A stretch of 64,000 nt of DNA, from contig NZ_JXSY01000018.1 in NCBI RefSeq assembly GCF_004329715.1, forward strand, positions 248,001 through 312,000, given 5' to 3'. Every line of letters begins with the position of its first letter. Position 1 is the first letter of the stretch. The position numbers were made by a program, and so were the translations under genes. Source of the stretch: Bowmanella sp. JS7-9. Lineage in GTDB: Bacteria; Pseudomonadota; Gammaproteobacteria; Enterobacterales; Alteromonadaceae. Positions 1 to 64,000 of this stretch are shown here, in pieces. The notes beneath the pieces are model-generated. The model saw nothing but the letters and a program-made list of their open reading frames with translations, searched no databases and was not told where the DNA came from.

Positions 1-339
1 TGCATCCAGTTTAACTTTAATGTCAGCTTTTTCTTGCGCAGAGAGTGGTGAACCCCCCTCTTTTTGTGAAAAGGTATGGGTGACACCCTCGCGCCAATCC
101 CCCCAGGCTCCGTAGCCAAATTCCCGATCTTCTTCATACGAATACCAAAGCGGCGTGTCTTTGCGGTGTTCTGTGCAATAGCAACGCTTTACGTCTGTAA
201 GGCCGGTGATTTCAACATGGTCTATGTCAAAGCCATTGTCTTTTAACAGGCTAAGAAACGACTCGCGCGGCGATTCGACGGGGGTAGACTGCTTGCGATT
301 GGCGTAGGCAATCGGATCGAAGAATGATGATGTGGTCAT
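1..339 (-). CDS. Partial phage/plasmid primase-like protein (N-terminus)
   Basis: The reading frame is open from an ATG at 339-337 to the edge of the window, giving the first 113 residues, starting MTTSSFFDPIAYANRKQ. The part around residues 35 to 110 (a short domain with WYSYEED, GAWGDWREG and a following LSAQEKAD helix) resembles the N-terminal domain of large toprim/DUF5906-type primases of phages and plasmids; that match is from memory. The start lies 18 bases downstream of the stop of the HTH gene at 357-599, so the two probably form one leftward operon. The catalytic part is outside the window, so the function is tentative. Confidence 0.5.
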   Translation of the reverse strand, partial: MTTSSFFDPIAYANRKQSTPVESPRESFLSLLKDNGFDIDHVEITGLTDVKRCYCTEHRKDTPLWYSYEEDREFGYGAWGDWREGVTHTFSQKEGGSPLSAQEKADIKVKLDA

Positions 340-356
340 AAGTCAGGGCTACATAA

Positions 357-599
357 TCATTCTTTAATGAAAAAGTGATCAACAATGTCATTCAGGGAAA
401 AGTTGCCACCCAGTTCATTAAGTGCGGCCTGCACTTCGGCTAATCGTGGGCGGCTGAGTGTCGGACGTTTTTCGATGCGTTTAGCGAAATATCCACCGGA
501 CAGGCGCGTATAGCTAACTCCCAGACGTGCAGCCAGTTGCAGCTTTTTATCATGTTCCAGCGACCTGTAGAATTCGCGTGGCGTCACCGACACTTTCAT
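357..599 (-). CDS. Small Cro-like HTH regulator
   Basis: An 80-residue protein with a predicted helix-turn-helix around residues 15 to 40 (KKLQLAARLGVSYTRLSGGYF) and a basic middle. A GGGA ribosome-binding site precedes the ATG. It is transcribed away from the larger regulator at 860-1615, with a 260-base gap holding a 17-base inverted repeat. This is the usual layout of a phage Cro/CI switch, and the gene takes the position of the early leftward regulator. The primase-like gene follows 18 bases downstream. I do not recognise the exact family, and the regulatory role rests on size, HTH and position. Confidence 0.6.
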   Translation of the reverse strand: MKVSVTPREFYRSLEHDKKLQLAARLGVSYTRLSGGYFAKRIEKRPTLSRPRLAEVQAALNELGGNFSLNDIVDHFFIKE

Positions 600-646
600 T
601 AACTGTTCCCTTTGTCATTTGATTTACCCTGCAATAGATACTAAAT

Positions 647-690
647 ACACACTATCAACAAAATCAATAACTTTTTTGTTGATATTGTGT
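647..690. promoter_or_regulatory. Operator: 17-bp inverted repeat between divergent regulators
   Basis: Two 17-base arms, ACACACTATCAACAAAA at 647-663 and TTTTGTTGATATTGTGT at 674-690, are reverse complements with one mismatch and are separated by 10 bases. The repeat lies 48 bases upstream of the leftward HTH gene and about 170 bases upstream of the rightward repressor gene. Each arm contains TTGATA, usable as a -35 box in its own direction. A repressor bound here would control both promoters. That one of the two flanking HTH proteins binds it is inference. Confidence 0.7.
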
Positions 691-706
691 ACTACTGTTG
701 AATAAT
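679..706 (+). promoter_or_regulatory. Candidate sigma-70 promoter for the repressor gene
   Basis: TTGATA (679-684) and AATAAT (701-706) are spaced by 16 bases and match the -35 and -10 consensus well. The -35 box lies inside the right arm of the operator, so a bound protein would block it. The start site would fall near 713, giving a leader of about 145 bases before the ATG at 860. On the other strand TTGATA at 658-653 is followed 16 bases on by the weaker TATTGC. Confidence 0.5.
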
Positions 707-859
707 GCGCGGGAAGATATGCAAATTTATTCATCTATGTGCATAAATTGTGTTTGCGTAACGACTAAATATCTTGCTAGGATTGACGATAAATAGTCAC
801 CAACGCTATATAACTTGCTGATTTCAAAGGATTGAATCTTAAAAGGTGAACCAACGAGC

Positions 860-1615
860 ATGGTTTTAGACATAAAAAATGTGCGTCACAAAAATGCCAG
901 GTTATTGCTGGCAGAAAAATGCGACGGCGTTTACAAAAACTTCGCTGCCACGATTGACCGGTCGCTTTCGCAAACGTCTGCGTTTCTGAAAGAAGATGCC
1001 AAGGTCGGGATCGGCTCTGCGCTTGCGCGCAATATTGAGCGTGGTTTTAACTTGCCTGAACGCTGGCTGGATAAGCCGCAAGCATCGAGCAAAGCGGTTA
1101 GTGGTGGTGGCATTGAAGATTATTTGAAGTCAGTCCACGAAGCCTTAGCGGAGCAGAATGTCACCTTTATGGTGAAAAAGTTTTCCGCGTTGAGTAAGTA
1201 CACTGCGCAGTTTATGAACGCTAAGTCGTTGGTGTCGTTTTCGATTGATAGCACGCTAAAGCAGGCGCTAAGTAATTTCTACTTAATGGCCGAGGGAAAG
1301 CAGGAAGCCAAGATCATTACCTGTTTTCTGGACGGTACGATTAGCAGTGGCACTGTTGACGCAATTGTTGCTGACAACTTTGACGCGCTGTTTCGCAATA
1401 GCCGAAAGGTTAAGCCAAAAGACTTTTGGTATATGACTGAAAACGACCAACGCCAAATGGTGCTGGTGGCGTTATCTGACGAGTTTAAGACGGATTATCT
1501 GGCAACGCGGCCCCAGTCGGTCACGCTGAGTTACCTCAAAGGTAAGCCGGTAATGTGCATGAATGATAAACAATACAAGGTAGCGAATGACGTAGTAGTC
1601 GAATCAGCTATTTAA
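860..1615 (+). CDS. CI-like phage repressor with an unfamiliar C-terminal domain
   Basis: A 251-residue protein. Residues 5 to 72 look like the lambda-type repressor DNA-binding domain: NVRHKNARLLL, a helix-turn-helix around AATIDRSLSQTSAFL, then IGSALARNIERGFNLPERWLDKPQ, the classic end of such domains. The remainder does not show the Ser/Lys pair or Ala-Gly cleavage site of S24 (LexA-like) peptidases, so induction by RecA self-cleavage is not evident. It is divergent from the small HTH gene at 357-599, with a strong operator between them. The likely role is the maintenance repressor of the element (inference); the C-terminal half is unassigned. Confidence 0.65.
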   Translation: MVLDIKNVRHKNARLLLAEKCDGVYKNFAATIDRSLSQTSAFLKEDAKVGIGSALARNIERGFNLPERWLDKPQASSKAVSGGGIEDYLKSVHEALAEQNVTFMVKKFSALSKYTAQFMNAKSLVSFSIDSTLKQALSNFYLMAEGKQEAKIITCFLDGTISSGTVDAIVADNFDALFRNSRKVKPKDFWYMTENDQRQMVLVALSDEFKTDYLATRPQSVTLSYLKGKPVMCMNDKQYKVANDVVVESAI

Positions 1616-1642
1616 AAAAAGCTGCACCCCGCAGCCTGTTTA

Positions 1643-1675
1643 GCGTTTCACCGTTCTGGTGAAGCGCCCGTTTTC
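1643..1675 (+). terminator. Probable terminator of the repressor gene
   Basis: GCGTTTCACC and GGTGAAGCGC pair across the loop GTTCT with one G-T pair, followed by CCGTTTTCTT. It begins 28 bases after the repressor stop codon. Confidence 0.5.
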
Positions 1676-1735
1676 TTCCCCCCAAAAAAAACTATTGCAA
1701 TCATATTTTTACGATCTTAATCTAATTCTTCACTG

Positions 1736-1756
1736 ATGTTGATTTCTTGTTGATTT
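1736..1756. promoter_or_regulatory. Tandem operator-like half-sites
   Basis: GTTGATTT occurs twice, at 1738-1745 and 1749-1756, exactly 11 bases (one helical turn) apart. The second copy is preceded by TT, giving TTGTTGAT, the same core as the arms of the operator at 647-690. The site lies about 170 bases before the first gene of the rightward early operon, where a repressor would act on a lytic-type promoter. Binding is inference. Confidence 0.4.
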
Positions 1757-1811
1757 GATGTTTTTCAGCATGAACGTCGGTCGGCTGCACTGCCATGCGG
1801 CCAAAAGAAAA

Positions 1812-1835
1812 GGCCGATAGTTTTACCTATCGGCC
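1812..1835. terminator. Perfect 9-bp stem-loop, possible leftward terminator
   Basis: GGCCGATAG and CTATCGGCC pair perfectly around TTTTAC. Read on the minus strand the stem is followed by TTTTCTTTT, as in an intrinsic terminator. Read on the plus strand it lacks a T tail and could be an RNA leader structure for the gene at 1925. Confidence 0.4.
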
Positions 1836-1924
1836 CATCACACCAGCAAAGCTGGACAAGTATTAATCAGAATATCAACTACCGGTCTGCCAACCGTGGT
1901 TGTAATTGATAGGAGTTCCTGATC

Positions 1925-2386
1925 GTGTCGATCTTAGATCAGGTTGTTGTTAACGCGCAAGTTAAAAACGTTGCCGTGAACCGCGACCATCCCGAAATGT
2001 TATACGGTTCGATAGATTATCTATCCGATTCCATTCTATCCCTGTCCCAACAGATAGCCACGCTTAATGATATGAAGTCCCAACTACAGCGCGAATTGCT
2101 TGTCGCGTTGGAAGCGTCAGGCGCTGGTTCACTGGATGCAAATTCCAGTTCCGTGAAAGCTGATACTGGTAAGTACAAAGTGACTGTACGCCAAAATGCT
2201 ACACGCAAAATCCTCGATGCTGCCGAATTAAGCCGCGTGGCCCCAGAAGTCGTGAAGAACGAACCCAAACTGGACGCACGCAAACTGAATGGCTTGGCGA
2301 TTAACGCGCCTGAACGCTATCAGCAGGCTTTGAGATACATCGAAACGTCCTATTCAAAACCCAGTTATTTAATCGAAAAACAATAA
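1925..2386 (+). CDS. Phage early protein of unknown function
   Basis: A 153-residue protein. The GTG start is chosen because AGGAG lies about 10 bases upstream. Residues 25 to 65 (SIDYLSDSILSLSQQIATLNDMKSQL) form a likely coiled coil, and the rest is charged with no catalytic motif that I can see. It is the first gene of the rightward operon and sits 27 bases before a Sak4-like recombinase. Similar small coiled-coil proteins precede recombinase genes in other phages, so an accessory role in DNA recombination or nuclease control is possible, but this rests on position only. Confidence 0.5.
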   Translation: MSILDQVVVNAQVKNVAVNRDHPEMLYGSIDYLSDSILSLSQQIATLNDMKSQLQRELLVALEASGAGSLDANSSSVKADTGKYKVTVRQNATRKILDAAELSRVAPEVVKNEPKLDARKLNGLAINAPERYQQALRYIETSYSKPSYLIEKQ

Positions 2387-2413
2387 GGCGGAAACGCCTT
2401 TTAAGGATTGACT

Positions 2414-3208
2414 ATGTTTGATCTTGCTTCGCAAGTTATCAAAGGGTCGTCGTCTAACCTGAAAATGCCGATCATGTGTATTCATGGGATCGGCGGGGTC
2501 GGTAAATCGACCTTTGGTGCGAGCGCCCCTAACAACTTATTTATCCCCATCGAAGATGGTTTAGGAATGCTTGCGGCTAATCCTAACGTGACTATGACGC
2601 CGGTTCCGCAAAGCTATGCCGAAGTTGACCATATCATCGACGCGCTACTGACACAGCAGCACAGCTACAAATGGCTGGTGATTGACTCGATCACCTCGCT
2701 GGAAAAGAAGCTGTGGCAAGACCTGTGCAAAAAGTACAACCACGAAAGCATTGAAGCCTTTGGCTATGGCAAGGGATTCAACATGGCACTTGAGATTATG
2801 AGCAAGTTTATTCTCAAATTGCGCCAGCTACGTGACCTTAAAGGCATGGGCGTGATCATCATTGCGCACAGCAATGTGACCACCGTTAACAAACCAGACA
2901 AAGACCCTTATGACCTGTACGGCATTCAGGTGAACAAGAAGCTGGCGGATTTCATTCATTCGCAATGTGATCTGGTGGGCTTTGCTGAAAAAGAAGTGTG
3001 CATTCGCACCGAAGATAACGGATTCAGCCAGCGCGGCAAAGCCATTGAAACCGGTCAGCGCTTGTTGCACTGCTACTCAACTGAGAAGTACAGCAGCAAA
3101 AACCGCTACGGCATGGAAGATATGCGCCCAATCCCACTCGACTTTAACGCTCTGATGCAGGCAATCGCATCAAAAATCCCACAACAACCTAAATCAGTAC
3201 AGGAATAA
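2414..3208 (+). CDS. Sak4-like RecA-fold ATPase (AAA_24 family)
   Basis: A 264-residue P-loop ATPase. The Walker A motif GIGGVGKST lies around residues 25 to 33 (Lys31), and the Walker B strand is WLVIDSIT near residue 94. The middle (YGKGFNMALEIMSKFILKLRQL, then GVIIIAHS) is typical of the PF13479/Sak4 group. In phages such proteins are single-strand annealing recombinases that work with a partner single-strand binding protein. The ATG at 2414 is preferred over the TTG at 2408 because AAGGA sits 6 bases upstream of it. The DUF669 gene follows 5 bases downstream, matching the known Sak4-DUF669 pairing. The exact activity here is inferred. Confidence 0.8.
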   Translation: MFDLASQVIKGSSSNLKMPIMCIHGIGGVGKSTFGASAPNNLFIPIEDGLGMLAANPNVTMTPVPQSYAEVDHIIDALLTQQHSYKWLVIDSITSLEKKLWQDLCKKYNHESIEAFGYGKGFNMALEIMSKFILKLRQLRDLKGMGVIIIAHSNVTTVNKPDKDPYDLYGIQVNKKLADFIHSQCDLVGFAEKEVCIRTEDNGFSQRGKAIETGQRLLHCYSTEKYSSKNRYGMEDMRPIPLDFNALMQAIASKIPQQPKSVQE

Positions 3209-3213
3209 CAATC

Positions 3214-3765
3214 ATGGCATTTTTTGACCCAACTAAATTCGACCCGCAAGCCGCCAAACAGGCAATGTTCAGCGCTATTCCAGAGGGCGAATATCGAATA
3301 ATCATCACTAAAGCTGAACCAACACGCGGCCAAACCGGCGATATGAGCAAATATCCTGGTCGTTGGTATGACTACCTGCAATTTGAATGTGACGTGTTGA
3401 TGCCTGACGGCGGTGCGCGTAGCTACTCTGAACGCTTTATGACCAATCACGAAATGGCCGATCACGACTCTTTCAAAGGATTGGTGGCCGGTGGTCAAAC
3501 GCGCATGTTTGAACTGTATCAGGCGCTTGGTTTGGCTGGCACGGTTGTTCCAGATGATCAGATCAACAGTCGATTGTCAGGCCAAATGCTCATGGCACGA
3601 ATTGGCTTGAAGAAGAAAGAGACAAACTACCCGAACTACATTGCCCAATTAAAAGCCATGCCCAATACCGGCCACGTTGGCGGTACAACGCCAGCACAAC
3701 CGGCTATGCAACCTCAACCAGATGCGGGGCTGGCAGCGAATCAAAACCCTTACGGTAATTACTAA
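3214..3765 (+). CDS. DUF669 protein, probable ssDNA-binding partner of Sak4
   Basis: A 183-residue protein with the features of DUF669: an N-terminal segment (IPEGEYRIIITKAEPTRG), the strand YDYLQFECDVLMPDG, and RIGLKKKETNYPNYI ahead of a low-complexity tail rich in Pro, Gln and Asn (residues 150-183). DUF669 members are found beside Sak4 recombinases and have been described as single-strand DNA-binding proteins. The gene is 5 bases after the Sak4-like gene, supporting a joint recombination module. The flexible tail resembles the protein-interaction tails of single-strand binding proteins (inference). Confidence 0.7.
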   Translation: MAFFDPTKFDPQAAKQAMFSAIPEGEYRIIITKAEPTRGQTGDMSKYPGRWYDYLQFECDVLMPDGGARSYSERFMTNHEMADHDSFKGLVAGGQTRMFELYQALGLAGTVVPDDQINSRLSGQMLMARIGLKKKETNYPNYIAQLKAMPNTGHVGGTTPAQPAMQPQPDAGLAANQNPYGNY

Positions 3766-3775
3766 CTGAAACGGC

Positions 3776-3803
3776 AGGCCGGATCAGCGCTCCGGCCTTG
3801 TCT
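3776..3803 (+). terminator. Stem-loop between DUF669 gene and next gene
   Basis: AGGCCGGA and TCCGGCCT pair perfectly around TCAGCGC and are followed by TGTCTT. It could be a weak intrinsic terminator or an RNA stability element inside the operon, since the next gene starts 14 bases later. Confidence 0.45.
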
Positions 3804-3816
3804 TGAGGAACCACAA

Positions 3817-4401
3817 ATGAACAACACGGCAAATTACGCTGAAATGATTTTTCAGCGCTTATCAATCATTGAGCAACAGAATAAACAGTTACAACAATCG
3901 CTGAATAAGCTGGTGAATCAACTAGCCAGCAATGATGCACAAGACCAACTGAATGCGCAGTTGGCCCTTTTGCCAAAAGTGACGCCTGCGGTAAATGTCA
4001 CGAAAGCTATCCAAGCGTATGAGCAGATAGAAGCGGCTAACGATGCGGTGTTCGATGAACCCGCCAACGATGAAGTCTTTATGACCGATGAACGCCGTGC
4101 CGACTACTTGGTACGGTACGCACACCGCGAAGAATGTTTAATGAACAACCCTAAGATCCTGGTCACGATATGCCGGTTAATTAAAGAGGGTTACACGCAA
4201 GAGGATATTGCAAAGCGGATTAACCAGAATTTTCATCCGTTCACGGTGGCGAATGTGGTGCATTCTCTACTGTGGGCAAGGGCTAAGGATTACATTCACG
4301 TTGACGATCCGTACAGATGCAAACTGACACCGCAAGCTGACTTCCACATTACACAAAAGTATTTCCTCGATGTGATTTCTAAGAGGAAAGATTATGAATA
4401 A
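3817..4401 (+). CDS. Unknown phage protein with coiled coil and HTH-like region
   Basis: A 194-residue protein that I do not recognise. Residues 10 to 40 are rich in Gln, Leu and Asn with a heptad pattern, a likely coiled coil. Residues 105 to 165 (ICRLIKEGYTQEDIAKRINQNF, then FTVANVVHSLLWARAKDYI) look like a helix-turn-helix of the kind that senses or binds DNA. A GAGGAA ribosome-binding site lies before the ATG. Its stop overlaps the start of the nuclease gene by 8 bases. A DNA-binding adaptor for the neighbouring recombination proteins is possible, but that is speculation. Confidence 0.5.
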   Translation: MNNTANYAEMIFQRLSIIEQQNKQLQQSLNKLVNQLASNDAQDQLNAQLALLPKVTPAVNVTKAIQAYEQIEAANDAVFDEPANDEVFMTDERRADYLVRYAHREECLMNNPKILVTICRLIKEGYTQEDIAKRINQNFHPFTVANVVHSLLWARAKDYIHVDDPYRCKLTPQADFHITQKYFLDVISKRKDYE

Positions 4402-5467
4402 TAAACTGACCGATCTGATTTACGGGCGCTACGCTGCTAACGATGAATCATTCCGGCCCCATCACGGGGCATCACAAGGCGGTGAACCCTGCCTGCGAAA
4501 ACAATGGTATTCATTCCGGCATGTGTCCAAAGTCGTGTTTGATGGACGAATGCTGCGACTGTTCGCGCGGGGGCATCGTGAAGAACAGTTTTTCGTGGAT
4601 GATTTGCGCAGTATTGGACTGGACGTGCAAAACGTTGACCGTGCCGGTAATCAGTTCCGGCTTGTTTGTCCTGACAACAAGCACATAGGCGGTAGTTGTG
4701 ACGGCTACTTTCGGGCCGGATTCGATATTGATGTTATACCCCGTGGCACGATTGGCCTGTGCGAATTTAAAACATTTAATGCTAAGTCATTTAAAAAGCT
4801 GGTGGACGCGCAATCGGTGGCAGATGTGAAGCCATTGCATTACGCACAGATGCAGCTTTACATGGGCTGGTCAAAACTGGGCTGGTGCATTTATCTGGCT
4901 GTCTGCAAAGACAATGACGAGCTGTATTGCGAAATTGTCAGGTTTAACCAGTCCGATTTCATGTACCACGAAAACAATATGATTCGCGTGGTTGCAGCGA
5001 ATGAGCCGCCAGAACGCATCACGGAAAATAAATCAGATTTCTCTTGCCGGTATTGCGACCGCAGCGATGTTTGTTGGGAAGAACAGTTTACACTGAACAT
5101 TAGTTGCCGGACGTGTGTGTATGCCATGGCGGCTAATGATGGTTCATGGCGCTGCCAGCATGAAGCCGGTGATCCGATTATCGGTGACTTGGGGCATGAG
5201 ACAACCAAAGGCTGTGACAATCATTTAATCATTCCAGCGCTACTTGCGAAAGTGGCAACGCCAATTGGCAGCGACGTTGAAACCAACTCAATTACTTATG
5301 AAACACGGCAAGGTAATCACTTTGCTAACGCACGCGCAGGCGGGTTTACGAGTTGGGAATTGGCAAAGATTATCAGCGTGAATCCATCGCTGCTTGATGC
5401 CGGTTCACTGGTCGCAATCAAAGCGGCCTTTGATGCAGAAATTAAAGACGTGCAGGGGGCAGCATGA
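4394..5467 (+). CDS. PD-(D/E)XK nuclease with Cas4-like iron-sulfur cysteines
   Basis: A 357-residue phage-type exonuclease. The nuclease core shows Asp103 (GGSCDGYF) and Glu124-x-Lys126 (CEFKTF), followed by the conserved Gln helix (HYAQMQLYMGW). Cys33 (EPCLRKQWYSF) with C218-x2-C221-x5-C227 (CRYCDRSDVC) matches the four-cysteine pattern that holds a 4Fe-4S cluster in Cas4 and AddB. A second set of Cys/His (SCRTC, WRCQH, KGCDNH) at about residues 236 to 276 suggests a zinc site. Between a Sak4-type recombinase and a helicase, it most likely resects DNA ends for recombination (inference). Start and stop overlap the neighbouring genes. Confidence 0.75.
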   Translation: MNNKLTDLIYGRYAANDESFRPHHGASQGGEPCLRKQWYSFRHVSKVVFDGRMLRLFARGHREEQFFVDDLRSIGLDVQNVDRAGNQFRLVCPDNKHIGGSCDGYFRAGFDIDVIPRGTIGLCEFKTFNAKSFKKLVDAQSVADVKPLHYAQMQLYMGWSKLGWCIYLAVCKDNDELYCEIVRFNQSDFMYHENNMIRVVAANEPPERITENKSDFSCRYCDRSDVCWEEQFTLNISCRTCVYAMAANDGSWRCQHEAGDPIIGDLGHETTKGCDNHLIIPALLAKVATPIGSDVETNSITYETRQGNHFANARAGGFTSWELAKIISVNPSLLDAGSLVAIKAAFDAEIKDVQGAA

Positions 5468-5721
5468 ATTACTTTGTTGCTGTATGTGTGTCATACCTGT
5501 TTATTTTTCTGCGTGCGGGTCAGCAAATAAATGTGATTCGTGGCTATTACCGTCGCATACCTCTTTATTCATTCGCTATCGCTTTTTGTGAAGTCACAGC
5601 GGTTCACCTGATTGTGCAAGACACGGTTTGGATCGCAATCCCGCTTGGTGCTGGTGGGTGCCTGGGCGCGTGGCACGCAATGAAAATGAATAAAGTTGTC
5701 CGGGGGGATCGCACGATATGA
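5464..5721 (+). CDS. Small membrane protein of the phage module
   Basis: An 85-residue hydrophobic protein with about three predicted membrane segments (residues 3-17, 32-50 and 53-70) and a basic C-terminus (MKMNKVVRGDR). It overlaps the nuclease stop by 4 bases and the helicase start by 4 bases (ATGA), so it is translationally coupled to both. I do not recognise a family. It has no lysis genes beside it, so holin is not supported; a membrane anchor or defence-related role is possible but unproven. Confidence 0.5.
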   Translation: MNYFVAVCVSYLFIFLRAGQQINVIRGYYRRIPLYSFAIAFCEVTAVHLIVQDTVWIAIPLGAGGCLGAWHAMKMNKVVRGDRTI

Positions 5722-7343
5722 AGTTACGCGATTACCAAGATGAAGCGGTGACAGCAATCAATCATTACTTTATTGGTAAGCGCGGTGATAATCCGCTGGT
5801 GGTCGTGCCGACCGCTGGCGGCAAGTCGCTTATCATCGGTGAATACATAAAGCGTTGCGTGCAGAAATGGCCGGACACGCGCTTTATGATGATTACCCAT
5901 CAAAAAGAACTGATTGAACAAAACTTTGAAAAGCTACTTGCGCTGCACAATGAGATCGACGCGGGTATTTATAGTGCAGGGATTGGCCGCAAAGAAACAG
6001 ATAACCAAGTTTTGTTTGCCGGTATTCAGTCCGTTCATGCCAAGGCGAATGCAATTGGCCGCGTGGATGCCCTGCTTATAGATGAATGCCACCTTGTACC
6101 GAAACAAGGTACGGGCCGGTATCTGAAGTTTATCAACGATATGCGCCAAATTAACCCGCGTTTAAAAGTGATTGGCTTCAGTGCTACCCCCTACAGAATG
6201 CAAGGTGGGTTGCTGTGGGAAGGAAAAAATGCCTTGTTTGACGGTATAGCCTATGAAGTTCCTGTCAAAAAGTTATTGAATGACGGGTATATCACCCCCC
6301 TGGTTACGCCAACGGGCGGAATTAACACTCGCATTGATTTGACCGGTGTTGACGTAAGCAACTTTACCGGCGATTACAAACAATCACAAATGGCAGAACG
6401 GTTTAACCGGCCACACTTGGTAGTCGCTGCCTGTCGTGAACTGGTATCGCTCGGCCATGACCGGAAATCATGGATGATCTTCGCTGCCAGCGTTGACCAT
6501 GGCATTGCGCTGACAAATGAATTGTGTGAACGCGGTATCGACGCGCGATTCGTGGACGGCACCACCCCTAAGCGGCAGCGTGAAGAACTGTTGGAATCAT
6601 TTAAGGCCGGTCGCTTCCGTGCGATTGTGAATGTTGGTGTATTAACTACTGGTTTTGATGCGCCAAACGTTGATCTGATTGCGCTGTTGCGTGGCACCAA
6701 GTCCACAAGTTTGTATATACAAATGTGTGGTCGTGGCGTCAGGTTGTTTGACGGCAAACAAGATACCCTCGTATGTGATTTCGCAGATAACATTCTCACG
6801 CACGGGCCTTTCGATGCGCCCCGCGTGTTCAGTCAGCGTGAAAGCACAACGGTTGGTAAGACGCCGACCAAGCAATGTCCCGATTGCGACTTTGCCTGCG
6901 CAATTCAGTTATCCACTTGTCCCAATTGCCAATACATTTTCCCGCGTAAGGAACGCGAAGTCAGTCACCATGACCAAGCGGCCAAGGTGTCTATTATGTC
7001 GTCGGAAAACAGCACGCAAATTGCGGCTATCAGCCATATAGAAGCGTGTGTGTACCAGAAAAAGGGTAGCCCGCAGTGCATACGCATTGATTACATGAAT
7101 AGCATTTTCAAAGTGGCAACTGAGTTTGTGGCACCTAACGGCCATGATTTCGCCAAGCGCAAAGCCATGCAGTTTTGGAATGCGCTAATTCCTGAACGCA
7201 TCATGCCTACTGACATAGCGACCGCTGTTGAACTGTTGAATTTGTATGGCCGCTACAGGGTGCAATCAATCGAAATAACAACCAACACCAAATACCCGCA
7301 AATTGTCAGCAGGAGATTAAACAATGACGCTCGCAGTGCATGA
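5718..7343 (+). CDS. Superfamily II DNA helicase (DEAD/DEAH, RadD-like)
   Basis: A 541-residue helicase. Motifs in order: an N-terminal Q-type LRDYQDEAV, motif I VPTAGGKS, motif II LIDECHL, motif III GFSATPYR, motif V TTGFDAPNVD and motif VI QMCGRGVRL. A four-cysteine zinc ribbon follows (CPDCDFAC, STCPNC, about residues 386-408), then a C-terminal domain of about 130 residues. The layout resembles RadD/YejH and phage helicases that unwind branched DNA. It is coupled to the small membrane protein upstream and overlaps the next gene by 20 bases. The likely role is replication or recombination of the element (inference). Confidence 0.85.
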   Translation: MKLRDYQDEAVTAINHYFIGKRGDNPLVVVPTAGGKSLIIGEYIKRCVQKWPDTRFMMITHQKELIEQNFEKLLALHNEIDAGIYSAGIGRKETDNQVLFAGIQSVHAKANAIGRVDALLIDECHLVPKQGTGRYLKFINDMRQINPRLKVIGFSATPYRMQGGLLWEGKNALFDGIAYEVPVKKLLNDGYITPLVTPTGGINTRIDLTGVDVSNFTGDYKQSQMAERFNRPHLVVAACRELVSLGHDRKSWMIFAASVDHGIALTNELCERGIDARFVDGTTPKRQREELLESFKAGRFRAIVNVGVLTTGFDAPNVDLIALLRGTKSTSLYIQMCGRGVRLFDGKQDTLVCDFADNILTHGPFDAPRVFSQRESTTVGKTPTKQCPDCDFACAIQLSTCPNCQYIFPRKEREVSHHDQAAKVSIMSSENSTQIAAISHIEACVYQKKGSPQCIRIDYMNSIFKVATEFVAPNGHDFAKRKAMQFWNALIPERIMPTDIATAVELLNLYGRYRVQSIEITTNTKYPQIVSRRLNNDARSA

Positions 7344-7608
7344 CCAAGCGATCAATAACATGATCGATATGCTGAAAGACCATGTAGCCAAAGAACAGCT
7401 AATGACCTATGTAGGGCTGTACTTTAAGTATGGCCCCGTGCTGAACGAAAAAGATATTTGTGATTTTTTCGGGCTGACCCCGCGTGTAATGAAATACCAA
7501 GTCAAACAAAACCAATTCCCGATCCGTGTCGTGCGTCGTGGGCATCAACTGTTTGCGCCTACCGCATCACTAATTGGATTTTTATACCAAGGAACAGACA
7601 ATGACTGA
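7324..7608 (+). CDS. Small HTH DNA-binding protein
   Basis: A 94-residue protein. Residues 38 to 70 (NEKDICDFFGLTPRVMKYQVKQNQFP, then RRGHQLFAP) form a winged-helix/HTH of the MerR-like or excisionase-like type found in many mobile elements. The start overlaps the helicase stop by 20 bases and the end overlaps the methylase start by 8 bases. A regulatory or directionality role is possible; no partner site was identified. Confidence 0.55.
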   Translation: MTLAVHDQAINNMIDMLKDHVAKEQLMTYVGLYFKYGPVLNEKDICDFFGLTPRVMKYQVKQNQFPIRVVRRGHQLFAPTASLIGFLYQGTDND

Positions 7609-8122
7609 TTATTTAGGCAGTAACACAGCGCTTGAATTGCGCGATTCATACGGCACCCCGCAATGGTTATTTAACGCTGCAAATGATGAATTCTTTTTTG
7701 ATTTAGACGCGGCAGCCAACGATGAAAACCACAAGGTAGATAAATACCTGACAAAAGAAGTGGACGCATTAAGCATAAGTTGGGTAAACGATATTGGTGC
7801 CAAGCGGATATGGATTAACCCGCCATATTCCGATATTGGCCCGTGGACTGAAAAAGCGCTAATTGAAAGTGAATTAGGTGCAACAATTGTTATGCTAATT
7901 CCGGCTACCCCTGACGTGCGCTGGTGGCCTAAACGGGTCAGTGAAATACGTTTTATTTCGCCTGGGCGAATCAACTTTATTGATCCTGCCACTGGCCTTG
8001 AAAAGAAAGGCAACACTAAACCGTCTGCTTTTTTAATCTGGCGTCCATATTTAAACGACCAAACATTCACCCGATATGTGCCAAAAACACAATTGCAGCG
8101 ATTAGGTGGGTACAAAAAATGA
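7601..8122 (+). CDS. Phage Dam-type DNA N6-adenine methyltransferase
   Basis: A 173-residue protein of the phage Dam superfamily (PF05869 type). The catalytic motif is NPPYSDIGPW near residues 71 to 80. An N-terminal RDSYGTPQWLFNAAN and FFDLDAAAND are the usual family opening, and VRWWPKRV and GRINFIDP follow. The ATG at 7601 (AAGGA upstream, family-like N-terminus) is preferred over the TTG at 7574. No cognate restriction nuclease is visible nearby, so it more likely protects or marks element DNA than forms a restriction system (inference). The target, GATC or another site, cannot be read from the sequence. Confidence 0.8.
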   Translation: MTDYLGSNTALELRDSYGTPQWLFNAANDEFFFDLDAAANDENHKVDKYLTKEVDALSISWVNDIGAKRIWINPPYSDIGPWTEKALIESELGATIVMLIPATPDVRWWPKRVSEIRFISPGRINFIDPATGLEKKGNTKPSAFLIWRPYLNDQTFTRYVPKTQLQRLGGYKK

Positions 8123-8436
8123 GCGCAGAACAACAAGTTTATACAATTGATGATTTACGCAAATTGTTTGGGAAAAGTACGCACGGCATTGAAAACATGA
8201 TCGCGCGTGGTGAATTACCCAAAACGTTAAAGCGTAGGGGATCGCGTTCACCGCGTCAGTGGCGAAAAGTAGATATTGATAAACTGCTCGGTTTGAATTC
8301 CCAGACGGCAGCAAACGACCCGTTTTTTAATGGTAGACCGTTTACCATTGAGCAGGAACGGGCGCTAAAAATGATTGTCAGGGAAGCGCTTTTGGCGGTA
8401 TTATCCGACCCGCATTGGACGCACCAACAACAATAA
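8119..8436 (+). CDS. Excisionase-like HTH protein at the element edge
   Basis: A 105-residue protein with an N-terminal helix-turn-helix (YTIDDLRKLFGKSTHGIENMI) followed by a basic wing (KTLKRRGSRSPRQWRK) and VDIDKLLG, as in AlpA/Xis-like proteins. The ATG overlaps the methylase stop (ATGA). It is the last gene before the tRNA-Leu fragment, and an inverted repeat lies inside it (8329-8349) with a related copy just downstream (8449-8467). Its position next to the attachment site favours a recombination directionality factor, but a transcription regulator is also possible. Confidence 0.55.
   Translation: MSAEQQVYTIDDLRKLFGKSTHGIENMIARGELPKTLKRRGSRSPRQWRKVDIDKLLGLNSQTAANDPFFNGRPFTIEQERALKMIVREALLAVLSDPHWTHQQQ
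8329..8349. repeat. Inverted repeat AATGGTA/TACCATT, copy 1
   Basis: AATGGTA and TACCATT pair perfectly across 7 bases. The left ten bases, AATGGTAGAC, recur at 8449-8458. It lies inside the coding sequence of the excisionase-like gene. It could be an arm-type site for the recombinase or directionality factor. Confidence 0.5.
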
Positions 8437-8439
8437 AAA

Positions 8440-8467
8440 GTCTACAGAATGGTAGACATCTACCATT
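8440..8467. repeat. Nested inverted repeats near the attachment site, copy 2
   Basis: GTCTAC (8440-8445) pairs with GTAGAC (8452-8457), and AATGGTAGA (8449-8457) pairs with TCTACCATT (8459-8467) across one base. The motif GTAGAC/GTCTAC thus occurs in alternating orientation within 28 bases, about 45 bases from the tRNA fragment. Such clusters are typical of recombinase arm sites; binding has not been shown. Confidence 0.5.
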
Positions 8468-8510
8468 GGTCGGTCGTGAAGCCCCTTAGAATGCGGGCTT
8501 CGGGCCACCG

Positions 8511-8573
8511 TCAGCGGATTCAAAATCCGCCGGTGGCGACACCTTGCCGGTTCAAGTCCGGCCTCTGGTACCA
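8511..8573 (+). tRNA. 3' fragment of tRNA-Leu(CAA), probable attR
   Basis: The sequence contains a complete anticodon arm (GCGGA, loop TTCAAAA, TCCGC; anticodon CAA at 8521-8523), a long variable arm of the Leu type (GGTG/CACC), a T arm (GCCGG TTCAAGT CCGGC), the acceptor strand CTCTGGT and the ending ACCA. The required 5' acceptor strand ACCAGAG and D arm are absent at the expected distance, so this is not a working gene. It is best read as the displaced 3' end left by integration into tRNA-Leu. The crossover probably lies near the anticodon loop (inference). Confidence 0.8.
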
Positions 8574-8607
8574 AATCTTTTTTTCTTGGTCAGAAAAATG
8601 ATTTTAT

Positions 8608-8632
8608 AAACCTGCTTCGGCAGGTTTTATTG
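8608..8632 (+). terminator. Terminator downstream of the tRNA fragment
   Basis: AAACCTGC and GCAGGTTT pair perfectly around a TTCG tetraloop and are followed by TATTG. It was probably the original terminator of the tRNA-Leu transcript. The rest of the 8437-8744 gap holds the repeats, the tRNA fragment and no gene. Confidence 0.7.
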
Positions 8633-8744
8633 TTTCTGGGGCAATGGATTCTCTTTTTCAAGCCAGATCTGTAAATCAAGGCACACTCAATAACGTTGGG
8701 TGCCCATTTGATGTGAATCAATACAGGATGCTACTTCTTAAGGG

Positions 8745-9659
8745 TCAGTTTACCCGTAGCAAAAACTGACTGGGACAAGCGCCAAAGTGTAGGTGGAAAC
8801 GGCGGGTAAAGTGGGCCAGATTAACGAATCCGGCATTCATGCAGGCTTGTGTCACCGACTGGCCGCTTTGTAATAGCGTGCGGGCGCGTTCCAGACGACG
8901 GCGCTGAATAAATTCCATCGGGCTGCAGCCGGCCAGATTAGCAAATTGCTGATACAACTTGCTGCGACTCATGCAGGCCAGTTTGCACAAGGTGTCGATG
9001 GCAATTGGGTTATGCAGATTATCCTCAATATGTGCCAGCACCGCGGTAAGTGGCGTCTGCTCGCGATTCTGCCGCGCCATGGTTTGTAACGCGTTTACGC
9101 CATAATGGCGCATCATGCGCAGTAATAATTCATTTAAACCAAAATTCAGCACAAGATCCCGATCATTGTCACCATGCACGAATGCCTCGACGATGCGCAT
9201 CAGCAAGTTTTGCGTGGCCTGTGAGTGGCGGGTGTGTAAATAGTCACTGGGTGCGTGCTGCCATACATCCTGCTGGCCAAGCAGCGGAGCCTGTTGCTCC
9301 AGACGTTCGCTCATTTGAGTCAGTTGCCGCGGGCTGAACGCTAAAGTTAAACAGGTAGTCGGGGCTTGTTCGGTGGCCTCAGGAAAGTCGATCTCCACCA
9401 CATCGCCCGGCGACATCACGAATGATTCATTGGGTAAAAACGCACTGTGGTAGTCACCTTTACCATGCAGGACTTTTTTGCCGGTCAGCATGCCGCAATA
9501 TAACACCTGCTCGGCATCCAGACGCACACGCTGGGCCTGCTCGTAGGTATCATAAATCGCCAGATCCACATTATGCGACTCGTACAGGGTACGGTTTTCC
9601 ACCAACTGACGAACCGGACGTCCGGCGGTGCTGATCAGCGCAAGGTGTGACATTGCCAT
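8745..9659 (-). CDS. AraC-family transcriptional regulator
   Basis: A 304-residue protein. The N-terminal part (about residues 20-160) is a cupin-like sensor domain of the AraC_N type, and residues 205 to 300 hold the double HTH (HNPIAIDTLCKLACMSRSKLYQQF, then SVTQACMNAGFVNLAHFTRRFHLHFGACPSQF). It is divergent from the aldehyde dehydrogenase gene with 179 bases between the starts, so control of that gene in response to an aldehyde or alcohol is the likely role (inference). It is the first chromosomal gene after the element. Confidence 0.85.
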   Translation of the reverse strand: MAMSHLALISTAGRPVRQLVENRTLYESHNVDLAIYDTYEQAQRVRLDAEQVLYCGMLTGKKVLHGKGDYHSAFLPNESFVMSPGDVVEIDFPEATEQAPTTCLTLAFSPRQLTQMSERLEQQAPLLGQQDVWQHAPSDYLHTRHSQATQNLLMRIVEAFVHGDNDRDLVLNFGLNELLLRMMRHYGVNALQTMARQNREQTPLTAVLAHIEDNLHNPIAIDTLCKLACMSRSKLYQQFANLAGCSPMEFIQRRRLERARTLLQSGQSVTQACMNAGFVNLAHFTRRFHLHFGACPSQFLLRVN

Positions 9660-9838
9660 GCTGAGTTTCCAACTTGAATTTTGGCCAGTTTATGAGCATT
9701 CGCCTGCGCTGGCAAATTGTGAAGAAAATGTAAATTGTGGACGCTCAGCAAACAACTTAAGACGCACAGCAAAGCGCACTCAACGGTGCTGACGTAGTCT
9801 GCTCCCCGACAACGCGAAAATTAATCAGGAGAAAAACA

Positions 9839-11359
9839 ATGATTTACGCAAATCCGGGTGAAGCAAATGCCAAAGTGTCGTTTAAATCCCAATATCAGAA
9901 CTACATCGGTGGCAAATGGGTTGCACCGGTCAATGGCCGCTATATGGACAATGTCAGTCCGGTTAACGGCAAGGTGTTTTGTCAGGTGCCACGCTCTGAT
10001 GCGGCGGATATCGATCTGGCGTTAGATGCGGCTCATGCCGCGGCGGCGGACTGGGGCAATACCTCGGTGCAGGAGCGCAGTAATATTTTGCTGCGTATCG
10101 CCGATCGCATCGAACAGAATCTGGAAATGCTGGCGGTGGCAGAAACCTGGGACAACGGTAAAGCCGTGCGTGAGACACTGGCGGCGGATATCCCGTTAAG
10201 TGCCGACCATTTCCGCTATTTTGCCGGGTGCATCCGCGCTCAGGAAGGCAGTATGGCGGAAATCGATGCCACTACGGTGGCCTATCATATCCACGAGCCG
10301 CTTGGCGTGGTGGGGCAGATCATTCCATGGAATTTCCCTATTTTGATGGCGGCGTGGAAGCTGGGCCCGGCCTTAGCGGCAGGGAATTGCGTGGTGCTTA
10401 AGCCAGCTGAGCAAACCCCTGCATCCATATTGGTGTTGATGGAACTGATTGGCGATTTACTGCCGGCAGGGGTGGTGAATATTGTCAACGGTGTCGGCGA
10501 AGAAGCCGGTCAGGCACTAGCCACCAGTAAACGTATTGCCAAAATTGCTTTTACCGGCTCAACCCCGGTTGGTCAGCATATTCTGCGCTGCGCAGCGGAT
10601 TCATTGATCCCCAGCACAGTGGAGTTGGGCGGCAAGTCGCCAAACGTTTACTTTGCTGACGTGATGCAGCATGAAGATGATTACCTGAGTAAATGTGTGG
10701 AAGGATTGGTGCTGGCGTTTTTCAATCAGGGTGAAGTCTGTACCTGTCCGTCCCGCGCGCTGATCCAGGAGTCGATTTATGACGACTTTATTAAGCTGGT
10801 GGTTGAGCGGGCAAAGACTATCGTTCGTGGCAATCCGCTGGATACCGATACCCAGGTTGGCGCGCAGGCTTCGCTGGAGCAATATGAGCGGATTATGGGC
10901 TACCTGGATTTAGGCAAAAAAGAAGGCGTAGAAATGCTGATTGGCGGCGATGCCTGCCAGTTAAGCGGTGACTTACAGCAGGGCTATTACATTCAACCCA
11001 CACTGATGCGCGGCAGCAATAATATGCGGGTGTTTCAGGAGGAAATCTTTGGCCCGGTTGTCGGCGTTACCACTTTCAAGGATGAGGCTGAAGCGCTGGC
11101 GATTGCCAACGACACCGAATTTGGCCTGGGGGCTGGTGTATGGACGCGGGATATGAACTTAGCTTATCGCATGGGCCGCAGCATTAATGCGGGCCGGGTG
11201 TGGACTAACTGTTACCATGCCTATCCGGCTCACGCAGCATTTGGTGGCTATAAGAAGTCAGGCATTGGCCGCGAGACTCACAAACTGGCGCTCGGCCACT
11301 ATCAGCAAACTAAAAACTTGCTGGTCAGTTACAGCACCAGTCCACTGGGATTCTTCTAA
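9839..11359 (+). CDS. aldB: NAD(P)-dependent aldehyde dehydrogenase, AldB/ExaC type
   Basis: A 506-residue enzyme very close in sequence to E. coli AldB and the ExaC group, which oxidise acetaldehyde and related aldehydes to acids. The catalytic Cys301 lies in [10 protein letters not shown] and the general base Glu262 in VELGGKSPN. The cofactor-binding IIPWNFPI and FTGSTPVG motifs and the C-terminal [28 protein letters not shown] are all present. AGGAG precedes the ATG. The divergent AraC gene probably controls it. AldB and ExaC belong to one group, so the symbol is a best guess between them. Confidence 0.88.
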
Positions 11360-11366
11360 TCTTCTG

Positions 11367-11395
11367 AGCCCCGGTTGCCTGACCGGGGCTGTTCC
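11367..11395 (+). terminator. Terminator-like hairpin after aldB
   Basis: AGCCCCGG and CCGGGGCT pair perfectly around TTGCCTGA, 7 bases after the stop. The T tail is short (GTTCCCC), so efficiency is uncertain. Confidence 0.55.
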
Positions 11396-11602
11396 CCGCG
11401 GATAATCCGCTTGCAAGCTGATGTGATTGTGATAAAAAGGATATCTGTTTGGTGTTAATGCACTGATTTAACAAGAAAATCAGCACGAATTGGCACCGGT
11501 TAAAGGCAATAATAATAAATAGAATGTCGCCTATGTTGTTGAGCAAGATGTGTTCTCATCGGCTGTGCAGTGTATCGTTGTTAAACAACGGGCAGGTGCA
11601 CT

Positions 11603-13306
11603 ATGTCTGATTCTGCAGTAATTCAAATTCTGTCCGCACAGGCAGCGGTCATTACCGTCATGCGGGATGCCTGTCTGTCGTTTGGTCACTGTGTTACCGA
11701 TACTCAGTTGTGCCGTGATGCCGCACTATTTGTGGTGGATGACGCCTGCGTGGTTGACGGTCAAAAAGCACTGAACTGGTTACAGTCAAACACTCAGTAT
11801 CAGGGGCAACCGATCCTGTGGCTCAATAATGAAGATCCCATTGCACCATGGCCGGAGTCATTGGTGGGGGAAAACGCCGATTTTATTTGTGGGCATGTTG
11901 AGCCGTTGGATGTGTCCCGTCGCCTACGCCATTTGCTTACCCAGAGTAAATCCCGCCAACTGGCCGAACGGGATCCGTTAACCGGTTTATTGTCGCGCCA
12001 ACATTACGCGCAACAAATTCAAAATAGTTTACGCCGTCGCCCGCGCAACCCTGATGGTGGCGCCGTGTTGATGATTGATCTGGATAATTTCAACCGGGTT
12101 AACAGTCACTTCAGCTATGACGATGGCGACCGGGTGTTACAGCTAATAAGTAATCGCCTGGCCAGTGGCTTGCGTGCCTCTGATGTGCTGTTAAAAGGCT
12201 GTAGCGCCGTCAGTCAGGATCGGCATCTGGCAAGGGTTGGCGGCGATGAATTCACCCTGTTCCTGGATGGTATTGAAGATCAGGCCGATGCTATTCGTGT
12301 GGCACAACGCTGTATGGAGCTAATTGCCGCACCACTGGAGATTCAGGGCCAGCAAATCGTGTTGCAGGCCAGCGTCGGTATCGCCTGTTATCCGCTGCAT
12401 GGAGATAATGTTAACAGTCTGCTGCGTAATGCCGAGCGAGCCATGTATGTGGCGAAGAAAAGCGGCGGCAATGTGTACACCTTGCACGACAGCGCACTGC
12501 ATCCCCATGAGCAGGATCATTTTAGTCTCGAACAGGCGCTGCGCAGTGCCCTCAGTGATGATCAGTTATATCTATTGTTCCAGCCACAGCTGGACACGCA
12601 AACAGGCAAGGTAATCAGCCTGGAGGCACTGTGCCGCTGGCAACATCCTGAGTTAGGGCAGATTTCCCCCGCGCGTTTTATTCCGCTGGCAGAACAAAGC
12701 GGCCTGATCGTTCCGATTGGCGAATGGGTATTACGCTCCGCTTGTCGCCAGGCGGCCGACTGGCTCGAGACTGGCCTGGATTTCAAACGGGTGGCGGTTA
12801 ATGTGTCGGCTTATCAGTTTAACCGCGCTGACTTTGTGCAGAGTGTCCGCGATGTGCTGTTACACACCGGCCTGCCGGCCCGCTGTCTGGAGCTGGAGTT
12901 GACCGAGTCGATCATCATGAGCGATGTAGAAGAAAACATCAGCAAACTTGAGCAATTGCGGGTGCTGGGCGTGCATTTAGCGGTGGATGATTTTGGTACC
13001 GGTTATTCCTCACTAAGTTATTTGAAACGTCTGCCTATCAATACCCTGAAAATTGACCGTACCTTTGTTACCAATATCGGCAAGGATTACGTGGATAGCG
13101 CCATCGTCAGTGCGATTTTAGCGCTGGCACGTCAGTTGGGCCTGCAAGTGATTGCCGAAGGGGTAGAGAATGTGCAGCAACTGAACTTCTTTAAAAAGCA
13201 TCAGTGTGCCATGGTACAAGGGTACTATTTTAGCCAGGCGGTGGATCCTGTGGCGATTGAAGCCATGTTAAGGGATGACCAGCCGTTGTTGGCTGCACAG
13301 CCCTGA
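11603..13306 (+). CDS. GGDEF-EAL cyclic di-GMP protein
   Basis: A 567-residue cytoplasmic protein. Residues 1 to 120 look like a degenerate receiver-type domain. The diguanylate cyclase domain follows, with an intact GGDEF at residues 213-217, then an EAL phosphodiesterase domain with EAL at 341-343 and the conserved ELTES, DDFGTGYSS, LKIDRTFV and EGVE motifs. Both active sites look intact, so it could make, break or switch between both activities on c-di-GMP. The position where an RxxD inhibitory site would sit before GGDEF lacks it, and a short insertion (KGCSAVSQDRH) precedes the motif. No membrane segment is seen. It stands alone with a terminator after it. Confidence 0.9.
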   Translation: MSDSAVIQILSAQAAVITVMRDACLSFGHCVTDTQLCRDAALFVVDDACVVDGQKALNWLQSNTQYQGQPILWLNNEDPIAPWPESLVGENADFICGHVEPLDVSRRLRHLLTQSKSRQLAERDPLTGLLSRQHYAQQIQNSLRRRPRNPDGGAVLMIDLDNFNRVNSHFSYDDGDRVLQLISNRLASGLRASDVLLKGCSAVSQDRHLARVGGDEFTLFLDGIEDQADAIRVAQRCMELIAAPLEIQGQQIVLQASVGIACYPLHGDNVNSLLRNAERAMYVAKKSGGNVYTLHDSALHPHEQDHFSLEQALRSALSDDQLYLLFQPQLDTQTGKVISLEALCRWQHPELGQISPARFIPLAEQSGLIVPIGEWVLRSACRQAADWLETGLDFKRVAVNVSAYQFNRADFVQSVRDVLLHTGLPARCLELELTESIIMSDVEENISKLEQLRVLGVHLAVDDFGTGYSSLSYLKRLPINTLKIDRTFVTNIGKDYVDSAIVSAILALARQLGLQVIAEGVENVQQLNFFKKHQCAMVQGYYFSQAVDPVAIEAMLRDDQPLLAAQP

Positions 13307-13340
13307 GTCACTGCACCAAAATAGTGAAATACATCAATCG

Positions 13341-13366
13341 AAAGGGCGCGCCAGCGCCCTTTTTTA
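13341..13366 (+). terminator. Terminator after the GGDEF-EAL gene
   Basis: AAAGGGCGC and GCGCCCTTT pair around GCCA and are followed by a T run (TTTATT). Confidence 0.85.
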
Positions 13367-13526
13367 TTGCTCCGCCCAAATTCAACAGAAATAACTAAGC
13401 ATCTGTTTTAAATAACAAAATCGTATTAAAGAACGGGTTAAAAAATGTGTCATGATGCTGTTACATTAGGCTGGCACGCTCTCTGCTGCTAGTGTTAATC
13501 ACCGGGATCACCACAGGAGTACCATC

Positions 13527-15584
13527 TTGTCATTGGATAAACTGCTGTATTTACAGGGCGTGGGTGCAGAGTTTATCGACTGCGATGGGCAACATGTGCA
13601 CATCAGCTGGCAAGACCGCCTGGGTATATTGCAGAGCATGTGCCGTGATCGGGTGAATACCCCACAACAAGTTCTCGAAGATCCCTTTGTTAGCCGCCGA
13701 ATTGAAGAATTGGACGCCAGACAATGGACTTTGCCCATATCGGGTTTTATCCATGGCGTCACCGACAATTGCGGTATTTCCGTGTATTTTCCTGCCGGTA
13801 TTGCCTACCAATTTGAGCTGCAGTTCATCTCAGAACAGCAAACTATCACTGGCCTTGCGGCCAGCACGGTTGAGTTGTCGGTCACCGGGGATTACCGTAT
13901 TGCTGACCGAGGCTATTTGCGTTATTGGCTGCCACTACAAGCTCTGCAACTGGTAAGTGGTTATTACCAACTGAGCCTGCAATGTGAACTGGGTGAATTT
14001 ACCGCGACCCTGCTGGTGTCTGAAGGTCGCGCCTATTTACCCGCCAATGCGCAGCAAAAGCATTGGGGCGTGTCTATGCAGCTGTATGCGCTGCGCTCCT
14101 CAGGTAAATGGCAGATCGGTGATTTTATTGATTTGTATGAATACACCCAATGGCTGGCCAGCAAAGGCGCCGGGTTTATTTTGCTCAACCCGTTACACGC
14201 ATTGAGTATTGATAAACCGGATTATCCAAGCCCTTATAGTCCCAGTGACCGTCGCTATATTAATCCCCTGTACATTCGCCCGGAGTCCATCGAGGAGGCA
14301 AAAGATATCCCTGAGCTAAGCGCTTTATCCGCGCAATTAAGTGATGGCAACTGGCTGGATTATCCGGCGATATTTAGCGCAAAGTACCAGGCACTGCGCT
14401 TGATTTACCAGCAGTTTCTGGAACAGGCCAGTGAACAACGGAATATGCAATGGCAGGCTTATTTACAACGTGAAGGGGCAGCACTGGAGGCATTTTGTGC
14501 CTATGAATTGCAGCATGCCCCGGATTATTTGCAGGATGCCGGGAGCGGATTTTTTGCGTGGTGTCAGTTTGTTGCCGATGAGCAACTGGCCGCTTGTCAG
14601 GCGTTGGCCAAGGGACAGGGCATGCCGATTGGCTTGGTGCGTGATTTAGCCGTCGGGGCGATTCCCGGCAGCAGTGAAGTCAGTCGTAATCCTGCCGCCT
14701 TTTTGCATCATTGCAGCGTGGGGGCGCCACCGGATCCCTTTGCGCCGCAGGGGCAGGATTGGGGACTGGTACCACCGGATCCTATTGCCATGCGCCAGCA
14801 AGGTTTTAAAGGTTTTATCGGGTTGGTCAGGGCTAACTTACGTCACTGTGGGGCATTACGTATTGATCATGTCATGGCGCTGCTACGCTTGTGGTGCAGC
14901 CCGTTGGATAAGGCGTTTGGGCAGGGCGCTTACATTTATTATCCACTGGATACGCTATTAGCCATTTTGACTCACGAAAGTCAGCGCGCTAAAGCGATGG
15001 TGATAGGGGAAGACCTTGGCGTCGTCCCACCGGAAATGCCGACACGTTTGGCCGATGCTCAGATCCTCTCCAACCAGTTATTCTATTTTAATCGTGATGC
15101 CCATGGCTTTTTTGCCCCGGAAGCCCAGAAGGTTTTCAGTCAGTTTATGCTGGCCAATCATGATGTACCCACCTGGTCTGCGTGGTGGCAGGAAGCGGAT
15201 TTAGATATTCGTGAAAAGTTGACCCTTGATCCGCCCGCACAGCAGCAAAAGGCACGCAGCGAGAGACGGCAACATAAGCAGCAATTGCTGGATTGGCTGG
15301 CTTACCACGGCAATATAGCGTTAAGTATGCAGGCAGATAGTCGCGAGGTACTGTTGGCGGTAACACGCGTATCGGCGGGAGGTACTGCAACCCTGCTCAG
15401 TTTGGCTCTAAGTGATCTCAGTGGACAGATTGAGCCGGTTAATATCCCCGGTACCTGGAAAGAATATCCGAACTGGCGGCGGCGGGATGATTGCTCGCTG
15501 GCCCAATTACAACAGCATCCATTCGCAAATGACATGCTGGAAACGTTGCAACAAGCGCGCACAGGGAGACCGTCAAATGAATGA
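13527..15584 (+). CDS. malQ: 4-alpha-glucanotransferase (amylomaltase)
   Basis: A 685-residue GH77 enzyme that moves glucan segments between maltodextrins and releases glucose. Family signatures are [30 protein letters not shown] (nucleophile Asp), [12 protein letters not shown] (acid/base Glu) and [13 protein letters not shown]. The N-terminal 150 residues form the extra domain of proteobacterial MalQ. The TTG start is chosen because AGGAG lies 7 bases upstream and no better ATG fits. It is the first gene of the glycogen operon, where it trims or recycles maltodextrins released during glycogen breakdown. The stop overlaps the glgB start by 8 bases. Confidence 0.9.
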
Positions 15585-17784
15585 GATGGCTGAATTTAGC
15601 CCGGTACAACTGGCGACGATTCCGGTTGGCGAGTATGCCGATTTGTTCTCGGTGTTGGGCATGCATGAAGTAAACGGCAAATTGGTAGTGCGCTGTTATT
15701 TACCCGGTGCACTGGCAGTACGCGTGTGTGTACGGAATGACGAGACGGTTCTGGTCAATTTGCAGGACTATGGCAACGGCCTGTTTGCTGCAGTTGTGCC
15801 GAGACGACGTAAACGATTCCACTATGTACTGCAGGTCGATTATCCACAGTTAAGCACCACGCTTTACGATCCCTACCAGTACGGTAGCCTGCTAAGCGGC
15901 GAAGATATTTATTTGTTTGCAGAAGGCAAGCAGGAACAGGCCTATCGGTTTTTGGGCGCAAACTGGCGTGAAGTAGATGGTGTCGAAGGGGTTTGGTTTG
16001 GTGTGTGGGCACCCAATGCCCGTCAGGTATCCCTGCTGGGGGATTTTAATCACTGGAATGGTTCGGTGCATGGATTACGTTTTCATCCGGGGGCAGGGAT
16101 CTGGGAAATATTTATTCCCGGCGTCGCGCCCGGCGCCCACTACAAATTCCGCATTGTGGGTCAGGATGGCGTGGTGCGCCTCAAAGCCGATCCTTATGCT
16201 AAGGCCATGCAACCGGCACCGGATAATGCGTCCCTTGTGCCATCGCCACAGCAATTCGATTGGCAAGACGCCAATTGGCTGGCACAACGCCGCACAACGC
16301 CCTGGCACGTCAGTGCGATGTCAATTTATGAAGTGCATCTGCCATCCTGGCGGCGCGGCGACAGTAACCGCTATCTAAATTACGCAGAATTGGCCGATAC
16401 GCTGATCCCTTATGCATTGGAGATGGGCTTCACCCATTTACAATTTATGCCTATCAGTGAGTACCCCTTCGACGGCTCTTGGGGCTATCAACCGGTAGGT
16501 TTGTATGCACCTACTTACCGGCTAGGTGAAGCTAATCAGCTCAAATACTTTATTAATGCCTGCCATCAGGCCGGACTAGGGGTGTTACTGGACTGGGTTC
16601 CCGCACACTTTCCTACCGACGAACATGGGCTGGTGCGCTTCGATGGCAGTTGCCTGTATGAGCATGAAGATCCGAGGCTGGGTTATCACCCTGACTGGAA
16701 TACACTCATCTACAACTATGGGCGTCCTGAAGTATTAAGTTTTCTGTTCAGCAATGCCCGCTACTGGTTGGAAGAATTTCATTTCGACGGATTACGCATC
16801 GACGCGGTGTCATCCATGTTATATCTGGACTACAGTCGCGAACCCGGACAGTGGCTGCCCAATGAGTTTGGGGGCCGCGAGAACTTACTGGCGATTCACT
16901 TCCTGCGTGAACTGAACGCGCGCTTGTATTGTTCGGTACCGGGCATCTGCATGATTGCCGAAGAATCCACCGCCTGGCCGGGTGTGACGCGCCCAACCAA
17001 TGAAAACGGACTGGGTTTTGGCTTTAAATGGAATATGGGCTGGATGAATGACAGCCTTAATTACCTGCAAAAAGATCCTATCTATCGCAAGTTTCATCAC
17101 CACCAGATTACCTTCAGTCTGATGTACTGTTTCAGCGAGCAATTTATTTTGTCGCTCAGTCACGATGAGGTGGTGCATGGTAAAGGCTCGCTGATCAATA
17201 AGATTCCCGGTGATCGCTGGCAAAAAATGGCGACATTACGTGCCTTCTATGGGCTGATGTGGGGGCATCCGGGTAAGAAGCTGTTGTTTATGGGCAATGA
17301 ATTTGCCCAATGGCGCGAGTGGAACCATGACCAAAGCCTCGACTGGCATCTGACCGGTGAGGACGATCATACCGGCATGCAACGCTGGATTGCTGATTTA
17401 AACCGATTGTATCGCCAGCATCCGGCCCTGACCGAGCGGGATGACAGCCCGGGCAGTTTCGGCTGGCTGGATTGTGACAATGCCGAACAGAGCATTTTCG
17501 TGTTTATCCGTTACGCCCAGGAGTATCAGCAGCATCTTATTTTCGTGGTGAATATGACTCCGCAAACTCACCATGGCTACCGGGTTGGTGTGCCGCTAAA
17601 TGGCGCGTATCGTGAAGTGCTCAATAGTGACAGTCATTTTTATGGTGGCAGCAATCAGGGCGTCGGGACGGCACTGGAGAGCGAGCCTCATCATTGGCAG
17701 GGCATGGCTAACAGCGTGGTGATGGTCGTACCGCCGTTGGGTTGTGTGGTACTGGCACCGGAGTGTGAGCATGCAAGTCGCTGA
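15577..17784 (+). CDS. glgB: 1,4-alpha-glucan branching enzyme
   Basis: A 735-residue enzyme that forms alpha-1,6 branches in glycogen. It has an N-terminal beta-sandwich region, a CBM48 domain (about residues 120-215, [18 protein letters not shown]) and a GH13 core. The catalytic residues are Asp409 ([14 protein letters not shown]), Glu462 (AEESTAWP) and Asp530 ([10 protein letters not shown]), offset by 4 from E. coli GlgB. The ATG at 15577 gives the family length and has AGGGAG upstream; the longer frame back to 15412 runs inside malQ and is unlikely. It overlaps glgX by 14 bases. Confidence 0.92.
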
Positions 17785-19855
17785 TGGCAAGCCCTACCCA
17801 CTTGGCGCGACGCTGCAACCCGGCGGCGTCAATTTCGCGCTGTTTTCTGCCCATGCTCAGCAGGTGTGGCTGGTGCTGTTCGATGAGCAGGACTACCAAA
17901 TTTCCCGCATCGCCCTGCCGCAGCGAACCCGACAGATCTGGCATGGGCTGGTGGAAGGCATCGGGGTAGGGCAACGCTATGGCTTTGAGGTGGAAGGACC
18001 TTATCAGCCGCAACTGGGACACAGATTCAACCCGGCCAAATTGCTGCTCGACCCTTATGCACGACAATTAACCGGTGCTCCGGATTACCATCCTGCGTTG
18101 TTTGGTTATCCCCGCGAGCAGGGCGATGACCGCCTGCTGTGTGACATGCCAAGTGCCTCCCATATGCCCAAATGCGTGGTGTGCGCACCCCTTGATCGAC
18201 GCGAACCTCGCCCACCCAGACCGACAACCAGCTTACGGGAGTTGGTGATCTATGAGTGCCATGTGAAAGGCATGACCGCTAACCGGGAAGATATTCCGCC
18301 TCATCAGCGCGGTACCTTTGCCGGGTTAGCCAGCCGTCCGGTGCTGGATTATTTGTGCGATCTTGGCGTTAACTGCGTTGAGTTGTTGCCGGTACAGGCG
18401 TTTTTTACCGAGGCCTTTTTGCACGACAAGGGGCTGACGAACTATTGGGGTTACAACAGCATCGGTTATTTTGCGCCGCACAATGCGTACTTGAGCGACG
18501 GCGATATCCGTGAATTTCGCCATATGGTCGATGCGTTTCATGCCCGCGGCATCAAAGTGATACTGGATGTGGTGTATAACCACAGTGCTGAAGGGGACCA
18601 TCTGGGGCCAACTTACAGTTTCCGTGGCATCGACAACGCCAGCTATTACCGACTGCATCCCAATGATGGGCGCTTTTATATCAATGACACCGGATGTGGT
18701 AACACCCTGAATCTGTCTCATCCACGGGTACTGCAGATGGTGATGGACTCGCTGCGCTACTGGTATCAGGAAATGGGCGTGGATGGTTTCCGTTTCGATT
18801 TGGCGGTGTGTCTGGGGCGAGAGTCGGCAGGTTATGATCCGCGCAGTGGATTATTCGACGCCATCTTGCAGGACCCTAACCTGCAGGATGCGATTTTGAT
18901 CGCCGAGCCATGGGACATAGGCCCGGGCGGTTACCAGCTGGGTAATTTTCCGGTCAATTTTTCTGAATGGAATGACAGGTACCGGGATGTGATCCGGCGT
19001 TTTTGGCGCGGAGACAGTGCGATGCTGGCCGAGTTTGCGCGACGCTTTCACGGCTCTGGTGACATTTTCGAACACGCGGGCCGGCCGCCGGCCTCCAGTA
19101 TTAATTATGTGTGCAGCCATGACGGATTTACCCTGTGGGATTTGGTCAGTTATGAAACGCGCCACAACGAGGCCAATGGCGAGCATAATCAGGATGGCCA
19201 TAGTGAAAACATCAGTGCCAATTATGGGGTAGAGGGGGTCACCGATGATCCGGCAATCCTCGCTGTGCGGCGGCGACAAGTGCGCAATATGTTGACGACC
19301 TTATTGTTCTCCCAAGGGGTGCCCATGCTGCTGGCCGGTGATGAACGGCTCAATTCTCAGCAGGGTAACAACAATGCCTACTGTCAGGATAATCCGCTTG
19401 GATGGCTAAACTGGCAGGAAAGCGGCGATGAAGAATTGTATGGCTTTGTACAACGCCTGATCGCAATACGTAAATCGTTTCCGTTGCTGTGTCACTCCCG
19501 CTATATCCACACGCCACAAAACCCCAATGACCCAGGTTTGTTCTGGTTTAACGTGCAAGGCCAGCCGATGACTAAGTCGGATTGGGGCGCGGCAAATTCT
19601 GCCACGCTGAGTTTACTGTTGAGCGGCGATCTGCGTAACAACGGCCAACGTGGTGCGCTATTGTTAATGCTTAATGCCGATAGCCGGGAAAGGAATTTCC
19701 AGTTACCACAATTATCCGGGGTAACCCAATGGCAGACGCTGTTGAGTACCCAACCTGCACCGCTGGCCCAAGTCAGCGCAGGCAGACATATTACCTTAAT
19801 CGATCGCAGCCTGTGGTTAATGACTGCTAATTTTTCCGGAGAGAGTCATGAGTAG
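17771..19855 (+). CDS. glgX: Glycogen debranching enzyme
   Basis: A 694-residue GH13 enzyme that removes the short limit-dextrin branches left by glycogen phosphorylase. It begins with a CBM48 domain ([21 protein letters not shown]). GlgX signatures follow: [52 protein letters not shown] (catalytic Asp), [14 protein letters not shown] (catalytic Glu) and [14 protein letters not shown]. The ATG at 17771 matches the family N-terminus. The stop overlaps the glgP start by 8 bases. Together with glgP it degrades stored glycogen to glucose-1-phosphate and maltodextrin. Confidence 0.92.
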
Positions 19856-22295
19856 CGAAAGTGCGCCAATTCGCCAGGGCAATTGTGAACCCTGTGAGTC
19901 GTTAGCCGCCAATTTTGAGCGCCATATTCGTAACTGGCTGAGTCGTGATGAGAAAGTGCCGGGCGATTTGTATTATGCGTTGGCTTTGAGCGTGAAAGAG
20001 CAGCTGTTTGAGCACTGGCGTAGCACCCGGCGCCAGGATCTGAGTTATCAGAAGAAACAGGTGGCCTATTTGTCACTGGAGTTTCTGATGGGTAGAGCGT
20101 TGGGCAATATGTTGCTGTGTCTGGATCTGACCGATGAATGTCGCCAATCACTTAATCAATTGGCTATCGATCTGGAAGAGATTCAGGAGCAGGAACATGA
20201 CGCAGGCCTGGGTAATGGTGGCTTGGGTCGCCTGGCTGCGTGTTTTATGGACAGTTGCGCGACTATGGATATTGCCGCGACAGGCTATGGGATCCGCTAT
20301 GAGTACGGCATGTTTATGCAACGCATCGCGGATGGTTATCAGCAGGAAATGCCGGATAAATGGTTGCGCATGGGCAATCCGTGGGAGGTACGGGTTAACA
20401 GCCATAATGTGAATGTACCGTTTTATGGTCGTACCGAAACCTATCTGGATAAAAAAGGCCGGCGACATATTGCCTGGGTAGATACTCAGGATGTGCTCGC
20501 GGTGGCTTACGATATGCCGATACCCGGCTACCGGAATCAGCGGGTTAACACCCTGCGTTTGTGGAAAGCCGAAGCCACCGATGATTTCGATTTAAGCGAA
20601 TTTAACCAGGGCGACTATGCCGAGGCGGTGGCGCGTAAAAATCTGGCAGAGCAGATCACCATGGTGCTGTACCCCAACGACGCCAGTGAAAACGGCAAAG
20701 AGTTGCGTCTGCGTCAGCAGTACTTTCTGTCATCTGCCAGCTTACAGGACCTGTTAAAAAACTGGGTTAATGCATTCGGGGAAGATTTCAGCCGTTTCGC
20801 CGAATATAACGTGATGCAGCTAAACGATACCCACCCGAGCATTGCCGTGCCTGAACTGATGCGCTTGCTGGTGGATGTGCATGGGCTGGAGTGGGATGAG
20901 GCATGGGACATTACTACGTCCTGTATGGCCTACACCAATCACACCCTGTTACCTGAGGCACTGGAGCGTTGGCCGGTGCGGATGTTAGGTAATATTTTGC
21001 CGAGAATTCTCGAAATCATTTATGAGATCAATGCGCGCTATCTGGATAAGGTGGCGCAGTTGTGGCCGGGTGATCATCACAAGTTACGTACTCTGTCGAT
21101 TATTGAGGAAGGCCATGAACAGTATGTACGTATGGCTTATCTGGCGATTGTCGGCAGTTTTAGTGTGAATGGCGTGGCAGGATTACACACCGAACTCCTC
21201 AAACAGGGGCTGTTCAAGGACTTTTATCAACTGTGGCCGGAGAAGTTTAATAACCGTACCAATGGTGTAACGCCCCGCCGTTGGCTGGCCATGTGTAATC
21301 CGGGATTGAGTGAGTTGATCACGCAGAAAATCGGCGACCAGTGGGTGACGGATTTGCCACAGCTTAGCCAGCTGCGTCAGTTCGCCGATGATGTGGCATT
21401 TGTAAAGCAATGGGCGGCGATCAAGCGTCAGAATAAGGCGCGGCTTGCGCGTCTGATTAAGCGTGAAACCGGTGTGGAATTCGATAACAGTATGTTATTC
21501 GATGTGCAGGTAAAGCGGATTCACGAATATAAACGCCAGTTGCTGAATATCCTGCATGTGATTCATCTGTATGACCGCATCTGCCGTGGCGATACGGACG
21601 GCATGGTACCGCGCTGTGTATTGATTGGCGGCAAGGCTGCGCCGGGGTACGCCATGGCAAAGCAAATTATTAAGCTGGCCAACAATGTCGCGCACATGGT
21701 CAATAGTGATAAAAATATGGCGCCTTGGTTACGTATGGTGTTTTTACCCAACTATAACGTCAGTGCTATGGAAAAGATTGCGCCGGGTACCGACTTGTCC
21801 GAGCAGATATCTACCGCTGGTAAAGAGGCCTCGGGTACTGGCAATATGAAGTTTATGATGAACGGGGCGTTGACCATTGGCACACTGGATGGTGCCAATA
21901 TTGAAATGCTCGAAGAAGTGGGTGAAGAGAACTTCTTCCTGTTTGGGTTAACCGCAGCCGAAGTGGCTGAGCAGCGCAAAGATTACCGTCCCAACGAGAT
22001 AATAAATAATTCGGCGGCGTTATCAGGCGTAATGCAATTGCTGGAAAGTGGCCATTTTAATTTGCTCGAGCCGGGCATTTTTGACCACATCATCGGAGCC
22101 ATTCGTGATCCATACGATCAATGGATGACTGCCGCGGATTTTGATGCCTATTGCTCTGCACAGCAGGCGGTGGCTGCGGCATATCAGCAACCCGCCCACT
22201 GGTATCGGATGAGTATTCTGAATACCGCTGCCAGTGGTCGTTTTTCCAGCGATGTCACTATTGCCGGATACCGTGATGAGATTTGGCGTGCCTAG
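19848..22295 (+). CDS. glgP: Glycogen phosphorylase
   Basis: An 815-residue GT35 enzyme that splits glycogen with phosphate into glucose-1-phosphate. The N-terminal AYLSLEFLMGRALGNML and GLGNGGLGRLAACFMDSCAT are family blocks. EASGTGNMKFMMNGALTIGTLDGANIEM holds the lysine that binds pyridoxal phosphate. The length is normal for bacterial GlgP/MalP. AGAG precedes the ATG, which overlaps the glgX stop. A 40-base gap with its own ribosome-binding site separates it from glgC. In this operon it is the main degradation enzyme. Confidence 0.93.
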   Translation: MSSESAPIRQGNCEPCESLAANFERHIRNWLSRDEKVPGDLYYALALSVKEQLFEHWRSTRRQDLSYQKKQVAYLSLEFLMGRALGNMLLCLDLTDECRQSLNQLAIDLEEIQEQEHDAGLGNGGLGRLAACFMDSCATMDIAATGYGIRYEYGMFMQRIADGYQQEMPDKWLRMGNPWEVRVNSHNVNVPFYGRTETYLDKKGRRHIAWVDTQDVLAVAYDMPIPGYRNQRVNTLRLWKAEATDDFDLSEFNQGDYAEAVARKNLAEQITMVLYPNDASENGKELRLRQQYFLSSASLQDLLKNWVNAFGEDFSRFAEYNVMQLNDTHPSIAVPELMRLLVDVHGLEWDEAWDITTSCMAYTNHTLLPEALERWPVRMLGNILPRILEIIYEINARYLDKVAQLWPGDHHKLRTLSIIEEGHEQYVRMAYLAIVGSFSVNGVAGLHTELLKQGLFKDFYQLWPEKFNNRTNGVTPRRWLAMCNPGLSELITQKIGDQWVTDLPQLSQLRQFADDVAFVKQWAAIKRQNKARLARLIKRETGVEFDNSMLFDVQVKRIHEYKRQLLNILHVIHLYDRICRGDTDGMVPRCVLIGGKAAPGYAMAKQIIKLANNVAHMVNSDKNMAPWLRMVFLPNYNVSAMEKIAPGTDLSEQISTAGKEASGTGNMKFMMNGALTIGTLDGANIEMLEEVGEENFFLFGLTAAEVAEQRKDYRPNEIINNSAALSGVMQLLESGHFNLLEPGIFDHIIGAIRDPYDQWMTAADFDAYCSAQQAVAAAYQQPAHWYRMSILNTAASGRFSSDVTIAGYRDEIWRA

Positions 22296-22335
22296 CGCGC
22301 CACCAAGTTAAGTCAGTAACCAGGGATCGAACTCT

Positions 22336-23604
22336 ATGTCTGCACAATCGCCACGTTATATCAGTAACTTAACCCGTGATACCTATGCGCTAATCCTGGC
22401 CGGAGGGCGGGGATCGCGTTTGCATGAATTAACCGATTGGCGGGCTAAACCCGCGCTGTATTTCGGTGGCAAGTTTCGCATCATCGATTTTCCGCTGTCT
22501 AATTGCGTAAACAGTGGTATTCGCCGGATTGGGGTGGTGACCCAATACAAGTCTCACTCATTGATTCGCCATATCATGCGGGGCTGGGGACATTTCAAAA
22601 AGGAACTGGGCGAGTCCGTGGAGATATTGCCCGCCTCACAACGTTATTCGGACAACTGGTATCAGGGCACGGCTGATGCGGTGTTTCAGAATATCGATAT
22701 TATCCGCCATGAAATCCCTAAATTTGTCATGGTGTTATCCGGTGACCATGTTTACCGCATGGATTATGGCCATATGCTGGCTGCCCATGAGCAATCCGGT
22801 GCGGATATGACGGTGTCCTGTTTAGAAGTACCGCTAGCAGAGGCCGCTGGCGCATTTGGTGTAATGGAAGTTGACGAGAACAATAAGGTGATTGGTTTTG
22901 AAGAAAAACCAGCCAATCCCAAGCCGCTCCCGAATAATCCGGGCATGTGCCTGGCGTCCATGGGGAACTATGTGTTCAACACTGAGTTTCTGTTTGACCA
23001 GTTGAAAAAAGATGCGGCAAAAGCCGGTTCGGAGCGGGATTTCGGCAAGGACATTATTCCGTCGATTATCAAAACGCACGAAGTCTACGCTTATCCGTTC
23101 AGAAGCACGCTGGCTAACGAACAAGCCTACTGGCGCGATGTGGGCACGCTGGATTCTTTCTGGCTGGCAAATATGGAACTGCTGGCGCCATTACCAGCGT
23201 TAAATATGTATGATCAACGCTGGCCAATCTGGACCTATCAGGCGCAACTACCGCCGGCCAAGTTTGTGTTTAACGATGATGGCCGTCGCGGTATGGCGAC
23301 CGACTCCATGGTGTCGGGTGGCTGTATTATTTCAGGCTCGCGGGTCAACCACAGTGTGTTGTTTAATAACGTTGAAGTCTGTTCCTACAGCGATGTGGAA
23401 GACTCAGTGATTTTGCCGGACGTAACAGTACTTAGGCACTGCAAAATTAAAAAGGCCATCTTGGATCGCGGCTGCGTGATCCCGGAAGGCACCACCATCG
23501 GTTATGACCACGATCACGATCGTGCACGCGGCTTCCGGGTAACCGATAAAGGCGTGGTATTGGTCACCCGTGAAATGCTTGGTCTGCCAGTAGGATACGA
23601 TTAA
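22336..23604 (+). CDS. glgC: Glucose-1-phosphate adenylyltransferase (ADP-glucose synthase)
   Basis: A 422-residue enzyme that makes ADP-glucose, the committed step of glycogen synthesis. The N-terminal nucleotidyltransferase motif [20 protein letters not shown], the WYQGTADAV and [10 protein letters not shown] blocks, the glucose-1-phosphate site [10 protein letters not shown] and a C-terminal left-handed beta-helix region ([16 protein letters not shown]) are all present. It belongs to the allosteric class normally activated by fructose-bisphosphate or pyruvate, but the effector here cannot be read from the sequence. The stop TAA shares its last base with the ATG of glgA. Confidence 0.94.
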
Positions 23605-25184
23605 TGACGAAAAGGGTACTGATGCTGGCCGCTGAAAACGGCGCACTGAAAGGTGCAAAGGTCGGCGGCATGGCAGATGTTATCAGGGATTTACCCGGTG
23701 CATTATTGACTCAGAATGTTTGTGCGGACGTGGCGATGCCAGGCTATGGGCATCTGGTGGCGCAGACTCATGCAAAATTGCTGGCAACGCTGTCCGTACC
23801 CTTTGCTGGTGGCGTGACCGAAGTCAGTTTGTTCCGGGCACCGCACCCTGCCCATAGTGAGTGTTGGCTCTATTTGTTCGAACATCCAAGCTGGGATGAT
23901 CCAGAGCAGAAAATCTATACCGACGGTGGGGATCAGCCTTTCGCCGCCGATGCCTCACGTTTTGCACTGTTTTGCGCCGCAAGCGCAGAAGCATTACTGC
24001 AGCAGGTCATTCCGTTACCGGATGTGTTGCATTTACACGACTGGCATACCGGCTTTTTTGCCATGCTACGCAGCTGTCAGCGCCGTTACGCGCCGCTACA
24101 ACTCATCCCGGCGGTATACAGCATCCATAACCTAGCCTTGCAGGGCATTCGCCCCATCAGTGGTGATAGCTCTTCACTGGCTGGCTGGTATCCGGATTTA
24201 CTCAATGAATTAAGTAGTGAGCAATATCAGCAAATTTGCGACCCGCGCTATCCCAATTGTGTAAACCCCATGCGTGCCGGCATTGTACTGAGTGATCGGG
24301 TGCATCTGGTGTCACCGACCTATGCCAAAGAGGTACTGCTGGCCTCACGTCCGGAGCAAGGCTTTTTTGGTGGCGAGGGGCTGGAGGCTGATCTGCAGGC
24401 AAAGGCACGTAAACGCAGTCTGTTTGGTATTTTGAATGGTTGTGAATACCCGGGTAAAGATGCGCCGTTGGACGCCTGCTTCGCCGCATTTTTACGATTA
24501 GCGGATAGCGTGCTGATCGGCTGGCAGGGCAATAAAGTGCATACGCCATCGCAAGATTTTATCGCCAGCCGGCGCATCAGTGCCATGCAGCAGCAAAGCC
24601 TGCAACCTGACTTTTTATTGACCTCGGTGGGGCGTCTGACTGATCAGAAAATGTTATTACTGCGTCAACCCATGCCACAAGGTGGCTTGTTGATCGATGC
24701 TGTGCTGAGCAGATTAGCCACGCACTCTGCTTCGGCGCGGTTGATGTTGCTGGGCAGCGGTGATCCGCATCTGGCTGAGGTATTTCGCAAGGTGGCGGCC
24801 AGACATGAGAATCTATTGTTCTTAAATGGATATGACGAAGAGCTTTCCGCCTGGTTGTATCAGCATGGGCAATTATTCCTGATGCCCAGCTCATTTGAAC
24901 CCTGCGGCATCAGTCAGATGCTGGCGATGCGTGCCGGTCAGCCCTGCCTGGTGCATGGCGTGGGTGGCTTACAAGACACGGTTGAACACGCTAAGTCTGG
25001 CTTTGTGTTTGGCGGCGACGATCTCGCAGAGCAAGCGGCCGACTTGCTGGTTAAACTGGACGAGGCGTTACGTCTGTATGGCACATCAGGCTGGCAGAAA
25101 ATTGCCAAAGCGGCCAGGGCCAAGCGATTTTCATGGGCCAAAAGTGCTGCACAATATACTAAAAAGCTATATAAATTCAGCTAG
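23604..25184 (+). CDS. glgA: Glycogen synthase (ADP-glucose type)
   Basis: A 526-residue GT5 enzyme, about 50 residues longer than E. coli GlgA. The ADP-glucose site is AKVGGMADVIRDLP, a variant of the usual KTGGLADV. VLHLHDWHTGFFAML and YSIHNLALQG are GT5 blocks, and the C-terminal MPSSFEPCGISQMLAMRAGQPCLVHGVGGLQDTV carries the retaining-transferase E-x7-E pattern. It extends glycogen chains using ADP-glucose from GlgC. It overlaps glgC by one base. The extra length is in the middle, around residues 240-340, and is unusual but not disruptive. Confidence 0.9.
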   Translation: MTKRVLMLAAENGALKGAKVGGMADVIRDLPGALLTQNVCADVAMPGYGHLVAQTHAKLLATLSVPFAGGVTEVSLFRAPHPAHSECWLYLFEHPSWDDPEQKIYTDGGDQPFAADASRFALFCAASAEALLQQVIPLPDVLHLHDWHTGFFAMLRSCQRRYAPLQLIPAVYSIHNLALQGIRPISGDSSSLAGWYPDLLNELSSEQYQQICDPRYPNCVNPMRAGIVLSDRVHLVSPTYAKEVLLASRPEQGFFGGEGLEADLQAKARKRSLFGILNGCEYPGKDAPLDACFAAFLRLADSVLIGWQGNKVHTPSQDFIASRRISAMQQQSLQPDFLLTSVGRLTDQKMLLLRQPMPQGGLLIDAVLSRLATHSASARLMLLGSGDPHLAEVFRKVAARHENLLFLNGYDEELSAWLYQHGQLFLMPSSFEPCGISQMLAMRAGQPCLVHGVGGLQDTVEHAKSGFVFGGDDLAEQAADLLVKLDEALRLYGTSGWQKIAKAARAKRFSWAKSAAQYTKKLYKFS

Positions 25185-25202
25185 TTATCGGGAGTCAGGC
25201 AC

Positions 25203-25616
25203 ATGGAACTAAAACAATTAGACGATTTTGTGTATGTGAGTGGACAGATCAACAAAGAGCATGTGGCGCGCCTGGCGGAAATGGGCTTTGGGCACATAGT
25301 GTGTAATCGCCCGGATGGTGAAGTTGAAGACCAACCCGGCTACGAACAGATTGCCAGTGAGGCAGATAAGTATGGGATGTCATGCCTGTATGTGCCGATC
25401 GTGAGCAGCGATATAACAGCCACTCACATCCGCACCATGAGCCACGCACTTAAAACTTCCAAACTGACCCTGATTTACTGTCGTAGTGGCAATCGCTCTA
25501 CCATTATGTGGGCGCTTTGCTCGGTGGCGGCCGGCGAGCCTGTGGATGAGGTGATAAAACGCGCCCGCAACGCAGGCTTTGATGTCTCGAAGGCGCTGTC
25601 ACCTTTTTCCAGTTAA
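25203..25616 (+). CDS. DUF442 / TIGR01244 phosphatase-like protein
   Basis: A 137-residue protein with a dual-specificity phosphatase-like fold. The signature loop is [14 protein letters not shown] near residue 98, i.e. C-x5-R with the Cys nucleophile and Arg. The opening ([30 protein letters not shown]) is typical of the TIGR01244/DUF442 family, whose members act as phosphatases or sulfur transferases. It lies 18 bases after glgA in the same direction, so it is probably the last gene of the glycogen operon. The substrate is unknown. The stop overlaps the convergent yacG stop by 4 bases. Confidence 0.75.
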
Positions 25617-25855
25617 GACTTAAAGAAGTCCTGTTCCTGTTTGGCGAGCAGGGCTTCAATATCTTCGATATCAATATTCGGCAGTTCGCTGGTTTCGGCA
25701 TCCTGATTAGCACCACAGGGAATGGCCTTTTCTTCAGCGGCCCATTCGCCCAAATCAATCAATTGACAACGCTTACTACAAAACGGACGAAACGGGCTTT
25801 GAGCGCTCCACTCAACCGCTTTTTTACATTGCGGACATTGGACAGTTAACGGCAT
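25613..25855 (-). CDS. yacG: DNA gyrase inhibitor YacG
   Basis: An 80-residue zinc-binding protein. The ligands are CPQC near residue 7 and CSKRC near residue 26, followed by the conserved [15 protein letters not shown] motif and an acidic C-terminus. YacG binds and inhibits DNA gyrase in E. coli. It is the last gene of a minus-strand group with zapD and coaE, the standard gammaproteobacterial order. Confidence 0.92.
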
Positions 25856-25864
25856 GCAGACCTC

Positions 25865-26617
25865 CTAACAACAAGCGAGGCGGAAGTTTACATCCTGTTC
25901 CTGTGTAACAACACCCTCTTGCTGCGGGGCGAAGCGGAAAAAGCGAATGGCGTAGCGGTATTTGTTACCGCTTAATGTGGGGTAATAACCCTGATCGGTG
26001 TGGCACTCAATACGGATTAATTCATTTTTGCTGTCTGCCACCCCCTGAAAAAATCCTTTTTCAGCACTGGTGTCGACAAACCGGCCGCGTTCGCGCAAAA
26101 ACGACAGGGTAATGCTGATGGCGTCACGGATCAGGGTAAATTCGTTAAGCCATTTTTGTACGTCCTGATGCAGCTGCTGCAATGGTTGCTTTAACCAGAA
26201 GTGCAGGCTTGGCAGATCGAAACTACAGGTCGCGCCGGGGATCGAGAAGCGTTGGCGAATGGACGCCAAAAACTTGTCTTCTTTGAGGCTGGTACCCAGT
26301 TTGCGTGCCGCTTTGAGCTTGTCACGCAGGTTGACGATTTGTTTTAGCGTGGCCTGCAATGCGTCGTTGTCGATGTTGGGGTGGCGAGACCAGTGCACCA
26401 GATTACGTTCGTGGATCTCGATATCACGCAGGATATCGGTGCGGATATCCACCCGTTCGAGCAAGTCTAAAAGGGTAAATAGTGATTCGAAAAAACCGAT
26501 AAACTGCCAGTCCTGCTGCATCTGTTCGCATTGGAACAACTGATTGAATGACTGCTCTAAGCGCAAATAGGTGCGCACTTTTTCATTGAGCGGAAATTCA
26601 TAAACAGCCAGTGACAT
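25865..26617 (-). CDS. zapD: Cell division protein ZapD
   Basis: A 250-residue cytoplasmic protein that cross-links FtsZ filaments at the division site. The N-terminal YEFPLNEKVRTYLRLE, the ESLFTLLDLLERVDIRTDIL block and the C-terminal CHTDQGYYPTLSGNKYRYAIRF are family blocks. It lies between coaE and yacG, as in most gammaproteobacteria. A 41-base gap separates it from the upstream coaE. Confidence 0.92.
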   Translation of the reverse strand: MSLAVYEFPLNEKVRTYLRLEQSFNQLFQCEQMQQDWQFIGFFESLFTLLDLLERVDIRTDILRDIEIHERNLVHWSRHPNIDNDALQATLKQIVNLRDKLKAARKLGTSLKEDKFLASIRQRFSIPGATCSFDLPSLHFWLKQPLQQLHQDVQKWLNEFTLIRDAISITLSFLRERGRFVDTSAEKGFFQGVADSKNELIRIECHTDQGYYPTLSGNKYRYAIRFFRFAPQQEGVVTQEQDVNFRLACC

Positions 26618-26658
26618 AAGACTCTCAGGTTAACGGTACTGCGCAACTACAGCGCAAC

Positions 26659-27279
26659 TTAACAGGATTTGCAAGTTTTCTGCTCCGCATAGTGACAATA
26701 TTGCCGATGTAATTCAATAACTTGCTGTGAAACTTCGGTCAATGGTTGACTATTGTCGATGATATCGTCTGCCTGCTGCAAACGAGCCTGACGTGACAGT
26801 TGAGCCTGCATAATCGCATCTATCTGGCTATCTGTAGCATTGTCCCTTGCCATCGCCCGTTGGCGCTGAATGTCTTCGGGAACATCGACCACCAATATGC
26901 GATCGAGTAACTGATGCAAACCATTTTCAATCAACAGTGGCACCATCAACACAACGTAAGGTGATTGGGCCTGTCGGCACTGATTAAACATTTCCTCGCG
27001 GATTAAAGGATGGAGCAGGGCATTTAGCCAGGCTTTGTCTTGTGCATGGCTAAATACGCGCTCACGCAATGCGCGCCTGTCCAGTTCACCATTGGCGAGA
27101 ATAAATTCTGCGCCAAAGTAATCAATGATTTGGGCAAGAGCGGGGGTGCCCGGCGCGACCACATCACGCGCGACCTGATCGGCATCTATGACATCAATGC
27201 CTTCGGCGGCAAATAGAGTGGCAATACTGGATTTACCGCTGCCGATGCCGCCGGTCAGACCGACGATGTAACGACTCAT
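26659..27279 (-). CDS. coaE: Dephospho-CoA kinase
   Basis: A 206-residue kinase that phosphorylates dephospho-CoA, the last step of coenzyme A synthesis. The P-loop GLTGGIGSGKSSIA is at residues 7-20, and DVIDADQVARDVV and PLLIEN are conserved family parts. The ATG at 27279 is chosen because it gives the usual MSRYIVGLTGG start and overlaps the pilD stop (ATGA); the longer frame is inside pilD. Confidence 0.93.
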   Translation of the reverse strand: MSRYIVGLTGGIGSGKSSIATLFAAEGIDVIDADQVARDVVAPGTPALAQIIDYFGAEFILANGELDRRALRERVFSHAQDKAWLNALLHPLIREEMFNQCRQAQSPYVVLMVPLLIENGLHQLLDRILVVDVPEDIQRQRAMARDNATDSQIDAIMQAQLSRQARLQQADDIIDNSQPLTEVSQQVIELHRQYCHYAEQKTCKSC

Positions 27280-28151
27280 GCTAACAACCAGCGCCAATAG
27301 GCCTCGGTGATGACGTCTCCATACAACAGGGTTAACCAACCAGCGATGGCAAGATAGGGACCAAATGGAATCGGATTACTCTGGCTCTGTTTACTTAGTT
27401 TCAGATAGGCCGTACCCACAATCGCCCCAACAACGGAAGACAATAAAATAACCACGGTCAGATGCTGCCAACCTACGAAGGCACCGATGGCAGCAAGCAA
27501 TTTGAAATCGCCATAGCCCATACCTTCTTTGCCTGTGAGTAATTTAAAACCCCAGAAAATGCTCCAAAGCACCAGATAGCCTGCTGCGGCACCTATCAGT
27601 GCGGATGCACTGTCGACGAAATAGCCGGGAATACTGGCGAGCAAACCGACCCAAAGTAACGGCAAGACGATATTGTCTGGTAACAGCATCTTATCCATAT
27701 CGATGGCAGTCAGCGCGACCATACACCAGGTAAACAGCAGCGCCACTGCTGCGGCTGGAGTCGGCCCGAAGTGCCAGGCGACCAGCAACGAAGCGATGCC
27801 GGTTAACAACTCCACGGCCGGATACCTTGCCGAAATTGGGGTTCGGCAGTTACCGCATTTACGTCCCAAGATAAGCCAGCTCACAACCGGAATATTCTGC
27901 CAGGCTTTGATCTCATGCTGGCATTTAGGGCAGCGCGAGCCAGGAAACATCAGATTAAAGCGTTCCTGCTCCGCTGCGGTTTGGTCTGGGTGGAAATATT
28001 GCTGATACTGCTGCTGCCAGTCACGCTCCAGCATGATGGGTAATCGATAGATCACCACGTTTAAAAAACTCCCCACCACTAAGCCAAGCATGGTTACAAG
28101 GGAGTAGAAAAACCACGGCAGTTGTTCGAATAAAGCCAATACATCTTGCAT
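27276..28151 (-). CDS. pilD: Type IV prepilin peptidase / N-methyltransferase
   Basis: A 291-residue inner-membrane enzyme that cleaves and methylates type IV prepilins and secretion pseudopilins. The cytoplasmic zinc loop has CPKC and CGNC (about residues 75-105). The two catalytic aspartates lie in TAIDMDKMLLPD and GYGDFKLLA, the second being the GxGD motif. About seven membrane segments are predicted. The stop overlaps coaE. A terminator lies upstream, between pilC and pilD. Confidence 0.93.
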   Translation of the reverse strand: MQDVLALFEQLPWFFYSLVTMLGLVVGSFLNVVIYRLPIMLERDWQQQYQQYFHPDQTAAEQERFNLMFPGSRCPKCQHEIKAWQNIPVVSWLILGRKCGNCRTPISARYPAVELLTGIASLLVAWHFGPTPAAAVALLFTWCMVALTAIDMDKMLLPDNIVLPLLWVGLLASIPGYFVDSASALIGAAAGYLVLWSIFWGFKLLTGKEGMGYGDFKLLAAIGAFVGWQHLTVVILLSSVVGAIVGTAYLKLSKQSQSNPIPFGPYLAIAGWLTLLYGDVITEAYWRWLLA

Positions 28152-28165
28152 CAGACGAGTCCATG

Positions 28166-28193
28166 TAAAAAAAGCGCCCGTAAAAACGGGCGT
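28166..28193 (-). terminator. Terminator between pilC and pilD
   Basis: On the minus strand ACGCCCG and CGGGCGC pair around TTTTTA and are followed by seven Ts. It separates pilC transcription from pilD-coaE. Confidence 0.75.
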
Positions 28194-28215
28194 CTATTGA
28201 ATTGAGTTGACGTTA

Positions 28216-29433
28216 TCACACCACACTGGCCATCTGGAAGATAGGCAGGTACATGGCGATAATCAGGCCGCCGATTATGACCCCTAACACCGCCATAATC
28301 AGTGGCTCAATCAGGGCGGTTAAGCCATCAACCATATCATCCACTTCGCGCTCGTAGACGTTGGCGATTTTATCCAGCATTTCATCCACCGCACCGGATT
28401 CTTCACCAATGGCAACCATCTGCGTCACCATATCCGGAAAGACAGTGGTAGCGCGCATCGCAGTGTGCATTTGGGTACCTGCGGATACTTCGCTACGCAT
28501 AAACATAATGGCCTTGCGATACACCGCATTGCCCGCAGCCCCTGCCGCCGACTCCAGCGCACTAATCAGTGGCACACCTGCGGAAAAGGTGGTGGATAGG
28601 GTACGGGTAAAGCGCGCAATCGCGGCTTTTTTCAAGATCTCGCCAATGACCGGTGCTTTGAGCAGCTTGGCGTCCAGTCCATCGCGCAATTTTGCTGAGC
28701 GCTTGTACTGGCGAATAAACATAAATATCCCCACGCCCAGGCCCGCACCAATAAAGGCACCGTAATCCTGTAAGAATCGCGACAAGCCGATCACCATCTG
28801 GGTAAAGGCCGGTAGCTCGGCACCGAAGTTACCGAAAATTTCTTCAAATTGAGGCACTACAAAAATAAGCAGAATAGTGGTGACGATAAAGGCCACCACC
28901 AATACCGCAATGGGGTAGAACATGGCCTTTTTGATTTTGGATTTGAGTGCTTCGGATTTTTCCTGATAGGTAGCGAGGCGGTCGTAGATAGTTTCCAGCG
29001 CACCGGATTGCTCACCGGTAGCGACCAAATCGCAATACAAATCATCAAATTGCATGGGATGTTTGCGCAGCGCACTGGCAAAGGGATTACCGGCTTTTAC
29101 ATCGGCGCCAATTTCGGTCAACATCTTGCGCACACTTTGCTTGGCATGGCCATCGGCGATCATATCGATGGTTTGAATCAAGCTCACCCCGGCCGCCAGC
29201 ATCGTGGCGATTTGGCGCGACATGACACAAATATCTTCAGCGGTGACTTTGTCATTTTTGCCAAATAACGGTTTGGCGTATTTTTTAATTTTCGTGGTCG
29301 ACACACCCTGACGTCGCAGCAGGTTTTTCGCCTCGATAATACTCGATGCAGAAATCTGGCCTTTCACTGCCTGACCCTGACGGTTTTTACCTGCCCAATC
29401 AAAGGTATCCAGTTTTTTAGATGCGGTCGCCAT
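28216..29433 (-). CDS. pilC: Type IV pilus inner-membrane platform protein PilC
   Basis: A 405-residue protein of the GspF/PilC family. It has two repeats of the T2SSF domain (about residues 70-195 and 275-395), each with conserved helices and LSTTFSAGVPLI / MLAAGVSLIQT segments, and about three membrane helices. It forms the platform on which pilus motor ATPases act. In related bacteria pilB lies just upstream of pilC; here only 95 bases with a terminator separate it from pilA. Confidence 0.93.
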   Translation of the reverse strand: MATASKKLDTFDWAGKNRQGQAVKGQISASSIIEAKNLLRRQGVSTTKIKKYAKPLFGKNDKVTAEDICVMSRQIATMLAAGVSLIQTIDMIADGHAKQSVRKMLTEIGADVKAGNPFASALRKHPMQFDDLYCDLVATGEQSGALETIYDRLATYQEKSEALKSKIKKAMFYPIAVLVVAFIVTTILLIFVVPQFEEIFGNFGAELPAFTQMVIGLSRFLQDYGAFIGAGLGVGIFMFIRQYKRSAKLRDGLDAKLLKAPVIGEILKKAAIARFTRTLSTTFSAGVPLISALESAAGAAGNAVYRKAIMFMRSEVSAGTQMHTAMRATTVFPDMVTQMVAIGEESGAVDEMLDKIANVYEREVDDMVDGLTALIEPLIMAVLGVIIGGLIIAMYLPIFQMASVV

Positions 29434-29490
29434 CGTTACTCTCCCGTGTGCTGCGTTACTTAGTTATAACTCTTTTTGGCAGAGAAAAAA

Positions 29491-29515
29491 AAACCCAGCC
29501 GAAACTGGGTTTTTG
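29491..29515. terminator. Bidirectional terminator between pilA and pilC
   Basis: AAACCCAG and CTGGGTTT pair perfectly around CCGAAA, with an A run on one side and a T run on the other. It lies just after the pilA stop on the minus strand. Confidence 0.85.
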
Positions 29516-29528
29516 TTTAATTCTAGAA

Positions 29529-29948
29529 TTAGCACATTGTGGCTGGGGTACAAGTTGGGGTCCAGGTGATTTTACCAGTACCGTCAACAGCTGGAGTCAG
29601 CACATAGCTAGCACCTGCCATAGTGCCTGTTGCATCAGTTGGTGCAGAGATAGTCACTACACCGTCAGCCGTTGCCAGACCGACTACGCCAGCAGCAGCT
29701 GCTACGTCAGCAGGGATACCTTGTGCACCGCCGTCACAAGTGGTGATGTCGCCAGTTACCTGAGTACAAATTTCGACAGAGGTTTTCAGACCCGCAGATG
29801 CATTGGTCAGCTCGCTGAATTTAGCTTTATCAGTGAAGTTTTGGTAAGCAGGCAGAGCGATTACCGCCAGAATACCGATGATGGCTACTACGATCATCAA
29901 TTCGATCAGAGTAAAACCTTTGCTGTTGGTCATTTGAGTAGATTTCAT
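29529..29948 (-). CDS. pilA: Type IV major pilin
   Basis: A 139-residue prepilin. A short leader ending in Gly (MTNSKG) is followed by [25 protein letters not shown], the cleavage site and N-terminal helix with Glu5. The rest is an Ala/Thr/Gly-rich head with [11 protein letters not shown] and a C-terminal CTPATMC, which could form two disulfides. The ATG at 29948 has AGGAGA upstream and is preferred over the upstream start at 29969. It is alone between terminator and promoter, as expected for an abundant pilin. PilD two genes downstream would process it. Confidence 0.92.
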
Positions 29949-30184
29949 GTCAGTCTCCTGTTGCATCACCGATGCAGTCTCTTGGTCAGAAAGTAATTAG
30001 GTTGTCAGTCAAGTGGCGATGATAGGTCGTTTATCAGCGGCCTCTCTCCTTCGCACAGTTCCAGTATAGATGGGTTGCTATTCTGAACAAGTATGCAAAA
30101 GAATACTCAGGTGTATGCTTTTCCGATCTATCGACAACCAGCCGTCAAAACATTAGTAAAAACATGTGCTTAATACAATGTTAT

Positions 30185-31544
<1,360 letters not shown>

Positions 31545-31612
31545 AATATCTGGTCGTAGTTGCGTCGACGATGAATTGGCAGATAATACCCTAAATTCAA
31601 GGACTTTTAAGA

Positions 31613-32173
31613 ATGACAATGCAAATTCGCGGCGGATGGCTGGAGAATGCCCGTCAGATTATCTCGCCTTTTAGTGATGCGAGACCGGTGGCGACGGAGA
31701 TTTCGTTGCTGGTTGTTCATAATATTTCCTTACCACCCCGGCAATTCGGTGGCCCACATATATTCGAATTATTTACCGGCCAGCTAGACCCTCAGGCGCA
31801 TCCGTATTTTGCTGATATTTATCAACTGGAAGTGTCGGCCCATGGGTTAATTCGTAGAGACGGGGAGTTCGTCCAGTTTGTTAATTTCGGGCAGCGTGCC
31901 TGGCACGCGGGTAAATCAGTGTTTCAGGGCAGGTCGCGCTGTAATGACTATTCGATCGGCATTGAGTTGGAAGGGGCGGATGATGTGCCTTACACTGAAG
32001 AACAATATAAACAATTGATTTTATTGAGCAAATGTTTGCAAGGCAGCTTCCCAGCCATCACCATGGGCAGGATTGTCGGGCATGAGGATATCGCCCCGGG
32101 GCGTAAAACAGACCCAGGTGTGGCATTTGACTGGGCCAAATTTCGCACAGGACTAACAGAGGCGTCGTTATGA
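31613..32173 (+). CDS. ampD: 1,6-anhydro-N-acetylmuramyl-L-alanine amidase AmpD
   Basis: A 186-residue cytoplasmic zinc amidase that recycles cell-wall muropeptides by cutting anhydro-MurNAc from the peptide. The zinc ligands are in LLVVHNISLP and VGHEDIAPGRKTDPG (His and Asp), with the conserved WHAGKS and CNDYSIGIELEG. In bacteria with inducible AmpC, loss of AmpD raises beta-lactamase levels; no ampC is visible here. It overlaps ampE by 4 bases. Confidence 0.93.
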   Translation: MTMQIRGGWLENARQIISPFSDARPVATEISLLVVHNISLPPRQFGGPHIFELFTGQLDPQAHPYFADIYQLEVSAHGLIRRDGEFVQFVNFGQRAWHAGKSVFQGRSRCNDYSIGIELEGADDVPYTEEQYKQLILLSKCLQGSFPAITMGRIVGHEDIAPGRKTDPGVAFDWAKFRTGLTEASL

Positions 32174-32991
32174 TTTTATTGAGTTTATTGCTGGCATTGG
32201 CGCTGGAACGGGTCGTGGATAAACCGCGTCTTTGGCAGGCGCGCACCTACATGGGTATGTATGTGCGGGGATTCAGCCAGTATTTGGGTAAAGACGAAAA
32301 AAGTTCACTCGGTATGGTATGGGTATGGATTGCCCTACCGGCGCTGCTGACAGCATTAGTAATCTGGCTACTTCCGGGTATTTTTCTGGAGTTTTTATTT
32401 TCTCTGGCGGTGCTGTTTGTATGCTTAGGGTGTCCTGAAGAGCGGCAGGAGTATCGTCAATATCTGCAGGCGGTAAACCGGGGCGATACCGAAGCCTGTT
32501 GCTTACACGCGGACCAAATGGGCCATGACGAAAATCGTGGGATGAGTTTTGGGCAGACCCTGATGTGGATAAATTATCGTCACTACGCGGCCGTGATTTT
32601 GTGGTTCGCTGCATGCGGTGCGACGGGGGCGGTGTTGTACGTAGTGGCAAGGAATTTATTGCAAATTTTCGAACACATAGAGCATCCATATACGCGTCAG
32701 TGTCATGACATTGTAAAAATACTCGATTGGATCCCCGTGCGTATCGTGGCGCTGGGCTATGTGTTGATGGGCAATTTTTCCCGCGCGTTTCCGGTGTGGC
32801 TTGGCTATTTGGGTGATACGAAAACCAGTGCGTTAACGCTGCTATGTGCAGTAGGTCGCGCGGCGGAAGATCACGTCTCCCCACAAGACACAAGCGTTGA
32901 ACCGGTTACAATGCTGCAACTGGCTAAACGTACCATGCTTTTTTTACTGGTGTTCATCTCTATTTTGACCATTTCCGGGCTCTTGGGATAA
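32170..32991 (+). CDS. ampE: AmpE inner-membrane protein
   Basis: A 273-residue membrane protein of the AmpE/CobD-like group with about four membrane segments (residues 1-15, 45-80, 140-165 and 250-270). The opening MILLSLLLALALERVVD is characteristic, and the family is always found beside ampD. Its function is not well defined; a sensor or envelope role has been suggested. The first PdhR operator begins on its last stop-codon base. Confidence 0.88.
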   Translation: MILLSLLLALALERVVDKPRLWQARTYMGMYVRGFSQYLGKDEKSSLGMVWVWIALPALLTALVIWLLPGIFLEFLFSLAVLFVCLGCPEERQEYRQYLQAVNRGDTEACCLHADQMGHDENRGMSFGQTLMWINYRHYAAVILWFAACGATGAVLYVVARNLLQIFEHIEHPYTRQCHDIVKILDWIPVRIVALGYVLMGNFSRAFPVWLGYLGDTKTSALTLLCAVGRAAEDHVSPQDTSVEPVTMLQLAKRTMLFLLVFISILTISGLLG

Positions 32992-33005
32992 TTGGTAAGA
33001 CCAAT
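32991..33005. promoter_or_regulatory. PdhR operator 1
   Basis: ATTGGTAAGACCAAT is a perfect palindrome (ATTGGT/ACCAAT around AAG) and matches the known PdhR consensus ATTGGT-N3-ACCAAT. It lies 144 bases upstream of the pdhR start. Confidence 0.88.
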
Positions 33006-33120
33006 TATGTTGGTGATTGTTAATCAATCGTAGAAATATTTGGCGATAAATTCGCCAGATATTTCGCTTTTGGTGGTCGGATTGGATCTTTTTCTTAACA
33101 TGCCGTAAGCTATAAGGCTA

Positions 33121-33135
33121 ATTGGTAAGACCAAT
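33121..33135. promoter_or_regulatory. PdhR operator 2
   Basis: An identical copy of ATTGGTAAGACCAAT ends 13 bases before the pdhR ATG. Its position suggests direct autoregulation of the pdhR-aceEF operon when pyruvate is low (established for E. coli PdhR). Confidence 0.88.
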
Positions 33136-33148
33136 GTAACGCGAGCGC

Positions 33149-33895
33149 ATGGCAAACTTAATCAAACCGCAAAAACTTTCTGATGTGATTCTGCAAAAGC
33201 TGGAAGAAATGCTGGCGGCAGGCACATGGCGTGCGGGACAAAAATTGCCATCTGAACGGGAATTGGCAGTACGCTTTGATGTGTCTCGACCGTCGGTACG
33301 TGAAGCGATTCAAAAGCTGGAAGCAAAGGGCATGGTGGTGCGTCGCCAGGGCGGCGGTACGTATGTGCAGGAGTCTCAGACGTCGCCGGATAGCCCGTTG
33401 CTCCCTCTTCTAAATATGGATCCTGAAACCCAGTTTGACCTGCTTGAGTTTCGTCATACGCTGGAAGGCATGGCGGCCTATTACGCCGCGCTACGGGCGG
33501 AAAAAAGTGAAATTGACGCCATAGAGCATGCTTTCGATCAGATGCAGCTTGCCCGGGAAAAGGACTATTGTGCACAGGCTCGGGCGCTGGCGGATTTTTA
33601 TATGCGCTTAGCCGAAGCGGCACACAATCAGGTATTACTGGGCGTGTTTAAAAGCTTAAAGGCGGCGCTGCAGGACAACATTGAACGTAACTTGCGCATG
33701 TTGGAAGCAGAACCTGCCAGTCAGGCCCGGATTGGTAGTCAACGTAAACAGATTTTACTTGCCGTGAAACAGGGGGACCCTGAGGCAGCCCGCGAGGCGA
33801 GCAATGCTCACCTGGCATTTATTGAACAAACATTACTGGACATCAACCGCCAGGATTCGCGCATGCAACGTGCATTGCGCCGAATCGAAGTGTGA
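33149..33895 (+). CDS. pdhR: Pyruvate-sensing GntR/FadR-type repressor PdhR
   Basis: A 248-residue regulator. The N-terminal winged helix (GQKLPSERELAVRFDVSRPSVREAIQKLEAKGMVVRRQGGGTYV) is followed by an FCD-type all-helical ligand domain (residues 100-230). In E. coli PdhR represses the pyruvate dehydrogenase operon and is released by pyruvate. Two perfect PdhR sites lie upstream and aceE follows 89 bases downstream. Confidence 0.93.
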   Translation: MANLIKPQKLSDVILQKLEEMLAAGTWRAGQKLPSERELAVRFDVSRPSVREAIQKLEAKGMVVRRQGGGTYVQESQTSPDSPLLPLLNMDPETQFDLLEFRHTLEGMAAYYAALRAEKSEIDAIEHAFDQMQLAREKDYCAQARALADFYMRLAEAAHNQVLLGVFKSLKAALQDNIERNLRMLEAEPASQARIGSQRKQILLAVKQGDPEAAREASNAHLAFIEQTLLDINRQDSRMQRALRRIEV

Positions 33896-33984
33896 ATATG
33901 AAAAGCGCTGGTGCGACAAAGAGAATAACGACGCAATCGACTATCTTTACTGCCAGCAAGCATTAATCAACATAGGAAAGCAAC

Positions 33985-36657
33985 ATGTCAGAAATGATGC
34001 AAACAGACCTGGATCCACAAGAAACCCAGGAATGGATCGACGCGTTAGAAGCGGTTCTTGACGAAGAAGGACCCGAGCGCGCGCATTTTCTGCTGGAAAG
34101 TCTGATTGAAAAAGCGCGCCGCAGTGGCGCGCATTTGCCGTATGACGCCACTACCGCATATGTAAATACCATTCCTGCCGGTCAGGAACCTACGATGCCG
34201 GGCGACCAGAGCATCGAAGCACGTATCCGTAGCGCGATTCGCTGGAATGCCATGATGATGGTGGTGCGTGGTTCTAAAAAAGAACTGGACTTGGGTGGTC
34301 ATATTTCCAGTTTCGCGTCTTCTGCCATGTTGTACGATGTGGGCTTCAACCACTTTTTCCGTGCGCCGAATGATAAAGATGGCGGCGATTTCCTGTTTGT
34401 ACAGGGCCATGTCTCCCCAGGTATCTATTCACGCGCGTTCGTGGAAGGTCGTCTGAGCAGTGCGCAGCTGGACAAATTCCGTCAGGAAGCCGATGGCCAA
34501 GGCTTGTCTTCTTACCCACACCCGCGATTGATGCCTGACTTCTGGCAATTCCCGACTGTGTCTATGGGCCTAGGCCCGATGCAGGCGATTTATTTGGCCC
34601 GTTTCCTGAAGTACCTGACCGATCGCGGCATTAAAGATTGTTCCGAACAGCGTGTCTGGTGCTTTATGGGTGACGGCGAGGTGGACGAACCTGAATCATT
34701 GGGTGCCATCGGTTTGGCCAGCCGTGAAGGTCTGGATAACCTGACATTTGTGATTAACTGTAACCTGCAGCGTTTGGATGGGCCGGTACGTGGTAACGGC
34801 AAAATCATTCAGGAGCTGGAAGGCACCTTCCGTGGCGCTGGCTGGGAAGTGATTAAAGTGGTGTGGGGACGTTATTGGGATCCATTATTTGCCCGCGATA
34901 CCTCCGGCAAACTGATTGAACTGATGAACGAAACCGTTGACGGTGAATATCAGAACTACAAAGCCAAAGGCGGCAAATACACCCGCGATAACTTCTTCGG
35001 TAAGTATCCGGAGTTGAAAGAAATGGTCGCTAATATGTCTGACGAAGACATCTGGCGTTTAAACCGTGGTGGTCACGATCCAGTGAAAGTGTACGCCGCT
35101 TATCATAAGGCGAAGAATACTCAGGGTCGTCCACAGGTCATTCTGGCAAAAACCGTAAAAGGTTATGGCATGGGCGCTGCGGGTGAAGGTAAGAACATCG
35201 CCCACAACGTTAAGAAAATGGATTTGGAAGCGGTCAAACACTACCGTGATCGTTTTAACATTCCTGTTTCAGATGAAGCGCTGAAGGACTTCCCTTACTT
35301 CCGTTTCGATGACGACAGCGTAGAAATGAAATATCTGCGCGAGCGTCGTGATGCGCTGCATGGCTTTATGCCGCGCCGTTTGCCGCAAAGTACCAAGCAT
35401 TTTGACACGCCAGATTTAAAAGCCTTCGAAGCTATTACTAACGGTTCGGGCGAGCGTGAAATCTCGACCACGATGGCTTTCGTGCGGGTACTGACGGCGA
35501 TGCTCAAAGACAAAAAGATTGGTTCACGGGTTGTACCAATCATTCCGGATGAGGCGCGTACCTTTGGTATGGAAGGCTTGTTCCGTCAGGTTGGGATCTA
35601 TTCCAGTCAGGGTCAGAAGTATGAGCCGCAAGACTCAGATCAAGTGGCGTATTATCGCGAAGATAAGAAAGGCCAGGTATTGCAGGAAGGCATCAACGAA
35701 CTGGGTGCTATGTCATCCTGGTTAGCTGCCGGTACTTCATACTCGACCAACGACGAGCCGATGATCCCGGTCTACATCTATTACTCTATGTTTGGTTTCC
35801 AGCGCGTGGGCGATTTAGCCTGGGCAGCAGGTGATAGTCAGGCGCGAGGCTTCCTGGTTGGTGGTACGGCAGGTCGTACAACGTTAAATGGCGAAGGCTT
35901 GCAGCATCAGGATGGTCATTCGCATATTCAGGCTAATCTGATCCCGAACTGCATTACTTATGATCCAACCTATGGCTATGAAGTAGCAGTGATAGTGCAA
36001 GACGGTATCCGTCGTATGTTTGGCGAACAGGAAAACGTCTTTTATTACCTGACAGTGATGAACGAAAACTATGTTCAACCAGCGATGCCTGAAGGCAGTC
36101 AGGAAGGCATTATTAAAGGGATCTACAAGCTGGATACCTTGACCGCCAGCAAAGCCAAACACAAAGTGAAGTTACTGGGTTCCGGTACCATTTTGCGTCA
36201 GGTACGCGATGCGGCCGAGATCCTGAAAAACGATTTCAACATCAGTTCTGAAGTTTACAGCGTGACCTCGTTCAATGAACTGGGCCGTGATGGTCTGGAT
36301 GCGGAGCGTTACAACATGCTGCACCCAACAGCCAAACCACGTAAGGCATATATCACTGAAGTGCTGGAAAAAGGCTTTGATGGCCCAACGATTGCGGCGA
36401 CTGACTATGTCAAAGCCTATGCAGATCAGGTTCGAGCCTTTGTTCCAGGTCAGTACAAAGTGTTAGGTACGGACGGGTTTGGACGCTCCGACAGCCGCGC
36501 TAACCTGCGTCGTCACTTTGAAGTGGACGCACAGTTTATTGTTGTGGCCACACTGCATGAGTTGGTTAAGGCCGGTGAGTTTGATGGCAAAGCGTTGGCA
36601 AAAGTCATCAAAGACTATGGCATTGATGCTGACAAGCTCAATCCACTTTACGCCTAA
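33985..36657 (+). CDS. aceE: Pyruvate dehydrogenase E1 component (homodimeric)
   Basis: An 890-residue thiamine diphosphate enzyme that decarboxylates pyruvate and passes the acetyl group to E2. The ThDP motif is FMGDGEVDEPESLGAIGLASREGLDNLTFVINCNLQ, and the blocks GGHISSFASSAMLYDVGFNHFFR and MIPVYIYYSMFGFQRVGDLAWAAGD are typical of AceE. AGGAAAG precedes the ATG. It is followed by aceF after 21 bases. Length and order match the gammaproteobacterial complex. Confidence 0.96.
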   Translation: MSEMMQTDLDPQETQEWIDALEAVLDEEGPERAHFLLESLIEKARRSGAHLPYDATTAYVNTIPAGQEPTMPGDQSIEARIRSAIRWNAMMMVVRGSKKELDLGGHISSFASSAMLYDVGFNHFFRAPNDKDGGDFLFVQGHVSPGIYSRAFVEGRLSSAQLDKFRQEADGQGLSSYPHPRLMPDFWQFPTVSMGLGPMQAIYLARFLKYLTDRGIKDCSEQRVWCFMGDGEVDEPESLGAIGLASREGLDNLTFVINCNLQRLDGPVRGNGKIIQELEGTFRGAGWEVIKVVWGRYWDPLFARDTSGKLIELMNETVDGEYQNYKAKGGKYTRDNFFGKYPELKEMVANMSDEDIWRLNRGGHDPVKVYAAYHKAKNTQGRPQVILAKTVKGYGMGAAGEGKNIAHNVKKMDLEAVKHYRDRFNIPVSDEALKDFPYFRFDDDSVEMKYLRERRDALHGFMPRRLPQSTKHFDTPDLKAFEAITNGSGEREISTTMAFVRVLTAMLKDKKIGSRVVPIIPDEARTFGMEGLFRQVGIYSSQGQKYEPQDSDQVAYYREDKKGQVLQEGINELGAMSSWLAAGTSYSTNDEPMIPVYIYYSMFGFQRVGDLAWAAGDSQARGFLVGGTAGRTTLNGEGLQHQDGHSHIQANLIPNCITYDPTYGYEVAVIVQDGIRRMFGEQENVFYYLTVMNENYVQPAMPEGSQEGIIKGIYKLDTLTASKAKHKVKLLGSGTILRQVRDAAEILKNDFNISSEVYSVTSFNELGRDGLDAERYNMLHPTAKPRKAYITEVLEKGFDGPTIAATDYVKAYADQVRAFVPGQYKVLGTDGFGRSDSRANLRRHFEVDAQFIVVATLHELVKAGEFDGKALAKVIKDYGIDADKLNPLYA

Positions 36658-36678
36658 CGGACACGAGGAGTTATTAAT

Positions 36679-38619
36679 ATGGCTGAATTAAAAGACGTAT
36701 TAGTCCCGGATGTCGGTGGCGAAGCGGTTGAAGTGATCGAAATCTGTGTTGCGGTTGGCGACACAGTGGATGCAGAAGCGTCTCTGATTACGGTAGAAAG
36801 CGATAAAGCAAGCATGGATATCCCGGCACCGTTTGCCGGTAAGGTTGCTGAGATTCTGGTCAAGGTTGGCGACAAAGTCAGCCAGGATACGCTGATCATT
36901 AAGATGGAAGCGGGTCAAAGCGCTGCAACGGCAGCCAGTGAAGTAACTGAGCCGGCTGCATCTTCGCCAGCTCCTGCTTCTGCACCTGCTGCCAGCCCAG
37001 CTGCATCGCAGGTGATTGAAGTGACCGTGCCAGACATCGGTGATGCAGAAAATGTCGATGTCATCGAAGTGCTGGTCGCCGAAGGCGATCGCATTGAGGC
37101 CGAACAGGGTCTTATCACCCTGGAAACCGATAAAGCGACCATGGACGTGCCGGCGCCACAAGCCGGTGTGGTGAAATCGATTAACGTAAAAGTGGGTGAC
37201 AAAGTGTCGAAAGGCTCACTGGTGCTGATGCTGGAAACCGCTGCAAATGGTGAGACAACCAGTACTGCACCTGCTGCACCCGCAGAGCCCGCTGAGGCCG
37301 GTCAGGTAGTCGGTGATGAAGTGATTGAGGTAACTGTGCCGGATATTGGTGATGCTGCCGATGTGGATGTCATCGAGGTATTAGTTGCCTCAGGTGATGA
37401 GATCGCAGCTGAGCAGGGCCTGATTACTCTGGAAACCGATAAAGCGACCATGGATGTCCCTGCGCCGAAGGCCGGTAAAGTGGTCGATGTTAAAGTAAAA
37501 GTGGGTGACAAAGTGTCCAAAGGCTCACTGGTTCTGACCATGCAGGTCAGTGGCAGTAAACCGGCTGCACCGGCTGCACCAGCGCCGGCGGCAAAGAGCA
37601 ACGATACGGTGACCGCATCCGTTGCCCCATCTGCACCGAAAGCACCACCAGTACCTCATCATCCGTCCGCGGGTGACAAACCGCATAGCGGCAAAGTGCA
37701 TGCATCGCCTTCAGTGCGTCGCATTGCACGGGAATTTGGCGTGGATTTAACCCAGGTTAAAGGTACAGGTCGCAAAGGGCGTATTCAGCCAGAAGACGTG
37801 AAGTCCTACGTGAAATATGAACTGTCGCGTCCGAAGATGACCGCCAGTTCGTCCGTGGCAGCGGGCAGTGGTGGCTTGCAGGTATTGCCACCACCGAAAG
37901 TGGATTTCAGTAAGTTCGGTGAAGTGGAAGAAGTGCCACTGACACGTATTCAGAAGATTTCCGGTCCTAACCTGCATCGCAACTGGGTGACTATCCCTCA
38001 TGTGACGCAGTTTGAAGAAGCGGATATCACTGAACTTGAGGCATTCCGCAAAGAGCAGAATGATCTTGCTGCGAAGAAAAAGCTGGATGTGAAGATCACC
38101 CCGCTGGTATTTATGATGAAAGCGGTGGCCGACGCGTTGAGAGCCTATCCGGTATTCAACTCTTCGCTGTCTGAAAGTGGTGAAAGCCTGATCCAGAAGA
38201 AGTTCTGCCACATCGGGATCGCAGTTGATACGCCAGCCGGTCTGGTCGTGCCGGTAGTGCGCGACGTGGATAAGAAAGGTATTCACGAATTATCCCGTGA
38301 ACTGATGGAAATCAGTGTCAAAGCCCGCGACGGTAAATTAAAAGCCGCGGATATGCAGGGCAGCAGTATGACGATTTCAAGCCTTGGTGGGATCGGTGGA
38401 ACCAAGTTCACCCCTATTGTAAATGCACCTGATGTCGCCATATTGGGTGTATCGCGCAGCGATATTAAACCGGTATGGAATGGTAAAGAGTTTGAACCAC
38501 GTCTGATGGTGCCATTATCACTGTCTTATGATCACCGGGTGATCGATGGCGCGGTAGCGGCTCGATTTGCTGTGCATTTACGTAACGTACTGGGCGATAT
38601 TCGCCAATTATTGCTGTAA
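36679..38619 (+). CDS. aceF: Dihydrolipoamide acetyltransferase E2 with three lipoyl domains
   Basis: A 646-residue E2 core protein. Three lipoyl domains lie at about residues 2-78, 114-190 and 213-289, with the lipoylated Lys in ESDKASM, ETDKATM and ETDKATM. Ala/Pro-rich linkers separate them. The E3-binding domain ([28 protein letters not shown]) follows, then the acetyltransferase with [10 protein letters not shown] near the end, which holds the catalytic His. Lipoyl domains 2 and 3 are nearly identical, pointing to duplication. GAGG lies upstream of the ATG. Confidence 0.95.
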
Positions 38620-38628
38620 CTGATACTG

Positions 38629-38651
38629 GCCGGTGAGATTCACCGGCTTTG
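38629..38651 (+). terminator. Hairpin between aceF and lpdA
   Basis: GCCGGTGA and TCACCGGC pair perfectly around GAT, followed by TTTGTTAT. It may partly end aceEF transcription so that lpdA, also needed by other complexes, has its own promoter. Confidence 0.6.
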
Positions 38652-38733
38652 TTATATTATTGATTTTACTAATACAGGTGCGCTTGGGTAGAATTTGCGC
38701 GTCTGGTTACTCTACAAAATATTGAGGTCACTC

Positions 38734-40155
38734 ATGAGCGAAATTAAAACACAACTGGTGGTATTGGGAGCAGGTCCCGGTGGATATTCTGCTGCTTTCC
38801 GTGCCGCTGATCTGGGCATCGATACGGTACTGGTCGATGCGCGCGACACCCTGGGTGGGGTGTGTCTGAACGTGGGTTGTATCCCGTCAAAAGCATTATT
38901 GCATGTGGCAAAAGTGATCGACGATGCCAAAGAAATGGCACACCACGGTGTTGTGTTTGGCGAGCCTCAAATTGATTTAGACAAGATCCGTGGTTGGAAA
39001 GACAGCGTGATTGGCCAGCTGACTAAAGGTCTGGCGGGCATGTCAAAAATGCGTAAAGTTCAGCATGTACAGGGCTATGGTAAGTTCACTGGTTCTAACA
39101 CGCTGGAAGTGGACGGCAAAGACGGCAAAACCAAAATCACTTTTGATAATGCCATTATTGCAGCGGGTTCTGAGCCTGTTTCTCTGCCTTTCATTCCGCA
39201 AAATGACCCACGTGTTATTGACTCAACTGGTGCGTTGGAACTGAAAGATGTGCCAGCCAAAATGCTGGTGCTGGGAGGTGGTATCATCGGTCTGGAAATG
39301 GGCACAGTGTACAAAGCACTGGGTAGCGAGATTGATGTCGTTGAGTTCCTGGACCAATTAGTACCTGCTGCGGATAAAGACATTATCAAGGTTTACCAGA
39401 AATACGTTAAAGATAAGTTTAACGTGATGCTGGAAACCAAAGTGACTGCAGTCGAAGCTAAAGACGACGGTCTGTATGTGAGCTTTGAAGGCAAGCAAGC
39501 GCCTGCTGAGCCAGTGCGTTATGACAAAGTATTGGTGGCTGTGGGTCGTAAACCAAACGGTAAATTGCTGGATGCAGATAAGGCCGGTGTGGCGGTTGAT
39601 GACCGTGGTTTCATCGCGGTAGACAAGCAAATGCGCACGAATGTGAATCACATTTTTGCCATTGGCGATTTGGTTGGTCAGCCAATGCTGGCGCACAAAG
39701 CCGTGCATGAAGGCCATGTGGCTGCTGAGGTTATCGCCGGTAAGAAACATTACTTTGATCCTAAGTGTATTCCTTCAGTTGCGTACACTGACCCTGAAAT
39801 TGCGTGGGTTGGTGTGACAGAGAAGGAAGCGAAAGACAAAGGCATTGCTTACGAGACGGCAACCTTCCCATGGGCAGCTTCAGGCCGTGCCATCGCCTCT
39901 GGCCGTACCGAAGGTATGACCAAGTTAATCTTCGATAAAGATAATGGCCGCGTGATTGGTGGTGCCATGGTAGGTATCAATGCCGGTGAGATGCTGGGTG
40001 AAATTGGTCTGGCAGTCGAAATGGGCGCGGATGCAGAGGATGTGGCATTGACTATTCATGCTCACCCAACGCTTAACGAGTCTATTGGTCTGGCGGCAGA
40101 AATTTTTGAAGGCAGCATCACGGATCTGCCAAACCCGAAAGCGAAGAAAAAATAA
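38734..40155 (+). CDS. lpdA: Dihydrolipoyl dehydrogenase (E3)
   Basis: A 473-residue flavoprotein that reoxidises dihydrolipoyl groups of the pyruvate, 2-oxoglutarate and glycine complexes. The FAD-binding VVLGAGPGGYSAAFRAADLG, the redox disulfide GGVCLNVGCIPSK, the NAD motif LVLGGGIIGLEMG, and the C-terminal HAHPTLNES with the active His-Glu pair are present. The ATG at 38734 matches the family start and has GAGG upstream; the longer frame from 38695 adds 13 unlikely residues. Confidence 0.95.
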   Translation: MSEIKTQLVVLGAGPGGYSAAFRAADLGIDTVLVDARDTLGGVCLNVGCIPSKALLHVAKVIDDAKEMAHHGVVFGEPQIDLDKIRGWKDSVIGQLTKGLAGMSKMRKVQHVQGYGKFTGSNTLEVDGKDGKTKITFDNAIIAAGSEPVSLPFIPQNDPRVIDSTGALELKDVPAKMLVLGGGIIGLEMGTVYKALGSEIDVVEFLDQLVPAADKDIIKVYQKYVKDKFNVMLETKVTAVEAKDDGLYVSFEGKQAPAEPVRYDKVLVAVGRKPNGKLLDADKAGVAVDDRGFIAVDKQMRTNVNHIFAIGDLVGQPMLAHKAVHEGHVAAEVIAGKKHYFDPKCIPSVAYTDPEIAWVGVTEKEAKDKGIAYETATFPWAASGRAIASGRTEGMTKLIFDKDNGRVIGGAMVGINAGEMLGEIGLAVEMGADAEDVALTIHAHPTLNESIGLAAEIFEGSITDLPNPKAKKK

Positions 40156-40175
40156 TCTGGTCAGATGACTGATTT

Positions 40176-40205
40176 AAAAAGGCCCCGCATTCTGCGGGGC
40201 TTTTT
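40176..40205 (+). terminator. Terminator after lpdA
   Basis: GCCCCGCA and TGCGGGGC pair perfectly around TTC, flanked by an A run and a run of five Ts. Confidence 0.92.
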
Positions 40206-40453
40206 ATTTGCCCAATAAAATTCGGCAGGTAAGCGCTTTCAGAAATTATTGTTCGAGTCTGAGATGTTATTGCTAATTCTTTTTGGGAATATGTTATGTA
40301 AAAAAGTAATTATGTTATGTTAAAAGATTGCGTAGTGTGTCCGATGTCTTATCGGTCATATACATCAAATGGAAGATGGAAGTTATTGATAGACAAGGAG
40401 AAAAAGTGCTGCTTTGCGGCAGTTAATTAAAATAATAACTAAGTAGAAATAAT

Positions 40454-42844
40454 ATGAATAAAAATAAATTGAGTCAGTTCCAGGGCCTGACCAAAACCGC
40501 CATAGCCGTTATCACGGCGTGTTCACTATCGGCAGCAGCATCTGCAGGTGAACTCAAAGAAGTCGAACAAATCAAACGAGGTGACTCTGCCGCGGACCAG
40601 CATTTCAATGCGTGGTTACAAGCGCAACGTCAACAAGCAGCGGAAATCGAGTCTGACCAATATATTATTGAATTTGACTCGACCAAAGAAGCAAAAAAAG
40701 AAACCAAACGTTTGGCCAAAGAGCTTAAAAAAGCTATGCGCTATGAGCGCAAGCTGGCCAAGGGTAAACATGTTCTGAAACTGGAAGAGAAACTCAGTAA
40801 AGACGAGAAAAAGGCACTTCTTAACAGCCTGCGAGCAGACAAAAACGTTAAGTTTGTTGAGGAAGATCCCGTACGTTTCCTGATGGCGCAAAGCACACCT
40901 TGGGGATACACAGCTGTGCAGGCTGCGCAATTAAGTGATTCAGCTGCAGGTGCATTAACCGTCTGTATTATCGATTCTGGCTATGATGCATCGAATCCGG
41001 ATCTCAGTGCCAACAATGCCACAGGTACTAACGACTCAGGCACAGGTAACTGGTATCAGGCTGGAGGGTCACATGGATCTCACGTGGCCGGGACGATTGC
41101 TGCGGTGAACAATAGCATTGGTGTTAAAGGCGTATTGCCAAATACACAGGTAAATCTGCATATCGTAAAAGTGTTTAACGAATCAGGTTGGGGATATTCT
41201 TCAGATTTGGTTACGGCAGTAAACACCTGCGTCAACAATGGTGCCGACGTGGTTAATATGAGTTTAGGTGGCCCGTCTTCAAGCACTTCAGAAAAAAATG
41301 GTCTGGAAGCAGCAACCGCAGCAGGCGTTTTATTGATTGCCGCATCGGGTAACGATGGTGACGCCAGCCTGTCTTATCCTGCGTCTTATGACACCGTTAT
41401 GGCGGTAGCTGCGGTGGATGAAAATGGTCAGCACGCCGAGTTTTCGCAATACACGCCGCAGGTTGAAATCTCAGGTCCTGGTGAGGCTATCCTGTCTACC
41501 GTGGCGGGAGACGGTCGTCTTGGTAGTTTAACTGTAGGCACAACCTCATACACAGAACAGGGTGTCGTACCGCAGTCCCGGTATGTACAAAGCGGCAGCA
41601 GCTATGTTGTCAGTGATATTAATGGCACCGTGTCAGGCACGTTAGCCTCTTGTAGTCGTTCAGGCAGTACATATAGCTGCGGCAGCATGACTGGCAAGAT
41701 CTGTGTAGCTGAGCGTAATGCTAATCAAGGTACCAGTTATCCTGAAGTGAATGCAGCGAAGGCGTGTGCCGATGCGGGTGCGGCAGGTGTCGTAGTGTAC
41801 AGCAATACGGAACGTCCGGGCTTGCAGAATCCTTTCCTTGTGGATGCGACAGGCGCTGTTGATGTGCCCACCGTATCGGTTAACCGCACAGTAGGTCAGG
41901 CTTTATTGGCCAAGGCTGGTCAGAGTGCGACTCTGTCTGTGACCGGTAATCAGGATTACGCCTATTACAATGGTACCTCAATGGCGACGCCACACGTGAC
42001 TGCTGTGGCTGCACTTGCATGGAGTAATAATCTGGATTGTACCGCTGCACAGGTGCGTACTGCACTTAAAGCAACGGCTATGGATCTTGATGTCGCTGGT
42101 CGTGATGACCGCACAGGATACGGTTTGGTACAAGCCAAGGCCGCATCTGATTATATGGCGTTAAACTGTGGCTCTGGTGGCGGCAGCGGCGGTGGCTCTG
42201 ATAATTCACTGGAAAACGGTGTGGCTAAAACCGGCTTATCAGGTAGCCAAAACGAGCAACTACTCTTTACTCTGGATGTACCTGCTGGGGCGACTGGCCT
42301 GAGCTTCAATATGTCTGGCGGTAGCGGTGATGCGGATCTATATGTGAAGTTTGGTTCAGAGCCAACCACCAGTAGTTATGACTGTCGCCCTTATAAGAGT
42401 GGAAATAGCGAGAGTTGTCCGATTAGCACTGCTCAGGCAGGAACATACTACGTTAAGCTGATCGGCTACAGCGCATTCAGTGGTGTAAGTCTGGTGGGAA
42501 GTTTCACGGAAGGTAGCACTGGTGGCGGCGGTGGAGCCACAGGTTACACCACAACCATCAATGATATCGCAGCCAGCAAGGGTACCTGGAAATATTACAC
42601 TCTCGATGTGCCCGCGGGTATGTCGACGTTTAGTGTAAACACAGCGAACGGTAGTGGAGATGCTGATCTGTATGTGCGTTTTGGTGCGCAGCCTACAACC
42701 AGTAGCTATGATTGCCGTCCATATAAGAGTGGTAACACGGAAAGTTGTAGCTTCACAAACCCAACTGCCGGTACATGGCACATTGGTGTTCGTGCCTATA
42801 GCACATTCTCCGGTCTGGATATGACGGTATCTTACCAACCATAA
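40454..42844 (+). CDS. Secreted subtilisin-like serine protease with PA and two PPC domains
   Basis: A 796-residue S8 protease. A signal peptide (about residues 1-31, ending ASAG) is followed by an I9-like propeptide (residues 60-135) rich in Lys. The catalytic triad is Asp174 (IIDSGYD), His210 (GSHGSHVAGT) and Ser509 (NGTSMATPH). A PA domain (about residues 375-490) is inserted before the serine. Two PPC domains follow at about residues 590-680 and 710-795, separated by Gly/Ser linkers; such domains are usually trimmed during secretion. The likely role is extracellular protein degradation. It stands alone, with 298 non-coding bases upstream and its own terminator. Confidence 0.92.
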   Translation: MNKNKLSQFQGLTKTAIAVITACSLSAAASAGELKEVEQIKRGDSAADQHFNAWLQAQRQQAAEIESDQYIIEFDSTKEAKKETKRLAKELKKAMRYERKLAKGKHVLKLEEKLSKDEKKALLNSLRADKNVKFVEEDPVRFLMAQSTPWGYTAVQAAQLSDSAAGALTVCIIDSGYDASNPDLSANNATGTNDSGTGNWYQAGGSHGSHVAGTIAAVNNSIGVKGVLPNTQVNLHIVKVFNESGWGYSSDLVTAVNTCVNNGADVVNMSLGGPSSSTSEKNGLEAATAAGVLLIAASGNDGDASLSYPASYDTVMAVAAVDENGQHAEFSQYTPQVEISGPGEAILSTVAGDGRLGSLTVGTTSYTEQGVVPQSRYVQSGSSYVVSDINGTVSGTLASCSRSGSTYSCGSMTGKICVAERNANQGTSYPEVNAAKACADAGAAGVVVYSNTERPGLQNPFLVDATGAVDVPTVSVNRTVGQALLAKAGQSATLSVTGNQDYAYYNGTSMATPHVTAVAALAWSNNLDCTAAQVRTALKATAMDLDVAGRDDRTGYGLVQAKAASDYMALNCGSGGGSGGGSDNSLENGVAKTGLSGSQNEQLLFTLDVPAGATGLSFNMSGGSGDADLYVKFGSEPTTSSYDCRPYKSGNSESCPISTAQAGTYYVKLIGYSAFSGVSLVGSFTEGSTGGGGGATGYTTTINDIAASKGTWKYYTLDVPAGMSTFSVNTANGSGDADLYVRFGAQPTTSSYDCRPYKSGNTESCSFTNPTAGTWHIGVRAYSTFSGLDMTVSYQP

Positions 42845-42862
42845 CGGTGATGTTTGTCGTCG

Positions 42863-42886
42863 AGGCGCCTTAGAGGCGCCTTTTCT
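42863..42886 (+). terminator. Terminator after the protease gene
   Basis: AGGCGCC and GGCGCCT pair around the short loop TTAGA and are followed by TTTCTATTT. Confidence 0.85.
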
Positions 42887-42993
42887 ATTTCCAGGGGCGA
42901 AAAGTAGTAAAACCCAGTTCCACTATGCTGGTAGACTAGCGAGTTTTGGAAGAAAAGCACGCCAGCTTGGCACGCGAGTAGGATTATCGATAC

Positions 42994-45900
42994 ATGTTAC
43001 AACAAGCACGTCTGGCCAAATTATTTACTCAGCGCAACTGGCAGCGTGGTCAGGCTATTTTTGAAGCCGGACTGGTGACCCATGTATCACTTGACGACCA
43101 GCGTCAGGAACTGACCGGACTGGTTACTAATGAACAGGGTGATCGGGAATATGACGTTGCCATCACTGCCCGCGATAAAAAATTACAGTGTTTGTGCAGT
43201 TGCCCCGTTGGGCAATTTTGTCAACATGCTGCCGCGATTGTGCATGCAGCCTGGCAAGACTCTACCGAAACGATTGCTGTTTCTGATCAACAGCTGTCTG
43301 TTTGGTTGGAACAGCCGACTATTGCCCCTCAACCGACGACAGATTCAGCTAAATGCCTGATGTTCGTGTTGTCGACACGGCCTGGTTTAGCTGGATTGGG
43401 CTATGCCGTAAGCGTGTTTGTCAGCCAGTTCAAAAAAAATGGTGAGTTGAGTGAGGCGTCGCGACCTGTGCATTTACCCGAGAGCGGCTTACATTTTGAT
43501 TGGATGAGTCAGCAAGAGCGTTATTTGTGCGCAGATATCGCCCATTTCCGCCACACGGATGGGTGTTTGTATCATGCTGATTTATTGCAGCGTATTGTCG
43601 CCAGTGGGCGAGCATATTGGCAGCAACCCCATACACAGGAGCTCATCTGGAGCGAGGCGCAACCACTTGATTTTCGGTGGGAGGTCACCGAAAACCATTT
43701 TATCCAATTGAAACCTGTTTGTGAGGACGTGACACAGATTCTTGCCACGTGTCCGCCCTCCTACTTACGCACAGATGGCAGCATGGGACTATTGCAGTCT
43801 GACGTTGCCGCGCAGGCTGCACAATGGTTGGTGAGTTTCCCTCTGATTGAAGCGGCGCAATTAAGTTGGATTCTGCCCAAACTGGCTCAGCGTTTGGGCC
43901 AGGACCATCCCCTATTAGCGAAGACGCCTACCTTAGAAACCTCCAGGGTACCCGAGCCTAATGTCTGTTTAAGTATATTTGGTCAGGCAACCAAGCCTAA
44001 GCTTGGCGTAGTCAGGGTAGAGTTTGATTATGACGGAATTAGAGTAAACCCTACCGATCCCTCACCAACGTATAAATCACTTGATGGCAAACTAATCTAT
44101 CGACATACCGATGCTGAACAATCCGCATTGCAGGAACTTAATCGCTGGGGACTGCGGGCGTACGCGCCCGTGAGCAGTCAATGGAAGGTATTGCAGCATT
44201 TTCAGATGCATTTACCTGCTGGTGATTGGTTTCGCCTGTTGGCGGAGGCGCTGCCACTATGGAGAAATGCCGGTTGGCAAATCGAGGTAGCGAAAGGTTT
44301 TTATTACCGGGTTATCGATACGATCGATGATATTGACCTGACTATTAGTGAGCAAAGTAACCGTTACTTTTCCGTGGCAATGCAGGTAGAGGTGGAAGGA
44401 CAAAAAATCGCCCTGTTACCTTTGTTACAGGGGGCGTTGCAACAAACCGATATAGCTGACTGGCTGGGTATTTCGCAGACTATCCCTGACAATATTTATG
44501 TGCAGTTAGCTCCGGGGCAGGCCATTGCGTTATCGTCTGCAACGCTAAGGCCACTGGTTCAGCAGTTTCTTGAGTTGCAGCTGCCCAACAGCATTGATAA
44601 GCATGGTCAGTTAAATTTGCCCGCACATCGGCTTGCCGCGGCGCTGCCTGCCATCGAATCATTGGCTGGCCGTAGCGAAAAAAACAGCAAAATAGAGAAA
44701 AAGCTGCAGGCGTTGCAAACCATCCCTGAGGTTGTGTTGCCAACCAAATTGCAAGCCACATTACGCCCCTATCAGAGGGAAGGACTACGCTGGATGCAGT
44801 TCCTGTATCAGGCAGGGGTGGGCGGCTTACTGGCAGATGATATGGGATTGGGTAAAACCCTGCAGGTACTGGCCCATTTACTGGCGCTCAAAGAGCAGAA
44901 TAAATTGACTCAACCGGCACTGGTGCTGGCGCCAACTAGCGTCATATTTAACTGGAAAGCGGAAATTAAACGCTTTGCGCCGGCTCTGAACGTCCAATTG
45001 TTGCATGGCCCCAAGCGCGGTGCCGATGCCGATTCGTTGCAAAACAGCGATGTGATTGTGACAAGCTACCCGCTGCTTTTGAGGGATTGGAATGTGTACC
45101 AACAACAGCTATTCAGTCTGCTGGTGCTGGATGAGGCACAATCCCTGAAAAATCCATCAACTAAATTGTATCGGGTACTGCAAAGTCTGCGTTTCGAACA
45201 AATTATTGCGTTAAGTGGCACACCTATTGAAAACCATCTTGGCGAACTGTGGGCACAGTTTAATTTGTTACAGCCCGGATTGCTGGGCTCGCAAAGCCAG
45301 TTTAATCGATTATTCCGTGCACCGATTGAACGACAACGTAATGAAGCCCGCCGCGCGTTGCTGGTTGAGCGAGTCCGTCCATTCATTCTGCGTCGCCAAA
45401 AACAACAGATTGCCACTGAATTACCGGGTAAAACCGAAATTTTGCAAAGTATTCCATTGGAAGAAAAGCAAGCTCAGTTATATGAGTCAGTGCGTGTAAG
45501 CATTGACGCCTCACTGAACAAAATTATTGCGGCAAAAGGGTTTAAACATAGCCAGATTGAAATTCTGGATGCGATGCTCAAGTTACGCCAGATTTGCTGC
45601 CATCCTCAGCTGTTGAATCAGGTTGGCGCCAAGCGATTGTCACAATCGGCCAAGTTAGACTGGTTAGTAAGCCAGTTGCCGGGATTGTTGGAAGATGGTC
45701 GTAACATTCTGATTTTCTCCCAATTCAGCAGCATGTTGGGTTTAATCGCTACCACGCTGGACGACATGGGCATTGCCTACAGTAAACTCACCGGCGAAAC
45801 TCTGGATAGAGAAGCTCAAATCGCGCGCTTTAAGCAGGGTAAAAATCGGGTGTTCCTCATTAGCCTCAAGGCAGGGGGAACGGGTCTGAATTTAACTGAA

Positions 45901-46161
45901 GCGGATACGGTGATTCATTTTGATCCCTGGTGGAATCCGGCAGCACAGGCGCAAGCCACCGACCGGGCGTATCGCATTGGCCAGGATAAACCCGTGTTTG
46001 TATACCGTCTAATAGCGCAAGGTTCTATTGAAGAGAAGATTGTAGAGTTGCAGCAAAGCAAACAGGCACTGGCAGCGGGTATTCTGGACGGTAGTATGGA
46101 TGCAACGGAAACGCGTCTAAATGAGCAAATGTTGCAGAGTTTATTGGCACCGCTGGAGTGA
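42994..46161 (+). CDS. SNF2-family helicase with SWIM zinc finger
   Basis: A 1055-residue ATPase. The N-terminal SWIM zinc motif is C68-S-C70-x5-C76-x-H78. A long middle part (residues 120-580) of unknown fold follows. The SNF2 motor has motif I DDMGLGKTLQ (Lys621), motif II DEAQ (Asp713), SGTPIENHL and the C-terminal half with LISLKAGGTGLNLTEADTVIHFDPWWNPA and QATDRAYRIGQ. Such bacterial proteins are thought to remodel protein-DNA complexes, for example stalled RNA polymerase; the target here is unknown. An inverted repeat (AATTGCAG/CTGCAATT) lies right after the stop. Confidence 0.9.
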   Translation: MLQQARLAKLFTQRNWQRGQAIFEAGLVTHVSLDDQRQELTGLVTNEQGDREYDVAITARDKKLQCLCSCPVGQFCQHAAAIVHAAWQDSTETIAVSDQQLSVWLEQPTIAPQPTTDSAKCLMFVLSTRPGLAGLGYAVSVFVSQFKKNGELSEASRPVHLPESGLHFDWMSQQERYLCADIAHFRHTDGCLYHADLLQRIVASGRAYWQQPHTQELIWSEAQPLDFRWEVTENHFIQLKPVCEDVTQILATCPPSYLRTDGSMGLLQSDVAAQAAQWLVSFPLIEAAQLSWILPKLAQRLGQDHPLLAKTPTLETSRVPEPNVCLSIFGQATKPKLGVVRVEFDYDGIRVNPTDPSPTYKSLDGKLIYRHTDAEQSALQELNRWGLRAYAPVSSQWKVLQHFQMHLPAGDWFRLLAEALPLWRNAGWQIEVAKGFYYRVIDTIDDIDLTISEQSNRYFSVAMQVEVEGQKIALLPLLQGALQQTDIADWLGISQTIPDNIYVQLAPGQAIALSSATLRPLVQQFLELQLPNSIDKHGQLNLPAHRLAAALPAIESLAGRSEKNSKIEKKLQALQTIPEVVLPTKLQATLRPYQREGLRWMQFLYQAGVGGLLADDMGLGKTLQVLAHLLALKEQNKLTQPALVLAPTSVIFNWKAEIKRFAPALNVQLLHGPKRGADADSLQNSDVIVTSYPLLLRDWNVYQQQLFSLLVLDEAQSLKNPSTKLYRVLQSLRFEQIIALSGTPIENHLGELWAQFNLLQPGLLGSQSQFNRLFRAPIERQRNEARRALLVERVRPFILRRQKQQIATELPGKTEILQSIPLEEKQAQLYESVRVSIDASLNKIIAAKGFKHSQIEILDAMLKLRQICCHPQLLNQVGAKRLSQSAKLDWLVSQLPGLLEDGRNILIFSQFSSMLGLIATTLDDMGIAYSKLTGETLDREAQIARFKQGKNRVFLISLKAGGTGLNLTEADTVIHFDPWWNPAAQAQATDRAYRIGQDKPVFVYRLIAQGSIEEKIVELQQSKQALAAGILDGSMDATETRLNEQMLQSLLAPLE

Positions 46162-46208
46162 ATTGCAGATTTTTTCTGCAATTCACTATCTAATTAGCAT
46201 AATTCTGA

Positions 46209-46385
46209 TATAGTGCTCGGGGGCTGGAAAGCTGCCTATTGTTAAGTAAGATCCTTAGTTCGACCGTAAGACCGATTAGGTGAAGGTTATCTTCACCGAA
46301 TAAGTGATAACTCTCTGATTAATAGCGCTATTTCTTGACCTTTACGAGGGAGCGATCCCTACAACTTATTAATCAGGAGATATTT
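46209..46385 (+). promoter_or_regulatory. Promoter and long leader of the cold-shock gene
   Basis: TATAGT at 46209-46214 is a likely -10 box; no good -35 is seen at the normal distance. The transcript would carry about 165 untranslated bases with a stem GGTGAAG/CTTCACC at 46279-46297, then AGGAG before the ATG. Long structured leaders that control translation by temperature are known for cspA genes; that this one does so is inference. Confidence 0.5.
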
Positions 46386-46592
46386 ATGTCTAAAATGACT
46401 GGCACAGTTAAATGGTTCAACCAAGACAAAGGTTACGGTTTCATCACTCCAGCAGACGGCGGTAAAGACGTATTCGTACACTTCCGCGCTATCGCTGGCG
46501 ACGGCTTCAAGACTCTGGCTGAAGGTCAAAAAGTTTCTTTTGACGTTGAGCAAGGTCAAAAAGGTCCACAAGCTGCAAACGTTGTTCTGTAA
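46386..46592 (+). CDS. CspA-family cold-shock protein
   Basis: A 68-residue OB-fold RNA chaperone. RNP1 is KGYGFITP and RNP2 is VFVHF, within [22 protein letters not shown] and [10 protein letters not shown]. The ATG at 46386 has AGGAG upstream and gives the usual length; the longer frame from 46335 runs through the leader. Codons are strongly biased, as in highly expressed genes. A clear terminator follows. Confidence 0.93.
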
Positions 46593-46610
46593 GACGTTTT
46601 CACTTGAGAA

Positions 46611-46637
46611 AAAGGCGGTTTAATCACCGCCTTTTTT
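46611..46637. terminator. Terminator after the cold-shock gene
   Basis: AAAGGCGGT and ACCGCCTTT pair perfectly around TTAATC and are followed by a T run. It also lies after the end of the convergent DUF3300 gene. Confidence 0.9.
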
Positions 46638-46664
46638 GTTGCCTGAAAAGGTGCTTCCCTGCAC

Positions 46665-47948
46665 TTATTGGCGTTCCCTCTTTGCTTTTCCCTGGTCTCG
46701 GGAAGTGTGTCGGCTGACATGTTCTGTTCTATTCGCCCGCTCAGAGGATGGACGTGATTTTATTTCTTTCTTTGGTGTGTCAGATATTTGCCGAGCCCTT
46801 TGCTGCTCGTCGCTTTTCACGGAATAACCTTTACTGATCTTGTGTGATGGGTTGGTCACTTCTCTGCGCTCATTCTGGATCCGGCTGTCTTTGTATTGAT
46901 GTTCGCTAGCATTATCGCGAGCGGTTACCCGAGATTGCGCTGACTTATCATCCATTCTTTTGTGCAGGGCCTGCTGCCAATCTCTCTGTTTAAATTCTTT
47001 GCGTTCAGACTTACGTTCATGCATGACCGGTTGGCGATCTCGATGGTGTGCGGTGTTATCGCGTTGTACATTGACTACACGGGGCTTGTTAGCGGTATGT
47101 CGCTGATATGCATGGGACGTGCTGGCATAGCGCGCGCCACGGCGGTGCTGGGTGGCGTGTTGCCAGCGGCTGTACTCGGTCACACGAACTTTTTTGTCTC
47201 TGGTGTGGTGGCGTGGATAATGATAGACATCGTAATTTACGACTACGTGGCGACGGTGCCAGTGAAAACCACTGAACCAGAAGCGAGGTAGTAACTCGAT
47301 ACCAACGCCCCAGTGGGCATTATGGTGCCAGACAGATATGGCCGGTGAATGCCAATAAACGGGTTCATAGTGATGCCAGTAGTCGTGCCCATAAATCACA
47401 CGGGTGTCGTAATATGGCACATACACCACACGCTCAATCGGGGTGGCAATTTCTATTTCCTTATCTGCGCTGGTGGTGACGGTCTGATATTCATTGCTAT
47501 TGATATTACCCAGCGCGACGGCTTTTGTCCGTAGCGATTGAATTCGTTCCAGAACCAGCGTTTCATCGCTTAACACGGCATCGCCCAGTTGTTGCAACCA
47601 GTTCAGATCATCCACCAGGCGATCGAGTAGGTCATTAAATGCCACCAGAGCCACCACGCTGGGATCCCAATCGAACTTTTCTGCTTGATCCAGCGCTTGT
47701 TGGGGAGTGAGATTTGTATTTTGCTCTCGCCAGCGTTGTGCCTGAACTAACTCCAGAGGATAGGTGCTGGCAACCAGAATATGAGAAAGTAAAGAGTCCG
47801 GATACAAGGCAATAGGCGATAGCACGCTATCCAATTGTTCCTGCTCAAGGGTAGTCACGATCTGATTGTCATCATTGTCCGCGGCGAAAGCCGGTGTGAT
47901 TGGTAATGCAATCAGGCAAACACTTAAAATTAATGGATATAAACGCAT
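46665..47948 (-). CDS. DUF3300 protein, secreted
   Basis: A 427-residue protein with a signal peptide (MRLYPLILSVCLIALPITPAFAA). Residues 35 to 240 match DUF3300 (LSPIALYPDSLLSHILVASTYPLELVQAQRW, then FDWDPSVVALVAF), including VVYVPYYDTRVIYG and a His/Trp-rich stretch (YDYWHHYEPVYWHSP-like) that could bind metal. The last 170 residues are very rich in Arg, Lys, His, Glu and Gln and probably disordered. The function is unknown; an envelope role is likely. It is convergent with the cold-shock gene. Confidence 0.8.
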   Translation of the reverse strand: MRLYPLILSVCLIALPITPAFAADNDDNQIVTTLEQEQLDSVLSPIALYPDSLLSHILVASTYPLELVQAQRWREQNTNLTPQQALDQAEKFDWDPSVVALVAFNDLLDRLVDDLNWLQQLGDAVLSDETLVLERIQSLRTKAVALGNINSNEYQTVTTSADKEIEIATPIERVVYVPYYDTRVIYGHDYWHHYEPVYWHSPAISVWHHNAHWGVGIELLPRFWFSGFHWHRRHVVVNYDVYHYPRHHTRDKKVRVTEYSRWQHATQHRRGARYASTSHAYQRHTANKPRVVNVQRDNTAHHRDRQPVMHERKSERKEFKQRDWQQALHKRMDDKSAQSRVTARDNASEHQYKDSRIQNERREVTNPSHKISKGYSVKSDEQQRARQISDTPKKEIKSRPSSERANRTEHVSRHTSRDQGKAKRERQ

Positions 47949-48079
47949 GACGCTCTTCCTGATGTTGTGTCGTACTGTCAGGTATACGCGTGCTTTTGTT
48001 AACTCAAACTGAATAGCAAGTTTGCCATGTAGTTAAGCTTGGCTATATTCAGATCAGTGGGCTGGAGGAGATGTGAACG

Positions 48080-48925
48080 ATGCAAGCCATAGACTACGCT
48101 AAAAGTGTGACTGAATCCTTTGCTTTGCCTGATACCTGCTCGCGGATCCGCGAGATGCTGGATGATGATTACTCTAATATCGACGACATCGCAGAAGTCA
48201 TTGCTGTCGATCCGTCTCTGGCTGCGAGTTTAATTAAGCTTGCCAACAGCGCCCTGTATAACTTCCCTAACAAGGTCACGACTATTGGTAAGGCTGTTAA
48301 CGTCATCGGTGGTGAATCGGTTTATTCACTGGTCATGACTGAGACAGCCAGCAGTGTGTTTAAACAGTTTGATGACGTCTCTATTAATCTTGAACGTTTC
48401 TGGCAGCAATCGGTGTTTACCAGTCTGATTGCACGTGAATTAGGCAAATTAGCCAAATGCAAGCATGCAGAGCAGCTTTTCCTGACCGGATTGGTAGCTA
48501 ATTTCGGGGAATTAGCCGTTGCCAGACAAGCGCCCGAACTGGCAGCTAATTGTGAGGATTATCACGCAAAACTCGTGCCCTGGCAGGTGCAAAAGCGGGT
48601 GATGGGTTTTACCTACGCCGATGTCAGCTACCACATCATGCGTTTGTGGGGTGTGCCAGAGGAAATATACAGTCCGATCAGACAAAGTTTTAATATTCAG
48701 CAAGCATTGGAAATTAAAGAAGCGGCGATTATTAACGGGGCGATTCGCGGTGCACTGACGCTGATTCATCCGGAATTTTATTCGCTGCCGACCCTGATCA
48801 ATCTGGAGATCCTCAAATCCCACAATATCAGTGAGGAGATGATGGTCGATGCCGTTGCCTTCGCTCGTCAGGAGGCACAAAGCATCCTGTTCCTGATGAA
48901 CCCGGATTTGTTTTTGGTGTTTTAA
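48080..48925 (+). CDS. HDOD domain signalling protein
   Basis: A 281-residue protein made almost entirely of an HDOD domain (residues 12-210; LPDTCSRIREMLDDDYSNIDDIAEVIAVDPSLAASLIKLANSALYN opening). HDOD proteins are HD-related without full catalytic residues and act in regulatory networks, often with c-di-GMP or chemotaxis systems. No output domain is visible. It stands alone, 176 bases before acnB. A link to aconitase is not implied by anything in the sequence. Confidence 0.85.
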   Translation: MQAIDYAKSVTESFALPDTCSRIREMLDDDYSNIDDIAEVIAVDPSLAASLIKLANSALYNFPNKVTTIGKAVNVIGGESVYSLVMTETASSVFKQFDDVSINLERFWQQSVFTSLIARELGKLAKCKHAEQLFLTGLVANFGELAVARQAPELAANCEDYHAKLVPWQVQKRVMGFTYADVSYHIMRLWGVPEEIYSPIRQSFNIQQALEIKEAAIINGAIRGALTLIHPEFYSLPTLINLEILKSHNISEEMMVDAVAFARQEAQSILFLMNPDLFLVF

Positions 48926-48942
48926 TTATTCGAATAAATAAT

Positions 48943-49015
48943 GAACAGGGCGTTTGAAATTCATCAAATTTATGCTGGCTATAAACAAATCTGAGCCCTG
49001 TTCGTTGTTAATTTT
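48943..49015 (+). other. Long-looped RNA stem before acnB
   Basis: GAACAGGGC (48943-48951) and GCCCTGTTC (48995-49003) pair perfectly around 43 bases that hold a smaller stem (TTTGA/TCAAA). AATTTTT follows. It could be the terminator of the HDOD gene, a leader element of acnB, or a small RNA. Confidence 0.45.
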
Positions 49016-49101
49016 TCCTTTCAGCCTTTATACTTAGGCGGTTTCATTCCTAAACTGTGCGCTCGTTCTGAGTAGTCGCAGATAACAAAGAGGATTTCAT
49101 A

Positions 49102-51714
49102 GTGTTAGAAGCATATCGTCAACATGTTGCCGAGCGTGCAGAGCAAGGTGTACCGCCTAAGCCGCTAAGTGCAGAGCAAACTGCCGAGTTGATTGAATTA
49201 CTGAAAAATCCGCCAGCTGGCGAAGAAGATTTCTTGTTGGAGTTAATCTCTGACCGCGTTCCTCCTGGTGTGGATGAAGCTGCCTATGTGAAGGCAGGCT
49301 TCCTGAGCGCAATCGTAAAAGGTGAAACTAATTCGCCGCTGATTTCTAAAGATGCTGCGGTGCAGTTACTGGGTAACATGCACGGTGGTTATAACATCGA
49401 AACACTGGTTTCATTATTAGACGACGGCGACCTGGCTGAGTTAGCTGCAGAAGAACTGAAGCATACCTTGCTGATGTTTGATGCCTTCCACGACGTGGAA
49501 GAAAAAGCCAAAGCGGGTAACGCTCACGCGAAGGAAGTGTTACAAAGCTGGGCGGATGCCGAATGGTTTACCTCGCGTCCTGAAATCCCTGAGTCGATTA
49601 AAGCCACTGTTTTCAAAGTGACGGGTGAAACCAACACGGATGATCTGTCACCCGCACCGGATGCCTGGTCTCGTCCGGATATCCCTCTGCACGCATTAGC
49701 CATGTACAAAATGAAGCGCGACGGTCTGGAACCAGATGCGCCGGGCGAAATCGGCCCAATGAAACAGATTGAAGACATCAAAGCCAAAGGCTTGCCAGTC
49801 GCCTTCGTTGGTGACGTAGTGGGCACGGGCTCTTCACGTAAATCTGCGACTAACTCTGTACTGTGGTTCTTCGGTGAAGATCTGCCGGGCGTACCAAACA
49901 AGCGCGGTGGTGGTATCTGTATTGGTGGCAAAGTGGCACCCATTTTCTTCAATACAATGGAAGATGCCGGTGCACTGGTATTTGAAGCTGACGTCGACAA
50001 GATGGAGATGGGCGATACCATCGAAATTCGTCCACTGGATGGTGTTATTAAGAACGCAGACAGCGGCGAAGTGCTGGCGGAGTACAGCTACAAATCTAAA
50101 GTGCTGCTGGATGAAGTACGTGCCGGTGGCCGTATTAACCTGATTATCGGTCGCGGTCTGACTGAGCGTGCACGCGAAGCCTTAGGTATGGGCACCAGTG
50201 ATGTATTCCGCAAACCAGAGCAACCAGTTGACTCAGGCAAAGGTTACACCCTGGCCCAGAAAATGGTCGGCAAGGCGTGCGGCATGCAGGGTGTTCGCCC
50301 GGGTATGTATGTAGAGCCAAAAATGACAACGGTTGGCTCTCAGGACACCACAGGTCCTATGACTCGTGATGAACTGAAAGATCTGGCGTGTCTGGGCTTT
50401 ACTGCTGACCTGACCATGCAGTCATTCTGTCATACCGCGGCTTATCCTAAGCCGGTCGATATCGATACACAGCACACGTTGCCAGACTTCATTATGAACC
50501 GTGGTGGTGTGTCACTGCGCCCTGGCGACGGTATCATTCACAGCTGGCTGAACCGTATGCTGTTGCCTGACACCGTTGGTACTGGTGGTGACTCACACAC
50601 TCGTTTCCCACTGGGTATTTCTTTCCCGGCTGGTTCTGGATTGGTGGCGTTCGCTGCTGCGACCGGTGTGATGCCATTGGATATGCCAGAGTCAGTATTA
50701 GTGCGCTTTAAAGGTGAAATGCAGCCGGGTATCACGCTGCGTGACCTGGTGCATGCTATTCCTCTGTATGCAATTAAAGAAGGTCTGCTGACAGTTGAGA
50801 AGAAAGGTAAGAAAAACATCTTCTCGGGTAACATTCTGGAAATCGAAGGTCTGGAAAACCTGACTGTTGAGCAGGCGTTTGAATTGTCTGATGCCTCTGC
50901 AGAGCGTTCTGCCGCGGGCTGTACAATCAATCTGTCTGAGGAGTCAGTAGCTGAATATCTGCGTTCCAACATCGTCATGTTGCGCTGGATGATCAACGAA
51001 GGTTACGGTGATGCGCGTACGCTTGAGCGTCGTGCCCGTAAGATGGAAGAATGGCTGGCCAACCCAAGCCTGATGCGCGCAGATAAAGACGCTGAATATG
51101 CCGCTGTGATTGAAATCGATCTGGCCGATATCAACGAACCAATCGTGTGTGCACCAAACGATCCGGATGACGCGCGCACTCTGTCTGATGTGGCAGGCGA
51201 CAGTGTCGATGAAGTGTTTATCGGTTCATGCATGACTAACATTGGTCACTTCCGTGCGGCAGGTAAACTGCTTGAGCAAACCAAAGGTGAATTGTCTACT
51301 CGTCTGTGGATCTCTCCACCGACTAAGATGGACAAAGCTCAGTTGATGGAAGAAGGCTATTACAACATCTACGGCCGCGCCGGTGTGCGTACGGAAATGC
51401 CAGGATGTTCACTGTGTATGGGTAACCAGGCTCGTGTGAAAGCGGGAACCACAGTGCTGTCGACTTCAACGCGTAACTTCCCGAATCGTCTGGGTGATGG
51501 CGCCAATGTTTACCTGACATCTGCCGAGCTGGCAGCGGTTGGTGCAATCATGGGCAAAATCCCAACGCGTGAAGAGTATATGGAATACGCCAGTAAGATT
51601 CAGACCATGAGCGGTGATATCTTCCGTTACCTGAATTTCGACAAAATGGATGAGTTCCTCAAAGCATCTGACAAAGCGAAAGAAACGATTATCCCCACCT
51701 TGAGCGTGGCATAA
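49102..51714 (+). CDS. acnB: Aconitate hydratase B
   Basis: An 870-residue iron-sulfur enzyme of the citric acid cycle, also an RNA-binding protein in its apo form in E. coli. The sequence follows AcnB throughout, from [21 protein letters not shown] to the end. The 4Fe-4S ligands are in [11 protein letters not shown] and [10 protein letters not shown]. The start is GTG at 49102 with AGAGGA upstream and aligns with the E. coli Met. Codons are well adapted. A terminator lies just after the stop. Confidence 0.95.
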
Positions 51715-51730
51715 TCACTCTTAACTGAAG

Positions 51731-51756
51731 AAGCCGGGTTTAACCCGGCTTTTTTG
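51731..51756 (+). terminator. Terminator after acnB
   Basis: AAGCCGGGTT and AACCCGGCTT pair perfectly and are followed by a run of Ts. Confidence 0.92.
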
Positions 51757-51932
51757 TGTCTGCAAGATTGGAAGATTGATCACATGTTGGCGAATATTCG
51801 TGTTTCCAAACAGTTGCCTGCGTAATTTGCTACACTGCTTTTTTCGGGTTAAGTCTGTGAAACTATTGCCAAGTTTTGCAATGGTGATAGCATGCAGCGT
51901 TTTTTTCATTTGCTAACCGTTGAGGAATATCT

Positions 51933-53132
51933 ATGTCCCGCGTTCTGATTATTGGTGCTGGTGGTGTCAGTACTGTAACTGTTAAAAAATGTGCGCGTTT
52001 GCCAGAGTTTTTTGATGAAATTTACTTGGCTAGCCGTACCCTGTCTAAGTGTGAAGCGTTGCAACAAGAATGTGGCGTGGATCGTATTAAAGGGGTTTTT
52101 GCAGTCGATGCTGATAACGCTGATGAAGTCATCAAGTTAATCGAACAAGTGAAGCCTGATCTGGTGGTTAACCTGGCATTACCTTATCAGGATCTGCCGA
52201 TTATGGATGCGTGTCTGGCAACCAAGACACACTACCTGGACACCGCTAACTACGAGCCAAAAGACGAAGCCAAATTCGAATATAGCTGGCAGTGGGCGTA
52301 TCAGGATAAATTCAAAGACGCCGGTATCATGGCCCTGCTGGGCAGCGGTTTCGATCCGGGTGTTACCAACGTGTATACCGCGTACGCAGCTAAGCACTAT
52401 TTTGATGAAATTCACTATCTGGATATCGTCGATTGTAATGGTGGTGACCACGGCAAGGCGTTTGCGACCAATTTCAACCCGGAAATTAATATCCGTGAGA
52501 TTACTCAGCGTGGTCGTTTCTGGGAAAACGGTGAGTGGAAAGAAACCGATCCACTGAGCGTGCGTGAAGATCTGGATTATCAGAACATTGGTGTTCGTGC
52601 CTCTTACCTGATGTTCCATGAAGAACTGGAATCCCTGGTTAAGCACTTCCCAACGCTGAAGCGTGCCCGTTTCTGGATGACTTTCGGCGAAGCGTACCTG
52701 ACCCACCTGCGTGTGTTGGAAGGTATCGGTATGACCAGCATTGAGCCAATCAACTTCCAGGGTCAGCAAATTGTGCCTTTGGAGTTCCTCAAGGCTGTAT
52801 TACCTAACCCTGGCTCTTTGTCTGATGGTTATCAGGGACAAACCTGTATCGGTACTTACATTACCGGTATCAAAGATGGTAAAGAGAAGACCATCTTTAT
52901 CTATAACAACTGTGACCACGCTGCCTGCCACGCAGAAGTCGGTGCTCAGGCTGTTTCATACACTACCGGTGTTCCGGCGATGATCGGGGCCGCGCTGATG
53001 TTAAAAGGTACCTGGATGAAACCGGGCGTATGGAATATGGAGCAATTCGATCCGGATCCATTTATGGAGCTGTTGAACGTGCATGGCTTGCCATGGCATG
53101 TGATTGAATGTGACTCTCCGTTCGCGAAGTAA
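51933..53132 (+). CDS. Carboxynorspermidine/carboxyspermidine synthase (saccharopine dehydrogenase family)
   Basis: A 399-residue NAD(P)H-dependent enzyme that condenses aspartate semialdehyde with a diamine (diaminopropane or putrescine) to carboxynorspermidine or carboxyspermidine. The Rossmann motif is LIIGAGGVSTVTVKKCA at the N-terminus, and GSGFDPGVTNVYTAY and NCDHAACHAEVGAQAVSYTTGVPAMIGA are typical of the family. The neighbouring nspC gene performs the next step, which supports this role over lysine metabolism. A terminator lies between the two genes. GAGGA precedes the ATG. Confidence 0.92.
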   Translation: MSRVLIIGAGGVSTVTVKKCARLPEFFDEIYLASRTLSKCEALQQECGVDRIKGVFAVDADNADEVIKLIEQVKPDLVVNLALPYQDLPIMDACLATKTHYLDTANYEPKDEAKFEYSWQWAYQDKFKDAGIMALLGSGFDPGVTNVYTAYAAKHYFDEIHYLDIVDCNGGDHGKAFATNFNPEINIREITQRGRFWENGEWKETDPLSVREDLDYQNIGVRASYLMFHEELESLVKHFPTLKRARFWMTFGEAYLTHLRVLEGIGMTSIEPINFQGQQIVPLEFLKAVLPNPGSLSDGYQGQTCIGTYITGIKDGKEKTIFIYNNCDHAACHAEVGAQAVSYTTGVPAMIGAALMLKGTWMKPGVWNMEQFDPDPFMELLNVHGLPWHVIECDSPFAK

Positions 53133-53140
53133 TAAGACAC

Positions 53141-53165
53141 ACGCCACCTCCAGGGTGGCGTTTTT
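53141..53165 (+). terminator. Hairpin between carboxynorspermidine synthase and nspC
   Basis: ACGCCACC and GGTGGCGT pair around TCCAG and are followed by five Ts. It lies only 9 bases after the stop and 28 bases before nspC, so it may reduce rather than abolish read-through. Confidence 0.75.
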
Positions 53166-53192
53166 CACTCTGTTTATTTGGAGTTATTTGCT

Positions 53193-54329
53193 GTGACTGA
53201 TCCGATTTTACATCCTGCCATTCCATCGCCTTGCTATGTATGTGAAGAGAGCCGTCTGGAGGCTAACCTGCAGATTATGCAGCGGGTTCAACAGGAAGCC
53301 GGTGTTGATATTATCCTTGCGCTGAAAGGTTTCTCCATGTGGTCGACCTTTCCGCTGGTCAAACAGTATCTGAAAGGCTGTACCGCCAGCTCTGTTTGGG
53401 AAGCTAAACTGGCCAAATTTGAATTCGGTAAGGAAGTACACGCTTACGCACCAGCCTATAAGCCACAGGATATAGACGAATTAGTCCAGTTGGTTAACCA
53501 TATCTCGTTTAACAGTGTTGGTCAGTGGCAGCGTTATCAACAGCAGGTTGCCGATGCTGGTATCTCAATGGGGCTGCGAATTAACCCGGAACATCGAGAA
53601 GCGGAAACTGAGTTATATGACCCCAGTGCACCGGGCTCACGTTTAGGTGTTCGTGCGTCGCAACTAGAAGGGTTGGATCTAAGCGGCATCGATGGCTTCC
53701 ATGTACACAACCTGTGTGAATGTGACTCGTTTGCCGCCGAGCGCACATTGGAGGCAGTCGAAAAGCGCTTTGCCAAATGGTTGCCGCAAATGAAATGGTT
53801 AAACCTGGGCGGTGGTCACCTGATGACGCGCAAAGGTTACGATGTAGACCACCTGATTAAGACCTTGAAAGCCTTCCGCGAAAAATATGATCTGCATATT
53901 ATTCTGGAGCCAGGCTCTGCGGTGGCTTGGCAAACCGGGCCGCTGGTGGCCGAAGTCGTGGATATCGTTGAAAATCGCGACAAAATCGCCATTCTGGATA
54001 TTTCTGCCACGGCACATATGCCAGATGTACTGGAGATGCCTTATCGCCCAGTCGTGCGCGGTACAGGTGAAGCCGGCGAGAAAGGCCATGATTATAAGCT
54101 GGGCGGGAACTCCTGTCTGGCCGGTGATGTGATTGACACCTACAGTTTTGATAAGCCTTTAGCCATTGGTGACCGCATTATCTTTGAAGATATGATTCAC
54201 TACACTATGGTGAAAACTACCTTCTTTAATGGTGTGCAACATCCGGATATCGGAATTTTACGTAAAAATGGTGAGTTCGATTTGATACGTCACTTTGAAT
54301 ACGAAGATTTCAGGGACCGCCTGTCCTGA
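53193..54329 (+). CDS. nspC: Carboxynorspermidine decarboxylase
   Basis: A 378-residue PLP enzyme of the alanine-racemase-like fold (group IV decarboxylases). The PLP Lys is in ILALKGFSMW, the glycine-rich phosphate site is WLNLGGGH, and EPGSAVAW and GGNSCLAGDVIDTY carry the active Cys. It releases CO2 from carboxynorspermidine to give norspermidine (or spermidine). The GTG at 53193, 9 bases after TTTGGAG, gives the usual 377-residue length. In Vibrio this route supplies polyamines that affect biofilm formation. Confidence 0.93.
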   Translation: MTDPILHPAIPSPCYVCEESRLEANLQIMQRVQQEAGVDIILALKGFSMWSTFPLVKQYLKGCTASSVWEAKLAKFEFGKEVHAYAPAYKPQDIDELVQLVNHISFNSVGQWQRYQQQVADAGISMGLRINPEHREAETELYDPSAPGSRLGVRASQLEGLDLSGIDGFHVHNLCECDSFAAERTLEAVEKRFAKWLPQMKWLNLGGGHLMTRKGYDVDHLIKTLKAFREKYDLHIILEPGSAVAWQTGPLVAEVVDIVENRDKIAILDISATAHMPDVLEMPYRPVVRGTGEAGEKGHDYKLGGNSCLAGDVIDTYSFDKPLAIGDRIIFEDMIHYTMVKTTFFNGVQHPDIGILRKNGEFDLIRHFEYEDFRDRLS

Positions 54330-54334
54330 TTTAG

Positions 54335-54362
54335 AAAAGGAGCCTCATGGCTCCTTTTTTAT
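54335..54362 (+). terminator. Terminator after nspC
   Basis: AAAAGGAGCC and GGCTCCTTTT pair perfectly around TCAT and are followed by more Ts. Confidence 0.92.
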
Positions 54363-54440
54363 TGGCTGATTGAAAGCAAATTGGGCTTATCACTGTCTTT
54401 ATGCGTAGATGGAAAAGGGTTTAATTGCCGGGGATGTGAA

Positions 54441-55439
54441 TTGTTTACTTTTAAGCGAAAGCAGGATGTAAGTGAAAATCAGGTGACCGACGAATCAGTT
54501 TACCGGGGGCGGCGTCAGTTGTTGAAACAGCTCGGCTTTGTCGGTAGCACCGGATTATTGGCGCCCTATGCCACAGCAGGTGTTTTGGACTGGTTTGGTG
54601 ATAACCAGACCATAGCGCTAAAGCCACTTAGCTATGTAGCCGATGCCAATCGCTCGGAACCCGACCTGACGCCAGAGTCAAAAGTGACCAGCTACAACAA
54701 TTTTTATGAGTTCGGCACCCAAAAAGACCAACCCGCGGAGAACGCGAAAGACTTTAATCCGGATCCCTGGACCTTGCTGGTGTCTGGTATGGTCAACAAG
54801 CCGATAACTCTGGGTTATGAAGACCTGATTAAGCGACGAGATCTGCAGGAACGTATTTATCGACTGCGCTGTGTCGAAGCCTGGTCAATGGTCATCCCTT
54901 GGATTGGCTTCCCCTTAGCTTCCTTACTTAAACAGGCTGACCCACAAGGCAGTGCTAAATATGTCGCGTTTGAGTCTTTGGCAGATAAATCCAGGATGCC
55001 GGGGGTCGGTAACTACTTTCTCGGTGGCGGTATAGATTATCCCTATGTGGAGGGCCTGCGCATGGATGAAGCGATGCACCCGTTAACCATCTTAGCGGTG
55101 GGTTTGTACGGTAAAACCTTGCCAGGGCAAAATGGTGCGCCAGTGAGATTGGTTGTGCCGTGGAAATATGGGTTTAAAAGCATCAAATCTATCGTGTCCA
55201 TCCGTCTGACGGATAAACAGCCACCTACCACCTGGAATAAGCTTGCTCCTCAGGAATATGGGTTTTACGCCAATGTGAATCCAGCGGTGGATCATCCGCG
55301 ATGGAGTCAGGCACGAGAGCGACGGATCCTCAGTGGAGGCCTGTTCAATCAAACCTATATCGATACCCAACCGTTTAACGGTTACGCCGAACAGGTGGCC
55401 TCTTTATATAAGGGCATGGATTTGAGGCGTAATTATTAA
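54441..55439 (+). CDS. msrP: Periplasmic methionine sulfoxide reductase catalytic subunit MsrP
   Basis: A 332-residue molybdoenzyme that repairs oxidised methionines in periplasmic proteins. The twin-arginine signal is [15 protein letters not shown] near residue 23. The molybdenum-binding Cys is near residue 144 ([18 protein letters not shown]). [16 protein letters not shown] and [18 protein letters not shown] are conserved. No ATG fits; TTG at 54441 is chosen because GGGGA lies about 8 bases upstream and the length matches E. coli MsrP, but a start further upstream (TTG at 54381) is possible. It overlaps msrQ by one base. Confidence 0.9.
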
Positions 55440-56053
55440 TGCTTTCTGCTGGTAAAAAAGTACTGCTGCTAAAGTACCTTATTCATCTGGGTTGCCTGGG
55501 AAGCATTGGCTGGCTGTATCAAGCTGCCTGGCAAGATACGCTGGGGCCGGATCCTGTCGAGCGTGTCATTCACTTTTGCGGTATCGCCAGCTTAAACATG
55601 CTGCTGTTAACCCTTTGTGTTTCACCATTGGCAAAGCACTTTAAAGCAGGCTGGTTAATGCAAACCAGGCGATTACTCGGCTTGTATGCAGCATTTTTTG
55701 CACTACTGCATGTGGTTAATTACTGGGTGTTCGAGCTGGCGCTTAGTGTCGATATGTTTGTTAGTGAGTTAATTAAACGGCCATACATATGGGTGGGCAT
55801 GCTGGCGCTGAGTATATTCAGTGCGCTATCGGTCACCTCAATAAACAATATTCGCAGACGTATGGGTAGAAACTGGCAGCGCCTGCATAATCTTATTTAT
55901 CCTCTGCTGCTGCTGGTTATTTGGCACTTTTACTGGTCAGTTAAAGCGAATGTCTCGGAACCCATATTTTATGGGCTTTTTGCGCTTGTGCTTATGCTGA
56001 TTCGGATTCCAAACAGACTTAACTTTTCGTTGGTAAAGCGACCGAACAAGTAA
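55439..56053 (+). CDS. msrQ: Heme membrane subunit MsrQ
   Basis: A 204-residue inner-membrane protein with about six helices that passes electrons from the respiratory chain to MsrP. Conserved His residues in RRLLGLYAAFFALLHVVNYW and WQRLHNLIYPLLLLVIWHFYW are the likely heme ligands. The start overlaps the msrP stop by one base, so the two are translationally coupled. Confidence 0.92.
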   Translation: MLSAGKKVLLLKYLIHLGCLGSIGWLYQAAWQDTLGPDPVERVIHFCGIASLNMLLLTLCVSPLAKHFKAGWLMQTRRLLGLYAAFFALLHVVNYWVFELALSVDMFVSELIKRPYIWVGMLALSIFSALSVTSINNIRRRMGRNWQRLHNLIYPLLLLVIWHFYWSVKANVSEPIFYGLFALVLMLIRIPNRLNFSLVKRPNK

Positions 56054-56132
56054 TTTTCAGGATTAGTCTCTGGTGCGATTGTGAAAATATCTGTAATAGT
56101 TATCAATAAGCCAAACCAAGGGTGGGTCAATC

Positions 56133-57296
56133 ATGAAACTAAGAGCTCTTCTGGTGTTGCCACTATTATTATTGGGTGCTTGCCAAACAACTCAGGTATC
56201 CCGGTTACATGTTGATGAAGTATTGCGAGATGACTTGTTTCCAGATGCATCATCCATTCCCATCGAGTCAGTTGAAGACATATTTGCACTCAATCCAGCC
56301 ATTATTGAGAAACTCAAACCGATTATTGCAAAGACACCCAATCTAGCAGTAAGACGGGATGCCCTGATTGATGAACTATTCGACCAGTCAGTGTTGAATT
56401 TACGTTATGAGAACAGTGCAAATACCACTGCAAGTGAAACTTCGGAGCAGAAACAGGCAAATTGCCTGTCAATGTCTATTCTGGCTTATTCAATGGCTCA
56501 GTACATTGGCTTAGAACCAGTTTTTCAAGAAGTTCACATTCCGGAGGCTTGGGTGAGGCGTGATGGGTATTCCATGCTCAATGGTCACGTTAATCTAAAA
56601 CTCAAAATGCAGGCAGAAAAGAAAAATGTCGATCTGATGATTGTCAATGGTAAAGAAATTGTCATCGATTTTGACCCAGAGATATCTCGCTATCATTTCC
56701 CGACCAATAAGATCGATAAAAGTCGAATCGTTGCCATGTTTTACAATAACAAAGGGGCTGATGCGTTAGTTCAAAATAATATATTAGCCGCCTACGCCTA
56801 TTTCCGTGCAGCAATTCGGGCCGATAGTTCGTTTGTACCAACGTATGGAAATATTGGCATTGCATATAGAATGTCAGGACACTATGACGCTGCTCGTGAT
56901 AGTTACGAAGCAGGTTTAGTTTATGCACCTAATCATACAAATCTATTGGAAAACCTCGCCGTCTATTACAGTCATATTGGTCAGCCTCAAAAGGCAGAGG
57001 CGCTCTATGAAAAGGTTGTACTGAGACGAATTAATAATCCCTATTATCATTTTATTCTCGGCGAAGAAGCGATGAGTAAAGGACGTTATGATGAGGCTCT
57101 GGACTTTTATCGGAGGGCAAATAGCTTGAATAACAAAAATCATGCTTTCCATTTCGGTTTAGCAAAGGCATGGGCTATGTTGGGAGACTACGACCGCAGT
57201 GAACGGGAATTATTGCGGGCGAGAAGATACGCAGATAACGTAGAAGACGAACAGAAATACACATCTAAATTGCAGTTATTCGCGGGTATACGTTGA
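56133..57296 (+). CDS. Lipoprotein with transglutaminase-like core and TPR repeats
   Basis: A 387-residue lipoprotein. The lipobox LLLGAC ends at Cys17. Residues 95 to 200 show a Cys111 (ANCLSMSILAYSMAQYIGLEP), His152 (NGHVNLKL) and Asp179 (VIDFDPE) arrangement that resembles the transglutaminase-like Cys-His-Asp triad. From residue 200 on, TPR-type helices follow (about four repeats, for example YFRAAIRADSSFVPTYGNIGIAYRMSGHYDAA). It probably sits in the outer or inner membrane facing the periplasm. The M28 peptidase gene follows 1 base later, so the two are likely co-expressed. Substrate and function are unknown. Confidence 0.75.
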   Translation: MKLRALLVLPLLLLGACQTTQVSRLHVDEVLRDDLFPDASSIPIESVEDIFALNPAIIEKLKPIIAKTPNLAVRRDALIDELFDQSVLNLRYENSANTTASETSEQKQANCLSMSILAYSMAQYIGLEPVFQEVHIPEAWVRRDGYSMLNGHVNLKLKMQAEKKNVDLMIVNGKEIVIDFDPEISRYHFPTNKIDKSRIVAMFYNNKGADALVQNNILAAYAYFRAAIRADSSFVPTYGNIGIAYRMSGHYDAARDSYEAGLVYAPNHTNLLENLAVYYSHIGQPQKAEALYEKVVLRRINNPYYHFILGEEAMSKGRYDEALDFYRRANSLNNKNHAFHFGLAKAWAMLGDYDRSERELLRARRYADNVEDEQKYTSKLQLFAGIR

Positions 57297-57297
57297 G

Positions 57298-58176
57298 GTG
57301 CTGTCAGTTTATTTAATGGTCTCTTTACTGACGGCGATACCAACACAGTTGGACGATAGCTTGTGGCATGATATTGAGATGCTGAGCAGTCCAGCATTTT
57401 CAGGTCGGCGGATTGGCCACAATGAAATGGCTATTGAATATATAGCCCATCGATATTCTCAGATTGGTCTCGCTCCAATCAACAGCAATAATTACTTAAA
57501 AGCATTTGAATTCCGTGGCAAAGCCGGAGCAAATATTGTCGGTGAGATAAGAGGTAAAAAAAAACCGGAACAGTATTTCGTGCTAACGGCACATTTTGAC
57601 CATTTAGGTGGGTCTTTACATGATTATTTTCCCGGCGCAGATGACAATGCGTCAGGGGTTGCGGTTATGTTGGCTCTGGCAGACTATTTCGTTATTCATG
57701 CACCCGACTATTCGATATTGTTTGTGGCGACCGATGGTGAAGAATCTGGCTTGTATGGCTCCTACGCCTTTTTGCAAAACAGTCCGATTCCGGTGGAAAA
57801 AATAAAACTTAATATCAATCTGGACATGCTAGGTGAGCCAGAGCGGGGTTGTCGCTTAGCTGTGTTTCATCGCTTACTAGGCAAAGAACAGCAGCAGGTG
57901 ATTGAGCAGTACGTGCAACCACAGACGGAATGTGCGCTGCGGGTGCAAGGGCGTATGTTTCGCACGCAGCAAGGACAACAGTTTGATTGGCTTCGAGCAA
58001 GCGATCATTACCCATTTTACCGACAAAATATCCCGGTGATCTTTTTCGGCGGTAGCGCACATGAGCGTTATCACACTCCACGCGACAATGCGGCAAACCT
58101 TTCCCGGACGTTCGTAATGAACAGCGCAGAATTGGTTTTACAGATTATTCAGCGTCTCGACCAACTTCCTGATTAA
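57298..58176 (+). CDS. M28-family zinc aminopeptidase-like protein
   Basis: A 292-residue protein with a short hydrophobic N-terminus (VYLMVSLLTAIP), a probable signal peptide. The two-zinc site residues are in LTAHFDHLGG, GADDNASGVAVML, TDGEESGLYGS, NLDMLGEPE and HERYHTPRDN, in the normal M28 order. The GTG start follows TTGAGG and is 1 base after the lipoprotein stop. It likely trims peptides in the periplasm or outside the cell; the exact substrate is unknown. Confidence 0.85.
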   Translation: MLSVYLMVSLLTAIPTQLDDSLWHDIEMLSSPAFSGRRIGHNEMAIEYIAHRYSQIGLAPINSNNYLKAFEFRGKAGANIVGEIRGKKKPEQYFVLTAHFDHLGGSLHDYFPGADDNASGVAVMLALADYFVIHAPDYSILFVATDGEESGLYGSYAFLQNSPIPVEKIKLNINLDMLGEPERGCRLAVFHRLLGKEQQQVIEQYVQPQTECALRVQGRMFRTQQGQQFDWLRASDHYPFYRQNIPVIFFGGSAHERYHTPRDNAANLSRTFVMNSAELVLQIIQRLDQLPD

Positions 58177-58210
58177 CTCTGCACGGCTTTAATGCGCGAA
58201 GATAATGCGC

Positions 58211-58227
58211 CGCCCCAAAATGGTGCG
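58211..58227. promoter_or_regulatory. NtrC-like enhancer site
   Basis: CGCCCCAAAATGGTGCG matches the NtrC site TGCACC-N5-GGTGCA at 9 of 12 defined positions. It lies about 63 bases upstream of the sigma-54 promoter, a normal enhancer distance. Only one clear site is visible. Confidence 0.6.
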
Positions 58228-58289
58228 TTAGTTTTCTGTAAATTCATTTGTCTATAGCTAACATGCTGAAATTTAAAGACTATTTCTTT

Positions 58290-58305
58290 TGGCATGGCAC
58301 TTGTT
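58290..58305 (+). promoter_or_regulatory. Sigma-54 promoter of glnK-amtB
   Basis: TGGCAT-N5-TTGTT resembles the sigma-54 -24/-12 consensus TGGCAC-N5-TTGCA, with mismatches at the end of each element. It lies 56 bases upstream of the glnK ATG. Together with the NtrC-like site it suggests induction by nitrogen limitation. Confidence 0.65.
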
Positions 58306-58360
58306 TAGTTACTGATAAATCTAACCAAAATCAACATCAGTTCCGACAGGAGTGCCACGT

Positions 58361-58699
58361 ATGAAACTAGTCAGTGCCATCATCAAGCCATTTAAGCTTG
58401 ATGATGTTCGGGAAGCCATCTCAGAGATTGGCATCGACGGGTTGACCGTCACAGAAGTGAAAGGCTTTGGGCGTCAGAAAGGACACACTGAACTCTATCG
58501 TGGTGCAGAGTACCAGGTAGATTTTCTACCCAAAGTGAAACTGGAAATTGCCATCGGTGATGATCAGGTAGATCGCTTAGTCGAGGCCATTATGGGTGCA
58601 GCGCGCACCGGTAAAATTGGTGATGGCAAAATTTTTGTGTATGACCTGCAGCACGCGGTACGCATTCGTACTGGCGAAACTGACGACGAAGCAGTGTAA
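58361..58699 (+). CDS. glnK: PII nitrogen regulatory protein GlnK
   Basis: A 112-residue PII protein. Tyr51 in the T-loop ([14 protein letters not shown]) is the uridylylation site, and [21 protein letters not shown] is the ATP-binding C-terminal block. The ATG at 58361 gives the family length; the open frame from 58352 adds 3 residues. amtB follows 14 bases later, so this is the GlnK type that plugs the ammonium channel when nitrogen is plentiful. Confidence 0.93.
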
Positions 58700-58713
58700 G
58701 GGGAGGCTGTCTC

Positions 58714-59967
58714 ATGGAAACAACATTTGAATTAAGTTACGCACTCGATACCTTCTATTTCTTGGTTTGTGGTGCATTGGTAATGTGGATGGCGGCAGGC
58801 TTTGCCATGTTGGAAGCGGGTTTAGTTCGCGCCAAAAACACTACAGAAATTCTGACCAAGAACGTCGCCTTGTATGCGATCGCCTGTACCATGTATATGA
58901 TTTGTGGCTACAGCATTATGTATGGCGGCGCGGATTTTGCTTGGTTCTTAGATGGCATTATGGCTGACGGTGCAACCGGTGCTGAAGAGCCTGCAACTTA
59001 TGCTCCTTCTGCAGATTTCTTCTTCCAGGTTGTGTTCGTTGCCACCGCAATGTCCATTGTGTCTGGTGCAGTGGCGGAACGAATGAAGCTGTGGACTTTC
59101 CTGGCATTCTCAGTGGTGATGACTGCATTTATTTACCCGATGGAAGGACGCTGGACATGGGGTGGTGAAGCGGTATTTGGCATGTATACCCTTGGCGATT
59201 TAGGTTTCTCCGATTTCGCTGGCTCAGGTATCGTGCATATGGCTGGCGCCGCGGCTGCATTGTCTGGTGTACTGCTGTTAGGTGCGCGTAAAGGTAAATA
59301 CGCAGCTGATGGCCGTGTAAACGCGATTCCGGGGGCTAACCTGCCATTGGCCACATTGGGTACCTTCATCCTGTGGATGGGCTGGTTTGGCTTTAACGGT
59401 GGTTCTGTATTAGCCACAGCCAGCGTCGAAAGTGCCAACTCTGTTGCCGTGGTATTTATGAATACCAACGCTGCCGCAGCGGGTGGTTTGATTGCTGCGC
59501 TGCTACTGGCTCGTGTGATGTTTGGTAAAGCAGATTTAACCATGGCGCTTAACGGTGCACTGGCCGGTCTGGTTGCGATTACGGCTGAGCCTTCAACGCC
59601 GACACCACTGCAGGCGACGCTGTTTGGTGCTATCGGTGGCGTACTGGTGGTGTTCTCCATCATTACCCTGGATAAGCTGAAAATTGACGATCCAGTGGGT
59701 GCGATTTCTGTACACGGTGTTGTTGGTTTGCTGGGTCTGTTACTGGTACCAGTAACCAATCCGTTGACTGAAGACGGCGGCGCGTCGTTCAGCGGACAAT
59801 TGATTGGTGCATTAACGATATTTGTATGGGTATTTGTTGTCTCGGCTATCGTCTGGCTGATCCTGAAAGCTACCATTGGTCTGCGCGTTAGTGAAGAAGA
59901 AGAGTACGAAGGCGTGGATATCAGTGAATGTGGTCTGGAAGCCTACCCGGATTTCACTAAGTCCTAA
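58714..59967 (+). CDS. amtB: Ammonium transporter AmtB
   Basis: A 417-residue inner-membrane channel with about 11 helices. The twin-histidine pore residues are His175 (GSGIVHMAGAAAAL) and His334 (AISVHGVVGLLG). The AGFAMLEAGLVRAKNTTEILTKN opening and the C-terminal helix end (YEGVDISECGLEAYPDFT) that binds GlnK are present. No cleaved signal peptide is obvious. AGGGGAGG lies upstream of the ATG. It imports ammonium when nitrogen is limiting. Confidence 0.95.
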   Translation: METTFELSYALDTFYFLVCGALVMWMAAGFAMLEAGLVRAKNTTEILTKNVALYAIACTMYMICGYSIMYGGADFAWFLDGIMADGATGAEEPATYAPSADFFFQVVFVATAMSIVSGAVAERMKLWTFLAFSVVMTAFIYPMEGRWTWGGEAVFGMYTLGDLGFSDFAGSGIVHMAGAAAALSGVLLLGARKGKYAADGRVNAIPGANLPLATLGTFILWMGWFGFNGGSVLATASVESANSVAVVFMNTNAAAAGGLIAALLLARVMFGKADLTMALNGALAGLVAITAEPSTPTPLQATLFGAIGGVLVVFSIITLDKLKIDDPVGAISVHGVVGLLGLLLVPVTNPLTEDGGASFSGQLIGALTIFVWVFVVSAIVWLILKATIGLRVSEEEEYEGVDISECGLEAYPDFTKS

Positions 59968-59983
59968 TCAACCAAGCTATTTG

Positions 59984-60010
59984 AAAGCCTCGCACTCGCG
60001 AGGCTTTTTT
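59984..60010 (+). terminator. Terminator after amtB
   Basis: AAAGCCTCGC and GCGAGGCTTT pair perfectly around ACTC and are followed by Ts. Confidence 0.92.
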
Positions 60011-60079
60011 GTTGCTAACGGCTTTTAGCCAATTCGTGCTAATTTATTTTCTATAACGAAAACAAATGATTACTTAACC

Positions 60080-60994
60080 ATGGCACAACCTCAAAAAGGC
60101 ATTTGCGCCGAGCCCAATCTGCACAGTCTGTATCTGATGTTTAACGTGGTCGATGATGACTACGCGGCGTTGCGTGAGCGTTTAGCGATGCTGTTAGATC
60201 TGTTTTATTACAATGAGCAAGAATATTTTGAGGCGATGTTGTCGGGCATGATTGCTATCGGCAGTAACTTTTGGTCAGAGATTTATCCGCACAACACGCC
60301 TGCTGAACTCGCGCCATTTCCTGACACCGGAAAGCGTGAACCGCGTATGCCGGTTATCCCATTCGATTTATTTATTCAAATCAGAGCCGATCGCGCCGAT
60401 GTCTGTCATCAACTGGGCGTTGAGGTGTGCCGTTTGCTCAGCCCATATACGGAATTGGTTGAACAGATTAAAGGATTCCGCTTTTTAGATGGTCGTGATT
60501 TGACTGGCTTTGTGATGGGGTATGACAACCCCAGAGGGATGGCAAAGTTAGATGTGGCGTTGGTGGGTGAGGAAGATCCGGAATTTGCCGGAGGCAGTTA
60601 TATCCATGTTCAACGCTACCAGCATAACTTAGCCCAATGGGAGCGGTTATCGGTCGCTGAGCAGGAATATATTATGGGGCGTAGCAAAGACACTAATTCA
60701 GAGCTGGATGACCATGCCAGAAGTCCGGCTTGCCATGCGACGCGCATCTCTGTAGATAAATTTGGCGAGCCGATAAAATTACTTCAGCAGGGCATGCCCT
60801 ATGGAGATATGCACGAGCAGGGCATGTATTTGGTTACCTGTGCGCGAACGGTGAAGCCATTTCGGCATATGCTGGAAAATCTGGTCGCGCTGGATAGGGA
60901 AGGGCAATACGACCGGCTGCTGGATTTCACCACAGTGCAAACCGGTTGCGCATTCTTTGCCCCTTCAATCAGTTTCATTAAAAAATACGTTTAA
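60080..60994 (+). CDS. DyP-type heme peroxidase
   Basis: A 304-residue peroxidase of the YfeX-like DyP group. FLDGRDLTGF corresponds to the distal motif with the catalytic Asp, and GGSYIHVQRYQHNLAQWERL, GRSKDTNSEL and HARSPACHATRI are family blocks; a His in the last part is the likely heme ligand. There is no signal peptide, so it is cytoplasmic or packaged. Its natural substrate is unknown. The M19 dipeptidase gene follows after 14 bases. Confidence 0.88.
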   Translation: MAQPQKGICAEPNLHSLYLMFNVVDDDYAALRERLAMLLDLFYYNEQEYFEAMLSGMIAIGSNFWSEIYPHNTPAELAPFPDTGKREPRMPVIPFDLFIQIRADRADVCHQLGVEVCRLLSPYTELVEQIKGFRFLDGRDLTGFVMGYDNPRGMAKLDVALVGEEDPEFAGGSYIHVQRYQHNLAQWERLSVAEQEYIMGRSKDTNSELDDHARSPACHATRISVDKFGEPIKLLQQGMPYGDMHEQGMYLVTCARTVKPFRHMLENLVALDREGQYDRLLDFTTVQTGCAFFAPSISFIKKYV

Positions 60995-61008
60995 ATTAAA
61001 GGATTAAC

Positions 61009-62190
61009 ATGAAAAAGGCATTACTGGCCGTCGTTGTTGCGACCGCCTGCTCAATGGCTGTTCACAGCCAGGAACCGTCAGCAAAAGCCCATCAATTGGC
61101 GCAAAAACATATTCTGGTCGATACCCATATCGATGTGCCAATTCGCTTAGTTGAAGGCTGGGAAGATGTGACTAAAGCGACTGCGAAAGGGGATTTCGAT
61201 TATCCACGCGCATTGGCTGGTGGTCTGAATGCGCCTTTTATGTCGATTTATATCCCAGCCCGTTATGAACAAAGTGGTGGCGGCGATCAATTAGCTAATA
61301 TGATGATTGATTTAACTGAGGCGATTGTTGCCCGGGCGCCACAAAAGTTTACCATGGCTGCGTCCGTGGATGAGGTAGAGCGCGCCTTCGCTGACGGCAA
61401 AATAGCGCTGGCTATGGGAATGGAGAATGGTACTCCCATCGCGGGTGATTTCGCGAAATTGCAGCATTTCTATGATCGTGGCATCCGCTACATTACGTTG
61501 GCACACTCAGAGAGTAATCATATCGCTGATTCATCTTATGATTTGCGTCGTCAGTGGAAAGGCTTGAGTCCGTTCGGAAAAGAACTGGTAGCCGAGATGA
61601 ATCGATTGGGCATGATGGTGGATATTTCCCATGTGTCTGATCAGGCGTTTTACCAGGCTATCGAAATCTCTAAAGCCCCGGTCATTGCCTCGCACAGTTC
61701 GTTGCGTAAATTTACCCCCGGATTCGAGCGTAATATGGATGATGATATGCTCAGGGCGTTGGCCAAAAATGGGGGTGTAATTCAGATAAATTTTGGCTCC
61801 AGTTTTATCAACCAAACGGCTCGGGACTGGTATAGCAAACGCGATAAAGTGCGTGACAGTGCAGAAGGTGACGCGGCAAAACAGGCGGTTGAGGATTATA
61901 AAGCGACCAATCCATTCCCGTTTGCTACTTTGGAAGATGTGCTGAATCATATTGATTATGTGGTGAAGCTGATTGGTATCGATCACGTCGGTATCGGCTC
62001 GGACTTTGACGGGGTAGGTGATTCCTTGCCAGAGAATCTCAAAGATGTGTCGTATTATCCTTATTTAATTCAGGGCTTGCTCGACCGCGGTTACAAGGAC
62101 GAAGAGATTGCACAAATCATGGGGGGGAACACCCTGCGATTATGGCGTCAGGTAGAGCAAATAGCAGAAAACCTGCAGAAATCTTCATAA
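61009..62190 (+). CDS. Secreted M19 membrane dipeptidase
   Basis: A 393-residue zinc dipeptidase with a signal peptide (MKKALLAVVVATACSMAVHS). The metal ligands are in LVDTHIDVP (HxD), GMENGTPI (Glu), VDISHVSDQAF and IASHSSLR (His), and GIGSDFDGVG (Asp). Such enzymes hydrolyse dipeptides, and relatives act on D-amino acid dipeptides. It probably works in the periplasm on peptide uptake or cell-wall recycling. It lies 14 bases after the peroxidase gene. Confidence 0.9.
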   Translation: MKKALLAVVVATACSMAVHSQEPSAKAHQLAQKHILVDTHIDVPIRLVEGWEDVTKATAKGDFDYPRALAGGLNAPFMSIYIPARYEQSGGGDQLANMMIDLTEAIVARAPQKFTMAASVDEVERAFADGKIALAMGMENGTPIAGDFAKLQHFYDRGIRYITLAHSESNHIADSSYDLRRQWKGLSPFGKELVAEMNRLGMMVDISHVSDQAFYQAIEISKAPVIASHSSLRKFTPGFERNMDDDMLRALAKNGGVIQINFGSSFINQTARDWYSKRDKVRDSAEGDAAKQAVEDYKATNPFPFATLEDVLNHIDYVVKLIGIDHVGIGSDFDGVGDSLPENLKDVSYYPYLIQGLLDRGYKDEEIAQIMGGNTLRLWRQVEQIAENLQKSS

Positions 62191-62217
62191 AAAAGGTCGG
62201 CATGTGCCGACCTTTTT
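62191..62217. terminator. Bidirectional terminator between convergent genes
   Basis: GGTCGGCA and TGCCGACC pair perfectly around TG, with an A run before and a T run after. It serves the dipeptidase gene and the convergent phosphatase gene. Confidence 0.93.
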
Positions 62218-62231
62218 GTTTTTACTTTCTG

Positions 62232-63860
62232 TTAGCGGATGACGATTTCATTTAGCACCTGACCCGTAGCCCGATCCGGTTGCGTGATACCCAATACCGC
62301 GGATAGGGTAACTGCCAGATCTTCCGGCGATACCGGACGGGTGTACTCTTTGGCTTTTACTTTCCAGCCAGTGAAGTACAACGGCACGTAAGTATCGTAA
62401 TTGTATGGAGAACCGTGAGTCGCCGCTGAATAGCTTTGTAGCATGGTAGAACGCTTCTGCACCACGACCACGTCACCTGCGCGACTGGCCACGTAAGAGT
62501 TTTGCACTTTTGCTTTGATCGGATCGTATTGCAGATTCTGCTCGGTTAACTCTTTAGCCGTCAGAGCTAATGCGACGCCATTTACCTGCGCCACTTTCTC
62601 TGCCAGCTTTTGTGCGACTGTTTCGATGGATGAGGTCGAGGCGGTTATTGTGCTGTAGTTTAGGTAGATATCCGGCAAAGCGATTTTCTCAATCAGCTCT
62701 CCTTTAATGCCCAAATCGGCGGCAACTGACAGGGCGGCAGCATTGATATCCTCGACGGCTTTGGCACGCAGTGCCGGGCTGCCACGCAGGGCTTTGTATT
62801 CCGGAATCGCGTCCACACCATGGTCGGCGGACAGTGCAATCAGCACATGCTCCAGGCCGATTTTTTTATCCAGATAACTGAACAGATTGGCGAGGGTTTT
62901 ATCCAGACGAACCAGATTATCTTCTGCTTCCAGGCTGTAAGGACCAAAACGATGGCCTACATAGTCGTTTACTGAGAAACTGATGGATAAGTAATCCGTA
63001 ATATCATCTGCACCCAATTGTTGGGTTTCCACCACATGTTGTGCGAATTTCGCCGTTAATTCATCACCATAGGGGGTGTAAGTTAGCATGTCATAGTAGG
63101 TGGCGGACGCGTCAGCCGGCATGCCATGTGGGAAGCCCAGATTAAAGCCCTTAGGTGGCATCTGATAGGGGCGGTTGCTGGCATCATTATGATACTGACT
63201 TTCCTTCAGTGAAAGTGACCAGCTTGCGCCCAGGTAGGCATCTTTGGCATCGCTCTGATTAAACTGTTCAGCAAAGGCAGGCAATTCGGGGTAGTAATAG
63301 GTACTGGTCACCATATTGCCGGTCTTTTTATCAAACCAGAATGCTTTGCCATGGTGGCCTCCGGTTAATACCGCCCCGCGATCTTTAATCGAGACTGCAT
63401 ATATTTTTGCCTGACCATTGGTTGCCTGAAACAACTCATCTGAGAAGGTTGAAGCCAGCAAGTTGGCAGCAGAAGAACTGTAGCCCTTGGCACCTAGCAG
63501 AGTATTACTGGCATCTGCCACGCAGTACATGGACTTGCCTGTGCTGCGATCATACCAGTCATTGGAAACCAGCCCATGTTGAGATGGAATTGCACCCGTC
63601 GCCAGCGTCGCATGGCCTACCGCTGTGAGGGTGGTGGCATGGCGATAATGGGCGTTAGTGTATAGGGTGCCGTCGTCTAAAAAGCGTTTAAAACCTTTGC
63701 TTTTACCTGATGCGACGAAATGATCTGCATAGCGTTTGAGTAAATCACCACGTAACTGGTCTACGGTGATCTGCACTATTAGTTTGGGTTGCTCGGTTGC
63801 AACAGCGTCCACTGCGGGTAAGGCGCTGAGCAACAGGCTGGTCATGAGAAACTTGTTCAT
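62232..63860 (-). CDS. Secreted PafA-like alkaline phosphatase
   Basis: A 542-residue protein with a signal peptide (MNKFLMTSLLLSALPAVDAVA). The metal-binding Asp is in ITVDQLRGDLLKRY; the nucleophile region is HATTLTAVGHATLATGAIPSQHG, and ALSADHGVDAIPEY and the ATHGSPYNYDTYVPLYF His complete the alkaline-phosphatase superfamily set. The layout matches PafA-type phosphatases with a Thr nucleophile and activity on many phosphomonoesters. The ATG at 63860 starts the signal peptide; the longer frame is upstream sequence. It likely releases phosphate outside the cell. Confidence 0.87.
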   Translation of the reverse strand: MNKFLMTSLLLSALPAVDAVATEQPKLIVQITVDQLRGDLLKRYADHFVASGKSKGFKRFLDDGTLYTNAHYRHATTLTAVGHATLATGAIPSQHGLVSNDWYDRSTGKSMYCVADASNTLLGAKGYSSSAANLLASTFSDELFQATNGQAKIYAVSIKDRGAVLTGGHHGKAFWFDKKTGNMVTSTYYYPELPAFAEQFNQSDAKDAYLGASWSLSLKESQYHNDASNRPYQMPPKGFNLGFPHGMPADASATYYDMLTYTPYGDELTAKFAQHVVETQQLGADDITDYLSISFSVNDYVGHRFGPYSLEAEDNLVRLDKTLANLFSYLDKKIGLEHVLIALSADHGVDAIPEYKALRGSPALRAKAVEDINAAALSVAADLGIKGELIEKIALPDIYLNYSTITASTSSIETVAQKLAEKVAQVNGVALALTAKELTEQNLQYDPIKAKVQNSYVASRAGDVVVVQKRSTMLQSYSAATHGSPYNYDTYVPLYFTGWKVKAKEYTRPVSPEDLAVTLSAVLGITQPDRATGQVLNEIVIR

Positions 63861-63884
63861 GGCATTCTTCAAAATAACGGGTAC

Positions 63885-63916
63885 AAAAAAGGACCTAACC
63901 ATAACGGAAAGGTCCT
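63885..63916 (-). terminator. Terminator upstream of the phosphatase gene
   Basis: On the minus strand GGACCT and AGGTCC pair around 13 bases and are followed by six Ts. It lies just after the stop of the partial gene at the window edge. Confidence 0.75.
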
Positions 63917-63950
63917 CGCTTAACAATTCACCTTCGATGAATCTGCGCTT

Positions 63951-64000
63951 TTAGATGACACCTAACTCGCGCAGACGCTCTTGCAGATAGGTACCTGCAG
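63951..64000 (-). CDS. C-terminal end of an unidentified protein
   Basis: The minus-strand frame that ends with TAA at 63953-63951 reads AGTYLQERLRELGVI, a plausible amphipathic protein end, and a terminator follows at the right distance. The gene continues beyond the window. Sixteen codons are not enough to name a family. Confidence 0.55.
   Translation of the reverse strand, partial: AGTYLQERLRELGVI

Follow-up and report, generated by a model that had tools for sequence, protein, structure and literature searches.

The gene run that begins at position 1925 of the window, a stretch of 64,000 nucleotides from Bowmanella sp. JS7-9, very probably represents an early-gene, single-strand-annealing recombination and replication module of a temperate phage, with a DUF7173-type protein (gene X) as proposed partner of the nuclease and two other genes, termed A and B, being cargo. 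Modules of this kind are already known and are widespread in tailed phages. The original prediction that the recombinase, single-stranded DNA-binding (SSB)-like protein, Cas4-like nuclease and helicase encoded here form a recurrent recombination module was upheld by comparisons of loci. In many phages, both temperate and lytic, it is Sak4-type modules that drive recombination and, with it, mosaicism; these modules are under trial for recombineering outside E. coli. The survey described below shifts attention from passengers A and B to DUF7173, a conserved family tied to the nuclease through a domain fusion in actinophages.

Prophage setting and gene layout

The whole module is contained in a prophage of some 60.4 kb, the edges of which correspond to tRNA-Leu(CAA) sequence. 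The 20-bp repeat found in the right attachment remnant recurs in an intact copy of tRNA-Leu(CAA) lying 60,367 bp upstream. The prophage contains genes for an integrase, a terminase, a head-tail adaptor and an internal virion protein, together with portal/adaptor, tail and primase genes, and a matching viral contig was found in IMG/VR. The element is a temperate phage, resembling podoviruses in its gene content, that has integrated into tRNA-Leu(CAA). A flanking aldehyde dehydrogenase shares 69-81% identity with numerous homologs, both gammaproteobacterial and other. This setting had been missed in the original prediction, and while the coordinates of the interval flagged there (2414-7343) were right, the module in fact starts one gene earlier, with gene X.

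All six ORFs in the flagged interval are real and form a single tandem run on the + strand (Table 1). The overlaps are confined to the second half of the run (A and cas4, 8 nt; cas4 and B, 4 nt; B and the helicase gene, 4 nt). Plausible Shine-Dalgarno sequences precede most of the starts of the module genes, and a simple promoter scan returned fewer sites than were obtained with shuffled sequence and was uninformative; co-transcription of the module genes is presumed. Translation of sak4 was assigned to an ATG codon, with an alternative TTG at 2408 being possible. Downstream of the helicase gene, in the same early operon, lies a methyltransferase gene translated from codon 7604, with an ATG being present at 7601.

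Table 1. Features of the module and its surroundings, in positions of the window.
Feature	Position	Strand	Basis or context
Gene X, DUF7173-type protein (153 aa, GTG start)	1925-2386	+	phrog_2480, 1.6e-5
Sak4-like ssDNA-annealing ATPase (RecA/Rad51-type core), predicted	2414-3208	+	PF13479, phrog_124
DUF669-type SSB-like protein	3214-3765	+	Iterated DUF669 profiles of phage relatives; adjoins sak4
Gene A, orphan (194 aa), Q-rich probable coiled coil, possible helix-turn-helix	3817-4401	+	SSB-nuclease slot
Cas4-like PD-(D/E)XK nuclease, Fe-S-type cysteines, extra C-terminal four-Cys element	4394-5467	+	phrog_1990
Gene B, membrane protein, three TM helices	5464-5721	+	Nuclease-helicase slot; helices 3-26, 29-52, 55-80
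SF2 helicase-like ATPase, RadD/YejH-like, C-terminal Cys4 zinc motif	5718-7343	+	phrog_16; PDB 6jde
Phage Dam-type adenine methyltransferase	7604-8122	+	PF05869 (Pfam 4.3e-41)
Right attachment remnant, 3' part of tRNA-Leu(CAA)	8512-8573	+	20-bp exact repeat 8512-8531

The predicted recombination enzymes

Profile searches bore out the proposed ATPase and nuclease, while the DUF669 assignment fell below the Pfam cut-off. Sak4 matched PF13479 (AAA_24; E=4.5e-37, 128 bits relative to a curated cut-off of 27), being the sole protein of this genome to do so, as well as phrog_124, annotated as 'Sak4-like' (1.6e-44), and contains Walker A (GIGGVGKST) and Walker B-like (LVIDS) motifs. The SSB-like protein reached a value of 0.0026 (18.3 bits, cut-off 21) with Pfam DUF669, and when used as a single-sequence query matched only itself. 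It was, nonetheless, recruited when a profile was iterated from the DUF669 protein of phage C7, a clear family member (3.6e-20); the value of 8.7e-21 assigned to the window protein was obtained after its own inclusion in that profile.

In coliphage HK620, where a Sak4 (PF13479) annealing ATPase gene likewise lies beside a DUF669-type SSB gene, Sak4 anneals and is stimulated by its SSB via the C-terminal NDYPPF residues of the latter; more generally, as many as 80% of the sak4 genes found in phages adjoin an ssb gene (PMC5928155). By analogy to HK620, the only case in which such activity was demonstrated, annealing by the window Sak4 may be stimulated by its cognate SSB. The two systems nonetheless differ. 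In HK620, Abc2-like and Arf-position accessories of the lambda/P22 type take the place of the Cas4-like nuclease and the RadD-like helicase, and the window SSB is only distantly related to that of HK620, ending in NQNPYGNY and having neither an NDYPPF-like tail nor the P[WF] that 50 of 64 relatives present near the C-terminus.

The nuclease matched phrog_1990, a family of Cas4-domain exonucleases, with a value of 5.3e-79, and is itself matched by 402 phage records. In an alignment of six phage nucleases, catalytic residues D103, E124-x-K126 and Q152/Y156 were invariant, as were cysteines C33...C218-x2-C221-x5-C227, the predicted Fe-S ligands, and the additional C-terminal cysteines C238/C241/C254/C274. 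The PD-(D/E)XK motifs and the C...C-x2-C-x5-C pattern are shared with CRISPR Cas4 and AddB-type Fe-S nucleases. Unlike CRISPR Cas4, however, the window nuclease carries the extra four-Cys element and has no CRISPR context, with no cas genes, and hence no cas1/cas2 association, among its neighbors in the phage early operon; the Cas4b profile of PADLOC was matched weakly (0.0045).

The helicase matched phrog_16 (1.8e-97), and its residues 3-395 align with E. coli RadD (PDB 6jde; 1.1e-64). Because the protein scored 298 bits against the RadD equivalog NF053632, failing the 720-bit cut-off, it is considered RadD-like rather than RadD. As in E. coli RadD (PDB 6jde, 7r7j), the SF2 core is followed by a Cys4 motif, whereas the C-terminal third shows no sequence relationship to that of RadD. 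E. coli RadD is an accessory of RecA-dependent strand exchange that binds SSB (PMC8887467, PMC10238739).

Related modules and the place of genes A and B

The survey of related modules comprised 66 non-redundant loci (clusters) sharing less than 80% nuclease identity. As these loci were gathered via the nuclease, all co-occurrence frequencies are conditional on that gene. The order X-Sak4-SSB-Cas4-helicase was seen in 28 of the 66 clusters and Sak4-X-SSB-Cas4-helicase in 12; most of the other clusters either lie on contigs that are cut short or have no X or no helicase that could be detected. In 32 of 64 loci, ssb and cas4 were separated by 150 nt or more; of 49 loci, 26 had a gap this large between cas4 and the helicase gene, and 22 had one below 60 nt. 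In Pseudoalteromonas phages C7 and H40/1, homologs of all five core genes are arranged as in the window, and similar Sak4/exonuclease/SF2-helicase modules are found in Idiomarinaceae phage 1N2-2, Moraxella Mcat phages, Nipunavirus-type Pseudomonas phages and Pseudomonas phage 73/Burkholderia KL1, the Sak4 and exonuclease of the last pair having previously been discussed as a conserved recombination system (PMC3483164). None of these listed phage modules includes A or B, the genes occupying the two slots vary, and some lack X or present X between sak4 and ssb.

Indeed, A and B are absent from all other 65 clusters, among them L047, a locus with this module in a genome belonging to the same bacterial family. 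At that prophage-like locus, the same module, with other cargo or none, is followed by a similar methyltransferase gene; phage C7, of unrelated genome type, also combines the module with other or no cargo. Elsewhere, the slots of A and B hold genes for a deoxyribonucleotide phosphatase, a DksA-like zinc finger protein, a DNA methylase, a pseudouridylate synthase or a P-loop NTPase, or nothing at all. Gene A is very probably accessory cargo in the variable SSB-nuclease slot and gene B accessory cargo of independent ancestry in the variable nuclease-helicase slot, rather than recombination subunits. The proposal that the two might be new subunits, as originally put forward, was accordingly abandoned, given their absence from related modules in this survey of gene neighborhoods.

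Gene A had no relatives among phages or viral contigs, nor in 395 genomes from the order, in genome contigs or at the module loci. Residues 109-156 weakly match phrog_20467 (1.2e-4), labeled 'HNH endonuclease'. Assignment of A as a nuclease on the basis of that label was rejected, as the match spans only this segment and is otherwise unsupported; the segment is instead treated as a possible helix-turn-helix, the match to HTH_38 reaching only 0.16. For gene B, 54 relatives were identified in viral contigs, with Q20, N23 and G68 being invariant. B matched phrog_7045, labeled 'holin' (4.5e-5), as did 34 of 36 relatives, yet designation as a bona fide holin was not adopted, since a position between nuclease and helicase genes does not fit that role. 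B belongs to no Pfam family, and a PDB fold search gave no match, the best overlap, with the SMR transporter Gdx-Clo (E=8.7), being meaningless. An apparent fusion of B to a dATP/dGTP pyrophosphohydrolase in RIO-1 was likewise dismissed, the B relative there being an ORF in another frame inside the annotated gene. Members of the B family otherwise lie beside unrelated phage replication genes. Their neighbors encode exonuclease, polymerase, ligase and pyrophosphohydrolase, as well as T7-lysozyme-like amidases, which account for 6 of 39 flanking genes.

That A and B are integral subunits of a recombination complex, with A being a DNA-binding loader and B anchoring a recombination or replication factory to the membrane, is considered very unlikely. 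Both are co-directional with the enzyme genes, their overlaps with which imply that they are probably co-translated with the enzymes, and the placement of B relatives in early or replication regions of phages is compatible with a membrane-bound factory. Against this stand the restriction of A and B to one of the 66 clusters, the filling of their slots by unrelated genes in other modules and the other B loci, near which no Sak4 was found and only one of which showed a marginal match to a Cas4 profile (1.3e-5). Still more improbable, to the point of being nearly dismissed, is a chromosomal host operon for DNA repair or anti-phage defence of the Cas4/helicase type. Pairs of Cas4-like nuclease and SF2 helicase are known from suspected, YprA-like defence loci (PMC5704561), and PADLOC returned weak helicase matches, of a sort common to many SF2 proteins, but detected no complete defence system; moreover, the module sits among prophage genes and is found in hundreds of records of lytic and temperate phages.

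The DUF7173-type protein

In the nuclease-anchored survey, gene X was present in 50 of the 66 clusters, and near sak4 in 47 of the 57 clusters containing sak4 and at least 700 nt of upstream sequence. PF23791 (DUF7173) was matched by 39 of 44 aligned relatives of X, and by 39 of the 43 relatives with which X clusters; the window protein, a distant family member, does not itself match. Modeling of X with AF2 gave a pLDDT of 86, and Foldseek (BFVD) paired X with the Cas4-family exonuclease of phage TIN4 (probability 1.00, E=1.1e-4), with modest TM-scores (0.44/0.19). In 'Cas4 family exonucleases' of Tsukamurella, Gordonia and Rhodococcus phages (TIN4 orf36 and relatives), the C-terminal ~125 residues match the X family in both fold and profile. 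By hhalign, X columns 21-147 aligned with columns 270-391 of the actinophage nuclease with a score of 36.2, as compared to at most 15.4 in 20 column shuffles, while the beta part alone aligned collinearly at 25.5, as compared to 12.5-12.9 for reversed controls and at most 19.3 for C-domain shuffles. The match is above all controls, yet remote. In the actinophages, the domain is fused to the nuclease, whereas in the window it has a gene of its own, three genes upstream of that enzyme. The fusion lies in a different nuclease branch (PF12705/DUF2800), and no free-standing DUF7173 was matched in the first 50 kb of TIN4.

Because its relatives form the C-terminal domain of these exonucleases, X, the conserved fifth member of the module, is taken to be a probable partner of the Cas4-like nuclease. 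There is about an even chance that DUF7173-type proteins such as X represent, as separate proteins, a domain that elsewhere is fused to the C-terminus of phage Cas4-family exonucleases, and that they are a previously unrecognised, obligate nuclease partner in the widespread Sak4/SSB/Cas4/RadD-like module. As far as the literature could be searched, no report of a link between DUF7173 and a nuclease was found. Through the fusion link, the long-unassigned phage family becomes directly testable, and a complete five-gene set is available to try for recombineering.

The scheme proposed for the module comprises predicted activities, a predicted order of events and a predicted role for X. The Cas4-like PD-(D/E)XK Fe-S nuclease would resect phage DNA ends, yielding single strands that the DUF669 SSB would coat and that Sak4, stimulated by SSB, would anneal to complementary strands, with the RadD-like ATPase remodeling branched intermediates. 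X may position the nuclease on DNA or hand the single strand generated by the nuclease to Sak4/SSB. As the phage replicates, concatemers would thereby form, ends would be repaired and recombination with related DNA would take place.

X could instead be an independent early protein, for example one that inhibits host nucleases in the manner of Gam/Gp157 or one that binds a receptor, although this is less likely. Fold matches of X include a Gp157-annotated protein (3.3e-4) and, far more weakly, a 'host-nuclease inhibitor' (0.23), and in Firmicutes phages, Mu gam-like and Sfi21 orf157-like genes are among those upstream of sak4 (PMC8093625). X, however, matched nothing in the PDB, such that no solved Gam structure was recovered, and the specific notion of a Mu Gam/Ku-like end protector was set aside on this basis, being retained solely as part of this alternative. 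In addition, the DUF7173 relatives adjoin sak4, ssb or cas4, at times lying between sak4 and ssb, and the profile match to the nuclease C-terminal domain favors the reading of X as nuclease partner. That reading conflicts with a 2026 paper in which host binding was reported for a DUF7173 protein, SD286 gp38, which was assigned a role in host adsorption (PMC12946066). In SD286, however, the gene follows that for the primase within the early region and precedes genes for an AAA ATPase, a YqaJ-type nuclease and an SF2 helicase, where a receptor-binding protein would hardly be expected.

A conserved phage recombination module

The original prediction described a compact recombination module encoding a Sak4-like ATPase, a DUF669 protein, a Cas4-like nuclease and a helicase. 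These ORFs indeed exist as described, all on the plus strand, and lie among the early genes of a prophage. Strong matches were obtained for the ATPase (PF13479, 4.5e-37; phrog_124, 1.6e-44), the nuclease (phrog_1990, "Cas4-domain exonuclease", 5.3e-79) and the helicase (phrog_16, 1.8e-97), which presents a RadD-like core. In the nuclease, D103, E124-x-K126 and Q152/Y156 are invariant, as is the cysteine pattern C...C-x2-C-x5-C. The match of the window protein to DUF669 was, by itself, weak and under the cut-off (0.0026). The assignment was instead made through relatives, given how the protein found at the same position in phage C7 is a clear DUF669 protein (3.6e-20) and how iterated profiles started from several homologues in phages recruited the window protein at E<1e-3.

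Among relatives of this single-stranded DNA-binding protein (SSB) in the module clusters, 50 of 64 contain P[WF] within the last ten residues. In most, this takes the form of PPW with basic residues after it, at a place where the tip of E. coli SSB is acidic. This tail is reminiscent of the PPF tail needed by the HK620 SSB; the window protein contains NPYGNY in its place.

The nuclease was matched by 402 phage records. Loci containing a nuclease relative (119, from phages, viral contigs and prophages) were grouped into 66 clusters at 80% identity; as the loci were gathered via the nuclease, co-occurrence frequencies are conditional on its presence. The order X-Sak4-SSB-Cas4-helicase, X being a DUF7173-type gene just outside the stretch originally flagged, was seen in 28 of the 66 clusters and Sak4-X-SSB-Cas4-helicase in another 12, with the remainder mostly corresponding to truncated contigs or lacking X or a detectable helicase. 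The gene order is shared by annotated phages, including Pseudoalteromonas phages C7 and H40/1, Idiomarinaceae phage 1N2-2, Moraxella phage Mcat22 and Pseudomonas phages PSASB_03 and PaMx25. Likewise, L047, a prophage-like locus in a genome of the same bacterial family, includes the same module and a similar methyltransferase gene downstream. Phage recombination systems of this kind are already known.

DUF669/SSB and helicase genes commonly adjoin phage sak4 (PMC8093625). HK620 Sak4 anneals single strands, stimulated by the adjacent DUF669 SSB via its C-terminal NDYPPF residues (PMC5928155). Generating recombinogenic 3' overhangs is the presumed function of Cas4-type nucleases (PMC5704561). E. 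coli RadD speeds up strand exchange by RecA (PMC8887467) and is an SSB-binding protein (PMC10238739). Families, motifs, gene order and its conservation are established here. By inference, the nuclease would resect DNA, the SSB would coat single strands, Sak4 would anneal them and the RadD-like ATPase would carry out remodelling, with X possibly working together with the nuclease.

Variable slots occupied by genes A and B

The observation behind the original prediction was thus confirmed, as was its reading as a recombination module. The second half of that reading, in which two interleaved genes, A (between SSB and Cas4) and B (between Cas4 and helicase), were candidate new subunits, did not survive the neighborhood survey. 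In the 66-cluster set, SSB and Cas4 genes lie 150 nt or more apart in 32 of 64 cases; between Cas4 and helicase genes, the distance reaches 150 nt or more in 26 of 49 and stays below 60 nt in 22 (lengths being approximate, as counted from the first possible start codon). The occupants vary, including a phosphatase, a DksA-like zinc finger, a DNA methylase, a pseudouridylate synthase, a P-loop NTPase and small winged-helix proteins. Given these interval lengths and differing occupants, A and B sit in variable slots and are cargo.

A is a Q-rich probable coiled coil in which weak matches point to a possible helix-turn-helix. Phage records, viral contigs, genome contigs, the module loci and 395 genomes of the order yielded no relative of A. 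B, for which no Pfam family was found, is predicted to form three long helices (AlphaFold2, pLDDT 83) and belongs to a widespread family of three-helix phage membrane proteins (54 viral-contig loci), in which Q20, N23 and G68 are invariant and E43 nearly so. Although B matches phrog_7045, labelled "holin", the family is placed in early/replication regions, where its members elsewhere are flanked by genes encoding T7-lysozyme-like amidases, pyrophosphohydrolase, exonuclease, polymerase and ligase. Near these other B loci, no Sak4 was detected and the Cas4 profile yielded one marginal match at a single locus. In Pseudoalteromonas phage RIO-1, a B-family ORF lies in a different frame wholly within an annotated dATP/dGTP pyrophosphohydrolase gene, and is hence an overlapping gene.

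Gene X and its proposed link to a nuclease

Rather than A or B, the conserved gene of unknown function in the module is X, an overlooked fifth gene present in 50 of the 66 clusters. Where the locus includes sak4 with 700 nt or more upstream of it, 47 of 57 clusters contain X. Of 44 aligned X sequences, 39 matched DUF7173, a Pfam family of unknown function; the window X is divergent (phrog_2480, 1.6e-5) and gave no Pfam match. In its model (AlphaFold2, pLDDT 86), a long helix precedes a small alpha/beta part. No PDB structure was matched; in a viral library, the fold was matched by other uncharacterized phage proteins, by one annotated as Gp157 (3.3e-4) and by the PD-(D/E)XK exonuclease (orf36) of Tsukamurella phage TIN4 (1.1e-4, probability 1.00, with modest TM-scores). 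Independently, the L047 X protein matched the C-terminal stretch of the RecE-like exonuclease profile phrog_434 (0.0017).

In light of these two matches, an alignment of TIN4 orf36 and Gordonia and Rhodococcus phage relatives annotated as "Cas4 family exonuclease" was built for comparison with X. Using hhalign, X columns 21-147 aligned with nuclease columns 270-391 with a score of 36.2, whereas 20 column shuffles never exceeded 15.4. The beta and helical parts alone scored 25.5 and 16.4, respectively, both on the same collinear nuclease segment. Controls gave 12.5-12.9 (reversed), 12.8 (nuclease domain alone) and at most 19.3 (C-domain shuffles). This remote but controlled match amounts to a Rosetta-stone link, whereby DUF7173-type proteins appear tied to the nuclease by gene fusion. 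A different role, host-receptor binding as an adsorption inhibitor, was reported for the DUF7173 protein gp38 of phage SD286 in the one paper found to name this family (PMC12946066). Still, the gp38 gene is an early-region gene that follows a primase gene and precedes those for an AAA ATPase, a YqaJ-type nuclease and an SF2 helicase, so that a DNA role is more natural. The DUF7173-nuclease link is the part deserving follow-up.

Prophage setting and probable attachment site

Coordinates of the features considered (C10, contig of the source genome)
Feature	Position	Remark
Gene X (DUF7173-type), beside sak4	window 1925-2386	Compared with next row; fold and profile
Actinophage Cas4-family exonuclease	L192 36642-37838	Matched in the C-terminal domain by fold and profile
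SSB C-terminus	window 3730-3762	
Gene A	window 3817-4401	
Gene B	window 5464-5721	
B-family ORF, phage RIO-1	L039 5995-6246	
Pyrophosphohydrolase gene, phage RIO-1	L039 5679-6278	
tRNA-Leu(CAA), intact	C10:196120-196206	
20-bp exact repeat of tRNA-Leu(CAA) anticodon arm	window 8512-8531	60,367 bp downstream of intact tRNA copy
Right-end region	window 8490-8573	
Giant polyvalent phage protein, 4501 aa	L003 1578-15083 (C10:229578-243083)	Helicase/methylase-like stretches, DarB-like antirestriction C-terminus
Probable regulator, 251 aa	window 860-1615	
Probable regulator, 80 aa	window 357-599	

The window spans C10:248001-312000 of a 3.44 Mb assembly. In the whole genome, the 20-bp repeat occurs only twice, and a second tRNA 3' half follows it at the right end; the 3' halves at the two prophage ends differ from each other. 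The repeat, short as it is, and this other 3' half are consistent with a prophage integrated in the tRNA-Leu(CAA) anticodon arm, which would have left the other 3' half at the right end. Between the repeats are found genes for terminase, head-tail adaptor/portal, tail fibre, internal virion proteins, primase/helicase, a tyrosine integrase and the giant polyvalent protein. In IMG/VR, the same element is present as a 59.8 kb viral contig.

A divergent control region is flanked by two probable prophage regulators, one combining a phrog_5736-type repressor-like N-terminus with a C-terminal part without family assignment, and the other, shorter one being encoded on the opposite strand.
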